Assembly: GCF_000771225.1 (NCBI RefSeq)
Contig: NZ_JDTZ01000003.1
Location: 372,001-436,000, forward strand
Source of the DNA: Bifidobacterium pseudolongum subsp. pseudolongum DSM 20099
GTDB lineage: Bacteria; Actinomycetota; Actinomycetes; Actinomycetales; Bifidobacteriaceae
Length of the DNA stretch: 64,000 nt
Direction: 5' to 3'
The translations under genes and the position numbers were made by a program. Below the pieces are notes generated by a model. It did not search any database. It had not been told where the DNA came from and worked only from the letters and a program-made list of their open reading frames with translations. This document shows positions 1-64,000 of the stretch, in pieces; the stretch's first letter is position 1; the number at the start of each line of letters is the position of its first letter.

Positions 1-32
1 CCGTCGTCGTCGAAGAAGCCAAGGGGGAGTGA
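1..32 (+). CDS. C-terminal tail of an upstream gene (partial)
   Basis: Frame 3 from the window edge reads a short tail VVVEEAKGE and stops at TGA 30-32. That stop overlaps the ATG at 32 of the next gene (TGATG), a pattern of translational coupling. In actinobacteria the gene before this position of the alaS cluster is often a DUF948 membrane protein. Nine residues cannot establish that here. Confidence 0.4.
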   Translation, partial: VVVEEAKGE

Positions 33-268
33 TGTTCAAACGTCTGTTCTGGGTGGGGCTCGGTGTGGTCGCCGGAGTCGTCGCCGTCAGCAAGGCCCAA
101 GCGTATGTGAAAGCCAACACGCCCGACAAGGCGCGTCAGTTCCTGCTGGGTCCCGATCAGGAGAACGTGGGCATGCGCACGCTCGAAGGCCTCGTCAATG
201 AGTTCACACAGGTGCGCCGCACGCGGGAAGCCGAGCTCAACAACCGTTACATCGACAAGCTGCAGTGA
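32..268 (+). CDS. Small membrane protein upstream of alaS (DUF6167-like)
   Basis: A 78-residue protein of unknown function. Residues about 4-20 form one hydrophobic segment ([15 protein letters not shown]) after a short basic start. The rest is a soluble, charged tail rich in Arg and Glu, which would face the cytoplasm if the N-terminus is outside. I chose ATG 32 because it overlaps the upstream stop codon and follows a purine-rich AAGGGGGAG stretch; a GTG at 29 is the alternative. Actinobacterial alaS genes are commonly preceded by a gene of this size and shape (DUF6167 family), so position supports the assignment more than sequence does. It lies 56 bases before alaS and is probably co-transcribed with it. 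Confidence 0.75.
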
Positions 269-324
269 CCCCAACCGCAGCCAACCCACAACCACATAGG
301 ACTTACCAAGGAGCGTCCCTTTAC

Positions 325-3021
325 ATGCGTACCGCGCAGATCGCACAGACCTATCTCAACTATTTCAAGAAGCACGACCATCTGGTCGTGCCATCGGCTT
401 CGCTCATCTCGCCGAACCCCACCACGCTGTTCACAATCGCCGGCATGGTGCCGTTCATCCCGTACCTGATGGGGGAGCAGACCCCGCCGAGCCACCGCAT
501 GGCGAGCAACCAGAAGTGCGTGCGCACGCTCGACATCGAAGAGGTAGGCAAGACCACGCGCCACGGCACCTTCTTCCAGATGCTGGGCAATTTCTCGTTC
601 GGCGACTACTTCAAGGAAGAGGCCATCCACTACGCCTACGAGCTGCTCACCCTGCCGGTGGAGCAGGGCGGCTACGGCTTCGACCCCGAAAAGCTGTGGA
701 TGACCACCTACACCGACGACGAGGAAGCCCGCGCCATCTGGCGCAACGAGGGCGTCGACCCCGAGCACATCCAGATCCTGGGCATGGAAGACAACTTCTG
801 GACGACCGGCGGCCCCGGCCCCGGCGGCCCCTGCTCGGAGATCTACGTGGACCGTGGCCCCGAGTACGGCAAGGAAGGCGGCCCGATCGCCGACGAAAAC
901 CGGTACATCGAAATCTGGGATCTCGTGTTCGAGAACTACATGGTCGACAACGTCAAGTCGAAGACCGACCTGCACATCGTCGGTGAGCTCAAGCACAAGA
1001 ACATCGACACGGGTGCGGGCCTTGAGCGTCTGGCCTACCTGCTGCAGGGCAAGCAGAACATCTATGAGACCGATGAGGTCTTCCCGGTCATCGAGGCGGC
1101 GGAAAAGCTCGCGGGCGTCAAGTACGGCGAGAACGCCGAAGCCGACGTCAAACTGCGTGTCGTCGCCGACCATGTGCGTTCCGCGCTGATGATCATGAGC
1201 GATGGCGTGCGCCCGAGCAACGCCGGCCGCGGCTACGTGCTGCGCCGACTGCTGCGCCGCACGATCGAAGCGATGCGCGTACTTGGCGTGGTTACGCCGG
1301 TGATGCCGGAACTGCTGCCGGTCTCCGAAGCCGCGATGGAGCCGAACTACCCCGAGCTCGCCAACACCTTCCACGATGTCTCCGAAGCCGCCTACGGCGA
1401 GGAGGACGCCTTCCGCCGCACGCTGACGAACGGCATCGAGATCTTCGATGTCGCCGTGAAGAAGGCCAAGGAACAGGTGGCAGGCAAGCAGGACGCGCAG
1501 CCGGTGGTCTCCGGCGACGCCGCGTTCACGCTGCACGACACCTATGGCTTCCCGATTGAGCTGACCCTCGAAATGGCCCAGGACCAAGGCGTTAAGGTCG
1601 ATGAGGCCAAGTTCCGTGAACTGATGAACGAACAGAAGTCGCGCGCTCGTCAGGATGCGCTGAAGAAGCGCCACAACGTCGATCTGAGCGAATACGACGA
1701 CTTCAAGAACAAGATGCAGGCGCCGATCGAGTTCCTCGGATACACCGACATGACATCGCGCAGCCGTGTCATCGGCATCATGCAGGAAGGCGTCGGCTCG
1801 GTGCCGGCGGTCTCCGCGCCCGCCACCGTCGAGGTGATCCTGGACCGTACGCCGTTCTATGCGGAGGCCGGTGGCCAGCTCGCCGACCAGGGTGACATCG
1901 TCTCCGACGATGGCGCAGTGCTCGAGGTGGATGACGTGCAGAAGCCGATCAAGGACCTCATCGTGCACCAGTGCCGCCTCATCGAAGGCACACTCGTCGT
2001 CGGTGCCGAAGTGACCGCCGAGATCGATGTGGAGCGCCGTGGCGCGATCGCGCGCTCGCACACCGCGACGCACATCGTGCACAAGGCTCTGCGTGAGGAG
2101 CTCGGCCCGCAGGCCACCCAGCGTGGTTCCGAAGATGCGCCGAACCGCCTGCGCTTCGACTTCCAGTGGTCCAAGGCCCCGACCAAGTCGCTCATGAGCG
2201 CTGTGGAAGCGCGCGTGAACGACCGTCTGCGCGACAATCTGCGTGTGTCTACGCAGGAGATGAAGTTCGACGACGCCATTGCGCTCGGCGCCATGCACCT
2301 GTTCGGTGAGAAGTACGGCGATGTGGTGCGTGTCGTGACGATTGGTGACGACGGCTGGAGCCGTGAGCTGTGCGGGGGCACGCATGTCGACTACGCCGGC
2401 AAGATCGGCATGGTCAACATCCTGTCCGAAGCCTCGGTGGGTTCGGGCGTGCGCCGTGTGGACGCGCTCGTGGGGCAGGGCGCCTACGATTACAACGCAC
2501 GTGAACATGCGCTTGTCTCGCAGCTGTCCGACACACTCAACGCGCGACCCGACGAACTCGCCGAGCGCGTGAACACGCTGCTCGCCAAGCTCAAGGATTC
2601 CGACCGCAAGCTGGCGTCGATGTATGAGGCTCAACTGGCCGCCTCGGTACCGCAGATCATCCAGGACGCCAAGGAATCGAATGCGCCGGTTGTGGTGGCC
2701 GCGAAGAATGTGGGCCACTTCGGCTCTTTCGATGTGCTGCGCAAGACCGTCATGGACATCCGCAACCGCTTGGGTGACGACAAGCCTGTTGTGGTGGCCC
2801 TCGCCGGCGTGAACGAGGATGACCGTCCGATGGTGGCCGTGGCCACGAATGAGGCCGCGCGCAAGGACGGTATCAAGGCCGGTGACTTGGTGCGTGGAGC
2901 ATCCAAGATGCTCGGCGGCGGTGGTGGCGGCAAGCCGGACTTCGCCCAAGGCGGCGGCTCCGACGCGGCGCAGATCGACGCCGCGCTCGAAGCGCTGCAG
3001 CGCGAGGCCGTGAAGGCCTGA
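325..3021 (+). CDS. alaS: Alanyl-tRNA synthetase
   Basis: Charges tRNA-Ala with alanine in the cytoplasm and clears mischarged Ser/Gly-tRNA-Ala. The 898-residue length is normal. The class II catalytic core is at the N-terminus, with [20 protein letters not shown] (motif 2 region) and DTGAGLERL (motif 3). The editing domain carries HTATH near residue 578 and CGGTH near 682, together the HxxxH...CxxxH zinc site. The C-terminal C-Ala region contains a Gly-rich stretch ([10 protein letters not shown]). Start ATG 325 is preceded by AAGGAG at 308-313. The frame stays open upstream to a GTG at 265 but that start has no ribosome site. ruvX follows after 6 bases. Confidence 0.97.
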
Positions 3022-3027
3022 TCGCAT

Positions 3028-3477
3028 ATGGTGTGGCTTGGCGTTGATCTAGGGAACGCACGGGTCGGACTGGCATTGTCCGACCCGGAGCTCACGCTGG
3101 CACATCCCGCCGGCAACATCACGGTTCGACGGGATTATTTCGAGGCGTTCGATGATGTGCTCAACGTCATCGAAGACAACCGGGTGGATCGAGTGGTCAT
3201 CGGTTTGCCTCTGGACATGGACGGGACCGAGGGACGCAGCGCGAAAAAGGCGCGCCGCTGGTCCACCAATCTGGTCACACGGCTTGAGCGTGAGCGGGAT
3301 GACCCACAATCTGGCATCACATGGATGCCGGATGTTATGCTCATAGATGAACGGCTGACGACGGTCGCCGCACATCGGCAGCTGTTCGATGCCCAAATCG
3401 ACAGTCGCGGCCACAGGGTGCTCGTCGATCAGCAGTCAGCGGTGACCATCCTCCAGATGGCACTCGACCGACCATGA
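3028..3477 (+). CDS. ruvX: YqgF/RuvX family putative pre-16S rRNA nuclease / Holliday junction resolvase
   Basis: A 149-residue RNase H-fold nuclease of the YqgF family. Members are linked to 16S rRNA 5'-end processing and were earlier proposed as Holliday junction resolvases. The first acidic residue lies in WLGVDLGNARVGLALSD (about 3-19). VVIGLPLDMDGTEG is the conserved central strand and loop, and LIDERLTT carries the second acidic cluster. Family length is usually 135-150 residues, so the gene looks complete. ATG 3028 lies 6 bases after the alaS stop with only a weak AAGG upstream, so translation is probably coupled to alaS. mltG follows 27 bases downstream, as in many actinobacteria. Confidence 0.93.
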   Translation: MVWLGVDLGNARVGLALSDPELTLAHPAGNITVRRDYFEAFDDVLNVIEDNRVDRVVIGLPLDMDGTEGRSAKKARRWSTNLVTRLERERDDPQSGITWMPDVMLIDERLTTVAAHRQLFDAQIDSRGHRVLVDQQSAVTILQMALDRP

Positions 3478-3504
3478 GCATAGATGAAGTTACGAGGAGC
3501 AAGC

Positions 3505-4686
3505 GTGTCAGACGACATCCATGATTTTTTCAATGACGATGATTCATGGGGGAATGCGCAACAGGACGATGTGGGGGCGCCCCCTGCACCTCCCCGTTCA
3601 CGCCGCGACATGCGCATGAAGCGCAAAAGCAAGCAGCGCCACCGGATGGCGAAACTCATCATCGCCATTGCCGTGGTTATCGCGCTGATTGTCGGTGGCG
3701 TCTACGCCTACCGTGCCGTCAAGCAATGGCGGCACAACACCCTTGCGGATTCCTCGGTCGTCGAGGATTACCCAGGCCCGGGCTCCGGCAGCGTCGCGTT
3801 CACCATCACCACCGGGGAAGGCGTTGCGGAGATTGCCGAGCATCTGGTGCAGGACGGCGTGATCAAATCCGTGGATGCGTTCACCGGCGTGGTTTCCGCG
3901 AACGATATGACGTTGTATCCGGGCACCTATGAGCTCAAGCACGAGATGAAGGCGTCACAGGCCGCGCAGATCCTCTCCGACCAGGGCAATGCCAAGGGGT
4001 TCGTGGAAGTGCGGCAGGGCGAACGCCTGCAGGCGGTGCTCGAACGTGCGTCCGAGGCGTCCGGCATCGAACTGAAGGAATTCGAGGCCATCACCACCAA
4101 CGCCGCGGAGGCGTCGAAGCTCCTGCCCGCGGAGGCCAACGGCAATTTCGAAGGCTGGCTTGAACCGGGTGTGTACAACGTCTCGGCAGACCCCAACGCC
4201 GCGCAGATTCTTACAGACATGGTCAAAGCGCGCATCAGCAAGCTCGATGAACTGGGTGTGCCGCAAGGCGCGGACCGTGAGCGGACGCTGATCATCGCCT
4301 CCATTGTGGAGGCGGAGGTCAATTCACCCGAATACTACGGCATGGTCAGCCGCGTCATCCAGAACCGGCTCAATGACGACATGTCGCTCGGCATGGACAG
4401 CACAGTGGCCTACGGATTCGGCATCAACGGTACCGAACTGACGAACGACCAGCTCAACGACGGCAGCAATCCATACAACACGCGTGTCAACAAGGGATTG
4501 CCTCCCACTCCGATCAGCAATCCGGGCGATGACGCCATTGAGGCGGCAATGCACCCCAGTGACGGCAATTGGCTGTATTTCGTCACGACGAACCTCAAGA
4601 CGGGCGAGACCAAGTTCACCGATAGCTACGACCAGTTCGAACAGTACGTGCAGGAGTACAAACAGAACAACGACGGCGCGAACTAA
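3505..4686 (+). CDS. mltG: Endolytic murein transglycosylase MltG (YceG-like)
   Basis: A membrane-anchored lytic transglycosylase of 393 residues that cuts nascent glycan strands and terminates peptidoglycan chains. A basic, low-complexity cytoplasmic head (SRRDMRMKRKSKQRHR) is followed by one transmembrane helix at about residues 50-73 (LIIAIAVVIALIVGGVYAY). The outside portion holds a LysM-like region and the YceG catalytic domain. IASIVEAEV near residue 268 corresponds to the family's catalytic-Glu segment, followed by VIQNRL and DSTVAYG. I chose GTG 3505 because GAGGAG sits 5 bases upstream; an ATG at 3484 lacks a site. Its TAA stop overlaps the stop codon of the convergent peptidase gene. 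Confidence 0.93.
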   Translation: MSDDIHDFFNDDDSWGNAQQDDVGAPPAPPRSRRDMRMKRKSKQRHRMAKLIIAIAVVIALIVGGVYAYRAVKQWRHNTLADSSVVEDYPGPGSGSVAFTITTGEGVAEIAEHLVQDGVIKSVDAFTGVVSANDMTLYPGTYELKHEMKASQAAQILSDQGNAKGFVEVRQGERLQAVLERASEASGIELKEFEAITTNAAEASKLLPAEANGNFEGWLEPGVYNVSADPNAAQILTDMVKARISKLDELGVPQGADRERTLIIASIVEAEVNSPEYYGMVSRVIQNRLNDDMSLGMDSTVAYGFGINGTELTNDQLNDGSNPYNTRVNKGLPPTPISNPGDDAIEAAMHPSDGNWLYFVTTNLKTGETKFTDSYDQFEQYVQEYKQNNDGAN

Positions 4687-5147
4687 CCCAAGAGCGCGAT
4701 GGCGGCGACCCCCGCCGCCACGATGACCGGTGCATACGGCGCTTTGCAGTGCGCGCCGGCCATCGACGTATGCCGCAGCGCCTGCCATAACAGGAGCCAC
4801 GCTACGCCGATAGCCGCCATGCACATCCACCACAGCACAAAGGCAGCGGGGGAGTGTCCGCCAACTGCGCATCCCACCAGCGCGCAGAGTGTGACATCGC
4901 CCAACCCAAGCGCGCCGGGACGGATCAGCGCAAGTGCCAACTGGATGCCCGTGCCCGCCACCATGCCGATGAACGCTCCGGCGAGCGCGCCCCATCGTCC
5001 CGCGCATGCCGAAGCCGCGGTGAACGCCGCCAGTTGGCATAGCACACCGCACACGATCCACGCGCGCGGAATGCGCCGCGTGCGCACATCGTGCGCGCTT
5101 ACGGCGATTCCGAAGAGCAGACTCGGCAGGTAGCAAAGGTACGGCAT
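4683..5147 (-). CDS. A24-family prepilin-type peptidase (short form)
   Basis: A 154-residue, very hydrophobic protein with about five to six predicted membrane helices. It carries both aspartyl-protease signatures of the A24 (TadV/CpaA/PilD) family. SAHDVRTRRIP near residue 17 has the first Asp, and GLGDV near residue 101 matches the GxGD motif with the second Asp. It lacks the N-terminal methyltransferase-type domain of full-length PilD, as is usual for the short actinobacterial forms. Such enzymes cut the leader of type IV or Tad prepilins at the inner face of the membrane. No pilin, ATPase or tad gene is visible nearby, so its substrates would be encoded elsewhere. It is convergent with mltG, with overlapping stop codons. 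Confidence 0.85.
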   Translation of the reverse strand: MPYLCYLPSLLFGIAVSAHDVRTRRIPRAWIVCGVLCQLAAFTAASACAGRWGALAGAFIGMVAGTGIQLALALIRPGALGLGDVTLCALVGCAVGGHSPAAFVLWWMCMAAIGVAWLLLWQALRHTSMAGAHCKAPYAPVIVAAGVAAIALLG

Positions 5148-5191
5148 ACCGTTAAGATAGTCGCAGTATTCACCGAGATAAAGGAGCGGGC

Positions 5192-6379
5192 ATGTTGCGT
5201 TGGCAGACGGCGGGCGAATCGCATGGCGAGGCGCTTGTGGCGATGATCGAGGGGGTTCCGGCCGGGGTTGAGGTCACGAGTGACGACATTCGCGGTGCCC
5301 TCGCCCGTAGGCGGCTGGGGTATGGCCGTGGCGCGCGCATGAAGTTCGAGCAGGATCAGGTGCGCCTGCTGACCGGCGTACGCCATGGCAGTACGCTCGG
5401 TTCGCCGATCGCCATCGAGATCGGCAACACCGAATGGCCCAAATGGACGGAAGTGATGAGCGCCGACCCGCTCGACCATGAGATCGCGCGCGAAGGCCGC
5501 AATGCGCCGTTGAGCAGGCCCCGTCCGGGGCACGCCGATCTGACGGGCATGCGCAAGTACGGCTTCGATGACGCCCGTCCGGTGCTCGAGCGGTCAAGCG
5601 CACGCGAGACGGCTTCGCGTGTGGCCTTGGGTGAGGTGGCTGCGCGGTTCCTCGACCAGGTGGCGGGCATCCGTACCGTCTCCCACGTGCTGTCCATCGG
5701 CGGCGTAGGCGTGGATGGGCGGTCGGAGGATCCGACACCCGACGATGTGGAACGGTTGGATGCCTCTCCGGTGCGTACCTTGGACGGTGATGCAGAGGCG
5801 CGGATGGTCGCGCGCATCGACGAGGCGAAAGCCAACGCGGACACCCTTGGTGGCGTGGTCGAAGTGATCGCCTACGGCATGCCGGCCGGTGTCGGCACGT
5901 ATGTGGAATCCGACCGCAGGCTCGACGCCGCCTTGGCCGCTGCCGTCATGGGTGTGCAGGCCATCAAGGGTGTCGAGATCGGCGATGGGTTCCTTGAGGC
6001 GATGCGCCCCGGTTCACAGGCGCACGATGAGATGGTGCCGGGCGATGATGGCCATATCGACCGTCTGACGAACCGTGCCGGCGGCATCGAAGGCGGCATG
6101 TCCAATGGGCAGCCGATCCGCGTGCGCGCGGCGATGAAGCCGATTCCGTCAATCCCCAAGGCGCTGCGCACCGTGGATGTGGCCACCGGTGAGGCGGCGC
6201 AGGCGATCAACCAGCGTTCCGACAGCACCGCGGTGCCAGCGGCGGCCGTTGTGGTCGAGGCGATGGTGCGCCTCACCTTGGCCCGCGAACTGCTCGAGAA
6301 GTTCGGTGGCGACAGTGTGGACGAGACACGGCGCAACCTTGAAGGCTATCTGGCCTCGTGGCCAGAGCACATGCGGTGA
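5192..6379 (+). CDS. aroC: Chorismate synthase
   Basis: Converts 5-enolpyruvylshikimate-3-phosphate to chorismate using reduced FMN, the last step of the shared aromatic pathway. The 395-residue length fits the family. Conserved segments visible are [18 protein letters not shown] near the N-terminus, [26 protein letters not shown] and [14 protein letters not shown]. The last is the Arg-rich FMN/EPSP-binding signature. The start ATG 5192 has an excellent AAGGAG at 5181-5186. The gene overlaps or directly abuts the start region of aroKB (stop TGA 6377-6379), indicating one transcript, aroC-aroKB and probably aroQ. Confidence 0.97.
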
Positions 6380-6384
6380 TCGCC

Positions 6385-8034
6385 ATGGCCACCACAGCAC
6401 ATGATGGGGCGGTGCGTCCCCTAGCCGTCATCATCGGCATGATGGGTGCGGGCAAGACCCGGCTCGGCAAGGAAATGGCGCAGATGATGGGCCTGCCGTT
6501 CCGTGACGCCGACATCCAGATCGAACGGCGCATCGGCATGTCGATCCCACAGTATTTCGCACAGCAAGGCGAGCCCGCGTTCCGCGACGTGGAGCGTGAG
6601 GTGATCCTCGAGACACTCGAAGGCTTCGACGGCATCTACGCATTGGGCGGCGGCGCCCCGATGACGCCGGCCGTGCAGCAAGGACTGGCCGCATACGCGC
6701 GCGCCGGCGGCAAGGTGATTTACCTGCAGGCGGACCCGCATGAGGCCATGACCCGAGCACGCCGCGCCGGCGGCCGGCCGATGCTCGACGGCGACGCCGA
6801 CGCGCGCTGGATGGCCCTCTACGAACAGCGCGACCCGACCTACCGCGCCGTGAGCAACGTCGTGGTCCGCACCCACGGCATGACCCCCAAAACCGCAGCG
6901 AGGAAGATGATCGAGATGACAGATGAAGGCATCGTGCATGTGGACGGATCCGGTATCGAACCCTACGACGTGCGTATTGGCGAAGGCGCGTTGAACCACC
7001 TGCCGGACGTGCTTGGAGAACAACCGGTGCGCGTGGCGCTCATCCATACGCAATCCGTGCAGCGGCACTCCGACCGCGCCCGTGCGATCCTGCGCAAGGC
7101 AGGCTACGATGTGAGCGACATTGTGGTGCCCGACGCCGAAGCGGGCAAGACCGCGCACGTGGCCAACGGCATCTGGGAAAGGCTCGGCAACGAAGGCTTC
7201 ACACGGTCCGACGCGATCGTCGGCCTTGGCGGCGGCGCGTGCACCGACCTCGCCGGGTTCATCGCGGCCACATGGATGCGCGGTGTACGCTATGTGAACT
7301 GCCCGACCTCACTGCTGGCGATGGTCGACGCGTCGACGGGCGGCAAGACCGGCATCAATACGCCGCAGGGCAAGAACCTCGTCGGTTCGTTCTACACACC
7401 CGCTGGTGTGCTCGCCGACCTGCGCGCACTCACGTCCCTGCCCAACGACATCTTCATCGAAGGGCTCGGCGAAGTCGCCAAATCCGGATTCATCCGCGAT
7501 TCTGAGATCCTGGCGATCCTCGAGAAGCATGCCAGCGACCTGCGCGCGTTCAACGGCAAGACATTCCTCGACTCGCCGCTCAAACCCGTCGTCGCCGAAC
7601 TCATCGAACGCACCGTGCGCGTCAAGGCGCACCATGTGTCCGCCGACCTCAAGGAAGCCGGCCTGCGCGAGTTCCTCAACTACGGGCACACCTTCGGCCA
7701 CGCGGTCGAACAGCTCGAGCATTTCCGCTGGCGTCACGGCAACGCCGTGGCCGTCGGCATGATCTACGCCGCCGAACTGTCGAACCTGACCGGGCATCTC
7801 GACCGTCAGACCGTGGAATACACCTACGACCTGCTCGACCGGCTCGGCCTGCCCACGTCATGGAATGGCGCCGACTTCGACGCGGTGCTCGCGCTGATGC
7901 ACCGCGATAAGAAGGCGCGCGGCAATACACTGCGGTTCGTGGGGCTCGAAAAGATCGGCAAGCCGTTCCACCTCAACGACCCCGATGCTCAAGCGGTGCG
8001 CGAGGCGTTCGAACGCGTGCGCCAACAGGCGTGA
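6385..8034 (+). CDS. aroKB: Bifunctional shikimate kinase / 3-dehydroquinate synthase
   Basis: One protein of about 549 residues carries two steps of the shikimate pathway. Residues about 1-175 are shikimate kinase: the Walker A is [11 protein letters not shown], followed by [21 protein letters not shown] and the lid RRAGGRPML. Residues about 185-549 are 3-dehydroquinate synthase, with [18 protein letters not shown] (NAD and metal region), [23 protein letters not shown] and [11 protein letters not shown]. The metal ligands expected for the family (Glu in EVAKSG, His in GHTFGHA) are present. The fusion recurs in bifidobacteria. ATG 6385 is the most likely start; a GTG at 6376 overlaps the aroC stop and is possible. 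No strong ribosome site is seen, consistent with coupling. Confidence 0.95.
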
Positions 8035-8088
8035 CGCGCAGACGGTATTATCATAGGGCTGGGAAGCCCGCAAAGGATTGGAGTGGAT

Positions 8089-8547
8089 ATGGCCGAAGCT
8101 GAGCCAGTCAAGGTGATCGTCGTCAACGGGCCGAACCTCGGTCGTCTCGGCGTACGGCAGCCGGACGTGTACGGCAGGCAGGACCTCGAGCAGCTGCGCA
8201 GGCTGTGCACGCAGTGGGCGCAGGAGCTTGGTCTCGATGTGGACGTGCGACAGACCGACGACGAGGCGCAGATGGTGCAGTGGATGCACGAGGCCGCCGA
8301 AGGGCAGAAGGCGGTCGTCATGAATCCGGCCGCGTTCACGCATTACTCATATGCGCTCGCCGACGCGGCGCACATGGTGCTTGATGCGGATATGCCGCTC
8401 ATCGAAGTGCATATCTCGAACCCGGCCGCGCGCGATGAGTTCCGCAAGCGTTCCGTGATCAGCCCGGTCGCGACCGGCACGATCACCGGACTCGGGTTCT
8501 TCGGGTACAAACTCGCGCTTGAGGCGGTGGCCGAGCTCACCCAATGA
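8089..8547 (+). CDS. aroQ: Type II 3-dehydroquinate dehydratase
   Basis: Removes water from 3-dehydroquinate to give 3-dehydroshikimate. It is a small (152-residue) flavodoxin-like enzyme of the type II class. Visible family motifs are VNGPNLGRLGVRQPDVYG (active-site loop with Arg and Tyr), NPAAFTHYSYALADA, EVHISNPAARDEFR and SVISPVATGTITGLG. The sequence reads NGPNLGRLG where many relatives have NGPNLNLLG. Start ATG 8089 has GGAG at 8080-8083. An in-frame GTG at 8083 with AAGGA at 8073-8077 is equally plausible and adds two residues. It lies 54 bases after aroKB and ends the chorismate cluster at a clear terminator. Confidence 0.95.
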   Translation: MAEAEPVKVIVVNGPNLGRLGVRQPDVYGRQDLEQLRRLCTQWAQELGLDVDVRQTDDEAQMVQWMHEAAEGQKAVVMNPAAFTHYSYALADAAHMVLDADMPLIEVHISNPAARDEFRKRSVISPVATGTITGLGFFGYKLALEAVAELTQ

Positions 8548-8607
8548 ACTGGGATGTCCACTGGCTGGACAGCTGAGATACCCGCAAAACCGGGTGAAAC
8601 CGTGTGG

Positions 8608-8640
8608 ATCCCCTCCGTTCCTTTGGACGGAGGGGATTTG
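8608..8640 (+). terminator. Rho-independent terminator after aroQ
   Basis: ATCCCCTCCG (8608-8617) pairs perfectly with CGGAGGGGAT (8628-8637) around a 10-base loop, followed by the T-rich TTGTTGT. It separates the aro genes from the amylase region. Confidence 0.85.
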
Positions 8641-8690
8641 TTGTGCCGCACAATGTGAACAAAGTGCGACGAAGTTGTGCAGAAATAGTG

Positions 8691-8696
8691 TAAAAT
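8691..8696 (+). promoter_or_regulatory. Probable -10 element of the amylopullulanase gene
   Basis: TAAAAT at 8691-8696 is the best -10 match in an AT-enriched stretch between the aroQ terminator and the amylopullulanase gene. No good -35 hexamer lies 16-18 bases upstream, so an activator or a weak promoter is possible. Transcription would start about 8703, giving a leader of roughly 170 bases. Confidence 0.45.
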
Positions 8697-8710
8697 ATTC
8701 CTGATTTCAC

Positions 8711-8724
8711 TGCAAACGTGTGCA
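8711..8724 (+). promoter_or_regulatory. LacI-family (MalR-type) operator
   Basis: TGCAAACGTGTGCA is a 14-base near-palindrome centred on CG. It matches the GCAAACGTTTGC form of maltose-regulator boxes at 11 of 12 positions. It lies 15-28 bases after the candidate -10, overlapping the start of the transcript, where a repressor would block initiation. This suggests repression of the amylopullulanase gene relieved by malto-oligosaccharides. No LacI regulator gene is in the window. Confidence 0.55.
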
Positions 8725-8876
8725 AAGCTCGTGGCTGAGCTCCTCGGAAATCCATGCAAGAGAAGCATGTGAGGCTTTTGCATACTTTGGCATGCTGGCT
8801 CGTTGATGGAGTGGTGGAGGTTTTACAAAGCGCTCCATGGATGGACCGGCCCAGGGAAAAGAGAAATGGAACATCT

Positions 8877-11800
8877 ATGGTGATTCAGCAGGTTAGAGAC
8901 TGCATGCGCCGGACCACAGGCATAGGCGTGGCCATTGCCATGGTCGGCACGGGCGCCCTGCTCGCAGTGCCGATGGCGGCGAACGCCGCGGAGGACACCG
9001 GGCAGACCACCCTCCCCGCGAAAACGGACGTGCAGGTGATCGCATTCCAGCAGACATGGAATTCGATCGCCAAGGAATGCACGAACACGTACGGCCCACA
9101 AGGCGTGGCGTACGTCGAGATCTCACCGCCACAGGAATCGATCCAGGGCACCGAATGGTGGACAAGCTACCAGCCGGTGAGCTACAAACTCGATTCGAAG
9201 CTCGGCACCGAAGCCGAATTCAAGAACATGATCACGACATGTGATGCCGCGGGCGTCGGCATCATCGCCGACGTCGTGCTCAACCAGACGACCGGTTTGG
9301 ATGTCGCTGCAGGCGAGCAGACCGGTGTGGCGGGCACGAAGTACAACGGCTTGACCGGCGACTATCCGGGCTTCACCGGCGAAAACGGCCAATATCCGCA
9401 AGGTGTGACCGCCGCCGACTTCCATGACTACAACAACGGCGCAAGCATCTCCGATTACAAGAACCAGCAGGAGGTGCAGGAAGGCCGCCTGAACTCGATG
9501 TGGGACTTCGACACGTCGAGCGAGAAGGTGCAGGACATCCAGTCCGACTATCTCGCCAAGCTCTACAAGATGGGCGTCAAGGGCTTCCGCATGGACGCCG
9601 TCAAGCACATCAACAACGAGGACATCAAGGGCATCAAAGACAAGATGGCCCAGAAGGTCGGCAAGAACGCCAACGACATCTACTGGATCCAGGAAGTCAT
9701 CGGCAATGCGAGCGAAGCGCCCGGCATCCAGCCGCGCAATTACCTGGAGACCGGCACCGTGACGCAGTTCGACTACAAGTCGGACCTCAACGCGAAGTTC
9801 AAGGGCAAGATCGCCAAACTCAAGGACCTCTCGACGCGCATCGGCGACCTGTCGTCGAATCCGAACGCGATTGCGTCCAAGGACGCGAACGTCTTCGTGA
9901 CGAACTGGGACACCGCTCGCAACGACGGTGCGATCACGTACAAGAACGATTCGATGTACGCGCTCGCGAACGCATTCATGCTCGCCTATGACTACGGCAC
10001 GCCGCGCCTGCTGTCGGACTATAAGTACGACGTCAACGACAACGGCGCCCCGGGTGCGACCGCGGCCGAAGTGCCTGACGTGGACTTCGACGAGGCGTGC
10101 TCGACGAAGGATGGCGAATGGAACTGCCAGCAGCGTTGGACGACGACGCGCGGCATGATCGCGCTCCACAACTACGTGGACGGGACCGCCGTCGAGCAGT
10201 GGCAGGACGACGGCGCGAACAACATCGCGTTCTCGCGTGGCGACAAGGGCTTTGTCGCGATCAACAACTCGACCGAAGACAAGACGGCCGAATACGCGAC
10301 ATCGATGCCTGACGGCGAGTACTGCGACGTCTACGGAGTGCAGGACTGCTCGAAGACCGTGACCGTCTCCGGCGGCAAGGTCAAGGTGACCGTGCCGGCG
10401 ATGCAAGCCATCGCGATTTACGGCGGTGCAACGAAGACGACGCACCCCGTGTCTGACGTGGCCGTTGACCCGAGTACCCCGGACGTCGTCATCCCGGACA
10501 ACACCGTCAAGCCGGACGACCAGACGACGACCGTGTGGTACAAGCCCGCCAACACGTGGGACAAGGTCTTCGTGCACCATGGCGCTGGCTCCGATTGGAC
10601 GGCCGTTCCCGGCGAACAGATGGAAGGACCGGACGCGCAGGGCTACTACACGAAGACGATCGACACCAAGGGTGAGGACCATCAGATCTGTTTCAACAAT
10701 GGCGGCGATGACTGGGACAGCAACAGTGGCAAGAACTATCTGATCCGCAAAGGCATCACGCAGGTGGCGGTCGAGGATGGCGCGCTGTCGGTAGGCAATC
10801 CGGAGGCGATCGGCGGACAGACCCGCATGCTCGTGCACTACAAGCCCGCGGCCGACGAAGCGGGGAAGAACCGCGGTGTCTATGTATGGGGCAAGGATAC
10901 GACTGGTGCCGACATGGAGGCCAAGAACCATCCATTCACCGGCGAGGATTGCTACGGCAAGGTCGCCGAACTCACATTCGACGGCAAGTACGAGGACCTC
11001 GGCTTCATCATCACGACCGAAGGCTGGGACAAGTTTGGCGGCGACCGTAATGTCAAGGTCGGCAAGACCGGCACCATCGAGGTGTGGATCGACGGCACTG
11101 GCGACGCTGACACGACGCTTACCGAAGCGCCCTCCGACTACAAGTGCAAGGCGGACAAGGTGGATGTGACCGTCCACTACATGCGCAACGACGGCCTGTA
11201 CTTCAATGCCGACGACACCGAGACGAAGGACCCGCAGTGGGACCTGTGGATGTGGAATTCGAACAGCAACGGTCTTGCCGCGAAGTTCACGAACCATGAC
11301 GACTGGGGCGAGCTCGCCACAGCATCGTTCTCGAAATACACCTACCAAGCGTCCAATGGCGAATCGGACTTCGGCCTGCTGCGTCGTTACGGCGTCGATG
11401 AGTGGAAGAAAAAGGACGGCTCCGACGGTGATATCAGGATGACCGCCAACGCCCTCGTTTTCAACAACGACGGCACCGCGAAAGCCGAAGTGTGGCTCAT
11501 GCAGGACGACCCGACCGTCTACACGGCGCGTCCGGCGCTTGGTGCGCGCATTTCGACGGCCGAGATCGCCAAGAAGAACACGATTGACACGAAGCTGACA
11601 AAGCCAGCCGACGTCAAGGCCGGGGATGTCAAGGTGACCGACGCCGACGGCAATGCCGTTGAGATCGACAATGTGAAGACCGACGGCACCGTCGTCACGA
11701 TCATGCTCAAGAACGATCTGGACCTGGCCGCGAAGTACACGGTCAAGATCGAGGGATTCGGCTCCGCCGACGCCGTGGCTGGCTCCGTGGTGCGCACTGA

Positions 11801-14108
11801 CGAGTTCGATAAGGAATTCGCCTATGACGGCGATGACCTCGGCGCCACCTACGCCGCTGACGGCACGACCTTCAAGCTCTGGGCCCCGACCGCAAGCAAG
11901 GTCGAGCTCGTGACGTTCAAGGACGCCAAGACCGCCGACGCCGAAGCCGCCGACACCATCGCGATGGACCGCGGTGAGAAGGGTGTGTGGAGCGCCACGG
12001 CCAAGGTCGCCGACGGCACCGCCTACATCTACCGCGTGTCGTTCGCCGATGGCACCGTTAACGACTCTGCCGACCCGTACGCCCGCGCATCCGTGGTCAA
12101 CGGCAAGCGTTCCGTGGTGCTGTCGCCGGCCAAGACGACGGTCAAGGACTCGGGCCGCATGGCGCCGTTCTCCAAGAACACCGACGCGGTGATCGCGGAA
12201 ACGCACATCCGCGACCTCACGAAGAACGAGAACTCCGGTGTGGACGCCGACAAGCGCGGCAAGTACCTCGGCATGATCGAGAACGGCACCACGAACTCCG
12301 CGGGCAAGTCCACTGGCGTGGACTACCTCAAGGAGCTCGGCATCACGCATGTGCAGATCCAGCCGATGTTCGATTACGCGAGCGTCGACGAGACGAAGCC
12401 GCTCGATGACTCCAACTACAACTGGGGTTACGATCCGCTCAACTACAATGTGCCGGAAGGCTCCTACGCCTCTGATCCGACCGACCCTGCCAACCGCGTG
12501 GTCGAGGCCAAGCAGATGGTGGACGGCCTGCACAAGAACGGCCTGCGCGTGGTCATGGACGTGGTGTACAACCATGTGGCCGACGCTGCGACGAATCCGT
12601 TCGGCCTGACGGTGCCGGGATACTATTTCCGCTACCAGAACGGCTCACTCGTCAACAACTCGGGCTGTGGCAACGACACCGCGTCCGAGCGGGCGATGAT
12701 GCGCAAGTACATTGTGGATTCCGTCACCTATTGGGCGAAGGAATACAACATGGATGGCTTCCGCTTCGACCTCATGGGCCTGCATGACCTGGAGACGATG
12801 AAGCAGGTGCGTGCGGCCCTTGACAAGATCGACCCCTCGATCATCATCGTCGGTGAAGGCTGGGATATGAACACCACGATGGACAAGTCCGCGATGTCGA
12901 TCCAGCCCAACGGCTACGAGCTCGACACCCCGGCTTCCACCGTCTCGTTCTTCAACGACTCGATCCGCGACCAGCTCAAGGGCTCTGTGTTCTCCGAGGA
13001 GGACAACGGCTTTGTCTCGGGCAAGCAGGGCCTCGAGCGTGTGATCCTCAACAACATGCTCGGCTGCCGCAACACCGACGACTTCGACGGTGCCTATTGC
13101 ACGAACGGCAATGCGAACGTCAAGTACGCGAACGCCGGTCAGGTGGTCAACTATGTGGAGATCCACGACAACCTGACGCTCAACGACAAGCTCGAGAAGT
13201 CGCTGTTCGTACAGGGCCGCAACGAAGGCCTTGACGAAGCCGGCCAGAAGGAGAAGGTCATCGAGACCTCGAAGCTTGCCAATTCCGCCGTCTTCATGGC
13301 GTTCGGCATCTCCGAGTTCCAGGTGGGCCAGGAATTCCTGCGCACCAAGGGCGGCGACGAGAATAGCTACAAGTCGGGCGATTCGGTCAATGCCGTCGAT
13401 TGGGACCGCATGAACGACGCCGGTTACGGTGACCATGCCCAGTACGTCAAGGACCTCATCGCGATCCGCAAGAAGACCTCCGCGCTGCGTGTCGAGAGCT
13501 ATAAGAAGATTTCGAGCGGCACGAAGGAACTCAAGGCGGCCGACAATGTGGTGGCCTACGAGATTGTGCGCGACAACGGCACCTATGTGGTGGCGCTCAA
13601 CGCGGGTGATGATGCCGCCGCGGTGCCGGGCGTGACCGCCGGCGACTACGGCGTGCTCGTGTCCAACGGCCGTACCTACCTGCATCCGGCTGAATCCCAG
13701 GCCGTGGCCTTGGCCGATAATGCCGAGGGTGTGGACGCCTCGGTGGCCGGTGCCGCGATTGCGGTCAAGGATGGGCAGAACGTGGTGGTGCCCGCCCATA
13801 GCGCGGTGCTGCTCGCCCCGGTCTCCGACCTCGGCCAACCGGACACCCCGGATACGCCGGACACCCCGGACCAGCCGGTCAATCCGGCCAATCCGGACGA
13901 GCCCGGTGACACTGACAAGTCGGCTGCCGGCGAACAGCCGGGCGGTCAGACCTCCGGTGGCGCCACTGGCCCGCAGGCGTCCGCTGGCGCCGCGCAGCAG
14001 GTGGCCGGCATCGCCTCGACCGGATCGGCGATTGCACTGCTGGCCGCCATGGCTGTGGCCCTCGTGGCTGCAGGCAGCGGTCTGCTGATGTTCCGCCGCC
14101 GTGGCTGA
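8877..14108 (+). CDS. apuB: Cell-surface amylopullulanase (GH13 alpha-amylase plus type I pullulanase)
   Basis: A secreted, wall- or membrane-anchored 1743-residue enzyme hydrolysing alpha-1,4 bonds of starch/glycogen and alpha-1,6 branches. A signal peptide (about 1-38, ending PMAANAAE) is followed by a GH13_32-type amylase domain (about 50-530). Its catalytic segments are IIADVVLNQ, GFRMDAVKH (nucleophile near 239), IQEVIG (acid/base near 272) and FVTNWD (near 343). Next come a CBM25-like module (about 549-640), two CBM41-like modules (about 648-747 and 761-881) and a CBM48-like module (about 980-1065). The pullulanase domain carries YNWGYDP (about 1180), DVVYNH, GFRFDLMG, GEGWD and EIHDN. 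A Pro/Asp linker, IASTG (14010-14024), one helix and RRRG end it. The start is uncertain: ATG 8877 gives the cleanest signal peptide, ATG 8904 is an alternative. Confidence 0.93.
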   Translation: MVIQQVRDCMRRTTGIGVAIAMVGTGALLAVPMAANAAEDTGQTTLPAKTDVQVIAFQQTWNSIAKECTNTYGPQGVAYVEISPPQESIQGTEWWTSYQPVSYKLDSKLGTEAEFKNMITTCDAAGVGIIADVVLNQTTGLDVAAGEQTGVAGTKYNGLTGDYPGFTGENGQYPQGVTAADFHDYNNGASISDYKNQQEVQEGRLNSMWDFDTSSEKVQDIQSDYLAKLYKMGVKGFRMDAVKHINNEDIKGIKDKMAQKVGKNANDIYWIQEVIGNASEAPGIQPRNYLETGTVTQFDYKSDLNAKFKGKIAKLKDLSTRIGDLSSNPNAIASKDANVFVTNWDTARNDGAITYKNDSMYALANAFMLAYDYGTPRLLSDYKYDVNDNGAPGATAAEVPDVDFDEACSTKDGEWNCQQRWTTTRGMIALHNYVDGTAVEQWQDDGANNIAFSRGDKGFVAINNSTEDKTAEYATSMPDGEYCDVYGVQDCSKTVTVSGGKVKVTVPAMQAIAIYGGATKTTHPVSDVAVDPSTPDVVIPDNTVKPDDQTTTVWYKPANTWDKVFVHHGAGSDWTAVPGEQMEGPDAQGYYTKTIDTKGEDHQICFNNGGDDWDSNSGKNYLIRKGITQVAVEDGALSVGNPEAIGGQTRMLVHYKPAADEAGKNRGVYVWGKDTTGADMEAKNHPFTGEDCYGKVAELTFDGKYEDLGFIITTEGWDKFGGDRNVKVGKTGTIEVWIDGTGDADTTLTEAPSDYKCKADKVDVTVHYMRNDGLYFNADDTETKDPQWDLWMWNSNSNGLAAKFTNHDDWGELATASFSKYTYQASNGESDFGLLRRYGVDEWKKKDGSDGDIRMTANALVFNNDGTAKAEVWLMQDDPTVYTARPALGARISTAEIAKKNTIDTKLTKPADVKAGDVKVTDADGNAVEIDNVKTDGTVVTIMLKNDLDLAAKYTVKIEGFGSADAVAGSVVRTDEFDKEFAYDGDDLGATYAADGTTFKLWAPTASKVELVTFKDAKTADAEAADTIAMDRGEKGVWSATAKVADGTAYIYRVSFADGTVNDSADPYARASVVNGKRSVVLSPAKTTVKDSGRMAPFSKNTDAVIAETHIRDLTKNENSGVDADKRGKYLGMIENGTTNSAGKSTGVDYLKELGITHVQIQPMFDYASVDETKPLDDSNYNWGYDPLNYNVPEGSYASDPTDPANRVVEAKQMVDGLHKNGLRVVMDVVYNHVADAATNPFGLTVPGYYFRYQNGSLVNNSGCGNDTASERAMMRKYIVDSVTYWAKEYNMDGFRFDLMGLHDLETMKQVRAALDKIDPSIIIVGEGWDMNTTMDKSAMSIQPNGYELDTPASTVSFFNDSIRDQLKGSVFSEEDNGFVSGKQGLERVILNNMLGCRNTDDFDGAYCTNGNANVKYANAGQVVNYVEIHDNLTLNDKLEKSLFVQGRNEGLDEAGQKEKVIETSKLANSAVFMAFGISEFQVGQEFLRTKGGDENSYKSGDSVNAVDWDRMNDAGYGDHAQYVKDLIAIRKKTSALRVESYKKISSGTKELKAADNVVAYEIVRDNGTYVVALNAGDDAAAVPGVTAGDYGVLVSNGRTYLHPAESQAVALADNAEGVDASVAGAAIAVKDGQNVVVPAHSAVLLAPVSDLGQPDTPDTPDTPDQPVNPANPDEPGDTDKSAAGEQPGGQTSGGATGPQASAGAAQQVAGIASTGSAIALLAAMAVALVAAGSGLLMFRRRG

Positions 14109-14154
14109 ATGATACGGCAGACGCCATAACGGTGCATGCACTGGTTGAATCCTC

Positions 14155-14186
14155 GAGGAGGATGCCCCACTGGGCATCCTCCTCGT
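14155..14186 (+). terminator. Terminator between the two amylase genes
   Basis: GAGGAGGATGCCC (14155-14167) and GGGCATCCTCCTC (14172-14184) form a perfect 13-bp stem with a four-base loop, followed by GTGTGTT. It should end the amylopullulanase transcript, so the second amylase probably has its own promoter. Confidence 0.8.
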
Positions 14187-14317
14187 GTGTTATGGCCCCT
14201 GCGCGCCCCAATGTGAGAACACGGAGTGGTTCGGCACTTGGGGCGGTTACAGTGGGGAACGAGTGCCCATGCCGCCGCTGGTCTGGGTGATGCTTGAGGA
14301 GGAAGGACAATGGTTCG

Positions 14318-15958
14318 ATGACAACGAGGACACCTCACACCGCACCATTTATATTGCGCGGACCCGTTGGCGGGATGCGCCGCACGATGGGCCGGGTGTG
14401 CGCCGCCTGCGCCGGCATGGTGCTTGTGCTCGTACCGCTCGCCGCATGCGGGCAGGCCGACACAGGCAGCACGGCGTTGCCCCGTAAAACCGATGTGGAG
14501 GTCATCGCGTTCCAGCAGCCATGGAACTCGATCGCCCGGGAATGCACGCAAACCTATGGGCCGGCTGGCGTCGCCTATGTGGAGATCTCGCCACCGCAGG
14601 AATCCATCCGTGGCACCCAATGGTGGACCTCATACCAGCCAGTGAGTTACAAACTCGATTCCAAACTCGGTACCGAGGAGGAGTTCACCCACATGATCCA
14701 GGAATGCTCCGCCGCGGGCGTGGATATCATCGCCGACGTGGTGCTCAACCAGACAACGGGCACGGGTGAAGACACGCAGCTCACCGGGGTCGCCGGAACG
14801 CCATACAACCCGGGCACCGGAAACTATCCGGGGTTCACCGGCAATGAGCACCAGTACCCGAACGGCGTGGATCACCATGATTTCCACGACTACAACAACG
14901 GCGCTTCGATCAGCAACTACCGCGATCAGGACGAAGTGCAGCGGGGGCGGTTGAGCGGTATGTGGGACTTCGACTCATCCAGCGAGAAGGTGCGCGACCT
15001 GCAATCGGATTATCTGGCCAAACTCTACCGTATTGGTGTGCGGGGTTTCCGCATGGACGCCGTCAAGCACATCGACACCGAAGATATGAAAGCGCTCAAA
15101 CAGGCCATGGCCAAGAAGATCGAAGTGCCGGAGCAAGACATCTATTGGATTCAGGAGGTCATCGGCAATGCCGGCGAAGCGAAGGGCATCCAACCATCCA
15201 ACTACTTCGACACCGGCACGGTGACCCAGTTCGCGTTCGCTGGCGCCATGAAATCGAACATGCCCGGTTCGCTCAACGCATTGTCGGATTTGCGCGAGCG
15301 CCTCGGCGACACCAAACGCAATCCCTACGCGATCCCGACCGGCAAGGCGAACGTGTTCGTGACCAACTGGGATACCGAGCGCAACGGCCAGTCGCTGTCC
15401 TACAAGGATGGCGCAGCCTATGCGCTCGCCAATGCGTTCTCGCTCGCCTACGACTACGGCACCCCAAGGCTCATATCCGACTACCGGTTCACGGACAATG
15501 ACGCCGGCGCTCCGGGCGCCACGGAGACGAGTGTGCCCGACGTGAATTTCAATGAGGCGTGTGCCACGAACGACGGCCCATGGAATTGCGAGCAACGGTG
15601 GACGTCCACACGCGGCATGATCGCGTTCCACAACTATGTGCATGGCACGGCGGTGGATCATTGGCAGGAGGGTGCGGACGCCTCCGTCATCGCCTTTTCC
15701 CGTGCAGGCAAAGGATTCATCGCCATGAATGGCGGGGACCGGGCCTCCGATGTGGAATTCACCACGTCGATGCCTGACGGCGAATACTGCAATGTCTATG
15801 CGGTACAGGACTGCTCGCAGACCGCACGTGTGCGCAAGGGAAAGGTGCGCGCGTCGATTCCCGCACGATCCGCGGTTGCACTGTACGCCGGGGCGACGGC
15901 GAAGGCGCATCCCTCATCACCCTTGGCGGTAGATCCGAGCACCCCTCCACAGGATTGA
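14318..15958 (+). CDS. Lipoprotein alpha-amylase (GH13), tandem paralogue
   Basis: A 546-residue secreted alpha-amylase closely resembling the N-terminal amylase domain of the preceding gene. The leader ends in VPLAAC with Cys near residue 44, a good lipobox, so the enzyme is probably tethered to the outer face of the membrane by lipid. Catalytic segments are conserved: IIADVVLNQ, GFRMDAVKH (nucleophile near 246), IQEVIG (near 278) and FVTNWDTERN (near 349). It ends after AVDPSTP, the same point where the first gene passes from amylase domain to binding modules, and has no CBM, pullulanase or sorting signal. I chose ATG 14318 because GAGGAGGAAGG lies at 14296-14306. An upstream in-frame TTG overlaps that site and is unlikely. 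Confidence 0.92.
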   Translation: MTTRTPHTAPFILRGPVGGMRRTMGRVCAACAGMVLVLVPLAACGQADTGSTALPRKTDVEVIAFQQPWNSIARECTQTYGPAGVAYVEISPPQESIRGTQWWTSYQPVSYKLDSKLGTEEEFTHMIQECSAAGVDIIADVVLNQTTGTGEDTQLTGVAGTPYNPGTGNYPGFTGNEHQYPNGVDHHDFHDYNNGASISNYRDQDEVQRGRLSGMWDFDSSSEKVRDLQSDYLAKLYRIGVRGFRMDAVKHIDTEDMKALKQAMAKKIEVPEQDIYWIQEVIGNAGEAKGIQPSNYFDTGTVTQFAFAGAMKSNMPGSLNALSDLRERLGDTKRNPYAIPTGKANVFVTNWDTERNGQSLSYKDGAAYALANAFSLAYDYGTPRLISDYRFTDNDAGAPGATETSVPDVNFNEACATNDGPWNCEQRWTSTRGMIAFHNYVHGTAVDHWQEGADASVIAFSRAGKGFIAMNGGDRASDVEFTTSMPDGEYCNVYAVQDCSQTARVRKGKVRASIPARSAVALYAGATAKAHPSSPLAVDPSTPPQD

Positions 15959-16128
15959 CAGTCCGTGGATTCTCCTTGCAGTGCAGATGGTGGTGTCGCG
16001 AAAAAGACGCACATATAACTCGCTCTTGGAGATATTATATACTGGCCAACGGTAGCAGGAATGTCGTATATAACTATATGGCTGCGATGACATCCGTGAT
16101 GTCCGCGGCACATCGATTAGGGGGGTAG
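15959..16128 (+). other. AT-rich intergenic stretch
   Basis: This 170-base gap contains a locally AT-rich patch (about 16010-16080) with two copies of ATATAACT at 16013-16020 and 16068-16075, and TATACT at 16038-16043. It may hold the promoter of the following surface-protein gene. I could not pair any of these with a convincing -35. A purine-rich AGGGGGG just before 16129 is the likely ribosome site. Confidence 0.35.
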
Positions 16129-18508
16129 ATGAATACGAAGGATATCAGGCGAAAACTCACGGCGGCGATTGGTGCGGCCACGGCGTGCGCGACACTCATA
16201 TGTGGGGGAGTCGGTGCAGCGCAGGCGATGGAACGCGACGCACTCGGCGGCTCCGTGCTCAATGCATACAACGCCCTCAACGGCAACGGCATGCGCTTCG
16301 AGAAAGTCAGAGGGCGGATTGCGCGCCCCCGACGGCGTGGTCGATTATATCGGCGACGGTATGATCGCCGAAACGGACAAGGGCCAAGGCGACCGCGGCC
16401 AGTCCTACAGCTACGCCGCCGCGTCCCATGGCGACTGGGTGTACATCGGCGCCATGTATGGCGGTCTTGGCGTGCAGGCGATCCTGAGCCACGGCATGGC
16501 GGTCCAACATGGGCATGTCCGCTGAAGCGGCGAGCAACCTCATGCAGACGATGTACGCGGGCCACATGTATCTGGGCGAACCCGACGGCAAAAGCGCCGG
16601 CGGCATGCTGTTCAAATTCAATGTGAAGACCGGCGAGACGAAGATCCTCATGTCCAAGAGCGCCGGCATCGAAGGCGGCAAAGGCATCATCCCCACATTC
16701 CGCAGCGCATTCGAGATGAACGGCAAACTGTATTTCGAGGGCATGGTCATGGACACGGCGAACCCGGACCTCGACCAGCGCGAGATCCAGACCGCCATCG
16801 CGATGCAGAACGGCTTCCCGTGCATCTACGAGATCGATCCGTCCAACGGCGACAAGCTCACGCTCGTGCACAACAGTGTGGACACGGAAGGGTTCCGCAC
16901 GCTCGTCAAGCAGAACGTGTTCACCTCCACGCGTGCGATCGGCTCATTCAACGACACGCTGATCACCGGAGACCTCAAGATCGACGAGAACGGCAACGGT
17001 GCGGCCTATCTGGTGGCGTCGGACACGCCGTCGGTCCCCGGATCGTACAAAGTGATCGCCGACATGGCGAGTTTCGACAACCTGCCGGCGATTCACCGTT
17101 CCGACGTCAACGGTGGCGGCGGCATCTACCAGATGCTCGAATTCAATGGCAAGCTCTACGTCGTGGTGTGCACCGGCAGCACGGACACGCGCAACGAGCA
17201 GACCGGCACATTGCGTTCCTTCGCCATCTACGTAGGTGAAAACAACGGCGACGCGACGAACAAGGACGATTGGAACTGGCGGCCGCTCGTCGGCGACCCC
17301 ACCAAGGGCGCCAAATACTTCTACGGTCTTGACTCCAGCCGCGTGAGCGCCGGCGCCTGCACGCTGCAGGTCTTCGGCGACCACCTCTACATCGGCGATT
17401 ACAACGATGTGTCGAGCGCACTGCAGGGCTTCGCGATGAACATGGACTTTCGTGACCCAGGCCACGAACCTCGAACAGTCGATCAACCTGTACCGCATGG
17501 ATGCCAATGAGAACGTCGAAATGCTCGTGGGCGACGCCAACAAGACCTTCCCCGATGGCGGCAGTACCGGTTTGGGCAGCGGCTACGGCAACAATATGAA
17601 CCAGTACACATGGCAGACCGCCGTGCACGAAGGCAAGATGTACCTGTCGACGATGAACACGACGACGCTGCTCGAGCCGATTGCCCAGTTCACCAATGGC
17701 GACATCCTGCACATGAGCGCGCAGGAGTGGAAAGACACGGTGAAATATCTGCGCGCGTTCCTCGAAATCCTGCTCAAGCGCGATGATACCGCCGCATTCT
17801 CACGCACCCGTTCGGTACGCCCATCGGCGGATGACCCAGATGCGCTTGTCGAATGGGCGTGCCGGCAGGCGAGCGAACGTGCCGCCGCTGACACCCCGGC
17901 CCAGATCGATGGCGACGGCGGCACCCAGGAGGAGGTCGCCCTGACCGATGCCCAGCGCGAGTCGCTTGTCAAGGGCATCAAGGACGGCGGCATCGTGCCG
18001 GAAAGCCTCGATGACGCCAATACCGCAGGGGAGCTGTTCGCCATCAACGGCGCGTTGAGCTCCCTGGCCCCGCAGCTGGACGAACAGGCATCCGAAGGGT
18101 TCGTGGACTCCTATGGTGATCTGCTTGCCGCGTTGGGCGCGTTGCCGCAGGTGCCCGAAAACCTGAAGAAACTCTACGAGACGCTCCTCAAGCTCGCCTC
18201 CAAGCAGAACATGCAGGCGTTCTTCAAGTCCCTGCCGTATCTGGCCAAGTCGAAGCGCGGCTTCAACCTGTTCGAGATCAGCGAAGACGCCCAGGGTGGC
18301 GTGGCCGTCGCCAGCGACAACACCTTCGTCATGCCGTCGCACAGCAACCGAGCCGGGCTCCACAGGCAACAGCACCTCTGCGGGAGGCAGCCAGCAGTCG
18401 GTCGACCTCGCGTCCACAGGTGCATCGATCATCGCCCTGGCGATGGCCGCGGCAGTCGCCATCGCTTCGGGAGCCACGATGATCGCCGTCAAGCGCAAGC
18501 GCGCCTGA
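16129..18508 (+). pseudogene. Broken gene for a wall-anchored beta-propeller-like surface protein
   Basis: One ancestral gene of about 791 residues is now split over three frames by four one-base insertions. They lie near 16309, at 16500-16503 (GG), at 17448-17450 (TTT) and at 18348-18349 (CC). Removing one base at each restores a single frame. The restored product has a signal peptide (TAAIGAATACATLICGGVGAAQA) and then repeated strands of one kind: DWVYIGAMYGG, GHMYLGEPDG, GKLYFEGMVMD, GKLYVVVCTG, DHLYIGDYND, GKMYLSTMNTT. These suggest a beta-propeller. A helical, acidic C-terminal half follows, and the protein ends with LASTG (18407-18421), a membrane helix and KRKRA. I do not recognise the family. 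The ligand is unknown; a starch or mucin role would be guesswork. Confidence 0.75.
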
Positions 18509-18539
18509 CCTGTGCCCCATAAGGGGCAGCCATACGACA

Positions 18540-18609
18540 CGCCGACACCAGAACGTTGGAATTCCAACGATGCTACGGAACGTAGCATGGAAATCCACTG
18601 GTGTCGGCG
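18540..18609. repeat. Nested palindromic element (three-way-junction fold)
   Basis: Outer arms CGCCGACACCAG (18540-18551) and CTGGTGTCGGCG (18598-18609) are perfect 12-base inverted repeats. Between them lie a perfect 16-base palindrome, CGTTGGAATTCCAACG (18554-18569), and a perfect hairpin, ATGCTACG-GAA-CGTAGCAT (18570-18588). Folded, the element makes a stem carrying two side hairpins. There is no open reading frame within it and no obvious target-site duplication. It sits between the broken surface-protein gene and the broken ABC operon. Confidence 0.8.
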
Positions 18610-18703
18610 TTCGTTGCTTGTGGGCATTGGTGCGGGCCCATACGGTGGCCTCATCGACGCGGCGCCAGCTGGCCGCCTCCCTGGACCACGAGGAGCAGAT
18701 ACC

Positions 18704-19488
18704 ATGGCACAGCATCAGCCACCATCCGGCGACGCGATCATCAGCGCACGGGGATTGACCCAATCGTTCTGTACGGTCGACCACGAACAAACCGTGCTCA
18801 ACGGCCTTGATGTGGACATCCGCCGCGGGGATTTCACCGCGATCATGGGTCCCTCTGGAGCAGGCAAGTCAACGTTGCTCTACGCGCTCGCCGGACTTGA
18901 GCGTCCGGCCGCCGGCACCATCGCTTTCGACGGCGAAGACCTGACGGCCATGCGTGACGACGCGCTTGCCGTGTTCCGCCGGTCCCATTGCGGGTTTGTG
19001 TTCCAACAGCACCAGTTGCTCGAACGCATGAGCCTCATCGCAACGTCATCGTCGCCGGTGCGCTCACGATGCGATCCAAGCCACGGATCGCCGCCAAAGC
19101 GCGCGAACTGTTCTCGCTCGTGCACCTAGACGAACGCACGCAGACGCGCACAAGCGCACAGGTATCCGGCGGTGAGGCCCAACGCGCAAGCATCGTGCGC
19201 GCCCTGATCAACGACCCCGAGCTCGTGTTCGTGGACGAACCGACCGGTGCGCTCAATTCGCACAATTCCCAAGCGGTTCTCGACGTGTTCTGCACGCTGT
19301 ATGCCAGCGGGCAAAGCATCGTCATGGTCACGCACGACCGGCACAGCGCCCTGCGCGCCAACCGCGTGCTGTTCCTGCGCGACGGCACGATCGCCGGCGA
19401 ATGCGCGCTTGGCGCGTGGACTAGCGGCGAGCCGTACGGAGAACGTGAACACAAGCTTGCCGTGTTTCTCGACGAGATGGGGTGGTGA
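18704..19488 (+). pseudogene. Broken ABC transporter ATPase (MacB/LolD type)
   Basis: Ancestral product of about 261 residues, the nucleotide-binding subunit for the FtsX-type permease that follows 4 bases later. It has the Walker A GPSGAGKSTLLYAL, the Q-loop region FVFQQHQLLERMSLI, the signature VSGGEAQRASIVRAL, Walker B LVFVDEPTGALN and the His switch VMVTHDRH. One base is missing between 19040 and 19041. Restoring an A there would read MSLIDNVIVAGAL, as in intact relatives. Without it the protein stops early and loses the signature and Walker B. Start ATG 18704 has AGGAG at 18691-18695. All catalytic motifs survive apart from the frameshift, so the damage looks recent. Confidence 0.85.
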
Positions 19489-19492
19489 CCAG

Positions 19493-21363
19493 ATGCGCAT
19501 GCTCGCCCTGCACCAATGGCGCCGCAATACGGGGACCTTCCTCGGATTCGGCGTGATCATCCTCATCGCCGCCTGCATGCTGGGTTCGGCACTCACCCTG
19601 CTGTTCACCGTGGGGCCGCGCTATACCGCGCTCGCGGACGAACTGCGCACCGCGGACGTGGACATCGTGGTGCCGCGCGCCGCCGCCACCGCTGACGTAC
19701 GCGAATTGATCGACGGCACCGCCGGCGTGGTCGAAGAGATGGAATTCGGCAACGCCGGATCGCAGATCCTCGCGTTCAGCGCCCCAGCCGCACGCTTCAC
19801 CCAGCTTGAACGCGCGTATCCGCAGGCGCGCATGACCGAATACGCGGTGAGCGTAAGCGCCGGCGCCGATCCGCGCGCCGTGCGTTCACACATTGATCGG
19901 GCGCTCGCCGACGCAGGCGTACCCGTGGCCGCCGCTATCGACTGCGACAGTGTGCGCGCAACCCGTACGATGGTCAGCCGGCTCATCATCCTCATCCTCG
20001 TGGTGTTCGCCGTGCTCGTCACCGTGGTCAGTCTGGCATTGTGCACATTCCACATCAGGAACATCGTGAAGACCGACCGTACCGACATGGGCGTGCTCAA
20101 AGCGCTCGGCTACACCAGCCAGATGATCTCGCACGCGATGATGGCACCGTATCTGCTCGTGTGTGGGCGCGACGTTGGCCGGACTCGCCCTATCCACACT
20201 CGCCACCCCAGCGATCGGCTCACTGATCGCGCTGCAGGCCGGCTTCACGTTCCATGCGCAGGCCGACGCGCGCGCTTGGCTCATCACCATCGCGGCGCTC
20301 GCCGGCGTCACGCTGCTGTTCGCGTGGATTGGCGTACGCTCCTTGCGTGCACTGCAACCGATCGAAGCGATCCGCGGCATCAGTGCGCGCAGCCAGCGCC
20401 ATACGGTACGCCCACTCAACCGCATGCCGGGCAATGCGCGCACGGCGATCAGCCTGCAGCAAGCCGCCGCATCCCCCTCGCGCAACCTGCTCGTGGGGTG
20501 CATGCTGTTCCTGATGACCCTGATCGTCAGCTTCGCCGCAGTGCTCACATACAACGCCACGGTCAAACCGGACAACCTTTACAACACGCTGTCCACGGAG
20601 ACGCCACAGGTTGTCGCCACACCAGCCCAAGGAGAAACCACTGAGGCGATGCAACGCATCCGTGCGATTCCGTCGTACAGAACGTGATCGCATACACCAC
20701 GGCGGCACCGCGCTCGGCTACACCGTGGTGGGCTACATCCAGAGCGTCAACGACGGCGGCTCCGTCTGCGAACTGACCAACGCGGGCTATACACGCCTCG
20801 ACCCTGACTTCGCGCACAGCCCACGCACGCTTTACGTGCACTGCGACGGAGACGATACCGCACGCATCATCCGCGTGATCAACGACACCTGCGCCGGCCT
20901 CGTGACACACACCGCCGACATGGAGCGCATGCGTGACACAAGCCAACAGATGTACGGATCGGTCATGTCAACCGTCAGCCTCGCCATACTCATCCTCGCG
21001 GTCGGTCTGACAGGACTCGTGCTGATGATGGTCATCCGGTCCACCATCGTGCGCGAGCGCCACCGCTTCGGTATACTCAAGGCCCTCGGATACACCAGCG
21101 GACAGCTCATGCGCCAGATCGCCGCCATGCTCATGCCCGCCACCGTGATCGGCGCCGCCCTCGGCGCGGCAGTCGCGAGCATTGCCCAACCGGTGACCGA
21201 TGCGCTCTTCGCGACCGTGGGCGTCATGCGCAGCCAATTCGACCACCCTGCCCTGCTGCCCGCAGTCGCCGCGCTCGACCTAGCCGCAGTGCAAGGTGCG
21301 CTCGCACTGGCCCTCGCCACTCCGATCTGCGACATCAGCCCCTACCAGCTCATCACCGAATAG
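19493..21363 (+). pseudogene. Broken ABC permease with two FtsX domains
   Basis: Ancestral product of about 623 residues with two FtsX units, as in DUF214-type exporters of lipids or antimicrobial peptides. The N-terminal helix is LGFGVIILIAACMLGSALTL. The first FtsX unit ends DRTDMGVLKALGYTSQ and the second contains RERHRFGILKALGYTSGQ. The frame is broken three times. An extra T lies near 20161-20163 (LLV to VGATLAG). One G is missing between 20675 and 20676, after which the sense frame reads QNVIAYTT. One G is missing at 20704-20705, leading into GTALGYTVVGY. The longest surviving piece lacks a complete transport unit, so the gene is unlikely to work. Spacing to the ATPase and to the regulator (9 bases) shows a former operon. 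Confidence 0.82.
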
Positions 21364-21372
21364 GAGACCACT

Positions 21373-22274
21373 ATGGACGAACAGACAACCACACCCAAAG
21401 TGCGCACGATGGAATTCTCCACACGCCTCAAGGACCTGCGCGCGCAATCCGCGTCTCGCAGGAACAGCTCGCGCGGCGCATCGGCGTCTCACAGCAGGCC
21501 ATCACCAAATGGGAAAGCGGCGCAGGCCGCCCGGAATTGGAAAGCCTCGTCGCGCTCGCCGACGTTTTCGCGGTGAGCGTCGACGCCCTGCTCGGTGTCG
21601 ATGACGCGCATGCGGGGCCGGCGCGCGGCGAATACCGGTACGAAAGCGCCACGAACTACGACGTCGACGGCGGCAAGCATTTCGACATCGACTGCGGGTC
21701 GGTCTACGCGTGCATGATCCGTGGGTACGACGGCGAATAGCTGCGTGTGCGTGTCGTGTCGAACACCGTGGCCAATCTGGCGCGCCATTTCAAGGTATCG
21801 GTCGACGACAGGCCGAAACGCCTGGACGTGCAGGTGCGCCGTGGCCCCGGCGTCAGCGAGACACTCGCGAAAGACGACGTCACGGTGATCATCTGGGTGC
21901 CGCAGCGGTATGTGACCACGGTCGAATGCGCGGCGAAGGCGCATGAGGCGCATGTGCGGGGCCTGACATGTGACGGACTTGAACTCGATGTGCGCACACC
22001 GCGGCTCAATCTCGATGACGTGCACGCGCATGTGGAGATCAATGGCAACCTTGATATGGAGGTCGACTGTGCATCGATCGACGGGCGTATCGACGTCAAC
22101 CAGCTGTCGTCGACATCGCGTATCACCGTGCCGAAGGGCGTGTCGATCGCCGTGCTGACGCACGGGCCGCGTACGCGCACGATCGTGGGTGCAGGTGTAC
22201 GTCAGGACGAGGATTCGCCCAACATCGTCGAGCTCAACGGCGTGGCGAGCGAACTGATTGTCGAAGGCAGATGA
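21373..22274 (+). pseudogene. Broken helix-turn-helix regulator with DUF4097-like tail
   Basis: Ancestral product of about 300 residues. The N-terminal part is an XRE-type DNA-binding domain: FSTRLKDLRAQS, then after a one-base deletion near 21450, RVSQEQLARRIGVSQQAITK, WESGAGRPELESLVALADVF. The C-terminal 170 residues are rich in short beta strands (LDMEVDCASIDGRIDVNQLS), resembling DUF4097 beta-helix repeats. A TAG at 21738-21740 interrupts the two parts in frame (DGE-stop-LRVRV). ATG 21373 has AGGAG at 21362-21366, overlapping the permease stop. Such regulators are often next to the transporter they control, so this one probably sensed envelope state for the ABC cassette. That role is inferred from position only. 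Confidence 0.78.
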
Positions 22275-22281
22275 AGGCCGC

Positions 22282-22314
22282 GTATCGCTCCGCCATGTCA
22301 CGGCGGAGCGATAC
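22282..22314 (+). terminator. Perfect hairpin between the regulator pseudogene and pyrG
   Basis: GTATCGCTCCGCC (22282-22294) and GGCGGAGCGATAC (22302-22314) form a perfect 13-bp stem with a seven-base loop. There is no T run, and the pyrG start codon is only 11 bases downstream. It could terminate the broken operon or act in the pyrG leader. Confidence 0.6.
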
Positions 22315-22325
22315 CATGAAGACCC

Positions 22326-24002
22326 ATGGTTAGAAGACAACATGGCAATGCTCAAGAACACGTCACCAAGCACATTTTCGTCACCGGCGGCGTTGTTTCC
22401 TCCCTTGGCAAGGGGCTTACCGCTTCCTCCCTCGGACGTCTGCTGCGCAGCCGTGGCCTGCGTGTATTGCAGCAGAAGCTCGATCCGTACATCAACGTCG
22501 ACCCGGGCACGATGAACCCGTTCCAGCACGGTGAGGTCTATGTGACCGAGGATGGCGCGGAAACGGATCTTGACATCGGCCACTACGAGCGTTTCCTTGA
22601 CGTCTTCCTTTCGCAGAAGGCGAATGTCACGACTGGCCAGATCTACCAGGAAGTGCTCCGCAAGGAGCGCGCCGGCGAATACCTCGGCCAGTGCGTGCAG
22701 GTGATCCCGCACATCACCAACGAGATCAAGTCGCGCATGCGTGCCCAGGCCTCCGACGATGTCGATGTGATCATCACCGAGATCGGCGGCACGGTCGGTG
22801 ACATCGAATCGCAGCCGTTCATGGAGGCGGCGCGCGAGGTGCGCCGTGACCTCGGCCCTGAAAACTGCATGTTCATCCATGTGTCGCTCGTGCCGTACAT
22901 CGCGGCCGCCCATGAGCTCAAGACAAAACCGACCCAGCACTCCGTGATGATGCTGCGCCAGCTGGGCATCTCGCCGGACGCGCTTGTGCTGCGCAGCGAC
23001 CGCCCGCTCAACCAGTCCATCAAAGACAAGATCTCGCTCATGTGCGACGTCGACACCGAAGGCGTCGTGAATTGCGTGGACGCCAACAGCATCTATGATG
23101 TGCCGAAGGTGCTGTTCGACGAAGGCCTCGACGCCTATGTGGTGCGTGAGCTCGGCCTGCCGTTCCACGATGTGGATTGGGACGAGTGGGAGGACCTGCT
23201 CGAACGTGTGCACCACCCCAAGCACGAAGTCAACATCGCCATCGTGGGCAAGTACATCGACCTGCCCGACGCCTACCTTTCGGTCACCGAGGCCATCAAG
23301 GCGGGCGGATTCGCCAATTGGGCCAAGGTCAACGTCAAGTGGGTGGCGGCCGACCGTTGCGAGACCGAGGAAGGCGCCGCCGCGGCGCTCGACCAGGTGG
23401 ACGGCATCGTGGTGCCCGGCGGCTTCGGCATCCGAGGCATCGACGGCAAGATCGGCGCCCTGCGCTACGCCCGCGAGCACGGCATCCCGGCGCTCGGCCT
23501 GTGCCTGGGCCTGCAGTCCATGGTCATCGAATACGCCCGCGACGTGCTGGGCATCGCCGACGCCGGTTCCACCGAGTTCGACCCGGATTGCCCGAACCCG
23601 GTGATCGCGACGATGGAGGAACAGAAGGACATCGTGGCCGGCAATGGCGACATGGGCCACACGATGCGTCTGGGTTCCTACCCGGCGGATCTGCTCGAGG
23701 ATTCCCTCGTGGCCGAACTGTACGGAACGACGCATGTGACCGAACGCCACCGCCACCGCTACGAGGTGAACGTGGCTTACAAGCAGCAGCTGCGCGATGG
23801 CGGCCTCGTCATCTCCGGCCAGAGCCCGGATGGCGAACTCACCGAGTTCGTGGAACTGCCACGCGAGGTGCACCCGTTCTATGTGGCCACCCAGGCGCAC
23901 CCGGAGTTCAAGTCGCGCCCCACCAAGCCGCATCCGCTGTTCGCGGGGCTCGTCAAGGCCGCGCTCGAGCACAAGGAGGAGCGCCTCCACATCGCACAGT
24001 AA
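22326..24002 (+). CDS. pyrG: CTP synthase
   Basis: Makes CTP from UTP, ATP and glutamine. The 558-residue length fits the family. The N-terminal synthetase domain shows [20 protein letters not shown] with the P-loop, and [11 protein letters not shown]-type residues in [14 protein letters not shown]. The C-terminal glutaminase domain has the nucleophile Cys in ALGLCLGLQ and the His/Glu pair in [12 protein letters not shown] 22326 is the only reasonable start; its ribosome site (GAAGA) is weak and squeezed behind the upstream hairpin. The gene appears to be a single unit, ending at a strong terminator. Its pathway neighbours are elsewhere. Confidence 0.97.
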
Positions 24003-24014
24003 GTGCGCAAACCC

Positions 24015-24054
24015 CGTGCAATGTGGCATACGCCACATTGCACGTGCACGTTTT
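24015..24054 (+). terminator. Terminator after pyrG
   Basis: CGTGCAATGTGGC (24015-24027) pairs perfectly with GCCACATTGCACG (24032-24044) around a four-base loop. A TTTT tract follows at 24051-24054. Confidence 0.88.
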
Positions 24055-24062
24055 GTAGGTAT

Positions 24063-24096
24063 CATGGCCGTGAGCACTGTGGTGTTCACGGCCATG
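24063..24096 (+). repeat. Second hairpin upstream of the L,D-transpeptidase gene
   Basis: CATGGCCGTGAGCAC (24063-24077) and GTGTTCACGGCCATG (24082-24096) form a 15-bp stem with one G-T pair and a TGTG loop. It starts 19 bases after the pyrG terminator stem and is followed by AT-rich GCATAATAAG. It could be an operator, a tandem terminator or part of the leader. Confidence 0.6.
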
Positions 24097-24146
24097 TTGC
24101 ATAATAAGACTCGCATTATCAGTATCTGAACAGCACAAGGAAGCCA

Positions 24147-25790
24147 ATGTCTTTGCACGATGGAAACCAGCCGTTGCCCCAGGACGGCGGCACCACGCCG
24201 AATGGACCTGTCCACCGCACCGAGGGGGAGCGGACCCAGGCGTTCACTCCATTGCCTTCCGTCGAGCCGATCGACGGGTTCAACGCGACGGCGGCCCCCG
24301 CGGCGCCTGCCAAACGGCATCATGTCTGGCCGTGGATCGTGCTCGCCGTGGTCGTGCTGCTTGTGGCGGCGGGGTTTGGCACATTCGCGTTCTTCCAGAG
24401 CCGTGCATTGCCGGGTACCACGTTGTGGGGGCATGATGTGTCCGGCAAGACACAGCAGCAGATCGCCACGATGATCGACGACCAGGTGAACACCACCAAG
24501 GTGCCGGTGGCCTATGGCGACAAAACCGCCGAAGTGAGCGCGAAAGACCTCGGGATGAGTGTCGATGCACAGGCGATCGCACATGATGCGGTGGATGCCA
24601 AGCGCAACGCCCCTGTATGGGACCGCTATGCGTTCTGGAACAAGAAAGATGTGGCGCCTTCCATCGATGTGGCGCAGGCCGACCCGACCGTGCTCGACGA
24701 GCATCTGGGCACCAACAGCGTCAAGCCCGTCAATGCGGAGCTGACCATCAATGAAGACAGCGGCGAGGTCGAGGTGACCCCCGCGTCCAATGGCAGCGGA
24801 GCGGACCCCACCCAGACCGCCGAAGCAGCCGTCGCGGCCATCGAATCGTTCGGTGACACCAAGCCGCAGAGGGTGACGGTCGAGCTCAAGGACATCGAAC
24901 CGCGGGTCACTGACGCCGTGGCCACACAGGCCAAGCAGACGGTGGACGAACTTGTGGCGAACAAGGTGGGCATCGCGGTCGGTGATCACGAGATCGCGCA
25001 GTTCTCCGCGCCGATGCTCATCGCCTCCTCGCGCATCGAACCCGACACCGAGGCGGCCCTCGGAGAGGGCGAGGCACGCAATGGCGTGCTTGTGTTCAGC
25101 GCCGACAAACTGCAGCAGCAGTACGATGATACGATCAAGAATTCGCTCGCTTCCACCAAAGAGGACCGCGAGGTCATCGTGAACGGCAACGGCACCGAGA
25201 CGGAAGTGATCAAGGAAGGCCACGACGGCGTCAAGATCAAGGACGGCGCCGACACCTCGATCGGCACCGACGCGCTGCCGGTGCTCGCCAAAGGCAAGGG
25301 TACGGTCAACGTGGCCGGCGAAGTCGACCCGATGAAGGTCAAGCAGATCAAGCGCCATGTGGTCGTCGACCTGTCGGACCACAAGGTCTACGCGTACCAG
25401 GACGACAAGCTCGTCAAGTCGTTCTCGATGTCCGCGGGGCAGGGCAACGACTATGCGACCGGCGCGTGCAACCCCTCGGGTGACATGTGCACGCCGCTCG
25501 GCGATTTCGAGGTCTGGCTCAAGTACCCCACGCAGGACATGTCCGGCACGCTCACGCTCTCCGATGGCAAGAAGGAGACTTGGGATGTCAAGGGCGTGGG
25601 TTTTGTGAACTATTTCTCAAAGTCGGGCTGCGCGATCCACCGCATCGCCACGAGCACGCCATATTCCGACGCGCAGATCGCCGCGATGGGGGCGAACACA
25701 TCGCACGGCTGCGTTGGCATCGGCTGGGATGTGGCGGAGTGGTTCTATGACTTTGCTGGCATGGGCACGAGCGTGCATGTGCAGCAGTGA
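24147..25790 (+). CDS. L,D-transpeptidase (YkuD) with peptidoglycan-binding repeats
   Basis: A 547-residue membrane-anchored enzyme that forms or exchanges L,D crosslinks in peptidoglycan. The cytoplasmic head (about 1-52) is polar and disordered. One transmembrane helix (WPWIVLAVVVLLVAAGFGTF, about 56-75) follows. The extracellular part has a PG_binding_4-like region and, in the last 150 residues, the YkuD domain. That domain starts HVVVDLSDHKVYAYQDDKLV; CAIHRI supplies the conserved His, and SHGCVGI carries the catalytic Cys near the C-terminus. The start ATG 24147 has AAGGAAG upstream. Penicillin-insensitive crosslinking enzymes of this form are common in actinobacteria. Confidence 0.92.
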   Translation: MSLHDGNQPLPQDGGTTPNGPVHRTEGERTQAFTPLPSVEPIDGFNATAAPAAPAKRHHVWPWIVLAVVVLLVAAGFGTFAFFQSRALPGTTLWGHDVSGKTQQQIATMIDDQVNTTKVPVAYGDKTAEVSAKDLGMSVDAQAIAHDAVDAKRNAPVWDRYAFWNKKDVAPSIDVAQADPTVLDEHLGTNSVKPVNAELTINEDSGEVEVTPASNGSGADPTQTAEAAVAAIESFGDTKPQRVTVELKDIEPRVTDAVATQAKQTVDELVANKVGIAVGDHEIAQFSAPMLIASSRIEPDTEAALGEGEARNGVLVFSADKLQQQYDDTIKNSLASTKEDREVIVNGNGTETEVIKEGHDGVKIKDGADTSIGTDALPVLAKGKGTVNVAGEVDPMKVKQIKRHVVVDLSDHKVYAYQDDKLVKSFSMSAGQGNDYATGACNPSGDMCTPLGDFEVWLKYPTQDMSGTLTLSDGKKETWDVKGVGFVNYFSKSGCAIHRIATSTPYSDAQIAAMGANTSHGCVGIGWDVAEWFYDFAGMGTSVHVQQ

Positions 25791-25810
25791 GCACTGACCT
25801 GATGGCGGGA

Positions 25811-25840
25811 CAGACTCTGGCGTGTTTGCACGCTGGTCTG
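25811..25840 (+). terminator. Imperfect hairpin between the transpeptidase and suf genes
   Basis: CAGAC (25811-25815) pairs with GTCTG (25836-25840), and GCGTG (25820-25824) with CACGC (25829-25833), around TTTG. Internal mismatches make it weaker than the other terminators here. The following GTTAGGTTAGG and AT-rich bases may include the suf promoter, but I see no clear hexamers. Confidence 0.4.
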
Positions 25841-25897
25841 TTACGTTAGGTTAGGAAGTGTTATTTTCCGGTAGTTTGTGAATGGAGGCGGCGACCT

Positions 25898-27394
25898 GTG
25901 GCGGAACATCCTTTGCCCAACGCAGCGTCTGACGTGGAGATGAACCAGTATGTGGCTGATCGAGGACGCGTCAATGAAGACAAAATAAGACAAGACGACG
26001 AGATCATCGAGCAATTCGGCGAATACTCGTACGGCTGGCACGATTCCGACGCCGCCGGCGAAGCCGCCAAGAAGGGCATCAGCGAAGAGGTCGTCCGCGA
26101 GATCTCGGCGGACAAGCACGAACCCGCTTGGATGCTCGACATGCGTCTGCGTGGCTACAAGGCGTTCGTAGAGCAGCCCATGCCCAAGTGGGGTGTGGAT
26201 CTCTCCGGCTTCCATGCGCAGGACTTCAAATACTACGTCAAGCCGGTCGGCAAGCAGGCCGCCACATGGGAGGACCTGCCGGACGACATCCGTGAGACCT
26301 ACGATCGCCTCGGCATCCCGGAAGCGGAGAAAAGCCGACTCGTGTCCGGTGTGGCCGCGCAATACGAGTCCGAGGTCATCTACAACTCAATCCAGGAGGA
26401 CCTCGCCAAGCAGGGCGTGATTTTCGTCGACACCGACACCGCGGTGCGCGAATACCCCGAGCTCGTCAAGAAATACTTCGGCACTGTCGTCCCCCCGGAA
26501 GACAACAAGTTCGGTGCACTGAACACGGCCGCCTGGTCGGGCGGTTCGTTCGTGTACGTGCCGAAGGGCGTGCACGTGGACATCCCGCTGCAGGCCTACT
26601 TCCGCATCAACACCCCGAACATGGGACAGTTCGAGCGCACGCTCATCATCGCCGACGAAGGCTCGTACGTGCACTATGTGGAAGGCTGCACCGCGCCGAT
26701 CTACTCGACCGACTCGCTGCATGCGGCGATCGTCGAGATCATCGTGGAGAAGAACGCCCGCGTGCGCTACACGACCGTGCAAAACTGGTCGAACAACGTG
26801 TACAACCTCGTCACGCAACGCGCCTATGTGCGCGAGGGCGCGACGATGGAATGGGTCGACGGCAACATCGGTTCGAAGGCGACGATGAAATACCCGGCGT
26901 GCATCCTCGCCGAGCCGTACGCGAACGCCTCCACGATGTCGCTCGGCTTCGCCGGCCAAGGCCAGTACCAGGACACAGGCGCCAAGATGATCCATCTGGC
27001 CCCGCACACGAGCTCGACGATCGTGGCCAAATCGATCTCGCGCGGTGGCGGGCGCAGTGCCTACCGCGGACTCGTCAAAATCGTGGACGGTGCGGAAGGC
27101 GCCAGCTCGAACGTGGTGTGCGACGCACTGCTCGTGGATGATTTCTCACGTTCCGACACCTATCCGCATGTCGACGTGCGCGAAGACGATGTGTCGATGG
27201 CCCACGAAGCGACCGTGTCCAAGGTCTCCGAAGACCAGTTGTTCTACCTGATGAGTCGTGGCATCGAAGAAAAAGAGGCGATGGCGATGATCGTGCGTGG
27301 ATTCGTCGAGCCGATCAGCCGCGAGCTTCCGATGGAGTACGCGCTTGAACTCAATCGCCTTGTCGAACTGCAGATGGAAGGATCGGTGGGCTGA
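25898..27394 (+). CDS. sufB: Fe-S cluster scaffold protein SufB
   Basis: Scaffold subunit of the SufBCD complex, on which [Fe-S] clusters are built in the cytoplasm. The 498-residue length is standard. Conserved stretches include [51 protein letters not shown] (with a conserved Cys), [28 protein letters not shown] and [20 protein letters not shown]. The start is GTG 25898 with GGAGG at 25884-25888. It is the first gene of a six-gene unit sufB-D-C-S-U-T with gaps from 2 to 82 bases. No SufR-type repressor gene precedes it, unlike in many other actinobacteria. Confidence 0.97.
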
Positions 27395-27397
27395 CCG

Positions 27398-28624
27398 ATG
27401 GCAGACCGCAAAGAAATCAACATCCCCGTCGCGGATCCCAACGATCCGTACGCCGTGCCCGCGGCGATGCCGTCGAGCGCGGACACGAACCCGCGTTCAT
27501 TCGATTTGTCCGATTTCGCCATGCCGACGCGCAAGCAGGAGGATTGGCGCTTCACACCCATCGAACGCATCAGCGAGTTCTTCGATATCTTTGAGCCCAG
27601 TGGGGCCACCGAGGTGCACGTCACGTACATCGACGGCTCGCCGGTCGACGACGCCACGGTGCAGGTGCGCCGCGTGCGGATCGGCGACGGCCTGAGCGGC
27701 ACGGTGAGCAAACCCAACGACCGCGTGTCCGTGGTGGAGTGGAACAGCGTGGCCACTGCCACGGTGGTGGACCTGTTGCGCGAACCCGAGCAGCCGGTCC
27801 TTGTGCAGGTGCACGGCAATGGCCTGGAACTCGACGCGCTGCACCTCGTGATCAATGCGCGTGACCGTGTGCATGGCGACGTCGTCGTCGAACACGACGG
27901 ACAGGCGCGTCTGGCTGAAGGCATCGAAATCATGACAGGTGATGACGCGCACATCAGCACGACGTTCGTGCAGGAATGGACCTCGGATTCGAAGCATGTG
28001 GCCTCACACCGCATCCATGTGGGCAACGAATCGTCGTTGCGCCATTCGGTCGTCACCCTCGGCGGCGAGGTCGTACGCATTCGCATGGATCAGGATTTCG
28101 GTGGTGAGCATGGCGACCTCAATATGCTCGGCATCTATTTCGTCGATCCGGGCGAGCACATCGAACACCGCACGATGGTCGTGCACAACCACCCCGAATG
28201 CCGTTCGCGCGTGGTCTACAAGGGCGCGCTCAGCGGCAAGGGCGCGCACTCCACATGGGTCGGCAACGCGCTCATCGAACCCACCGCACCGGGCACCGAC
28301 TCCTATGAGCTCAACCGCAACCTCGTGCTCACGCCAGGCGCGGTCGCCGATTCCGAGCCGAATCTGGAAATCGAAAACGGCAACATCGTCGGCGCCGGCC
28401 ATGCAAGCTCGGTCGGCAGATTCGATGACGAGGAGCTGTTCTATCTGCAATCGCGCGGCATTCCCGAACGGGAGGCGCGCAAACTCGTGGTGCGTGGCTT
28501 CTTTGGCGAACTCGTCGAAGAGATCGGCATCGAGCAGATCGCCGGTCATCTCATGCAAGCAATCGACCGCCGTCTGGCGCGCGGCGAATCCAGCGCCATG
28601 CAGACCGTATTGGAGGAGAAGTAA
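27398..28624 (+). CDS. sufD: Fe-S cluster assembly protein SufD
   Basis: Partner of SufB in the SufBC2D scaffold complex, needed for iron entry. The 408-residue protein shares the SufB-like beta-helix core in its second half. Examples are GEHIEHRTMVVHNHPECRSR, VYKGALSGKGAHSTWVGNAL, LTPGAVADSEPNLEIENG, AGHASSVGRFDDEELFYLQS and RGIPEREARKLVVRGFF. The N-terminal region holds the family's RKQEDWRFTPIERI motif near residues 45-58. It starts 3 bases after sufB and ends 3 bases before sufC, so the three are translated as one block. Confidence 0.95.
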   Translation: MADRKEINIPVADPNDPYAVPAAMPSSADTNPRSFDLSDFAMPTRKQEDWRFTPIERISEFFDIFEPSGATEVHVTYIDGSPVDDATVQVRRVRIGDGLSGTVSKPNDRVSVVEWNSVATATVVDLLREPEQPVLVQVHGNGLELDALHLVINARDRVHGDVVVEHDGQARLAEGIEIMTGDDAHISTTFVQEWTSDSKHVASHRIHVGNESSLRHSVVTLGGEVVRIRMDQDFGGEHGDLNMLGIYFVDPGEHIEHRTMVVHNHPECRSRVVYKGALSGKGAHSTWVGNALIEPTAPGTDSYELNRNLVLTPGAVADSEPNLEIENGNIVGAGHASSVGRFDDEELFYLQSRGIPEREARKLVVRGFFGELVEEIGIEQIAGHLMQAIDRRLARGESSAMQTVLEEK

Positions 28625-28627
28625 GCG

Positions 28628-29407
28628 ATGTCCACTCTTGAAATCAAAGACCTGTATGTCTCGGTAGAAACCAAGGAAGGGAGCAAGCAGATCCTGCGCG
28701 GTGTGAACCTGACCGTCAATTCGGGTGAGACACACGCAATCATGGGGCCCAACGGCTCGGGCAAGTCGACGCTCGCCTACACGCTCGCCGGCCACCCCAA
28801 GTACGAGGTGGATTCCGGCCAAGTGCTGCTCGACGGTGAAGACATCCTGCCCATGACACCTGATGAGCGCGCCAAGGCGGGCCTGTTCCTCGCTATGCAG
28901 TACCCGGTCGAGGTGCCGGGCGTCTCGATGACGAACTTCCTGCGCACGGCGAAGACCGAAATCGACGGCAAGGCCCCGGCGATCCGCACCTGGACCAAGG
29001 AGCTCACCGAGGCGATGAAACGCCTCAAGATGGACCCGAAATTCGCCACCCGTTCGGTCAACGAAGGCTTCTCCGGCGGTGAGAAGAAGCGCGCCGAAGT
29101 GCTGCAGCTCGAACTGCTCAAGCCGAAATTCGCGATCCTCGACGAAACCGATTCCGGCTTGGACGTCGATGCGCTGCGCATCGTGTCCGAAGGCGTCAAC
29201 CGCGCCAAGGAAGCGAACGATTTCGGCATCCTCATGGTCACGCACTACACGCGCATCCTCAAATACATCAAGCCTGACATCGTGCATGTGTTCGCCGACG
29301 GCCATTTCGTCAAGACCGGCGGACCGGAGCTTGCGGATGAGCTTGAGGAGCGCGGGTACGACGAATACCTTCCGGAAGGCTCGGACTCCGAGTCGGCCCT
29401 GGCCTGA
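28628..29407 (+). CDS. sufC: Fe-S cluster assembly ATPase SufC
   Basis: ABC-type ATPase that binds SufB and SufD and drives conformational change during cluster assembly; it is not a transporter. The 259-residue protein shows Walker A GPNGSGKSTLAYTLAG, the Q-loop FLAMQYPVEVPGVSM, signature FSGGEKKRAEVLQLE, Walker B FAILDETDSGLDVDAL and the switch His in LMVTHYTR. The DETDSGLD wording with Thr and Asp after Walker B is typical of SufC. GGAGGAG lies just upstream of the start. sufS follows 14 bases later. Confidence 0.97.
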   Translation: MSTLEIKDLYVSVETKEGSKQILRGVNLTVNSGETHAIMGPNGSGKSTLAYTLAGHPKYEVDSGQVLLDGEDILPMTPDERAKAGLFLAMQYPVEVPGVSMTNFLRTAKTEIDGKAPAIRTWTKELTEAMKRLKMDPKFATRSVNEGFSGGEKKRAEVLQLELLKPKFAILDETDSGLDVDALRIVSEGVNRAKEANDFGILMVTHYTRILKYIKPDIVHVFADGHFVKTGGPELADELEERGYDEYLPEGSDSESALA

Positions 29408-29421
29408 CCTTGGAGCGAACG

Positions 29422-30711
29422 ATGGCGGATTTCGAGGCGATTCGACGGCAGTTCCCGATTCTGGGCCAGCAGGTCCATGGGCGCCCGTTGGTGTATTTGG
29501 ATTCGGCGGCCACGGCCCAGAAGCCGCAGGCCGTGATCGATGCGGAAAGCGGATTCTACGAGTCGATCAACGCCGGCGTGCACCGCGGCGCCCATGAGCT
29601 CGCCGCACGCAGCACGGTGGCGTTCGAAGATGCCCGGGCCGCCATGGCCCGTTTCGTTGGCGCTTCGGCCGAAGAGGGGCGTGAAGAGCTTATGGTGACC
29701 GCCGGTGCCACCGCGGGCCTCAATCTGCTGGCCACCGCCTTCGGCTACGCGTCGATGGGCCGCGGTCCGGCGGCCGCACAGCGGTTCGCGCTCGGTCCGG
29801 GTGACGAGATCGTGGTCTCCCAGGCCGAACATCATTCCGTGCTGCTGCCGTTCCAAGAGCTTGCCGCGCGCACTGGTGCCACACTCAAATGGTTCACGCT
29901 CGACGATGAGGGGCGTATCCGCACCGACACCGCCGATGAAGTGATCACCGACCGCACGAAGGTCGTGGCGATGACCCATGTGGGCAATGTGACCGGTGCC
30001 ATCACCGATCTGGCACCCGTCGTGCGCCGTGCCCACGAGGTGGGTGCCATGTTCGTGCTCGACGCCTGTCAATCGGTGCCGCATCTGCCGGTGGATTTCC
30101 ACGCGCTTGACGTCGATTTCGCCGCGTTCAGCGCCCACAAGATGTATGGTCCGACCGGTGCGGGGTTCCTGTACGGGCGCCGTGAGCTGCTCGAAGCACT
30201 GCCACCGGCATGGTTCGGCGGGTCTATGGTCGAACTGGCGTGGATGGACAAACCAGCGCAATACATGGATCCGCCGGCCCGGTTCGAAGCCGGTACACAG
30301 CCGGTGGCGCAGGTCGTGGCCGCGGGTGTGGCCGCCCAGTGGCTGCAGTCCATCGGCATGGACGCCGTCGCCGGACACGAGCACGCCCTGACAAGCGAAC
30401 TGCTGCGGCTCGGGGAGATCCCGGGCGTGCGCATCCTTGGTCCCACAAGCGCCACTGCGCGCATCGGCACAGTGGCGTTCGAAGTCGAGGGCGTGCATCC
30501 GCACGATGTGGGGCAGTACATCGACGCGCAGGGCATCGCGATCCGCGTCGGCCACCATTGCGCGCAGCCCGTGCACCGGCATTTCGGCGTCTATGCGTCG
30601 AATCGTGCATCACTCGGTGTGTACAACACCATGGACGACGTGCATGCGTTGCTCGACGCCGTGGCCGGTGTGCGCCCGTTTTTCGGGGTGGACGGCACGC
30701 GCGCGGAATAG
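29422..30711 (+). CDS. sufS: Cysteine desulfurase SufS
   Basis: A PLP enzyme that removes sulfur from cysteine and passes it, through SufU, to the SufBCD scaffold. The 429-residue protein has LVYLDSAATAQKP at the N-terminus. The PLP lysine is in FSAHKMYGPTGAGFLYG, the histidine stacking on PLP is in SQAEHHSVLLP, and the catalytic Cys is in RVGHHCAQPVH near the C-terminus. All key residues of the class II desulfurases are present. ATG 29422 has GGAG at 29412-29415. An in-frame TTG at 29410 is the reason the frame looks longer. Confidence 0.96.
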   Translation: MADFEAIRRQFPILGQQVHGRPLVYLDSAATAQKPQAVIDAESGFYESINAGVHRGAHELAARSTVAFEDARAAMARFVGASAEEGREELMVTAGATAGLNLLATAFGYASMGRGPAAAQRFALGPGDEIVVSQAEHHSVLLPFQELAARTGATLKWFTLDDEGRIRTDTADEVITDRTKVVAMTHVGNVTGAITDLAPVVRRAHEVGAMFVLDACQSVPHLPVDFHALDVDFAAFSAHKMYGPTGAGFLYGRRELLEALPPAWFGGSMVELAWMDKPAQYMDPPARFEAGTQPVAQVVAAGVAAQWLQSIGMDAVAGHEHALTSELLRLGEIPGVRILGPTSATARIGTVAFEVEGVHPHDVGQYIDAQGIAIRVGHHCAQPVHRHFGVYASNRASLGVYNTMDDVHALLDAVAGVRPFFGVDGTRAE

Positions 30712-30768
30712 TGCGGCGCGGGGCCGGTTGGACACAATGGAACAATGTTGCATGCAGGAAAGGCGGGC

Positions 30769-31311
30769 ATGATGCCAATGGCACAGGACGACGGGTTGGA
30801 ACAGATGTACCAGGAGGTCATCCTCGAAGCCTCGAAGCACCCTTCGGGCCGTGTGGCATTCGCTCCCGACCTCACGGATGAGTCCGCGAGTGCGGGGGAG
30901 AGCACGGTCATGGCCGCCCATGAGGCATGCGCGGCCGGCGAATCCCACCAGTTCAACCCGACATGCGGCGATGAGGCGACAATCCATGTGGACGTGTCCA
31001 GCGATGAACCACACCGCATCGAACGGGTGGTGTGGGACGGCCACGGCTGCTCGATCTCGCAGGCGAGCCTGTCGATCATGGTCGACCTGGTGGAGGGACG
31101 CACCGTGGACGAGGCGATGGATCTGTTCCGCACGTTCCATGCACTGATGGAGTCGCGCGGCGCCGGGCTGGCCGATGACGCCCAAGCGGATGAGCTTGGT
31201 GACGCGATTGTGTTCCAAGGCGTTTCGAAATACCCGATGCGCATCAAATGTGCATTGCTGGGGTGGGAAGGCCTCAAGGATTCGATGGCCAAGGCATTGG
31301 CGCAGGCGTGA
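30769..31311 (+). CDS. sufU: Zinc-dependent sulfurtransferase SufU
   Basis: Accepts persulfide sulfur from SufS. Its zinc site is made by three Cys and one Asp: NPTCGDEATIHVD, DGHGCSISQAS and MRIKCALLGWEG. The 180-residue protein is slightly longer than the usual 145 or so because of an N-terminal extension and an inserted segment before the first Cys (PDLTDESASAGESTVMAAHE). I chose ATG 30769 because AGGAAAGG lies at 30756-30763; ATG 30772 and ATG 30745 are alternatives. Its presence instead of SufE matches Gram-positive Suf systems. Confidence 0.94.
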   Translation: MMPMAQDDGLEQMYQEVILEASKHPSGRVAFAPDLTDESASAGESTVMAAHEACAAGESHQFNPTCGDEATIHVDVSSDEPHRIERVVWDGHGCSISQASLSIMVDLVEGRTVDEAMDLFRTFHALMESRGAGLADDAQADELGDAIVFQGVSKYPMRIKCALLGWEGLKDSMAKALAQA

Positions 31312-31393
31312 CGCCTGCTGTGAACTTCGATAACTCAACCATGTGGGCACGCCATGCACCGGTGCGTCCACGTTACAGGAAATGGGGTGCGCG

Positions 31394-31951
31394 ATGAGCG
31401 ACAATCTGGTGCCCGGGCCGCAGGCGACGATTTTCGATGCGGTGAACAGTGTGGTGAACGACGAGCAGACGGCGCAGGCGATCATGGCCAACCCGTCGTT
31501 GGCGAAGGATGTGGATGCGAACGGCGTGCGCGCCCACGGCCAAGACGACGGCTGTTGCGGCGGACAGGGGTGTGGTTGCCAAGGTGATGGCGAGATTCCA
31601 CTCAAAGCCGTCGATGAGATCGGCCGTGCCACGGCCGCCGATGTGCGTGAGGCCCTCCATCAGGTGATCGACCCGGAGCTCGGCATCGACGTCGTGGATC
31701 TGGGCCTGGTCTATGGCATCGAGATCGATGAGTTGGGACGCGCGATCATCACGATGACGCTGACGACACCGGCATGCCCGCTCACCGATCTCATCGAGGA
31801 CGAATGCGCGAGCACACTGGCCGGCCTTGTCGAGGAATTCCGCATCGATTGGACGTGGACGCCGCGTTGGAGCGTCGAGAAGATCACGCCCGAGGGCCGT
31901 GAACAGCTCGCCGCACTCGGGTTCAACCTCGACTCGATGCCCACGTACTGA
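31394..31951 (+). CDS. sufT: SufT-like metal-sulfur cluster protein (DUF59) with Cys-rich insert
   Basis: An auxiliary factor of the DUF59/PaaD family that helps mature Fe-S proteins. The C-terminal domain has DPELGIDVVDLGLVYGIEI and TTPACPLTDLIED with the conserved Cys. Of its 185 residues, about the first 80 are an extra N-terminal part not seen in short SufT proteins. It includes the tight cluster Cys54-Cys55-x4-Cys60-x-Cys62 (DGCCGGQGCGCQGDG), which looks like a metal site. ATG 31394 follows AGGA/GGGG sequences; an upstream GTG at 31343 is possible. It is the last gene of the suf unit, and its TGA directly abuts the stop of the convergent methyltransferase gene. Confidence 0.9.
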   Translation: MSDNLVPGPQATIFDAVNSVVNDEQTAQAIMANPSLAKDVDANGVRAHGQDDGCCGGQGCGCQGDGEIPLKAVDEIGRATAADVREALHQVIDPELGIDVVDLGLVYGIEIDELGRAIITMTLTTPACPLTDLIEDECASTLAGLVEEFRIDWTWTPRWSVEKITPEGREQLAALGFNLDSMPTY

Positions 31952-32824
31952 TCAGTCCTGCCGCACGCGGGTGCTGTAGAACGCCACGGCGCTCGACGCG
32001 GCCACATTGAGCGAATCGACCCCATGGCTCATGGGGATGCGTACGGTGAGGTCGGACTGGGCGATCGTATGGTGCGACAGCCCGTCTCCTTCGGTGCCGA
32101 AGATGAGCGCAAGCCTGTCGACCGCATCCGGTGCGCCCGCAGGCAGATGCAGCCGGCGCACGAGTTCGTCGAGGCTAATCGAATCGTCGTCGAGCGCCAT
32201 TGCCGCCGTGGTGAAGCCCAGGTCATGGAGTTCCTTGAGCCCCTGCCATGGCCAGTAATGGGTGTCATCACCGCCGATGCGCGTCCATGGCACCTGGAAC
32301 ACGGTGCCCATCGACACGCGCACCGCACGCCGGTACAGCGGGTCAGCGCAGGACGGCGTCACGAGCACCGCGTCCACATCAAGGGCCGCAGCGGAACGCA
32401 TGATGGCACCCACATTGGTGTGGTCCACGATGTTCTCCAACACCGCGATGCGCTTTGCGTGCGCGGTGACCTCGGCCACGGACGGCAACGGCCAGCGGCG
32501 CATCGCGGCGAGCGCGCCACGGTGCAGCCGGTAGCCGGTGAGTTGGCGCAACTGGTCGGGGGAAGCCACGAACACCGGCACGTCGGGCCCCCAATGGGCG
32601 TCGATGAACGCGAACGTGTCCGCCATGCCTTCAAGCCAAGGGCGTTCCACGAGCAGTGACAGCGGTTCGCGGCCTGCGGCGAGCGCCCGGTCGATCACCT
32701 TGGGGGATTCGGCGATGAAGATGCCCTTTTGTGGTTCGAGCCTGTTGCGCAGCTGCAGTTCGGTGAGGTTCGTGTACGCCGCCACGCGTTCGTCGTCAAT
32801 CGAATCGATGTCGATGATCTGCAT
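31952..32824 (-). CDS. TrmH/SpoU-family RNA 2'-O-methyltransferase
   Basis: A 290-residue SAM-dependent methyltransferase with the trefoil-knot SPOUT fold. Family motifs are NVGAIMRSAAALD (motif 1), RVSMGTVFQVPW, LIFGTEGDGL (motif 2) and IPMSHGVDSLNVAASSAV (motif 3). The N-terminal region (LRNRLEPQKGIFIAESPKVI) is the usual RNA-binding segment of the 23S/tRNA group. Which rRNA or tRNA ribose it modifies cannot be told from sequence. The start codon at 32822-32824 has a GGGAGG site upstream. It is followed in the same direction by nothing before the convergent suf end. Confidence 0.92.
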   Translation of the reverse strand: MQIIDIDSIDDERVAAYTNLTELQLRNRLEPQKGIFIAESPKVIDRALAAGREPLSLLVERPWLEGMADTFAFIDAHWGPDVPVFVASPDQLRQLTGYRLHRGALAAMRRWPLPSVAEVTAHAKRIAVLENIVDHTNVGAIMRSAAALDVDAVLVTPSCADPLYRRAVRVSMGTVFQVPWTRIGGDDTHYWPWQGLKELHDLGFTTAAMALDDDSISLDELVRRLHLPAGAPDAVDRLALIFGTEGDGLSHHTIAQSDLTVRIPMSHGVDSLNVAASSAVAFYSTRVRQD

Positions 32825-32878
32825 GATGCATGCCTCCCGGGACCCATGGGTGTGGTTCGAATGCCACGGTTCACCGTA

Positions 32879-33676
32879 TCACGCAAAGCGCCCGAGCGTG
32901 CGTGACAGCAGGCTCAATGCCACTGGGCCTGCTGTGGAGGCGCGCAGGATGTTGGCGCCGAGGATGCAGGCGTCCGCACCCGCCGACGTGAGCGCCTCGA
33001 TCTCTTGGTCGCTGATGCCGCCTTCCGGCCCGACGACGACATAGACGGTGCGCGTTTTGCCGTCGGCGAGGCTGCGCTCCATGAGCGCCTCCACGCGCTG
33101 TTCCACGTCGCTCCATCCCACGGTGGCGTCCTGATGCAGCACGATGACCACATCGCCGTTGACGGCGGCGCGGCGGCATTGTGCCAGCAACTGCTTGCTC
33201 GTCATGCAATCGTGCAATACCGGCATGAACGCACGGCGCGACTGTTCGGTGGCGGCGCGCAGTGTCTGCGTCCATTTGCGGTCGGTGCGCCCCGCCTTGT
33301 AGCGGGCAATCGCACGGTCGGACTGCCAGGGGAACACATCATCCACGCCGATCTGCGTGGCCATGTCGATGGCTTGCTCGTCATGGCCGTTCTTGGCGAG
33401 GGCCTGCACAAGCGCCAACCGTACCGTTGGAGCATCCTCTTGGGTGAATGCCTCGACGAGGACCGTGCCGGCGCGTTCATCGGCCACTGTCGCGTCGATG
33501 CGCAATCCGGCCCCATCCGATATCTGCAGCGCGTCGCCTTCGTGCAGGCGCATGGATTGGATCGCGTGGCGTTTGACGGCATCGGGCAACGCCATCGTCC
33601 ACCCGGAGCGCAGCGCGTCACGGTTCAATGGCGAGTCATCGGTGCTGGAATCCACGATAAACAACGGTTGTGTCAT
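32879..33676 (-). CDS. rsmE: 16S rRNA (uracil-1498-N3)-methyltransferase
   Basis: Methylates U1498 of 16S rRNA in the 30S subunit. It is a 265-residue SPOUT enzyme with an N-terminal PUA-like domain (HAIQSMRLHEGDALQISDGAG). The C-terminal catalytic domain shows LVQALAKNGHDEQAIDMATQ, IGVDDVFPW, AATEQSRRAFMP, VVGPEGGISDQEIEAL and LGANILRASTAGPVAL. These are the classical RsmE motifs. I chose the ATG at 33674-33676; the frame stays open 93 bases further upstream, but that part overlaps the tRNA promoter region. Only 54 bases separate it from the downstream SPOUT gene, so both may share a transcript. Confidence 0.94.
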   Translation of the reverse strand: MTQPLFIVDSSTDDSPLNRDALRSGWTMALPDAVKRHAIQSMRLHEGDALQISDGAGLRIDATVADERAGTVLVEAFTQEDAPTVRLALVQALAKNGHDEQAIDMATQIGVDDVFPWQSDRAIARYKAGRTDRKWTQTLRAATEQSRRAFMPVLHDCMTSKQLLAQCRRAAVNGDVVIVLHQDATVGWSDVEQRVEALMERSLADGKTRTVYVVVGPEGGISDQEIEALTSAGADACILGANILRASTAGPVALSLLSRTLGRFA

Positions 33677-33715
33677 GCCTACAAGGCTACCGTACGGGGC
33701 GCGACACGCCGAGGT

Positions 33716-33744
33716 TTGCGTATTGGCGCGAAAGCCCTTATAGT
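33716..33744 (+). promoter_or_regulatory. Promoter of tRNA-Leu
   Basis: TTGCGT (33716-33721) and TATAGT (33739-33744) are separated by exactly 17 bases, a good sigma-70-type match. The tRNA begins 28 bases after the -10 element. This is the clearest promoter in the window. Confidence 0.75.
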
Positions 33745-33771
33745 TTCTTTCTGTTGCCAAGCAACGCACCT

Positions 33772-33859
33772 GTCCGGGTGGCGGAATGGTAGACGCGCTA
33801 GCTTGAGGTGCTAGTGCCTATTTTATACAGGCGTGCGGGTTCAAGTCCCGCTCCGGACA
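33772..33859 (+). tRNA. tRNA-Leu(GAG)
   Basis: An 88-base class II tRNA. The acceptor stem GTCCGGG pairs with TCCGGAC at the 3' end. The anticodon stem CTAGC/GCTAG encloses TTGAGGT, giving anticodon GAG. A long variable arm (about TGCCTATTTTATACAGGCG) and the T arm GCGGGTTCAAGTCCCGC follow. The discriminator is A and the terminal CCA is not fully encoded (CCG). GAG reads CUC and CUU codons. Confidence 0.95.
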
Positions 33860-33864
33860 CCGGT

Positions 33865-33902
33865 AAGGCCGGTTCGCACATCACATGCGAACCGGCCTTT
33901 TT
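33865..33902 (+). terminator. Terminator after tRNA-Leu
   Basis: AAGGCCGGTTCGCA (33865-33878) pairs perfectly with TGCGAACCGGCCTT (33886-33899), continuing into a TTTTT tract (33898-33902). It is a classical intrinsic terminator. Confidence 0.92.
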
Positions 33903-34071
33903 GCTATCCATGGCCCGGCACCTGCGCGCACGGTATGATGCACGCCGGGGGCGCGCCATGTGTCGAGGAATACGTTGCCCCGCCGCGCTGTTTATCCTAG
34001 CGACGCAATAGCATGGAGCCGGTGCGCCGCACCGCGTTCCAACAGAAGACCGAAGCAAGGAGAAAGCGGGA

Positions 34072-34407
34072 ATGCAGGATTCCGAATGCTTGTTTTGCAA
34101 GATCATCAATTGTGAGATCCCCAGCGAAAAGGTATATGAGGACGCGACCACCTATGCGTTCAAAGACATCAACCCCAAGGCGAAGGTCCATGTGCTGGTG
34201 GTGCCGCGCGACCATTACGCCAATGTGGGCGAGCTCGCAAAAAACAACCCGGCGCTGCTGGCGCACATGGTCGAAGTGGCGCAGCTCATCGCCAACCGCG
34301 AATACGACGGCGCCTACCGTCTGATCTTCAACACAGGCCAGGAAGCCGGCCAGACCGTCTTCCACGTGCATGGGCATGTGCTCACCGGTGAGCCGCTCGA
34401 TGAGTGA
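34072..34407 (+). CDS. HIT-family nucleotide hydrolase/transferase (HinT-like)
   Basis: A 111-residue histidine-triad protein, probably a purine nucleoside phosphoramidase of the HinT branch. The triad is HVHGHV near the C-terminus. [19 protein letters not shown] at the start is typical, with Cys pairs that may bind zinc. [15 protein letters not shown] and [13 protein letters not shown] complete the fold. The upstream AAGGAG near 34056-34061 serves ATG 34072. phoH begins downstream of its stop, in the same direction, and the three genes HIT-phoH-ybeY form a typical actinobacterial group. Confidence 0.93.
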
Positions 34408-34484
34408 CGGGTCAGCGGTGGCCCGCATGCAGTCATAGAGGCCAACAGCAACAGCAACCGAACACGCAATACAGAAGAGGTGTG

Positions 34485-35612
34485 GTGGCAACTACAACCA
34501 GAACGGTACGCATTCCCGAACAGCTCGACACCGTGCGGGTCCTGGGGCCCAACGACGAGGTCATCCGCGAGCTCGAACATGCGTTCACGCACATCACGAT
34601 GCACATCCGCGGGCTGGATGTGACGATCAGGTCCACGTCACGTGCAGGGGAGAGCGAGGCGAGCGAAGCCGAAGACATGCTGCACACAATCATCGACGCG
34701 GCCTACCGTGAGCCGATGGATGCGGTGACGGCGCGCCGCATGCTCGACCAGCGTGTGCTATCGAACACGGTGCGCGACGAGGCCCCTGGCCACGGCGCGG
34801 CAACCGACAAGGTGCGCCGGGCGCGCGCCCTGCGCCGCGACGATGCCCGTGACGCGCGCGGCACCTACCGCAAACCGCATACGCCCGGCGTGATCACCTA
34901 TGCCGCCGGGTATCCGGTGCGTCCCAAGACCTTGGGGCAGGCGGGCTATGTGCAGGCGATTGACGAGCACACCATCACGTTCGGCATCGGCCCGGCCGGC
35001 ACCGGCAAGACCTACTTGGCGGTGGCCAAGGCCGTGCGCGCGTTCCAGGAAGGCCAGGTGCGGCGCATCATCCTGACACGTCCCGCCGTGGAAGCGGGAG
35101 AGAACCTCGGATTCCTGCCCGGTTCGCTCAACGAGAAGGTGGACCCGTATCTGCGCCCCCTGTACGACGCCCTGTCCGACATGTTCGGTCCGGAGCGCAT
35201 GCGCGCGCTGCTCGACGACGGCACAATCGAAGTGGCGCCGCTCGCCTACATGCGCGGCCGCACGCTCAACGACGCGTATGTGATCCTCGACGAAGCGCAG
35301 AACACGACCGCGCAGCAGATGAAGATGTTCTTGACGCGATTGGGATTCAACACGAAGATGGTGGTGACCGGCGACATCACCCAGGTCGACTTGGCCGCGC
35401 CCCGGTCGGGACTGGCCACAATCGAACGCGTGCTCCGCGGCATCGACGACATCGCGTTCGTGCATCTGGGCGCCGCGGACGTGGTGCGCCATGCCCTCGT
35501 CGGCCGCATCGTCGACGCCTACGATCGTTACGACGCGGCCCGTGCGGCCCGTGCGGCGCAACGCGCGGCCGGGGCGACAGCGCAGCATGAGGGGAAGGAC
35601 GGCGCGCAATGA
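34485..35612 (+). CDS. PhoH family ATPase
   Basis: A cytoplasmic P-loop ATPase of about 375 residues, related to the helicase-like PhoH proteins; its cellular substrate is unclear, but ybeY linkage suggests RNA metabolism. The N-terminal KH-like half contains [18 protein letters not shown]. The ATPase has Walker [19 protein letters not shown], then [40 protein letters not shown] (Walker B) and [14 protein letters not shown] chose GTG 34485 after AGAAGAGG. The frame is open back to an ATG overlapping the HIT gene, but residues there are Gln-rich and unlike the family. It overlaps ybeY by 4 bases (ATGA). Confidence 0.93.
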
Positions 35613-36154
35613 GCGTGGAAGTGACCAATGAGACCGAGTGGATCATCGACCCCAAGGTGTTTTCCGACCTAGGGGTATGGGTGCTCGACCAGATGCGCGT
35701 GAGCACCCAATCAGATCTGGCAATCATGTTCGTAGATCCAGAGCCGATCGCCACGCTGCACGAACGCTGGATGAACCTGCAGGGCCCCACCGACGTGATG
35801 AGCTTCCCGATGGACGAGCTGCGCCCAGGCGACGGCCGCACCGTCGTCGAAGGCGTGCTCGGCGACATCGTGATCTGCCCATGGGTGGCGGCGCAGCAGG
35901 CCGCTGCCGCAGGGCACAGCACCATGGAGGAGATGATGCTGCTCACGATCCACGGCATCCTGCACCTGCTGGGCTACGATCACCGCACGCCGGAGCAGGA
36001 ACGCCAGATGTTCGGGCTCCAGCGCCAGCTGCTGCTCACGTTCTTCGCGCTCCATCAAGGCAACGCATGGGTGGCGCTCGTGCCACAAGACGCCACGGAC
36101 GCGTTGGCCCTCTACGAGCAACGGTATGGCACCGACCGTCAACTGGGCCACTGA
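35609..36154 (+). CDS. ybeY: rRNA maturation endoribonuclease YbeY
   Basis: A zinc-dependent single-strand endoribonuclease for 16S rRNA 3'-end processing and ribosome quality control. The metal motif is [11 protein letters not shown] near residues 115-125 (HGxLHLxGyDH). Upstream lies [15 protein letters not shown], also diagnostic. Its 181 residues include a C-terminal tail (after about 140) longer than in short homologues. The ATG overlaps the phoH stop by 4 bases, so translation is coupled. The following membrane protein starts 12 bases after its stop. Confidence 0.95.
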
Positions 36155-36166
36155 TTGGAAGGAACT

Positions 36167-37588
36167 ATGTCAGAGGAACTGCGCATTATCGCAATCGTGG
36201 CCATGGCGGTCATCGCGGTGTTGTTCGCATGGCTCTCGCTCATGATGGCCGCGCTCGAAAGCGCGGTCTCGCGCGTCACCCGTGCCAATCTCAACAACCT
36301 CATGATCGAGACGCAGACCGACGGTGAACTCACGCCGTTCACGCGCGCCAAGAAGATCAAGCGCATCCACACCGTGCAGCAGCTCATCGTGCACCGGTAC
36401 CCCACGGCGAGCGCATGCGCGTTCTTCCGCATCTCGAGCAATGTGCTGATCGGCGCGATCGTCGTGTGCATCATGTCGTTGCTGCATTACCCGTTCTGGG
36501 CGCAGTTCGTGTCCGGTGTGGGCGCGGCGCTCATCATGGCGGTCGTCTCGGTGCTGATGCGTCCGCGTACGGCAGGCTCGAGCAAACCGCTCGAAATCAT
36601 GCTCAGGCACGCCACGCTCGCCTCGGTGGCGACGCATCTGACGCCGTTCATCCGCAAACGCGACGCGGACGATCTGCAGCACCACCGCCGCGCCTCCGAA
36701 CTGTCCGACGACGAGGAGCTGGAGAAGATCCAGCTCGAGCAGGGCAAGGCGGCGATCGACCGGCTCGTGGAGAGCAACCGGTTCGACCCCGAGGTCTCGC
36801 AGATGCTGCGCAACGTGCTCATGCTCTCCGATACGCTCACGCGCGAGATCATGGTGCCGCGCACCGACATGATCTGCATCGAGCAGGGGGACACGCTTGA
36901 ATCGTTCCTCAGGCTGTGCTCACGCTCCGGTTTCTCCCGTGTGCCGGTCATCGGCAGCGACATCGACGACCTGCTCGGCGTGGCGTATCTCAAGGACGCC
37001 GTGCGCGCGACCGCGTTCAACGCGGATGCGCGCACCCGCGCGATCGAGTCGATCATGCGCAAGCCGATGTATGTGCCGGAATCCAAGCCCGCCGACGACC
37101 TGTTCCACGAGATGCAGCAGACGCGTAACCATGTGGCCATCGTCAGCGACGAATACGGCGGCATCGCCGGCATGGTCACGATCGAGGACGCGATCGAGCA
37201 GATCGTGGGCGAGCTTGACGACGAACACGACCACGCGCAGCACGCGGAACCTGAACAGATTGGTCCGCGCACATGGAGCATGCCCGCGCGCACGCCAATC
37301 ACCGAGCTCGAGGAGATCTTCGAGATCGATCTGGATGAGGACGATGTGGACACCGTGTACGGTCTGCTCACCAAACTGCTCGGCCGTGTGCCGATCGTGG
37401 GCTCGACGGCCACGACGCGCGGACTGCGCCTGACCGCCGTCGATTCCGCCGGCCGGCGCAAAAAGGTCTCCACAATCGTCGTGGAACCCATCAGCGTCGA
37501 GGGCGCTGATGAAACTGGCACTACCGCAACCGAAGACGAACCCGAGACGGGCGACGAAGACAAGGACACCTCCCATGACGAACAATGA
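36167..37588 (+). CDS. CNNM/CBS-domain membrane protein (TlyC/CorC-like)
   Basis: A 473-residue protein once called hemolysin C-like, now linked to magnesium or cobalt transport. The N-terminal CNNM/DUF21 domain has hydrophobic segments around residues 6-28, 90-110 and 112-135. A CBS pair follows (MVPRTDMICIEQGDTLESFL and MRKPMYVPESKPADDLFHEM, with VAIVSDEYGGIAGMVTIEDA). A CorC_HlyC transporter-associated domain lies near the C-terminus, and the tail is acidic. ATG 36167 has GGAAGGA upstream; a TTG at 36155 is in frame. The C-terminus overlaps the start of era by 14 bases, a coupled arrangement frequent in Gram-positive genomes. Confidence 0.93.
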   Translation: MSEELRIIAIVAMAVIAVLFAWLSLMMAALESAVSRVTRANLNNLMIETQTDGELTPFTRAKKIKRIHTVQQLIVHRYPTASACAFFRISSNVLIGAIVVCIMSLLHYPFWAQFVSGVGAALIMAVVSVLMRPRTAGSSKPLEIMLRHATLASVATHLTPFIRKRDADDLQHHRRASELSDDEELEKIQLEQGKAAIDRLVESNRFDPEVSQMLRNVLMLSDTLTREIMVPRTDMICIEQGDTLESFLRLCSRSGFSRVPVIGSDIDDLLGVAYLKDAVRATAFNADARTRAIESIMRKPMYVPESKPADDLFHEMQQTRNHVAIVSDEYGGIAGMVTIEDAIEQIVGELDDEHDHAQHAEPEQIGPRTWSMPARTPITELEEIFEIDLDEDDVDTVYGLLTKLLGRVPIVGSTATTRGLRLTAVDSAGRRKKVSTIVVEPISVEGADETGTTATEDEPETGDEDKDTSHDEQ

Positions 37589-38552
37589 TCCGCAGGACAC
37601 CACCACGCAACCGCCATACCGCTCCGGGTTCGTGGCCGTGGTCGGCCGGCCGAACGTGGGCAAATCCACCCTCATCAACGCGCTGATCGGCACACAGATC
37701 GCCATTGCGTCGTCACGCCCGGAGACGACGCGCAAGGCGATCCGAGGTGTGCTGACGCTCGACAACGCGCAGATGGTGCTCGTGGACACCCCTGGCATCC
37801 ACCGTCCGCGCACACTGCTCGGCCAGCGCCTCAACGACGTCGTCGACGAGTCGCTCGCCGACAGCGACGAAATCGCGTTCCTGCTGCCCGCGGATCAGGA
37901 GATTGGCCCGGGCGACAAGCGCATCCTGAGCCGTCTGCGCTCCCAGTTCGCCACGAAGAACGCCGACGGTGGGTTCACGTGGAAGGTGCCGCTCATCGCA
38001 ATCGTCACGAAGATCGACGAACTCAACCGCACCGAACTCATCGACAAGCTCATCGAAGTCAACGAGTTCGCGCAGTTCTCCGACATCGTGCCGGTGAGCG
38101 CGCTCAAGGACGACAATCTGCGCGAAGTGAGCAACGTGCTCGTCGAGCACTTGCCCGAAGGCCCGCAGATGTACCCGGCGGAGCAGATCAGCGAAGAGCG
38201 CCCCGAAGAGACGATCGCCGAACTCATCCGCGGCGCGTTCCTCGAGGAACTGCACGACGAACTGCCGCATTCACTCGCCGTCGTCGTCGACGGCATCGAA
38301 TACCCGCGCGACAACGAGAGCGGGCGGGTGTATGACGGCAAGGCGCGCGTGCTTGTCTCGATCTATGTGGAACGTGATTCGCAGAAGCCGATCATCATCG
38401 GGCACAAGGCCGAGCATCTCGTGCGTGTCAAGAAGAAGCTGCGCACGGCGGTCAACCGCATCGTCGGCACCAAGGCGCAGCTCGACCTGCACGTCAAGGT
38501 CGCCAAGAACTGGCAGTCCGACCCGAAGAAACTCGACCGTCTGGGGTTCTGA
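37575..38552 (+). CDS. era: GTPase Era
   Basis: A Ras-like GTPase that binds the 3' end of 16S rRNA and helps 30S assembly. Its 325 residues include G1 GRPNVGKST, G2 with PETTRKAI, G3 DTPG (VLVDTPGIHRPRTLLGQRLN) and G4 as TKID, where many Era proteins have NKxD. The C-terminal KH domain includes EELHDELPHSLAVVVDG, KPIIIGHKAEHL and KAQLDLHVKVAKNW. I chose ATG 37575 within the end of the preceding gene, with AAGGA about 10 bases upstream. The frame continues upstream to 37509 but those residues are not Era-like. Confidence 0.95.
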   Translation: MTNNDPQDTTTQPPYRSGFVAVVGRPNVGKSTLINALIGTQIAIASSRPETTRKAIRGVLTLDNAQMVLVDTPGIHRPRTLLGQRLNDVVDESLADSDEIAFLLPADQEIGPGDKRILSRLRSQFATKNADGGFTWKVPLIAIVTKIDELNRTELIDKLIEVNEFAQFSDIVPVSALKDDNLREVSNVLVEHLPEGPQMYPAEQISEERPEETIAELIRGAFLEELHDELPHSLAVVVDGIEYPRDNESGRVYDGKARVLVSIYVERDSQKPIIIGHKAEHLVRVKKKLRTAVNRIVGTKAQLDLHVKVAKNWQSDPKKLDRLGF

Positions 38553-38579
38553 CCTGGAGTCTGGAGGCCGTCAGGTCCT

Positions 38580-38637
38580 GTATGCATGCGCGGGGCCCAC
38601 CGTACGATCATGTACGGTGGGCCCCGCGCATGCATAC
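38580..38637. terminator. 26-bp perfect inverted repeat, probable bidirectional terminator
   Basis: Bases 38580-38605 pair perfectly with 38612-38637 around GATCAT. The arms contain GTATGCATGCGCGGGGCCCA and its complement. It lies between the ends of the convergent genes era and the acyl-CoA ligase. There is no T tract on either strand. Confidence 0.75.
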
Positions 38638-38657
38638 GGTGCGCCAATGGCCTCAGG

Positions 38658-40712
38658 TCAGTTGGCCCGCTGTCCGTCGGCCTTGCGCGACGTGTACATC
38701 TGCGTGTTGAGCAGGTCGGCGTACCGCTTGATGACTTTCGGGCGGATGACCTTCATCGACGCGGTCATCAGACCGTTCGCCTGGGTGAACTCCTCAGGCA
38801 GGATGATGAACTTGCGCACGGATTCCGCACGGGAGACGCCCTCATTGGCCTTGTCGACCCACTTCTGGACTTCGGCACGCACCACAGGGTTTGTGGCGGC
38901 CTCCTCCATCGTCATGTCGGCGTCGAGGCCCTTCTTGGTGAGCCATGGGCGCAGTGATTCCTCGTCGAGGGTGATGAGGGCCGAGATGAACGGGCGCTTG
39001 TCTCCGAGCACGAGCGCCTGCGAGACGAACGGCGCACGCTGGATGACTTCCTCCATCGGTCCGGGGGAGACGTTCTTGCCACCGGCGGTGATGATGAGGT
39101 CCTTCTTGCGGCCGATGATGTAGAGGAACCCGTCGTCGTCGAGACGCCCCAGATCGCCGGTCGCGTACCAGCCGTCCGGTGTGAACGAGGTCTCGGTTGC
39201 CTCCTCGTTCTTGTGGTAACGGGGGAACACGGCCGTGCCCTTGACCTGGATCTCGTTGCCGTCGCCGATGCGCACCTCGAACCCGGGGAAGGGGATGCCC
39301 ACGGAACCTTGATGGTAGGGCACGCCCAACGGATTGAACGCGCACGGCGCCGTGGTCTCGGTCAGGCCGTAACCCTCATAGACCGGTACGCCGGCACCGC
39401 GGAAGAACGCCATGAGGTTCGGGTCGAGCGGTGCGCCGCCGGTCACGATCCACTTGGCGTTGCCGCCGAGCACATCGCGGATCTGCGCGTAGACGAGCGG
39501 GTCGAACGCGTTGCGGCGCATCGTGGCGAACCGGCTCGCCTTGCCGCGCGTGCCGAGTTCCTCCATGTACTTCTGCGCGGCCACCACGGAAGCGGCGAAC
39601 ACACGGCCCTTGGGGCCATTGCCGGCCTTCTGCGAAGCGGCGTTGTACACCTTCTCCAACACACGCGGCACCACGATCATGATGTGGGGGCGTGCCACCT
39701 TCATGTCGGAGGTGAGCGTCTTGATGCCGTTGGCGATGTAGATGTGGATCTCGCTCGCCACGCAGATGTAGTTGATCGCGCGCGCGAACGAATGCGCCTG
39801 CGGCAGGAACAGCAGCACACGGTTCTTCTTGTCATGCAGCAGTTCAGGCATGTACTCGGGCAGGTTGGTGGCGGTCGAGCAGTAATGCGCGTGCGTCATC
39901 TCCACGCCCTTGGGAGCCGACGTGGAACCGGACGTGTAGACAATCGAGCACAGGTCGGTCTTGTTGACCGAATTGATGCGCTTGTCCAAATCGGCGTCCT
40001 TGACCTGCTTGCCATAGGTCACCAGCTCGTCAAGGGCGCCGTTCTCCAAACACATGATGTGCTTGAGCGTGGGGCATTCGTCCTTGGCGAGCGCCGCCTT
40101 GACGAGCATGTCGCGCGTTTCCACCATGAGCAGCTTGGCGTCGGAGTTGTTGACGATGTTGCGGATCTGCTCGGTGGAATCGGTGTCGTACACCGTGGCG
40201 AGGACCCCTCCGACGGCGAGCACCGCGGCGTCAAACACGTCCCACGCGTATGAGGTGTGGCACATGAACGCCACACCGTCGCCCTTCTTGAGCCCCATGT
40301 GGATCAGGCCCTTGGCCACGGCGCGGATGTCCTCCAGCGTCTCCGAGGCGGTCTTCGAGACCCATTCGCCGTTCTCCTTGTAGGTGTACAGCGGTTCGTC
40401 GCCCATGCGCGCGGCGCGGTCCTCGTAGATGCGGTACACATTGAAATCGTCGGGTAGCGGGTCATTGCCCTGCGTGCTCGCGGTGATGAATGTGGAGTCG
40501 GCGTCGATGAACGTTGTCGTCGGACGGTCCGGACCCCAGAAATCGACGTGCGGCAGGTCCTCGTAATTGTGGTGCTGCACTTGCTCCTCGGGGTCGACGT
40601 AGTCGGGTTCGTCGTCTTTGCTGCTGATGGGGTGGCGGAAGTCGCTTCCCAACTGCAACACGCGTTGCGTGACGTCGGAAGCGTGTTCCTTGACTGACGA
40701 GAAAACGGACAT
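38658..40712 (-). CDS. Long-chain acyl-CoA synthetase (AMP-forming)
   Basis: Activates long-chain fatty acids to acyl-CoA via acyl-AMP. The 684-residue protein resembles FadD15-type ligases of actinobacteria. Motifs are VYTSGSTSAPKGVEMTH (AMP-binding P-loop), GYGLTETTAPCAFNP, GWYATGDLGRLDDDGFLYI and GRKKDLIITAGGKNVSPGPM with the C-terminal Lys region. Residues 1-50 are a charged extension with SVFSSVKEHASDVTQRVL. The start codon at 40710-40712 has AAGGAG just upstream. Bifidobacteria do not degrade fatty acids, so the likely use is recycling exogenous fatty acids into lipids, which is an inference. It is divergent from pntA. Confidence 0.92.
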   Translation of the reverse strand: MSVFSSVKEHASDVTQRVLQLGSDFRHPISSKDDEPDYVDPEEQVQHHNYEDLPHVDFWGPDRPTTTFIDADSTFITASTQGNDPLPDDFNVYRIYEDRAARMGDEPLYTYKENGEWVSKTASETLEDIRAVAKGLIHMGLKKGDGVAFMCHTSYAWDVFDAAVLAVGGVLATVYDTDSTEQIRNIVNNSDAKLLMVETRDMLVKAALAKDECPTLKHIMCLENGALDELVTYGKQVKDADLDKRINSVNKTDLCSIVYTSGSTSAPKGVEMTHAHYCSTATNLPEYMPELLHDKKNRVLLFLPQAHSFARAINYICVASEIHIYIANGIKTLTSDMKVARPHIMIVVPRVLEKVYNAASQKAGNGPKGRVFAASVVAAQKYMEELGTRGKASRFATMRRNAFDPLVYAQIRDVLGGNAKWIVTGGAPLDPNLMAFFRGAGVPVYEGYGLTETTAPCAFNPLGVPYHQGSVGIPFPGFEVRIGDGNEIQVKGTAVFPRYHKNEEATETSFTPDGWYATGDLGRLDDDGFLYIIGRKKDLIITAGGKNVSPGPMEEVIQRAPFVSQALVLGDKRPFISALITLDEESLRPWLTKKGLDADMTMEEAATNPVVRAEVQKWVDKANEGVSRAESVRKFIILPEEFTQANGLMTASMKVIRPKVIKRYADLLNTQMYTSRKADGQRAN

Positions 40713-40938
40713 ATGAACTCCTTACACCCACCGATAAAAGCGTTTTCTACCTGAAGTGTAGCCGTTTTCGCAGGGCGCGTCACCTTACGCTTACGTAGGA
40801 ACGGGGCATATTCACATACAGCGTCGAGTGCCACGGCGTGCGCATGCTATGGCCCCAAGGGGCCGTCGTGTATTCGAAAGATGGACGCCCGGTGCCGCTG
40901 AGGAGGTGTTTCATTACACTGGGACGCTGTATGTTCAC

Positions 40939-40958
40939 CATCCCGCGCAGGGCGGGAT
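40939..40958 (+). repeat. Hairpin in the pnt leader
   Basis: CATCCCGC (40939-40946) and GCGGGATG (40951-40958) pair perfectly around GCAG. The structure ends just before the GAAAGGG ribosome site of pntA1 and could modulate its translation. Confidence 0.4.
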
Positions 40959-40975
40959 GCATAGAAAGGGTTCAC

Positions 40976-42115
40976 ATGGCCGAACTACCAGAAGGCACTG
41001 TGGTCTTCGGCGTCTTCAACGAGACGTCGGAACACGAGTCGCGCGTCGCGTTGACGCCTGACATCGTGGCACGGTTGCGCAAGTCAGGAGTGACCGCACT
41101 CATCGAACACGGTGCAGGCGCGGCTTCCGATTACACGGATGCGGATTATGAGGCGGCGGGCGCACAGGTCACCGACGCCGCCACGATCCTCGGGCAAGCG
41201 GACGCGCTCGGTTTCGTCGACCGTCCGTCCGACGACCTGATCGCCCGCATGAAGCCGGGCACATGGGTCATTGGCATGCTCGGGTCGTTCACCGACGCCG
41301 ACTACATCGAACGTCTCGCCAAGGCCGGCCTCACCGCCGTCGCGATCGAACGCCTGCCCCGCCAGCTGAGCGCGGCGCAGTCGATGGATGAGATGACCTC
41401 GCAGAATTCGGTGATGGGCTACAAGGCGGCATTGGTGGCCGCCAACGCCTACGGCTCGTTCCTGCCGATGATGACGACCGCCGCCGGCACGATCCGCCCG
41501 GCCAAGGTGCTCGTGCTCGGCGCCGGCATCGCCGGCCTGCAGGCCATCGGCACCGCCAAGCGCCTCGGCGCGGTCGTGACCGCATACGACGTGCGGCCGG
41601 CCTCCAAGGACGAGGTCGAGTCTCTCGGCGCCAAGTTCCTCGATCTGGGCCTCGACTTCTCGAAAGGCCAGGGCGAAGGCGGCTATGCGCGCGCGTTGAC
41701 CGCCGAGGAGCAGGCGCAGCAGCAAGCCGCCGTCGATGAGAAGGCCGCCGGCTTCGACATCATCATCACTACCGCCAAGGTGCCTGGCCGCAAGCCGCCG
41801 ATGCTGCTCACCGCACGCGGCGTCGACGGGCTGCACCGCGGCGCCGTGATCGTCGATTGCGCGGCGAGCGACCTCGGCGGCAACGTCGAGGGATCCAAGG
41901 TCGGCACGCATGTCACCGACGGTGGCGTGACCATCATTGGCGCGCCGTATCTGGCGAGCGAGGTCAGTACGACCGCTTCGAACCTGCTCAGCCGCAACGT
42001 GGCCGACATCCTCGTGCATTTCATCAAGGACGGCGCGCTCGTCGTCGATCCGGCTGACGAGATCGACGCCGCCATGGTCGTCGCGGGCGCCGCCACGGCA
42101 TCGAAGGGAGAGTAA
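40976..42115 (+). CDS. pntAA: NAD(P) transhydrogenase subunit alpha part 1
   Basis: The NAD(H)-binding subunit (domain I) of the proton-translocating transhydrogenase, which makes NADPH from NADH using the membrane gradient. The 379-residue protein is one of three split subunits. Seen are FGVFNETSEHESRVALTPD, GMLGSFTDADYIERL, AQSMDEMTSQNSVMGYKAAL, the dinucleotide fold VLVLGAGIAGLQAIGTAKRL and AYDVRPASKDEVESLGAKFL. The last 40 residues lead into the membrane subunit. ATG 40976 has GAAAGGG upstream; further in-frame ATGs (for example 40838) are unlike the family. The three-gene unit pntAA-AB-B has gaps of 2 and -1 bases. Confidence 0.94.
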   Translation: MAELPEGTVVFGVFNETSEHESRVALTPDIVARLRKSGVTALIEHGAGAASDYTDADYEAAGAQVTDAATILGQADALGFVDRPSDDLIARMKPGTWVIGMLGSFTDADYIERLAKAGLTAVAIERLPRQLSAAQSMDEMTSQNSVMGYKAALVAANAYGSFLPMMTTAAGTIRPAKVLVLGAGIAGLQAIGTAKRLGAVVTAYDVRPASKDEVESLGAKFLDLGLDFSKGQGEGGYARALTAEEQAQQQAAVDEKAAGFDIIITTAKVPGRKPPMLLTARGVDGLHRGAVIVDCAASDLGGNVEGSKVGTHVTDGGVTIIGAPYLASEVSTTASNLLSRNVADILVHFIKDGALVVDPADEIDAAMVVAGAATASKGE

Positions 42116-42117
42116 CC

Positions 42118-42420
42118 ATGCCTGAGCTCGTAGTTTCCATCACCCTGTTCATCCTTGCGCTGCTCATCGGCATCGAGGTCATCGGCAAGGTCCCGGCCAC
42201 GCTGCATACGCCGCTCATGTCGGGCGCCAACTCCATCCACGGCATCGTGATCGTCGGTGTGGTCATTGTGGCCGCCGAAGCGAATTCGCCGCTGTCATAC
42301 GTGTTCATCTTCCTGGCCGCCGTGCTGGGCACGATGAACGTCGTGGGCGGCTACGTGGTCACCGACCGCATGCTCGAGATGTTCAAGAGCGACAAGAAAG
42401 ACAAGGGAGGCAATAAGTAA
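42118..42420 (+). CDS. pntAB: NAD(P) transhydrogenase subunit alpha part 2
   Basis: A 100-residue membrane subunit with three hydrophobic segments (about 5-21, 42-55 and 58-80). It corresponds to the C-terminal membrane part of long PntA proteins. Typical residues are LYxxxLxxxxxGxEVIxKVPATLHTPLMSG as seen in EVIGKVPATLHTPLMSGANS. The middle reads HGIVIVGVVIVAA and GTMNVVGGYVVTDRMLEMF. AAGGGAG lies upstream of ATG 42118. Its stop overlaps the pntB start (TAATG). Confidence 0.94.
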   Translation: MPELVVSITLFILALLIGIEVIGKVPATLHTPLMSGANSIHGIVIVGVVIVAAEANSPLSYVFIFLAAVLGTMNVVGGYVVTDRMLEMFKSDKKDKGGNK

Positions 42421-43835
42421 TGACCGCAACACCCATCGATATCGTCGCGTGGTTCGTCTATGTGCTGGCCTCGGTCATGTTCGTCATGGGCCTCCATTAC
42501 ATGAACTCCCCGAAGACCGCGCGCAAGGGCAACTTCATCTCCGCGGCGGGCATGGTCCTCGCCGTGGCCATGGCGTTCGTCAAGCTGTTCGTCACAGGCG
42601 GCTATAACTGGATCGCCGTCGGCCTGCTCATCGCCGGCATCGCGGTCGGCGCCATCGCCGGCGTCGTCTCCGCGAAGAAGGTCAAGATGACCGACATGCC
42701 GCAGCTCGTCTCCGTGTTCAACACGGTGGGCGGTGGCGCGGCGGCCCTCGTCGCGCTCAACGACATTCTGGCCTCCGACCATACGCCGAACCTCGTGGTG
42801 CTCATCACCGCCGGCCTCGGCGTCATGATCGGTTCGGTCACCTTCACCGGCTCGCTCATCGCGGCCGGCAAACTGCAGGGCATCGGCTTCGTCAAGAAGA
42901 TGCGCCTGCCCGGCAAGAGCGTGTGGAACGTGCTCTTCATCGTGCTCATGCTCGCCTCGTTCGTGCTGCTGTGCGTCTTCCCCGAACAGCGTCTGCTGTG
43001 GTCAATCCTGACCACGGTGTTCGCCCTGTGCTACGGTCTGGTGTTCGTCATCCCGATCGGCGGCGCCGACATGCCGGTCGTCATCTCCGTGCTCAACGCG
43101 TGCACCGGCACCGCCGTGGCGATGAGCGGCCTGGCAATCGACAACGTCGCGCTCATCGTGGCCGGCGCGCTCGTGGGCGCCGCTGGTGTGACGCTTTCGG
43201 TGCTGATGAGCCAGGCCATGAACCGTCCGCTCATGTCGGTGCTCGCCGGCGGTTTCGGCGGTTCGGATGCGTCCACGGGCGCCGCGGACGGCCCTGAAGG
43301 CACGATGAAGGAGACCACGGCGGACGACGTGGCCGTCCAGCTCGTGTACGCCGACAAGGTCATCTTCGTGCCCGGCTTCGGTCTCGCCCAGGCGCAGGCC
43401 CAGCGCGAGCTCGCCGACCTCGGTGAGCTGCTCAAGGAGCACGGTGTCGAGGTCGAGTACGCGATCCACCCGGTGGCCGGCCGTATGCCCGGCCACATGA
43501 ACGTGCTGCTCGCCGAGGCGAACGTGCCGTACGACGAGCTCGTGGACCTCGACGACGTCAACCCGCAGTTCCCGAGCGCGAACGTCTCGCTCGTCGTCGG
43601 TGCGAACGACGTGACGAACCCGGCGGCGCGCAAGCCCGGCACCCCGGTTTCGGGCATGCCGATCCTCGACGTCGACAAGTCGCAGAACGTCGTCGTGATG
43701 AAGCGCGGCCGCGGACGCGGCTACGCGGGCATCGAGAACGAGCTGTACTTCGAAGACAACACGCAGATGCTCTTCGGCGACGCGAAGGCCGGCCTGCAGG
43801 CCGTCATCGCCGCGGTCAAGGAACTGCTTGACTGA
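42420..43835 (+). CDS. pntB: NAD(P) transhydrogenase subunit beta
   Basis: The membrane and NADP(H)-binding subunit. The first 280 or so residues have eight to nine transmembrane helices (for example ILITAGLGVMIGSVTFTGSL-type segments), carrying the proton path. The C-terminal NADP domain has VIFVPGFGLAQAQAQRELA, EVEYAIHPVAGRMPGHMNVL, VGANDVTNPAARKPGTPVSG and KRGRGRGYAGIENELYFED. 471 residues is a normal size. GGGAGG at about 42406 serves the ATG. With no respiratory chain in bifidobacteria, NADPH supply for biosynthesis would depend on an ATPase-built proton gradient, which is inference. Confidence 0.95.
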   Translation: MTATPIDIVAWFVYVLASVMFVMGLHYMNSPKTARKGNFISAAGMVLAVAMAFVKLFVTGGYNWIAVGLLIAGIAVGAIAGVVSAKKVKMTDMPQLVSVFNTVGGGAAALVALNDILASDHTPNLVVLITAGLGVMIGSVTFTGSLIAAGKLQGIGFVKKMRLPGKSVWNVLFIVLMLASFVLLCVFPEQRLLWSILTTVFALCYGLVFVIPIGGADMPVVISVLNACTGTAVAMSGLAIDNVALIVAGALVGAAGVTLSVLMSQAMNRPLMSVLAGGFGGSDASTGAADGPEGTMKETTADDVAVQLVYADKVIFVPGFGLAQAQAQRELADLGELLKEHGVEVEYAIHPVAGRMPGHMNVLLAEANVPYDELVDLDDVNPQFPSANVSLVVGANDVTNPAARKPGTPVSGMPILDVDKSQNVVVMKRGRGRGYAGIENELYFEDNTQMLFGDAKAGLQAVIAAVKELLD

Positions 43836-43863
43836 CGAATGCCGTGCGGCCCCGTCTGCATGG

Positions 43864-43916
43864 CGGGTAGGGGAAGGCCCCATCCGAATGATTCGGATGG
43901 GGCCTTCCCCTACCCG
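43864..43916. terminator. 26-bp perfect palindrome, probable bidirectional terminator
   Basis: Bases 43864-43889 are the exact inverted complement of 43891-43916, centred on the single base 43890. A real stem would leave a few bases unpaired. It lies between the convergent ends of pntB and the hydrolase gene, again without a T tract. Confidence 0.75.
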
Positions 43917-43923
43917 GCCGGGA

Positions 43924-44937
43924 TCAACGCAACGGGAACAGGCGGTCGATGAACGAGTCGATGGCGTTCCAATACAGGCCCGGCGCCGCCGCGAACTCCG
44001 CGGTGTGTATGGCGCCGGGCACCTCGAGCAGCGTCGCGTCGTTGCTGGCGCACGCTTCATACAGCGTGCGGGCGCATGCGGGGGAGACGATGGTGTCGTC
44101 CATCCCATGGATGAACAGCACGGGGATGCGCATATGCCGCACGGCATTGAGCGGGGAAACGTCTGCGAAGCTGAACCCAAGCCGCAGCTTGTTCCACAGG
44201 CTCGCGCAGGCGACCACGGGCTTGGACGTCCACGCAGGGGCGTTCAGCAGCGAGGCCACGGTCATCTCGAGTTGGCTGGACAGGCCCGCATAGGCGCTGT
44301 CCTCGACCGCCGCCACCACATTGGGCGCCAACCGCGGGTCGGCGCATGCCAGCAACACCGTGGCCGCGCCCATGGAATTGCCGTCCAAGAGGATGCGCGC
44401 CTGCGGATCATGTGCCACGATGGCGTTCACCCACTGCATCAGGTCACGGTGTTCCATGTATCCCATCGTCACGAACCGGCCTTCGCTGTCGCCATGCCCA
44501 CGTTGGGCCGGCACGATCACCGTGAAGCCGCGGCGCGCATAATGGTATGCCCACGGTGCCATCTCCACCGGTTCGCCCGTATATCCGTGCATGCATATGG
44601 CATAGCAATGCGCGGCGGGTCGGGTGGTGTCCGGGTCGAACCTCCAGCCATGCAGCATCAGTCCGTCATGGGTGCGCAGCGACACGGGCTGGCCTGATTC
44701 CTCGAACCACGTGCTCGCCGCCTTGTCGTGGTATTGCGCCAGGGGGCCATGGTGTGTGAACCGGTCATTACGCTTATGCGCAAACGTGGAATTGGGATAC
44801 TCGGTGTCAAACACGATCGAGCACAGTGCGGCGCCGGTGCCGGCGATGATCCCCGCGGCGGCTGCGGCGGCCACACCCGCCGCGATGGCGGCGATGTGGG
44901 GCGCGCGCGAACGGTGGGTCAGGTCTTGTTGTGTCAT
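43924..44937 (-). CDS. Membrane-anchored alpha/beta hydrolase
   Basis: A 337-residue hydrolase of unknown substrate. A hydrophobic N-terminal segment (IAAIAAGVAAAAAAGIIAG, about 15-33) is probably a membrane anchor or uncleaved signal. The alpha/beta fold shows the oxyanion strand CMHGYTGE, the nucleophile elbow GNSMGAA with Ser, and the catalytic His in GAIHTAEF near the C-terminus. VLFIHGMDDTIV likely provides the acid. The start at 44935-44937 has GGAGG 8 bases upstream. The closest annotated relatives usually carry names such as alpha/beta hydrolase or prolyl oligopeptidase-like; a specific role is not supported. Confidence 0.88.
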   Translation of the reverse strand: MTQQDLTHRSRAPHIAAIAAGVAAAAAAGIIAGTGAALCSIVFDTEYPNSTFAHKRNDRFTHHGPLAQYHDKAASTWFEESGQPVSLRTHDGLMLHGWRFDPDTTRPAAHCYAICMHGYTGEPVEMAPWAYHYARRGFTVIVPAQRGHGDSEGRFVTMGYMEHRDLMQWVNAIVAHDPQARILLDGNSMGAATVLLACADPRLAPNVVAAVEDSAYAGLSSQLEMTVASLLNAPAWTSKPVVACASLWNKLRLGFSFADVSPLNAVRHMRIPVLFIHGMDDTIVSPACARTLYEACASNDATLLEVPGAIHTAEFAAAPGLYWNAIDSFIDRLFPLR

Positions 44938-45191
44938 GGAATGCCTCCAAGCAGTCATTGTAGCGGTTGCGCCACGCAATGGCGCCGGAAGTGGGGGGTT
45001 TGACGCGGGGCGTACGGTGCGGTGCTTGTCGGCGGGGAGGGCTAGGGTGAACACGTTGCTCTGGCGAGGGAAGCGGCGGTGAGCCGTTTCCGTTATCGAC
45101 TCGGCGTGAAGGTCCTTCCCGAATGCGTGTGGGGGAGCTTTGGCGTGGGGGAACGCCGGAGCTGGACACGAACCGTTAAGGAGAACCGATC

Positions 45192-45818
45192 ATGGCAAAC
45201 AACACCATCGTGCTTGAAGGCGAACTGCGCACCGAATTCGGCAAGGGTCCGGCCCGCCGTATGCGCGTCGCCAAGGAAATCCCGGCCACCGTGTACGCGG
45301 GTGGCGAGCAGCCGGTCTACCTGAAGCTGCCGATGAAGGACACCACGCTGGCCCTGCGCCACACGAACGCGCTCATCACCCTCAAGTTCGGCGACGAAAG
45401 CCGCATGGCCGTCGTCAAGGATGTGCAGCGCAACCCCGTCAGGCGCATCGTCGAGCACGTGGACTTCTACGAGGTCAAGGCTGGCGAGAAGATCGAGGTC
45501 GAGGTGCCGGTGTTCGTCGACGGCACGCCGAAGGGCGCGGCCATCGCGTTCGTCGATATTCAGGAGCTCAAGGTGCGCGCCGATGTGGCCAACCTGCCCG
45601 AGCGCATTGTCGTGGACGTCAACGGCCTGACCGAAGGAGACAAGGTCTTCCTCAAGGATCTGGCGCTGCCGGAAGGTGTGGAGCTGGCCATGGACGACCT
45701 CGAGGAATCCGTCGTGACCGTTGAGGTGCCTGAAGAGGCTCCGGCCGCCGAAACCGCCACCGATACCAACCCCGCCGACGTTCCGGCCACCGCCGAGAAG
45801 GACGACGCGGAAGCCTGA
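45192..45818 (+). CDS. rplY: 50S ribosomal protein L25/general stress protein Ctc
   Basis: A 5S rRNA-binding ribosomal protein. 208 residues corresponds to the long Ctc/TL5 form, which has an N-terminal L25 domain (LEGELRTEFGKGPARRMRVA, then PATVYAGGEQPVYLKLP) and a C-terminal TL5 domain (VDFYEVKAGEKIEVEVPV, VEVPEEAPAAE). The acidic, Ala-rich tail (about 185-208) is disordered. ATG 45192 has AAGGAG about 8 bases upstream. It stands alone: upstream is a 254-base divergent gap, downstream a hairpin. Confidence 0.95.
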   Translation: MANNTIVLEGELRTEFGKGPARRMRVAKEIPATVYAGGEQPVYLKLPMKDTTLALRHTNALITLKFGDESRMAVVKDVQRNPVRRIVEHVDFYEVKAGEKIEVEVPVFVDGTPKGAAIAFVDIQELKVRADVANLPERIVVDVNGLTEGDKVFLKDLALPEGVELAMDDLEESVVTVEVPEEAPAAETATDTNPADVPATAEKDDAEA

Positions 45819-45873
45819 TTGCCCTGACCGCCCCGTACCGCGGACGATGACGGGACGAGAGGCATGTATGGGA

Positions 45874-45914
45874 GAAAGGGGCGCAGTCCACCCGGTATGG
45901 ACTGCGCCCCTTTC
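45874..45914 (+). terminator. Terminator after rplY
   Basis: A perfect 17-bp stem pairs 45874-45890 (GAAAGGGGCGCAGTCCA) with 45898-45914 around CCCGGTA; the 3' arm ends CTTTC. Confidence 0.85.
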
Positions 45915-46086
45915 GTGATCCTTGGCGGCGCGCTGGCGGAATCCCACGAATGGTGTCAGTATGTGAACGCTACCGGCGTATTGGTAAAGGGGTTGTGCAA
46001 CAGTATTGACCAAGACGGCGCCACAAGCGCTGCACGTACCCCAGAATCATTACTATTTCGCAATCCATTGCAAAGAAGTATGCATT

Positions 46087-47214
46087 ATGACCAATGAATC
46101 CCATCATGACCCGGCGTATCTCGATTCACTCGCGGAACGCTTCACCGTGCTGCCCAACGAGAACCCAGCATCGGACGCCAAGCGCGAGGAACTGATCGAC
46201 AAGCCCGCGTTCGGACAGATCTTCTCCGACAGTATGGCGCACATGACCTGGACGAAGGGCGAAGGCTGGTCCGACCGCCGCATCGAACCGTATGCGCCGC
46301 TCAAGCTCGACCCGGGCGCTTCGGTGCTGCACTATGCGCAGGAATGCTTCGAAGGTCTCAAAGCCTACCGCCATGCCGACGGTTCGACGTGGCTCTTCCG
46401 CCCGGACGCGAACGCCGAACGCATGCAGAACTCGGCCAAGCGCCTGTATCTGCCGGAAGTGCCGATCGAGGACTTCCTCGGTTCGTGCGCCGCGCTCGTC
46501 GAACGCGATGTCAAGTGGGTGCCGTCCCGCCGTGAATACACGCTGTACCTGCGTCCGTTCCTGTTCGCTTCCGAACCGTTCCTGGGTGTGCGCGCGCCGG
46601 AAGAGGTCGACTACTGCGTCATCGCCTCGCCGTCCGGTCCGTACTTCCCGGGCGGCGTGAAGCCGGTGAGCATCTGGGTCGAAGACAAGTGGTTCCGCAC
46701 CGGGCCCGGCGGCACCGGCTTCGCCAAGTGCGGCGGCAACTACGCCGCCTCGCTGCTCGGTGAATACCGTGGCATCGCCGAGGGCTGCGAGCAGGTGTGC
46801 TTCGTGGACGCCGCCACCAAGACGTATCTCGAGGAGCTTGGCGGCATGAACATGATGGCCGTGTACAAGGACGGCCACGTGGAGACCCCGAGCCTGACCG
46901 GCAACATCCTGCCGGGCGTCACACGCCGCTCGATCATCCAACTGCTCGAGGACGGTGGCCATGACGTGGTGGAGACAATGATCGAACTCGCCAAGCTGCT
47001 CGACGACATCAGGTCCGGCGAAGTCACCGAGGTGTTCGCATGCGGTACCGCCGCGATCGTGACGCCGATCGGGCGTTTCAAGTCCGAGACTTTCGACGTC
47101 ACCGTGGGCGACGGCGAACCGGGTGAGCTCACGATGGTGATCCGCAACCAGCTGCTCGGCATCCAGCTCGGTGAGATCGACGATCCGCACAACTGGATGT
47201 GGAAGGTCTGCTGA
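46087..47214 (+). CDS. ilvE: Branched-chain amino acid aminotransferase
   Basis: A class IV PLP aminotransferase for the last step of leucine, isoleucine and valine synthesis. The 375-residue length fits actinobacterial IlvE. The PLP lysine lies in GTGFAKCGGNYAASL. Other motifs are LHYAQECFEGLKAYRH (about 79-94), REYTLYLRPFLFASE, EELGGMNMMAVYKD and LPGVTRRSIIQLL. ATG 46087 has AAAGAAG upstream; an in-frame ATG at 46006 adds residues unlike the family. The preceding gap of about 170 bases has TTGACC at 46006-46011 but no matching -10. Cofactor residues and length look intact. Confidence 0.95.
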   Translation: MTNESHHDPAYLDSLAERFTVLPNENPASDAKREELIDKPAFGQIFSDSMAHMTWTKGEGWSDRRIEPYAPLKLDPGASVLHYAQECFEGLKAYRHADGSTWLFRPDANAERMQNSAKRLYLPEVPIEDFLGSCAALVERDVKWVPSRREYTLYLRPFLFASEPFLGVRAPEEVDYCVIASPSGPYFPGGVKPVSIWVEDKWFRTGPGGTGFAKCGGNYAASLLGEYRGIAEGCEQVCFVDAATKTYLEELGGMNMMAVYKDGHVETPSLTGNILPGVTRRSIIQLLEDGGHDVVETMIELAKLLDDIRSGEVTEVFACGTAAIVTPIGRFKSETFDVTVGDGEPGELTMVIRNQLLGIQLGEIDDPHNWMWKVC

Positions 47215-47238
47215 CCCGCATCCATCCGCAGACAACCG

Positions 47239-47294
47239 GTGTCGAACGCGCCGGTCCATCGTACGGGGGTACAATGGACCGGCGCGTTCGACAC
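47239..47294 (+). terminator. 21-bp perfect hairpin after ilvE
   Basis: GTGTCGAACGCGCCGGTCCA plus T (47239-47259) pairs perfectly with 47274-47294. The 14-base loop holds a smaller GTAC/GTAC pairing. It follows the ilvE stop by 25 bases, before the next gene on the same strand. Confidence 0.7.
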
Positions 47295-47331
47295 TGACCG
47301 GCGGCTGGCCGGCATGCGGAGAGGAGCCGGT

Positions 47332-48153
47332 ATGGAAGTCGCATTGCAAAGCACACCGTTCTTCCAAGGGGTCGAATACCTCGCCATCTTCTGCTGTGGG
47401 CTGGTCGGTGGCCTCGCTGCGATCCGCAAGCAATACGACGTGTTCGCGATCATCATCACCGCATGGCTCACCGCATTGGGCGGCGGCATCATCCGCGACA
47501 TCCTGCTGGGGGCCGTGCCGCCGGTGGGCATCTCCGATAAAGGGTCGGTGCTCACCGCGCTCATCGCCGGCTGTGTCGTCGCGGTCATTCATGTGGAAGT
47601 GGGCAGGCTGCGCCGCACGATGCTCATCCTCGACGCGCTCGCGCTCGGCCTGTTCGCCGTCAACGGTACGAGTAAGGCGTTGATGTACAATACGTCTGGC
47701 CTCACCGCTGTGTTCCTCGGCACGTTCACCGCCATGGGAGGCGGTCTGATCCGCGACATCCTGCTCAACGAGGTGCCCGTGGTGATCCGCGACCGGCATT
47801 GGTACATCATGCCCGCCGTCATCGGCAGCGTGCTCACCGTGGTCGTGTGGCGATGGCGGGCCCATGCAGCGATTTCAATGCACATGGGGATCATGCTTGA
47901 CGTGGGCATCGTGGTGTTGGTGTTGGTGCTGCGCCTGTGCTCGGTCAAATTCAACTGGCAGTTGCCCGGCGCGGTCGAACGCTCGCAGGCGCATCTGCCG
48001 CACCGGATCGTGCTCAAACGCCATGTGCGCCATCACGACGGGCCAGATACCATCCAGCACACGCAAGCGCCATCTGCGACCGCGCCCGGCGCGCCCGGAT
48101 CTGTGCGGAAGGCCGATTCCGGCGGGGAAGCGGACCACAGGCGGTCCGTGTGA
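47332..48153 (+). CDS. UPF0126/TRIC-type integral membrane protein
   Basis: A 273-residue membrane protein with seven predicted helices and two tandem UPF0126 units. The repeats read GGGIIRDILLGAVPP and GGGLIRDILLNEVPV, each with the conserved G-x-RD motif. Related proteins include YicG and distant TRIC channels; some are reported as glycine transporters. Substrate cannot be assigned here. The C-terminal 60 residues are soluble and basic (VERSQAHLPHRIVLKRHVRH). ATG 47332 has AGAGGAG upstream. Longer in-frame starts run through the ilvE terminator and are rejected. Confidence 0.88.
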   Translation: MEVALQSTPFFQGVEYLAIFCCGLVGGLAAIRKQYDVFAIIITAWLTALGGGIIRDILLGAVPPVGISDKGSVLTALIAGCVVAVIHVEVGRLRRTMLILDALALGLFAVNGTSKALMYNTSGLTAVFLGTFTAMGGGLIRDILLNEVPVVIRDRHWYIMPAVIGSVLTVVVWRWRAHAAISMHMGIMLDVGIVVLVLVLRLCSVKFNWQLPGAVERSQAHLPHRIVLKRHVRHHDGPDTIQHTQAPSATAPGAPGSVRKADSGGEADHRRSV

Positions 48154-48194
48154 CCGTGGCGGCATGGCTGGCGTTACACCGCCCGCGGATATGG

Positions 48195-48230
48195 AAACAC
48201 CCCGACACCGGTAGGTGTGCGGGGTGTTTT
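48195..48230 (+). terminator. Terminator between UPF0126 gene and rpsT
   Basis: AAACACCCCG-ACACC and GGTGT-G-CGGGGTGTTT form a long stem around a GGTA loop, with a TTTT tract. It also faces the 3' end of convergent rpsT, so it may serve both strands. Confidence 0.8.
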
Positions 48231-48249
48231 GCAGGCGTGGCGCCTTCGA

Positions 48250-48510
48250 TCACATGGCGTTGATCTTCAGGGCAAGACCGGACTTGCGGTTCGCAGCCTG
48301 GTTCTTGTGGATGACGCCCTTGCTCGCGGCCTTGTCAAGCTTGCGTGCGGCGATCTGGTAGGCGGCTTCGGCCGCGGCCTTGTCGCCGGCCTCGATGGCT
48401 TCGCGAGTGTGACGGATGGCGGTCTTGAGCGCGGACTTCACCGCGACGTTGCGCTTGTGCGCCTTTTCGTTGGTACGAACGCGCTTCTTCTGCGACTTGA
48501 TGTTTGCCAC
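48250..48510 (-). CDS. rpsT: 30S ribosomal protein S20
   Basis: Binds the 5' domain of 16S rRNA early in 30S assembly. The 86-residue, Lys/Arg/Ala-rich protein starts [20 protein letters not shown] and has [20 protein letters not shown] and [20 protein letters not shown]. These are signature stretches of S20. The start codon at 48508-48510 sits behind GGAGA. It is divergent from lepA, as in many actinobacteria, and convergent with the UPF0126 gene. Confidence 0.97.
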
Positions 48511-48662
48511 TGTGTTTTCTCCAAACGACGTGTTCTATAAGGACATACAGCAGAACAGGATAACATGCGGCACGGATATTGCGCACACGCGTGCGGGCCG
48601 GATGCGTTTGCCGTGCGCGTCGGTTAGAATCATGGACGAACTCGTACATACAGGAGGATGGC

Positions 48663-50543
48663 GTGAGCCAGCATCATAACCAGCCCGGTTTTACCGATCA
48701 ATCGTTGATCCGCAATTTCTGCATCATCGCGCACATCGACCACGGCAAGTCCACCGTGGCCGACCGCATCCTGCAGTTGAGCGGCATCGTACCGGAACGC
48801 GAGATGCGCGACCGCTTCCTCGACCGCATGGACATCGAACAGGAACGCGGCATCACCATCAAATCGCAGGCCGTGCGCGTGCCCTGGACCTTCGACGGCG
48901 TGGAATACACGCTCGGCATGATCGACACCCCCGGCCACGTGGACTTCACATACGAGGTGTCGCGTGCGCTCGCGGCGTGCGAAGGGGCCGTGCTGCTCGT
49001 GGACGCCACGCAGGGCATCGAGGCGCAGACGCTGAGCAACCTGTACATGGCGATCGACCATGACCTGACGATCATCCCCGTGCTCAACAAGATCGACCTG
49101 CCAAGCGCCGAACCGGACAAGCACGCCGAGGAAATCGCCGGACTGATCGGCTGCGACCCCGCCGACGTGCTGCGCGTGTCCGGCAAGACCGGCGAAGGCG
49201 TGCGCGAACTGCTCGACCGCATCGTCGTCGAAGTGCCCGCGCCCACCGGCGACTCCCAGGGGGATGCGCGCGCCCTGATCTTCGACTCCGTCTACGACTC
49301 ATACCGCGGCATCGTTACCTACATCCGCATGGTCGACGGCGAGCTGCGCTCGCGTGAGAAACTGCACATGATGGGTGTGGGCACCACATACGACCCCATC
49401 GAGATCGGCGTGATCAGCCCCGACATGATGCCCACGCGCGCGCTCGGTGCAGGGGAAGTCGGCTATGTGATCACCGGCGCCAAGGACGTGAGCCAATCGA
49501 AGGTGGGTGACACGATCACCTCGGCCGCGCATCCGGCCACCGAACCGCTGCCGGGCTACCGCGACCCGCAGCCGATGGTGTACGCGGGCCTGTTCCCGAT
49601 CGACAACGCGCAGTTCCCCGAACTGCGCGAGGCACTCGACAAGCTCAAACTCAACGACGCCGCGCTGATCTACGAACCGGAGACCTCGGTCGCGCTGGGC
49701 TTCGGATTCCGCTGCGGCTTCCTCGGATTGCTGCACATGGAGATCGTCTCCGAACGCCTCAGCCGCGAATTCGGGCTCGACCTGATCTCCACCGCGCCGA
49801 ACGTGCCATACGAGGTGACGAGCGAGGACGGCACCGTGCACCGGGTGACGAACCCGAGCGAATTTCCCGAAGGCAAGATCAAACGCATTGTCGAGCCGAT
49901 GGTCGCGGCCGACATCATCACGCCCAAGGAGTTCATCGGCGCCGTCATGGAACTGTGCCAGGACCACCGCGGCATCATGGGCACGATGGAATACATTTCC
50001 GCGGACCGTGTGGAGATGCACTACCGCATTCCGCTCGCCGAGATCGTCTTCGACTTCTTCGACCAGCTCAAGAGCCGCACCAAAGGCTATGCGTCGCTCG
50101 ACTACCATGAGGACGGCGAACAGGCCGCAGACCTCGTCAAGGTCGACATCCTGATCCAAGGCGACAAGGTCGATGCGTTCTCCGCGATCGTGCACCGTGA
50201 CAAGGCCTACAGCTACGGCGTGATGATGACCAAGAAGCTGCGCGAACTGATTCCACGCCAGCAGTTCGAGATTCCGATCCAGGCGGCGATCGGCTCGCGC
50301 ATCATCGCGCGCGAGAACATCCGCGCCCTGCGCAAGGATGTGCTCGCCAAGTGCTACGGCGGCGACATCACCCGCAAGCGCAAGCTGCTTGAAAAGCAGA
50401 AGGCCGGCAAGAAGCGCATGAAGATGCTGGGCCATGTGGAGGTGCCGCAGGAAGCGTTCGTTGCGGCCCTGTCCACCGGCGAATCCACCAACGACCGCGA
50501 CACGAAAGACAAGATCCGCGCCGCCCAGAAAAGCGAGGGCTGA
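48663..50543 (+). CDS. lepA: Elongation factor 4 (LepA)
   Basis: A ribosome-associated GTPase that can back-translocate stalled ribosomes and supports 30S biogenesis. The 626-residue length is typical. Motifs: G1 [26 protein letters not shown] (switch I), [12 protein letters not shown] (G3), [12 protein letters not shown] (G4) and VSGKTGEGV (G5). The C-terminal domain shows [33 protein letters not shown] and [21 protein letters not shown] 48663 has AGGAGG at 48653-48658. hemW follows only 7 bases after its stop, an arrangement conserved across Gram-positives. Confidence 0.97.
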
Positions 50544-50550
50544 GGCCACG

Positions 50551-51750
50551 GTGGGCAACGATTTCGAAGTCTACGTGCATGTGCCGTTCTGTTTGAGGCG
50601 TTGCGGCTATTGCGACTTCAACACCTACACCGCACCCGACCTGGGTGCGGGCGCCTCGCGTGCCAACTATGCGTGCATGGCCGCCCGCGAGATGGAACTG
50701 GTGCATGACTGGCAGTGCGCGCACGGCATCGCCGAACCCGCCGCCTCGACCGTGTTCTTCGGTGGCGGCACGCCGACCGTGCTCCCGGCGGACGACCTGG
50801 TGTTCCTTGTGGGGCGCATCCGCGCGTTGTGGGGCATCGCGCCGGGCGCGGAGATCACGACCGAAGCGAACCCAGACACCGTGGACGCCGCATATATCGA
50901 CCAGCTCGCCAAAGGCGGGTTCACCCGCATATCGTTCGGCATGCAATCCGCGGTGCCACACGTGCTGCGCACCTTGGAGCGCACACACACGCCCGCGCAT
51001 GTGACGCGCGGCGTGCGGGCCGCGCAGGCCGCGGGGCTCGACGCGAGCGTCGACCTGATCTACGGGGCGCCGGGGGAGAGCCCCGACGACTGGCGTACGA
51101 GCGTGCGCGCGGCGCTCGACCTGGGTGTACGGCACCTGTCCGCCTACGCGCTCACCGTCGAACCCACGACCGCCATGGGCCGGCGCATCGCCTCCGGTAC
51201 GCTGCCCAAGCCGGACGATGACGACGAAGCCGTGAAATACGAGATCGTCGACGCCATGGCACAGGAGGCCGGGCTTGAGTGGTACGAGATCTCCAACTGG
51301 GCCGCCCCCGGGCACGAAAGCAGGCACAATCTGGGCTATTGGCGCAATGTGGACTGGGCGGGCATCGGCCCCGGGGCGCACAGCCACTACCGGATGCCCG
51401 ACGAAGGCGCTGCGTCTGGGAAAACACACGCCATGCGCGCATGGGACACACTGCACCCACGGCGCTGGGGCCAGCAGATCAACGAAGGGCACGTGCCATT
51501 CGCCGGTCACGAGTCCATCAATCCGCAGGCGGACCTCGAAGAGACGATCATGCTCGGCCTGCGCCTGCGCGAAGGCCTCGATATGCAGGCTGTGCACGCG
51601 CGCACCGGCGTCGATCCCGCGCCGGTCATCCAAGAACTCACCGACAGCGGACTCGTCACCTGCACACAGGGGCGGATCATCCCCACGCTGCGCGGACGCC
51701 TGCTCAACGACACGGTGATTCAACGCGTGTTCAGCGCCGTGCTGCACTGA
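50551..51750 (+). CDS. hemW: Radical SAM heme chaperone HemW (HemN-like)
   Basis: A 399-residue radical SAM protein. The N-terminal motif CLRRCGYCDF matches CxxxCxxC, with the further Cys used by HemW. It also has FFGGGTPTVLP, TTEANPDTV, ISFGMQSAVPHVLRTLERTH, DLIYGAPGESPDDWRTSV and EWYEISNWAAPGHESRHN. The C-terminal HemN_C domain is LGLRLREGLDMQAVHARTG. The family passes heme to respiratory enzymes and is often misannotated as coproporphyrinogen dehydrogenase. Bifidobacteria lack a respiratory chain, so its client here is unclear. GTG 50551 lies 7 bases after lepA. Confidence 0.94.
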   Translation: MGNDFEVYVHVPFCLRRCGYCDFNTYTAPDLGAGASRANYACMAAREMELVHDWQCAHGIAEPAASTVFFGGGTPTVLPADDLVFLVGRIRALWGIAPGAEITTEANPDTVDAAYIDQLAKGGFTRISFGMQSAVPHVLRTLERTHTPAHVTRGVRAAQAAGLDASVDLIYGAPGESPDDWRTSVRAALDLGVRHLSAYALTVEPTTAMGRRIASGTLPKPDDDDEAVKYEIVDAMAQEAGLEWYEISNWAAPGHESRHNLGYWRNVDWAGIGPGAHSHYRMPDEGAASGKTHAMRAWDTLHPRRWGQQINEGHVPFAGHESINPQADLEETIMLGLRLREGLDMQAVHARTGVDPAPVIQELTDSGLVTCTQGRIIPTLRGRLLNDTVIQRVFSAVLH

Positions 51751-52035
51751 CCGATACGCCGACATGTGACCGTCGGCGGCGGCCTTCTCACTATGTGAAT
51801 CACTTTTCCCGTTCATGGGTGTTCGACATACAACCGAAATATTCCACCCCATAGAATGCTCAAGGCAAGGTTGGCCACCAGCGCGCACCACGGCGCCAGA
51901 CGCCGTGCACGGCACGCGATGACGGCTGTTTCGGCCACCGGACACCACAGCGTGGATGCATGCCGGTGGTTGGTACCCTGTGTTGGCAACTTCAGTAGGG
52001 AACGGGCATTCCCTGTGCAGAGAGAGGTGATCGCG

Positions 52036-56604
<4,569 letters not shown>

Positions 56605-56605
56605 C

Positions 56606-58141
56606 ATGGGTGATCCACGTGGTTTTCTCAAGGTCCGCACACGTCACGAACTAGCCGAACGCCCCGTCGAGGAACGCATCCACGATTGGCTGGACGTGCA
56701 TGCCGAATCCGGCTTGCAAAGTTGGACGCAGGAGCAGGCGGCACGCTGCATGGATTGCGGCACCCCGTTCTGCATGTCTGGCTGCCCGCTGGGCAATCTC
56801 ATTCCCGAATGGAACGACCTGGTGCGCCAGGGCCAGTGGCTCGAGGCGTACAACCGCCTGTCGATGACGAACAACTTCCCCGAGGTCACTGGCCGCATCT
56901 GCCCGGCCCTGTGCGAATCGGCGTGTGTGCTGGGCATCCACCAGCCTCCCACGATGATCAAACTCGACGAGGTCACCGCGATCGACCAGGCTTGGGAGCT
57001 CGACTATGTCAAGCCGTTGCCACCGGAGCGTCTCAGCGGCCAGACGGTCGCGGTCGTCGGATCGGGGCCGGCCGGTCTGGCATGCGCCCAGCAGCTGACG
57101 CGTACCGGCCACACCGTTGTCGTGTTCGAACGTGATGACGAGGTCGGCGGCCTGATGCGCTACGGCATTCCGAATTTCAAGCTCGACAAGGGGCTCATCG
57201 ACCGCCGTGTGGAGCAGATGAAGGCCGAAGGCACCAGGTTCCGCACCAACACCGAGGTGGGCAAGGATATTTCGTGGGACGCGTTGCGCGCCAGCTATGA
57301 CGCGGTCGTCGTGGCGATCGGCTCCACGGTGCCGCGCGACATGAACATACCGGGCCGTCAATTGGACGGCATCCATTTCGCCATGGAGTTCCTGCCGGAC
57401 GCGACGCGCCGGTTCTACGGCAAGCAGCCGGTGCACGACATCACCGCCGAAGGTAAACATGTTGTGATCATCGGCGGTGGCGACACCGGTTCGGACTGCC
57501 TGGGCACGTCGATCCGCCAAGGCGCCAAGGATGTGACGGTGCTCCAGATCATGCCGCAGGAGCCCACGAGTCGCCCCGACAATCAGCCGTGGCCGACTTT
57601 CGCGCGCCTGTACCAGAAGACCTCGTCGATGGAAGAGGGCGGCGAATACACCTACAACACCGATTCCGTGAGCTTTGAAGGCACGCCGGAGCAGGAGGCG
57701 CGCATCAGCGTCGAACACGGCACGCAGGCCGAGGGGTTCGTGGCCGATGCGCAAGGCCATGTGACCGGCCTCAAGGTGGTGTCGGTGGCGCCGGGGGAGG
57801 ATGGCCCGTTCACCCGCCAGCCCGGCACCGAGCGCGTGCTGCCCGCCGACTTGGTGCTCATTTCGGTCGGCTTCCTGCATCCGGACACCACGACGCTCGT
57901 GGACCAATTGCCGGTCGAACTCGACAACCGTGGCAATGTGGCGCGTGACGACGCCTATGCCACGTCGCAGGACGGTGTGTTCGCGTGTGGTGACGCCGGC
58001 CGTGGCCAGAGCCTGGTGGTCTGGGCCATCGCGGAAGGCCGTTCGTGCGCCGCCGCCGTGGACCAGTACCTGATGGGTTCCACCGAACTGCCGTCACCGA
58101 TCGTGGCTTCGGAGCGCCCGATGGCTTTGCCGCGCCGCTGA
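56606..58141 (+). CDS. gltD: Glutamate synthase small subunit
   Basis: Supplies electrons from NADPH to GltB through FAD and two [4Fe-4S] clusters. The 511-residue protein has Cys-rich CMDCGTPFCMSGCPLGNLIP and GRICPALCESACVLGI. The FAD-binding fold is VAVVGSGPAGLACAQQLTRTG, the NADPH fold is HVVIIGGGDTGSDCLGTSIR, and the second flavin motif is VFACGDAGRGQSLVVWAIAEG. Start ATG 56606 has AAGGAG upstream and lies next to the gltB stop. A longer frame starting at 56549 overlaps gltB and is not needed. Expression is therefore coupled to gltB. Confidence 0.96.
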   Translation: MGDPRGFLKVRTRHELAERPVEERIHDWLDVHAESGLQSWTQEQAARCMDCGTPFCMSGCPLGNLIPEWNDLVRQGQWLEAYNRLSMTNNFPEVTGRICPALCESACVLGIHQPPTMIKLDEVTAIDQAWELDYVKPLPPERLSGQTVAVVGSGPAGLACAQQLTRTGHTVVVFERDDEVGGLMRYGIPNFKLDKGLIDRRVEQMKAEGTRFRTNTEVGKDISWDALRASYDAVVVAIGSTVPRDMNIPGRQLDGIHFAMEFLPDATRRFYGKQPVHDITAEGKHVVIIGGGDTGSDCLGTSIRQGAKDVTVLQIMPQEPTSRPDNQPWPTFARLYQKTSSMEEGGEYTYNTDSVSFEGTPEQEARISVEHGTQAEGFVADAQGHVTGLKVVSVAPGEDGPFTRQPGTERVLPADLVLISVGFLHPDTTTLVDQLPVELDNRGNVARDDAYATSQDGVFACGDAGRGQSLVVWAIAEGRSCAAAVDQYLMGSTELPSPIVASERPMALPRR

Positions 58142-58227
58142 ACCGGGATGGCGCGCCTTGCGCATGCAGTACAGTAAAAACCGTGGCTGTGTGCATGCGC
58201 AGCAATCGAGGTATCAAGGAGGGAACA

Positions 58228-58686
58228 ATGCCCAACCGAGCGGAACGCCGTTCCAAGAACAAGAACGGGGTGCCGGACCAGTACGACCAGACCCGTGGCC
58301 GTGGCCGTTCCGGCATGATCGACGAGTACGCGCTTCAGGAGAAGTCCAGGCGGCTCAAGGAAGGCAAGAGCGGCCCGTGGAAGCCGACGAGCAGTGAACT
58401 CGAGCACGCCGAGGAAGTGGCGATGGATACCGATCCAGACAATTTCGATCCGCCGCAGGTGCTGCGTGCACCCCATTCGGTGCGCCAATGGTTCCGTGTG
58501 GTGTCGTGGGTGCTCATCGTGGTTTCGGCGATCCTGTTCTTCGTCGTCATGTGGATCCCGAACCGCCCCATGTGGTCCATCATCACCATCGCCGCCGTCT
58601 TCGGTGCAGGCGTGGTGAGCCTGTTCTTCACGGCCGGAGACCCCAAGAACAACCCGAACCTAGACCAGAACGGCACCGCTGTCTGA
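58228..58686 (+). CDS. Small basic-headed membrane protein of unknown function
   Basis: A 152-residue protein. The first 60 residues are strongly charged and disordered (MPNRAERRSKNKNG, then QTRGRGRSGMIDEYALQEKS). Two hydrophobic helices follow at about 95-113 (VVSWVLIVVSAILFFVVMW) and 118-138 (MWSIITIAAVFGAGVVSLFF). It has a Pro/Asn-rich tail. I do not recognise a named family with certainty; DUF3043-like proteins have similar size but that would be guesswork. ATG 58228 has an exemplary AAGGAGGG. It lies 86 bases after gltD and may be its distal operon member. Confidence 0.82.
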   Translation: MPNRAERRSKNKNGVPDQYDQTRGRGRSGMIDEYALQEKSRRLKEGKSGPWKPTSSELEHAEEVAMDTDPDNFDPPQVLRAPHSVRQWFRVVSWVLIVVSAILFFVVMWIPNRPMWSIITIAAVFGAGVVSLFFTAGDPKNNPNLDQNGTAV

Positions 58687-58707
58687 CCGTTCGGCGCCAT
58701 ATACGAC

Positions 58708-58749
58708 CGATGGTCGGCTCCTCTCAGCAGCGGGGGGAGCCGACCATCG
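58708..58749. terminator. Terminator between the small membrane protein and bcp
   Basis: CGATGGTCGGCTCC (58708-58721) pairs perfectly with GGAGCCGACCATCG (58736-58749). It sits between convergent genes and can serve both. Confidence 0.8.
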
Positions 58750-58798
58750 TATTGGTCAGTCGTGGTGTCAGGTGCAACGCGCCGTCACCGGTGGCGCA

Positions 58799-59287
58799 TC
58801 ACTTGAGCGCTTCGAGCTTGGCGAGCACACGGTCGACGTGGCCCTTGACGTCGACGTCGTATTCGGCGTCTTCGATTGTGCCATCGCCATTGATGATGAA
58901 GGTGGAACGGATCGGCGTGTATGCGCGCTTGCCGTCCTGCTCCGACTCCTCAACGGTGCCGTAGAGCTTGTGGACCTCGTACTCGGGGTCGGACAGCAGC
59001 ACGAAGTTGAGGTGTTCCTTCTCACGGAACTCCTGCAGCGGGCGCACGTCGTCGCCCGACACGCCGATCACGGTGTAGCCGGCGGCCTCGATGCGGTTGA
59101 GGTTGTCGCGGAAGTCGCAGGCCTCGGTGGTGCAGTACGAGCTCATGGCCTGTGGATAGAAGTACAGCACAATGTTCTTGTGCTTGAAATCGGCGAGCGC
59201 ATAGTGCTTGTATTCGTCGGATTCCAGTTCGAAGTTCGGTGCGGTGTCGCCTTTGGCCAGGCGAATGGGCTTAGTTGATTCACTCAT
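58799..59287 (-). CDS. bcp: Thioredoxin-dependent peroxiredoxin (Bcp/PrxQ)
   Basis: Reduces hydrogen peroxide and organic peroxides using thioredoxin. The 162-residue protein has the thioredoxin-fold strand NIVLYFYPQA, the peroxidatic region SSYCTTEACDFRD, VIGVSGDDVRPLQEFREKEH and RSTFIINGDGTI. Both the peroxidatic Cys and a Cys five residues later (resolving) are present. The usual Thr-Pro-Gly before the Cys reads Ser-Ser-Tyr, so the family PxxxT/SxxC pattern survives with Ser. The start codon lies at 59285-59287 behind GTGGAG; ATG at 59306-59308 is in frame and possible. It faces the small membrane protein gene. Confidence 0.93.
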   Translation of the reverse strand: MSESTKPIRLAKGDTAPNFELESDEYKHYALADFKHKNIVLYFYPQAMSSYCTTEACDFRDNLNRIEAAGYTVIGVSGDDVRPLQEFREKEHLNFVLLSDPEYEVHKLYGTVEESEQDGKRAYTPIRSTFIINGDGTIEDAEYDVDVKGHVDRVLAKLEALK

Positions 59288-59371
59288 GGTCTCCACGTTA
59301 GCCCCCATGCACGTGCTACCGTGGAAGAATACGCGTTGGGAGAATACCCCCGGTGGGTGGGAGTGGCATAT

Positions 59372-60238
59372 ATGGCAGGTGGGAACACGGCTGGCGCGCA
59401 GGCTGCATTGAGGTTGCAGGGTGTGGAGCTGCGCCGGTACGGGCGCACGATCATCACCGATGTCAATCTCGAGGTGCCTCGGGGTGGCAAATGGGTGCTG
59501 TTCGGTCCCAACGGCATCGGCAAATCGAGCCTTGTGCAGATGATGGCCACCCGCGCGTTCCCCTCGTGCGGCACGGTCGACGTGCTCGGCCACCGGCTCG
59601 GTAAGACGAACGTGTTCTCCTACCGCCACCTCATCGGATTGAGTTCCGCGGAACTCGCCCGCGCGTTCCCGCCCGGCGAGGACCCGCTCGACGCGGTCGT
59701 CACGTCGCTGACGGCCACGACCGGACGGTGGCGCGACCGGTACAGCGACGACGAGTATGCGCAGGCGCGTGCGTTGATGCGCCGGTTCGGCATTGATTAT
59801 TTGGAAGGCAAGGCCATGCGTGCGCTTTCGGAAGGCGAGCGCACGCGGGTCATGCTGTGCCGTGCGCTCATGGCGCGTTCCGAACTGTTGATCCTTGACG
59901 AGCCGACGACCGGACTCGATTTGGGCGGCCGTGAGATCACGTTGCGCGCGTTGGGAAGGATCGGGCAGGACGACCCCGAGCGCACGGTCGTGCTCGTCAC
60001 CCACCGTCTTGAGGAGATCCCACGCGGATTCGACCATGTGGCGATCATGGGGCGTCTTGAGGGCAGCGAGGCGGACGCGCACGCCGCACAGGGCGACGGC
60101 GCCGACCCGGCGCCCGGCACGATCGTGTATGCGGGCCCCTTGGACCGCGGGTTCACCGATGCGCGGTTGAGCGCGGTGTTCGGTCTTGACCTGCACGTAC
60201 GCCACGACGACGGCCGGTGGAGCGCCGTGGCCCGGTGA
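59372..60238 (+). CDS. Lone ABC transporter ATP-binding protein
   Basis: A 288-residue single ATPase with Walker A FGPNGIGKSSLVQMMATRAF, signature ALSEGERTRVMLCRALMARS, Walker B LLILDEPTTGLDL and the switch VVLVTHRLEEIP. Its layout, with an extra loop between Walker A and the signature, resembles molybdate or iron-type ATPases (ModF-like) rather than metabolite importers. No permease gene is next to it, so either the partner is elsewhere or the protein has a non-transport role. ATG 59372 has GGGAG upstream. It is divergent from bcp with 84 bases between the start codons. Confidence 0.87.
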   Translation: MAGGNTAGAQAALRLQGVELRRYGRTIITDVNLEVPRGGKWVLFGPNGIGKSSLVQMMATRAFPSCGTVDVLGHRLGKTNVFSYRHLIGLSSAELARAFPPGEDPLDAVVTSLTATTGRWRDRYSDDEYAQARALMRRFGIDYLEGKAMRALSEGERTRVMLCRALMARSELLILDEPTTGLDLGGREITLRALGRIGQDDPERTVVLVTHRLEEIPRGFDHVAIMGRLEGSEADAHAAQGDGADPAPGTIVYAGPLDRGFTDARLSAVFGLDLHVRHDDGRWSAVAR

Positions 60239-60331
60239 AGGGCCTGCGCGCCGCACCGTGCCGCGGTCGTGTAAGCTGGGGCGGTGGTGTGCCGCCGCGC
60301 GCCAGTCATCGCAGAACGGTAAGGAGTCAGC

Positions 60332-61450
60332 ATGCGTCGAGGGCCGTTGCAGGCAGGGGAGAAGGTGCAGTTCACCGACCGCAAGTCGAACAAGATCACC
60401 GACCAGTTGGTGCCCGGGGGGTCGACGCAGACCTCGCATGGGCTGATCCTGCACGACGACGTGATCGGCTCTCTTGAGGGGAGCGTCGTCACAAGTGTGA
60501 CCGCGAAACGTGAGGCGCAGATCAACACGGAGCACCCTGAACGCGATGCGGGCAAACCATGGAAGGGCACACGGGCGATCGGCGGATGGCAGTTCACGGT
60601 GATGCGCCCGCGGCTGGCGGACTATGTGCTGTCCATGCCGCGCGGCGCGCAGATCATGTACCCCAAGGACATTGCGCAGGTCATCCAGCTCGGTGACATC
60701 CGCACCGGCATGCGCGTGTTGGAGTCCGGCGCGGGGTCGGGTGCGATGAGCCTCAACCTGCTTGACGCGGTCGGCCCCGACGGGCAGGTGACGACGGTCG
60801 AACTGCGCCCCGAGTTCGCGCGCGTCGCCGAAGCGAACGCCACACTCTACTATGGCATGCGCCCCACATGGTGGACATTGCTCGTCGGTGATTTCGATTC
60901 GCGCGCCGCCGGGCTGCCGGAACACTGGTTCGACCGTGTGGTGCTCGACATGCTCGACCCGTGGAACCGGCTCGACGCCGCATGGCGCGTGCTTGCCCCC
61001 GGTGGCGTGCTGACCGCCTATGTGACGACGACGACGCAGATCTCCCGGCTCGCCGAGGCGTTGCGCGCCTCGAACCAGTGGACCGAACCGCAGATCATGG
61101 AGACGCTTGAACGCAACTGGAAGGCGCAAGGGCTCGCGATCCGCCCCGACCACCAGATGATCGGCCACACCGGGTTCCTTGTGGTGGCGCGGTCCATGGC
61201 GCCAGGCGTGGACGCGTTGCGCAAACAGGACCGTGCCACGAAAGACACGACGAGCGACATCGACGCCTTGAGCCCGCAGGAGCGCGAACGCATGTGGGAG
61301 GACCTCGAACTGCGCGACATCTCCGACCGCAAACTGCGCAAGGTGCTGCGTGACCTGGACAGGCAGGTGCACGCCGTGCAGGCGGACCATACCCCATCGC
61401 AACCGGACGATGCCACGGCACAGGCCACCGGTCCGGCGATGGGTGATTGA
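60332..61450 (+). CDS. trmI: tRNA (adenine-58-N1)-methyltransferase
   Basis: Methylates A58 in the T loop of tRNAs. The 372-residue Rossmann-type enzyme shows RRGPLQAGEKVQFTDRKSNK at the N-terminus, GAQIMYPKDIAQVIQLGDI, the SAM motif VLESGAGSGAMSLNLLDAVG and VVLDMLDPWNRLDAAWRVL. The last 70 residues are an acidic, helical extension. AAGGAG at 60321-60326 serves ATG 60332. In many actinobacteria trmI lies beside proteasome ATPase and pupylation genes. Here the neighbours are an ABC ATPase and a histidine phosphatase. Confidence 0.94.
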   Translation: MRRGPLQAGEKVQFTDRKSNKITDQLVPGGSTQTSHGLILHDDVIGSLEGSVVTSVTAKREAQINTEHPERDAGKPWKGTRAIGGWQFTVMRPRLADYVLSMPRGAQIMYPKDIAQVIQLGDIRTGMRVLESGAGSGAMSLNLLDAVGPDGQVTTVELRPEFARVAEANATLYYGMRPTWWTLLVGDFDSRAAGLPEHWFDRVVLDMLDPWNRLDAAWRVLAPGGVLTAYVTTTTQISRLAEALRASNQWTEPQIMETLERNWKAQGLAIRPDHQMIGHTGFLVVARSMAPGVDALRKQDRATKDTTSDIDALSPQERERMWEDLELRDISDRKLRKVLRDLDRQVHAVQADHTPSQPDDATAQATGPAMGD

Positions 61451-61540
61451 CCCGGCACCCAGGAAGCCCATGATGCCGCGCGATGGGGTATAGTGGCGTA
61501 CCAGTACGACCACCCAAGCGCAGCAAGGACGGCACCACCA

Positions 61541-62098
61541 ATGGCTTCGAACCTCAAGAGCATCGCCAAGCAGGCGAAGGACTACAAGTACATCCTGTTG
61601 GTGATGCGGCACGCGAAGACCGAACCGTTCAACGCGCACGGCGATTTTGAACGCTGCCTGCTCGACAAAGGGCTCAAGCAAGCCAAACGCGTGGCCAAGG
61701 GGCTCAAGGGCATGGGGCTCGTGCCCGACGCGATCGACTGTTCGAGCGCAGTGCGCGCCCGTCAGACGTGCGAACGCATGCTCAAGGTATTCGGTGACGA
61801 CCCCAAGGTGCATTATTCGAAGGCGTTGTACGCCGACGGCATGCAGGCGGTGTTCGACGCGCTCGCCAATACGAAGGACAAGCGGCATACCCTCATGGTG
61901 CTCGGCCATGAGCCCACCGTGTCGATGGCCTGCCAGTGGCTCGCCGGTAAACGCAGCGACCCGGGCATGCTCGACCTGTTGAACCTTGGCATGTCCACCG
62001 CGTGTGTGGCCGTGTTCGGCTCGGAGGCGCCGTTGCGCAAATGGGGTGTGCATGAGGCGGAGCTCATCGCGGTGCTCAGCCCCAAGGATTTCGACTGA
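61541..62098 (+). CDS. SixA-like histidine phosphatase
   Basis: A 185-residue branch-1 histidine phosphatase. The catalytic motif is VMRHAKTEPF (RHG-type, with Ala for Gly) near residue 22, and GHEPTVSMACQWLAG supplies the second His near 121. Further features are LLDKGLKQAKRVAKGLKGM and SSAVRARQTCERML. SixA proteins dephosphorylate phosphohistidine on phosphotransfer proteins; other members act on small phosphate esters, so the substrate is open. ATG 61541 has AAGGA at about 61525; a longer frame from 61493 is unlikely. It follows trmI by 90 bases. Confidence 0.88.
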   Translation: MASNLKSIAKQAKDYKYILLVMRHAKTEPFNAHGDFERCLLDKGLKQAKRVAKGLKGMGLVPDAIDCSSAVRARQTCERMLKVFGDDPKVHYSKALYADGMQAVFDALANTKDKRHTLMVLGHEPTVSMACQWLAGKRSDPGMLDLLNLGMSTACVAVFGSEAPLRKWGVHEAELIAVLSPKDFD

Positions 62099-62151
62099 CC
62101 CGGTACGGGATATAGGTAGGGCGGTTGATTTCGACCGCCGGTATAAGCTCA

Positions 62152-62175
62152 GGTTATGACGATGTCTCAATAACC
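62152..62175 (+). promoter_or_regulatory. Inverted repeat in the metE upstream region
   Basis: GGTTAT (62152-62157) and ATAACC (62170-62175) are a perfect inverted repeat 12 bases apart, just after a TATAAG (62142-62147) that could be a -10. It may be an operator for a methionine regulator. I could not match it to a known box. Confidence 0.35.
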
Positions 62176-62270
62176 ACTATGGCCTCCTGCAAGATTTCGC
62201 ATGTCCGGTGCCGGTTTGTTTGGTAGCGTAAAGCACGTTGCAGTTGAAACCACCCCCTGTTGGAGGCATC

Positions 62271-64000
62271 ATGAGCGTATTGACGTCGATTTCCGGGTTC
62301 CCGCGCGTGGGCAGGAACCGTGAACTCAAGAAGATCATCGAAGCGTATTGGAAGGGCAACGCGACCCTCGACGACGTGCGTGGCGTGGGCCGTGAACTGC
62401 GCGCCGAGCATTGGAAGCTCGAACAGGCGGCCGGCATCGACCTGCTGCCGAGCAACGATTTCAGCCTCTACGACCAGATGCTCGACACGGCGATCCTGCT
62501 CAACGTGATCCCCGCACGGTACCGCCGCCTGTCGTTCAAGGAGCCGGAGGAGACGCTGTTCGCGATGGCGCGCGGCTACCAGGGGGAGCGCGGCGACGTG
62601 ACCGCCCTGCCGATGAAGAAGTGGTTCACCACGAACTACCATTACCTCGTGCCGGAGTTCGACGAGGCGACCGAAGTCAAGCTCAACGGCAGCAAGCCCT
62701 TCGACGAGTATGAGGAAGCGAAGGCGTTGGGCTATGAGACCAAGCCCGTGCTGATCGGCCCGTACACGTTCCTCAAGCTCGCCCGCAACAGCGAGGCGCA
62801 GGAACTGGACATCGACGAAGGCCTCATCGACGCGGTCGCCGGCGTCTACGCGCAGGTCGTGCGCCGGTTCGCCGATCTGGGCGCCCAGTGGCTGCAACTG
62901 GACGAACCGTATCTCGTCATGGACAAGAGCGACGCGGACGTGCGCCTGTTCAAGGCCCTGTACTCGCGCATCCTGCCGGCCCGCGAAGACCGTGTGAAGA
63001 TCCTGCTCAACACATATTTCGGCAATATCGCCGACATCTACGAGACGGTGAAGCTGTTCGAATTCGACGGCGTGGGCCTCGACCTGGTGGAGGGACGCGA
63101 CGAGAACCTCGCCGCGGTGCACCAGCATGGCGTCGCCGCACGCACCACGCTGTTCGCCGGCGTGGTCAACGGCCGCAACATCTGGCGCAACAACTACGCC
63201 ACCAGCATCGGCCTGATCGACGCCCTGCGCCAAACGACCGACCGTGTGGCCGTGGCCTCCGCCTGTTCGCTGCTGCATGTGCCGTTCAGCACGCAGGGTG
63301 AAGAAGCGCTCGGCGAGGATGTGCTCAAGCATTTCGCGTTCGCCGTGGAGAAGCTCGACGAAGTGCGCCAGATCGCCGACCTGGTGGAGCTCGACGACGA
63401 CGCCAAGCGCGCGTCCAGTGCGCTCGCAGCCAACCAGCTGCTGTTCGACGGCAGCCGTGTGGCGCGCGACGAGGCCGTGGCCGCCCGTCTGGCCGCGTTG
63501 AGCGACGCCGACTTCACGCGTCTGCCGGCGCGCGCCGAACGCCAGCGCGCCCAGAAGGAGGCGCTTGGCCTGCCGGCGCTGCCCACCACGACGATCGGTT
63601 CGTTCCCGCAGACCAAAGAGGTGCGTGCGGAGCGTGCGCGCCTGCGCAAGGGGGAGATCAGCCAGGACGAGTACGACGCGTTCATTCGTGGCCAGATCGA
63701 TGAGGCGATCCGTCAGCAGGAGCGGATCGGTTTGGACGTGCTGGTGCACGGCGAGTTCGAACGCAACGACATGGTGGAGTATTTCGGGCAGAACCTCAAT
63801 GGGTTCCTGTTCACCAAGAACGCGTGGGTGCAGTCCTACGGCACCCGTTGCGTCAAACCGCCGATCGTGTGGGGCGACGTGTCGCGCGCCAAGCCGATCA
63901 CCGTGGCGTGGAGCACGTATGCGCAGTCGCGCACCAGCAAGCCGATGAAGGGCATGCTCACCGGCCCGGTGACGATCCTCAACTGGTCGTGGCCGCGTGA
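62271..64000 (+). CDS. metE: Cobalamin-independent methionine synthase (partial, runs off window)
   Basis: Transfers a methyl group from 5-methyltetrahydropteroyltri-glutamate to homocysteine without B12. About 576 residues are visible; the family usually has 750-770, so roughly 180 are cut off. The N-terminal domain starts [20 protein letters not shown] and continues with [47 protein letters not shown] and [12 protein letters not shown]. The C-terminal catalytic half begins [20 protein letters not shown], then [17 protein letters not shown] and ends here at [18 protein letters not shown]. The zinc ligands lie beyond the window, in part. TGGAGG at 62261-62266 precedes ATG 62271. Confidence 0.95.

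What the first reader, a model, noticed from the sequence alone, without database searches (positions are those of the whole stretch)
18540..18609. Y-shaped nested palindrome between two broken genes
A 12-base perfect outer stem encloses a 16-base perfect palindrome (CGTTGGAATTCCAACG) and a perfect 8-bp hairpin with a GAA loop. Three perfect inverted repeats nested in 70 bases are unlikely by chance. It may be a non-autonomous mobile or recombination element, a compound terminator, or the operator of the decayed regulator.
Basis: seen in the sequence. Interest (0 to 1): 0.55.

Follow-up and report, generated by a model that had tools for sequence, protein, structure and literature searches.

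The report
Conserved operator of an XRE regulator
The nested palindrome is not a mobile element but most likely the control region of a gene-switch operon: its central hairpin is a probable protein-binding site that recurs in front of the same family of regulators in several bacterial phyla, although in this strain the regulator itself is broken.

Summary
The palindromes are real: 13-bp outer arms, a 16-bp palindrome, an 8-bp hairpin with GAA loop; fold z -8.1. The element has one full-length copy in its genome. It heads an operon of ABC ATPase, FtsX permease and XRE regulator with a Toastrack-like C-terminus; here all three genes are frameshifted, while two relatives have intact copies. The GAA hairpin looks like operator O1: present in 8 of 8 genus genomes with this regulator and, as ATGCHACGNNNNGTWGC with at most 2 mismatches, at 75 of 78 regulator loci outside Bifidobacterium. 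In 46 of those 75 a half-site TT[GT]CTTG follows at offset 42-44, overlapping a -35; 45 of the 46 have a TANNNT -10 16-18 bp on (shuffles 0.02). A second XRE family in the genus has a sister motif. The 16-bp palindrome shows no covariation; the outer stem fades in distant orthologues. Best reading: autoregulatory two-site operator, probably repressing. Binding is untested. Nine literature searches did not turn it up (lists capped).

The parts
18570..18588 (+).
   Evidence: 95.3% of cells paired in 8 orthologues; ATGCHACGNNNNGTWGC (at most 2 mismatches) at 75 of 78 regulator loci outside Bifidobacterium
18601..18619 (+). Operator O2, degenerate: GTGTCGG-N5-GTTGCTT, 31 bp after O1; left half weak in the window (ATGTC.G in G018, G026, G027)
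   Evidence: half-site TT[GT]CTTG at offset 42-44 from O1 in 46 of 75 loci; orthologues
18618..18623 (+). Putative -35 TTGTGG, overlapping the right half of O2
   Evidence: geometry shared with other loci, coordinates; a plain sigma-70 scan did not call it
18641..18646 (+). Putative -10 TACGGT (TANNNT), 17 bp after the -35
   Evidence: TANNNT 16-18 bp after the -35 in 45 of the 46 loci with the half-site
18554..18569 (.). 16-bp palindrome CGTTGGAATTCCAACG; holds a TTGGAA-like box 7 bp before GATGC that is common to most sites in the genus; the palindrome as such is not conserved
   Evidence: no covariation across 37 distinct sites; imperfect in G034 and G062
18539..18551 (+). Left arm of outer stem; shared by window, G034, G062 and in part G026 and G039
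18598..18610 (+). Right arm of outer stem; overlaps the left half of O2
18704..19488 (+). ABC ATPase gene, first gene of the operon, frameshifted
   Evidence: two frames against the intact G034 copy; Pfam ABC_tran
19493..21363 (+). FtsX-type permease gene, in several frames
21373..22274 (+). XRE regulator gene (HTH_3 + Toastrack-like C-terminus), decayed: frameshift plus an in-frame TAG
   Evidence: intact relatives
16129..18508 (+). Upstream surface-protein gene, broken; not part of the operon

Best explanation
The element is the promoter-operator region of an autoregulated operon. A Cro/C1-type (XRE) regulator with a Toastrack-like C-terminal domain, encoded at the end of the operon, binds double-stranded O1 (ATGCTACG-GAA-CGTAGCAT) and, 31 bp (about three helical turns) on, a weaker O2 that overlaps the -35 box. 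Most likely binding at O2, helped by O1, represses the operon until an envelope or antimicrobial signal is sensed through the beta domain; the ABC/FtsX transporter then answers the signal. Shown by sequence: the conserved O1, the O2 half-site, the -35/-10 geometry, the linkage to the regulator. Inferred: protein binding, the sign of regulation, the signal. In this strain the operon is decayed and the operator is a well-preserved relic, unless another XRE protein binds it. The confidence below is for 'operator-promoter of this XRE operon'; given that, repression rather than activation is about 0.65.
For: 8 of 112 genus genomes have the regulator at E <= 1e-20 and all 8 carry the element before the operon or regulator: 7 with the exact motif, G026 with one changed base. 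O1 is 95.3% paired across 8 orthologues, against 71.3% (outer stem) and 64.6% (palindrome). A scan of named genomes gave 80 loci, 2 of them Bifidobacterium (the G022 and G027 loci again). In the other 78, the motif as known from Bifidobacterium, GCWAC-N5-GTWGC exact, lies within 300 nt upstream of the regulator in 36 and 2.9-3.5 kb upstream in 8 (44 of 78); 5 of 1560 windows of 300 nt elsewhere in those loci have it. The pattern sharpened on these loci, ATGCHACGNNNNGTWGC with at most 2 mismatches, is near in 66 and far in 9 (75 of 78); null: of 1600 windows 0 with at most 1 mismatch, 8 with 2. All loci with the far position (9, plus B. cuniculi L131) have the order ABC-permease-XRE. Half-site TT[GT]CTTG at offset 42-44 in 46 of 75, TANNNT 16-18 bp after the -35 in 45 of those 46; shuffles 0.1 and 0.02 loci. 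A second XRE family of the genus (45 of 112 genomes) has GATGCAACC-N3-GGTTGC upstream: exact at 26 genes in 25 genomes, within 2 mismatches in 14 of the other 20. AlphaFold2 model pLDDT 88.1: HTH (P22 c2 repressor, TMt 0.94) plus a beta domain (best match 4qrk).
Against: No binding or expression data. The sharpened O1 pattern and the half-site and -10 tests were drawn up after seeing the same loci, so their nulls flatter them; the exact Bifidobacterium-derived pattern (44 of 78) is the fairer number. O2 is degenerate in the window and 29 of 75 loci lack the strict half-site. A standard promoter scan found nothing. O1 lies well upstream of the -35, so activation is also possible. L201, L208 and L209 lack a recognised O1; L208 holds only 65 nt upstream and L209 315, but L201 has the full ABC-permease-XRE order and still misses. 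Three weak covariance-model hits, in G004, G035 and G051 (second hit), showed no XRE gene nearby. The Y structure is not empty of support: over 8 orthologues its paired cells exceed 499 of 500 shuffles and all slid versions (partly because it was derived from the window), and 6 of 17 outer pairs have changes on both sides. Pfam sees DUF4097 in only 3 of 31 family members. 52 of the 80 loci show no relative of the transporter genes at E 1e-8, so the regulator is often not next to a transporter.
Confidence: 0.86

Rival explanations
1. Non-autonomous mobile or recombination element (MITE/REP-like).
For: Terminal inverted arms and inner palindromes; the 16-bp palindrome recurs in 41 of 112 genus genomes.
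Against: One full-length copy in the genome; full-length DNA relatives only at the same operon or regulator gene; no match in plasmids or phages; O1, half-site and promoter keep fixed spacing over great distances.
Confidence: 0.02
2. Intrinsic terminator of the upstream surface-protein gene.
For: It follows that gene's stop codon closely and folds very stably.
Against: No terminator-like site in 18300-18900. In G022, G026 and G039 the element follows a different gene (amylase-like by eye, not run through a family search), so it tracks the downstream gene.
Confidence: 0.05
3. RNA leader (riboswitch or attenuator) in which the Y fold is the functional form.
For: Strong fold; compensatory change C-G to G-C at the top of the outer stem between G034/G062 and window, and structure-wide pairing above shuffles.
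Against: The predicted promoter lies downstream of the element; no Rfam match up to E 1 in 16000-21000; the 16-bp palindrome does not covary; O1 sites outside the genus keep half-site sequence and promoter spacing.
Confidence: 0.05
4. Same operator, but the regulator is an activator: O1 centred at about -74 recruits polymerase to a weak promoter (a variant of the best explanation, not exclusive of its first part).
For: No consensus promoter called in the window; O1 is well upstream of the -35.
Against: The second half-site overlaps the -35, and many loci outside the genus show near-consensus TTGTAA/TATACT promoters by eye, which need no activator.
Confidence: 0.25

Closest known systems
Cro/C1-type repressor operators, e.g. 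P22 c2 (operator arrangement from general knowledge)
   Same: Palindromic site for an HTH_3 dimer, more than one site, one overlapping the promoter; the predicted HTH matches P22 c2 (TMt 0.94).
   Different: Sequence ATGCYACG-N3-AGTAGCAT, 30-31 bp repeat spacing, Toastrack-like C-terminal domain, a transporter operon as target in bifidobacteria.
Toastrack (DUF4097) envelope-stress systems, Lia/PSP (PMC11237479; passages and section 27 read)
   Same: Beta domain of the Toastrack type; that paper links Toastrack proteins to ABC transporters and to fused or associated HTH domains.
   Different: Here an XRE HTH is fused directly to the beta domain; 'xre' and 'operator' have 0 occurrences in that paper's main text.
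PadR-type repressors of membrane-protein operons in Listeria (PMC6624303; search listing and start of abstract only)
   Same: Repressors controlling trans-membrane proteins (title); the text holds the term DUF4097 three times.
   Different: PadR, not XRE; how DUF4097 figures there I did not read.

Membership tests
Autoregulatory operator of an XRE regulator | Conserved inverted repeat before the regulator's own gene or operon | tested here: met
   8 of 8 genus genomes; 75 of 78 loci outside the genus, 44 of 78 with the exact Bifidobacterium-derived pattern
Autoregulatory operator of an XRE regulator | A site overlaps or abuts promoter elements | tested here: met
   half-site overlapping the -35 in 46 of 75, with -10 in 45; in the window the promoter is weak
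Autoregulatory operator of an XRE regulator | Regulator has a Cro/C1 HTH | tested here: met
   Pfam HTH_3 2.3e-15 in P0001, 31 of 31 members
Autoregulatory operator of an XRE regulator | Regulator binds the site | not testable with these tools
   needs EMSA or DAP-seq
MITE / REP-type mobile element | Several dispersed copies | tested here: not met
   one full-length copy; same locus in relatives
MITE / REP-type mobile element | Target site duplication or empty site | not tested
   no empty-site relative was sought
Intrinsic terminator | G+C-rich stem followed by T tract | tested here: not met
   0 terminator-like sites in 18300-18900
Known structured RNA | Match to an Rfam model | tested here: not met
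   0 matches at E up to 1 in 16000-21000
Toastrack (DUF4097) domain in the regulator | Match to PF13349 or to its fold | tested here: inconclusive
   PF13349 in 3 of 31 members, not in P0001; best structural match 4qrk, E 6.2e-10 but TM-scores 0.36/0.46

The most novel reading that the evidence does not exclude
O1/O2 is the signature of a widespread, undescribed one-component switch, an XRE HTH fused to a Toastrack-like sensor, with an operator kept nearly letter for letter from bifidobacteria to streptococci, Lachnospiraceae and treponemes (and MAGs binned as Bacteroidota), and shared in sister form with a second, longer XRE family that in some bifidobacteria also marks a separate ABC/FtsX operon, so that one operator code joins several transporter operons.
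Probability: 0.45. Interest if true: 0.65.

Novelty: new member of a known kind. Interest (0 to 1): 0.45.

Why it matters
It gives a concrete, testable operator for a regulator family that I found in 80 loci at 30-79% identity in one capped scan and for which my searches found no described binding site. With the motif one can predict targets in gut commensals and streptococci, and bench-test whether the Toastrack-like domain is a sensor fused to a DNA-binding domain. It also shows how a striking Y-shaped palindrome can be a partly accidental overlap of operator half-sites and flanking repeats.

Tried and rejected
Whole-element mobility: rejected. RNA element: no Rfam match. The 16-bp palindrome as a conserved hairpin: 41 of 112 genomes carry the 16-mer, but in operator context its pairs do not covary. 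I first thought the B. cuniculi regulator (G027), with a changed recognition helix, lacked the motif; two searches found it about 2 kb further on, before the transporter genes, so that argument was dropped. One search used a wrong start point for L182, L208 and L209; one search corrected them. The site of L130 was set by hand; one search leaves out both Bifidobacterium loci. The half-site pattern was broader (TT[GT]CT[TG]G, TTGGTG or TTGGTA: 59 of 77, 56 with -10) than the strict one.

Literature: searches gave 0 papers; some gave none describing this operator in what I read, which was capped listings (15 of 25, 1 of 1, 15 of 159, 15 of 874, 15 of 28, 12 of 55) and passages of PMC11237479, PMC10269507, PMC9503237 and PMC8457756. 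PMC8457756 reports other XRE motifs as logos that I could not compare. RegPrecise itself could not be consulted.

The genus name is inferred: contig lengths of G022:C4 and G027:C1 equal those of B. choerinum LMG 10510 and B. cuniculi LMG 10738 records. The window's species was not determined. Only one genome per species is held, so I could not check whether the frameshifts are shared by other strains or are sequencing errors.

Full report
What is there. The stretch 18530-18620 holds three inverted repeats: outer arms of 13 bp, 100% complementary, a 16-bp palindrome and an 8-bp hairpin with a GAA loop (coordinates). Folding gives -48.1 kcal/mol, z -8.1.

Surroundings. Upstream is a surface-protein gene that ends near 18508; downstream come an ABC ATPase, an FtsX-type permease and a regulator whose intact relative has an HTH_3 domain. 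tblastn with intact proteins of relatives G034 and G062 finds the surface-protein gene in five pieces, the ATPase in two frames, the permease in several and the regulator in two, with one in-frame TAG. The ATPase, permease and regulator are intact in both relatives; the surface-protein gene is intact in G062 and in two frames in G034.

Not mobile. The element has one full-length copy in its genome. Of 112 genus genomes, 30 have some DNA match at E <= 0.01, nearly all of them the 16-bp palindrome or part of it; the full element is matched in the window's genome, G034 (93%), G062 (91%) and G026 (76%). In G034 and G062 it heads the same operon; in G026, which lacks the transporter there, it lies directly before the regulator gene. 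Plasmid and phage collections gave no match.

It follows the regulator. Eight of 112 genomes have the regulator. A covariance model from four copies hit 11 of 112 genomes: the four it was built from, weak hits right before the regulator in G039 and G022, weak hits before a different XRE gene in G053, G051, G043 and again G039, and three without an XRE gene nearby (G004, G035, a second one in G051). G018 and G027 were found later. So 8 of 8 regulator-bearing genomes carry it. Alignment of the eight shows what is kept: GATGC.ACG.A.CGT.GC and a downstream GTTGCT. Pair counts: inner hairpin 95.3%, outer stem 71.3%, palindrome 64.6%; the whole structure pairs better than 499 of 500 shuffles and than all slid versions, in part because it was taken from the window.

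A genus-wide motif. GATGCWACSNNNSGTWGC occurs at 41 places in 29 of 112 genomes; the reversed control gave 19 by my count of the table. Of the 41, 7 precede the Toastrack-type regulator or its operon; 26 precede a second XRE family, 198-279 nt before its recognition helix; 4 precede another operon that reads as ABC/FtsX by eye; 1 (G000c) precedes a start that reads MSFR as in the second family but without a full-length match there; 3 share one coding site, of which one was inspected and reads as pyruvate kinase from my recall. The second family is found in 45 of 112 genomes: 25 have an exact site; of the other 20, 6 have a site with at most 1 mismatch, 8 with 2, 2 with 3, 3 with 4 and 1 (G065, gene itself with stops) with 5. 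In 400 shuffles the best site had 2 mismatches in 3, 3 in 64 and more in the rest, so only the 14 with at most 2 stand out. In 37 distinct sites (the 3 coding sites dropped, G026 added) the 16-bp palindrome's pairs match no better than shuffled (lowest p 0.26).

Across phyla. A scan of named genomes with the regulator alignment kept the best 80 loci; 2 are Bifidobacterium. In the other 78 the exact pattern known from Bifidobacterium, GCWAC-N5-GTWGC, lies within 300 nt upstream in 36 and 2.9-3.5 kb upstream in 8; 5 of 1560 windows elsewhere in the loci have it. The pattern sharpened on these loci gives 66 and 9, 75 of 78; its null is. All far-position loci have ABC and permease genes between site and regulator. 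L201 has that gene order but no site; L208 and L209 hold little upstream DNA. Loci with the site include Streptococcus, Lachnospiraceae, Treponema and Schaalia, a Coriobacteriaceae MAG and MAGs binned as Bacteroidales, where mis-binning is possible. 52 of the 80 loci show no relative of the window's transporter genes at E 1e-8, so the regulator is often without them.

Promoter geometry. In 46 of the 75 a half-site TT[GT]CTTG lies at offset 42-44 from O1 and 45 of these have TANNNT 16-18 bp after the -35 that overlaps it; shuffles give 0.1 and 0.02 loci. These tests were framed after looking at the loci. The window follows suit: TTGCTTG 18614-18620, TTGTGG 18618-18623, 17 bp, TACGGT 18641-18646. 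A plain sigma-70 scan does not call this promoter. If it is the promoter, the element lies upstream of the start site and acts as DNA.

The regulator. AlphaFold2 on 31 sequences gives pLDDT 88.1, pTM 0.69: an HTH followed by a beta domain. Foldseek matches the HTH to P22 c2 and other repressors and the beta domain to putative adhesins, best 4qrk, E 6.2e-10 with modest TM-scores. PF13349 (Toastrack) matches 3 of 31 members. A Toastrack role in stress sensing is proposed in PMC11237479 (passages and section 27).

Mechanism. Shown: conserved operator sequence, spacing and linkage. Inferred: the XRE dimer binds O1 and, about three turns on, O2 over the -35, and so represses; the beta domain senses an envelope or antimicrobial signal and releases it. 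In this strain the regulator is decayed, while O1 is the same as in G034 and G062, so the operator is probably a relic; whether the intact second-family XRE in the genome binds it is open. The outer stem's compensatory change between window and G034/G062 is unexplained.

Verdict. An ordinary kind of thing, an operator, but of a family whose operator nine capped literature searches did not turn up, and kept to an unusual degree across phyla.

Noticed in passing
window 18554-18569; 41 of 112 genus genomes: CGTTGGAATTCCAACG is strongly over-represented in the genus (reversed control 0). Of 43 distinct sites in fetched loci, 24 have at least 4 more base pairs of perfect arm and 17 have a run of 4 or more T after or A before; several lie just after tRNA genes like terminators, by eye. 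Why this exact core recurs is unexplained.
   Followed up: partly
L003 1270-1360 (own genome C4 near 1309); similar in L051, L065: The same 16-mer is the centre of a perfect palindrome with arms of about 36 bp (by eye), with similar copies in G034 and G062.
   Followed up: no
L035, L049, L057, L064: Long intergenic hairpins with GGTGGCTTATATATGGCA-like ends and the same 16-bp tip; a possible small repeat family.
   Followed up: no
L213, L214, L216, L218: Sister motif upstream of a second operon that reads as ABC/FtsX by eye in G022, G026, G039 and G062: possible further members of an XRE regulon.
   Followed up: partly
L210 (own genome C7:4027): Sister operator before a start that reads MSFR, but no full-length second-family XRE was found there; ArsA- and ArsR-like frames nearby (names by eye).
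   Followed up: no
L130, about 240 nt before the regulator start: In B. choerinum an ATPase piece (69.6% identical) lies between operator and regulator: the transporter seems to have been lost there while operator and regulator stayed.
   Followed up: no
second-family leaders, e.g. L116: A further box like GCAACCGCAAGATGGTGG and a -10 like GCATAGTG follow the sister motif at near-fixed spacing, by eye.
   Followed up: no
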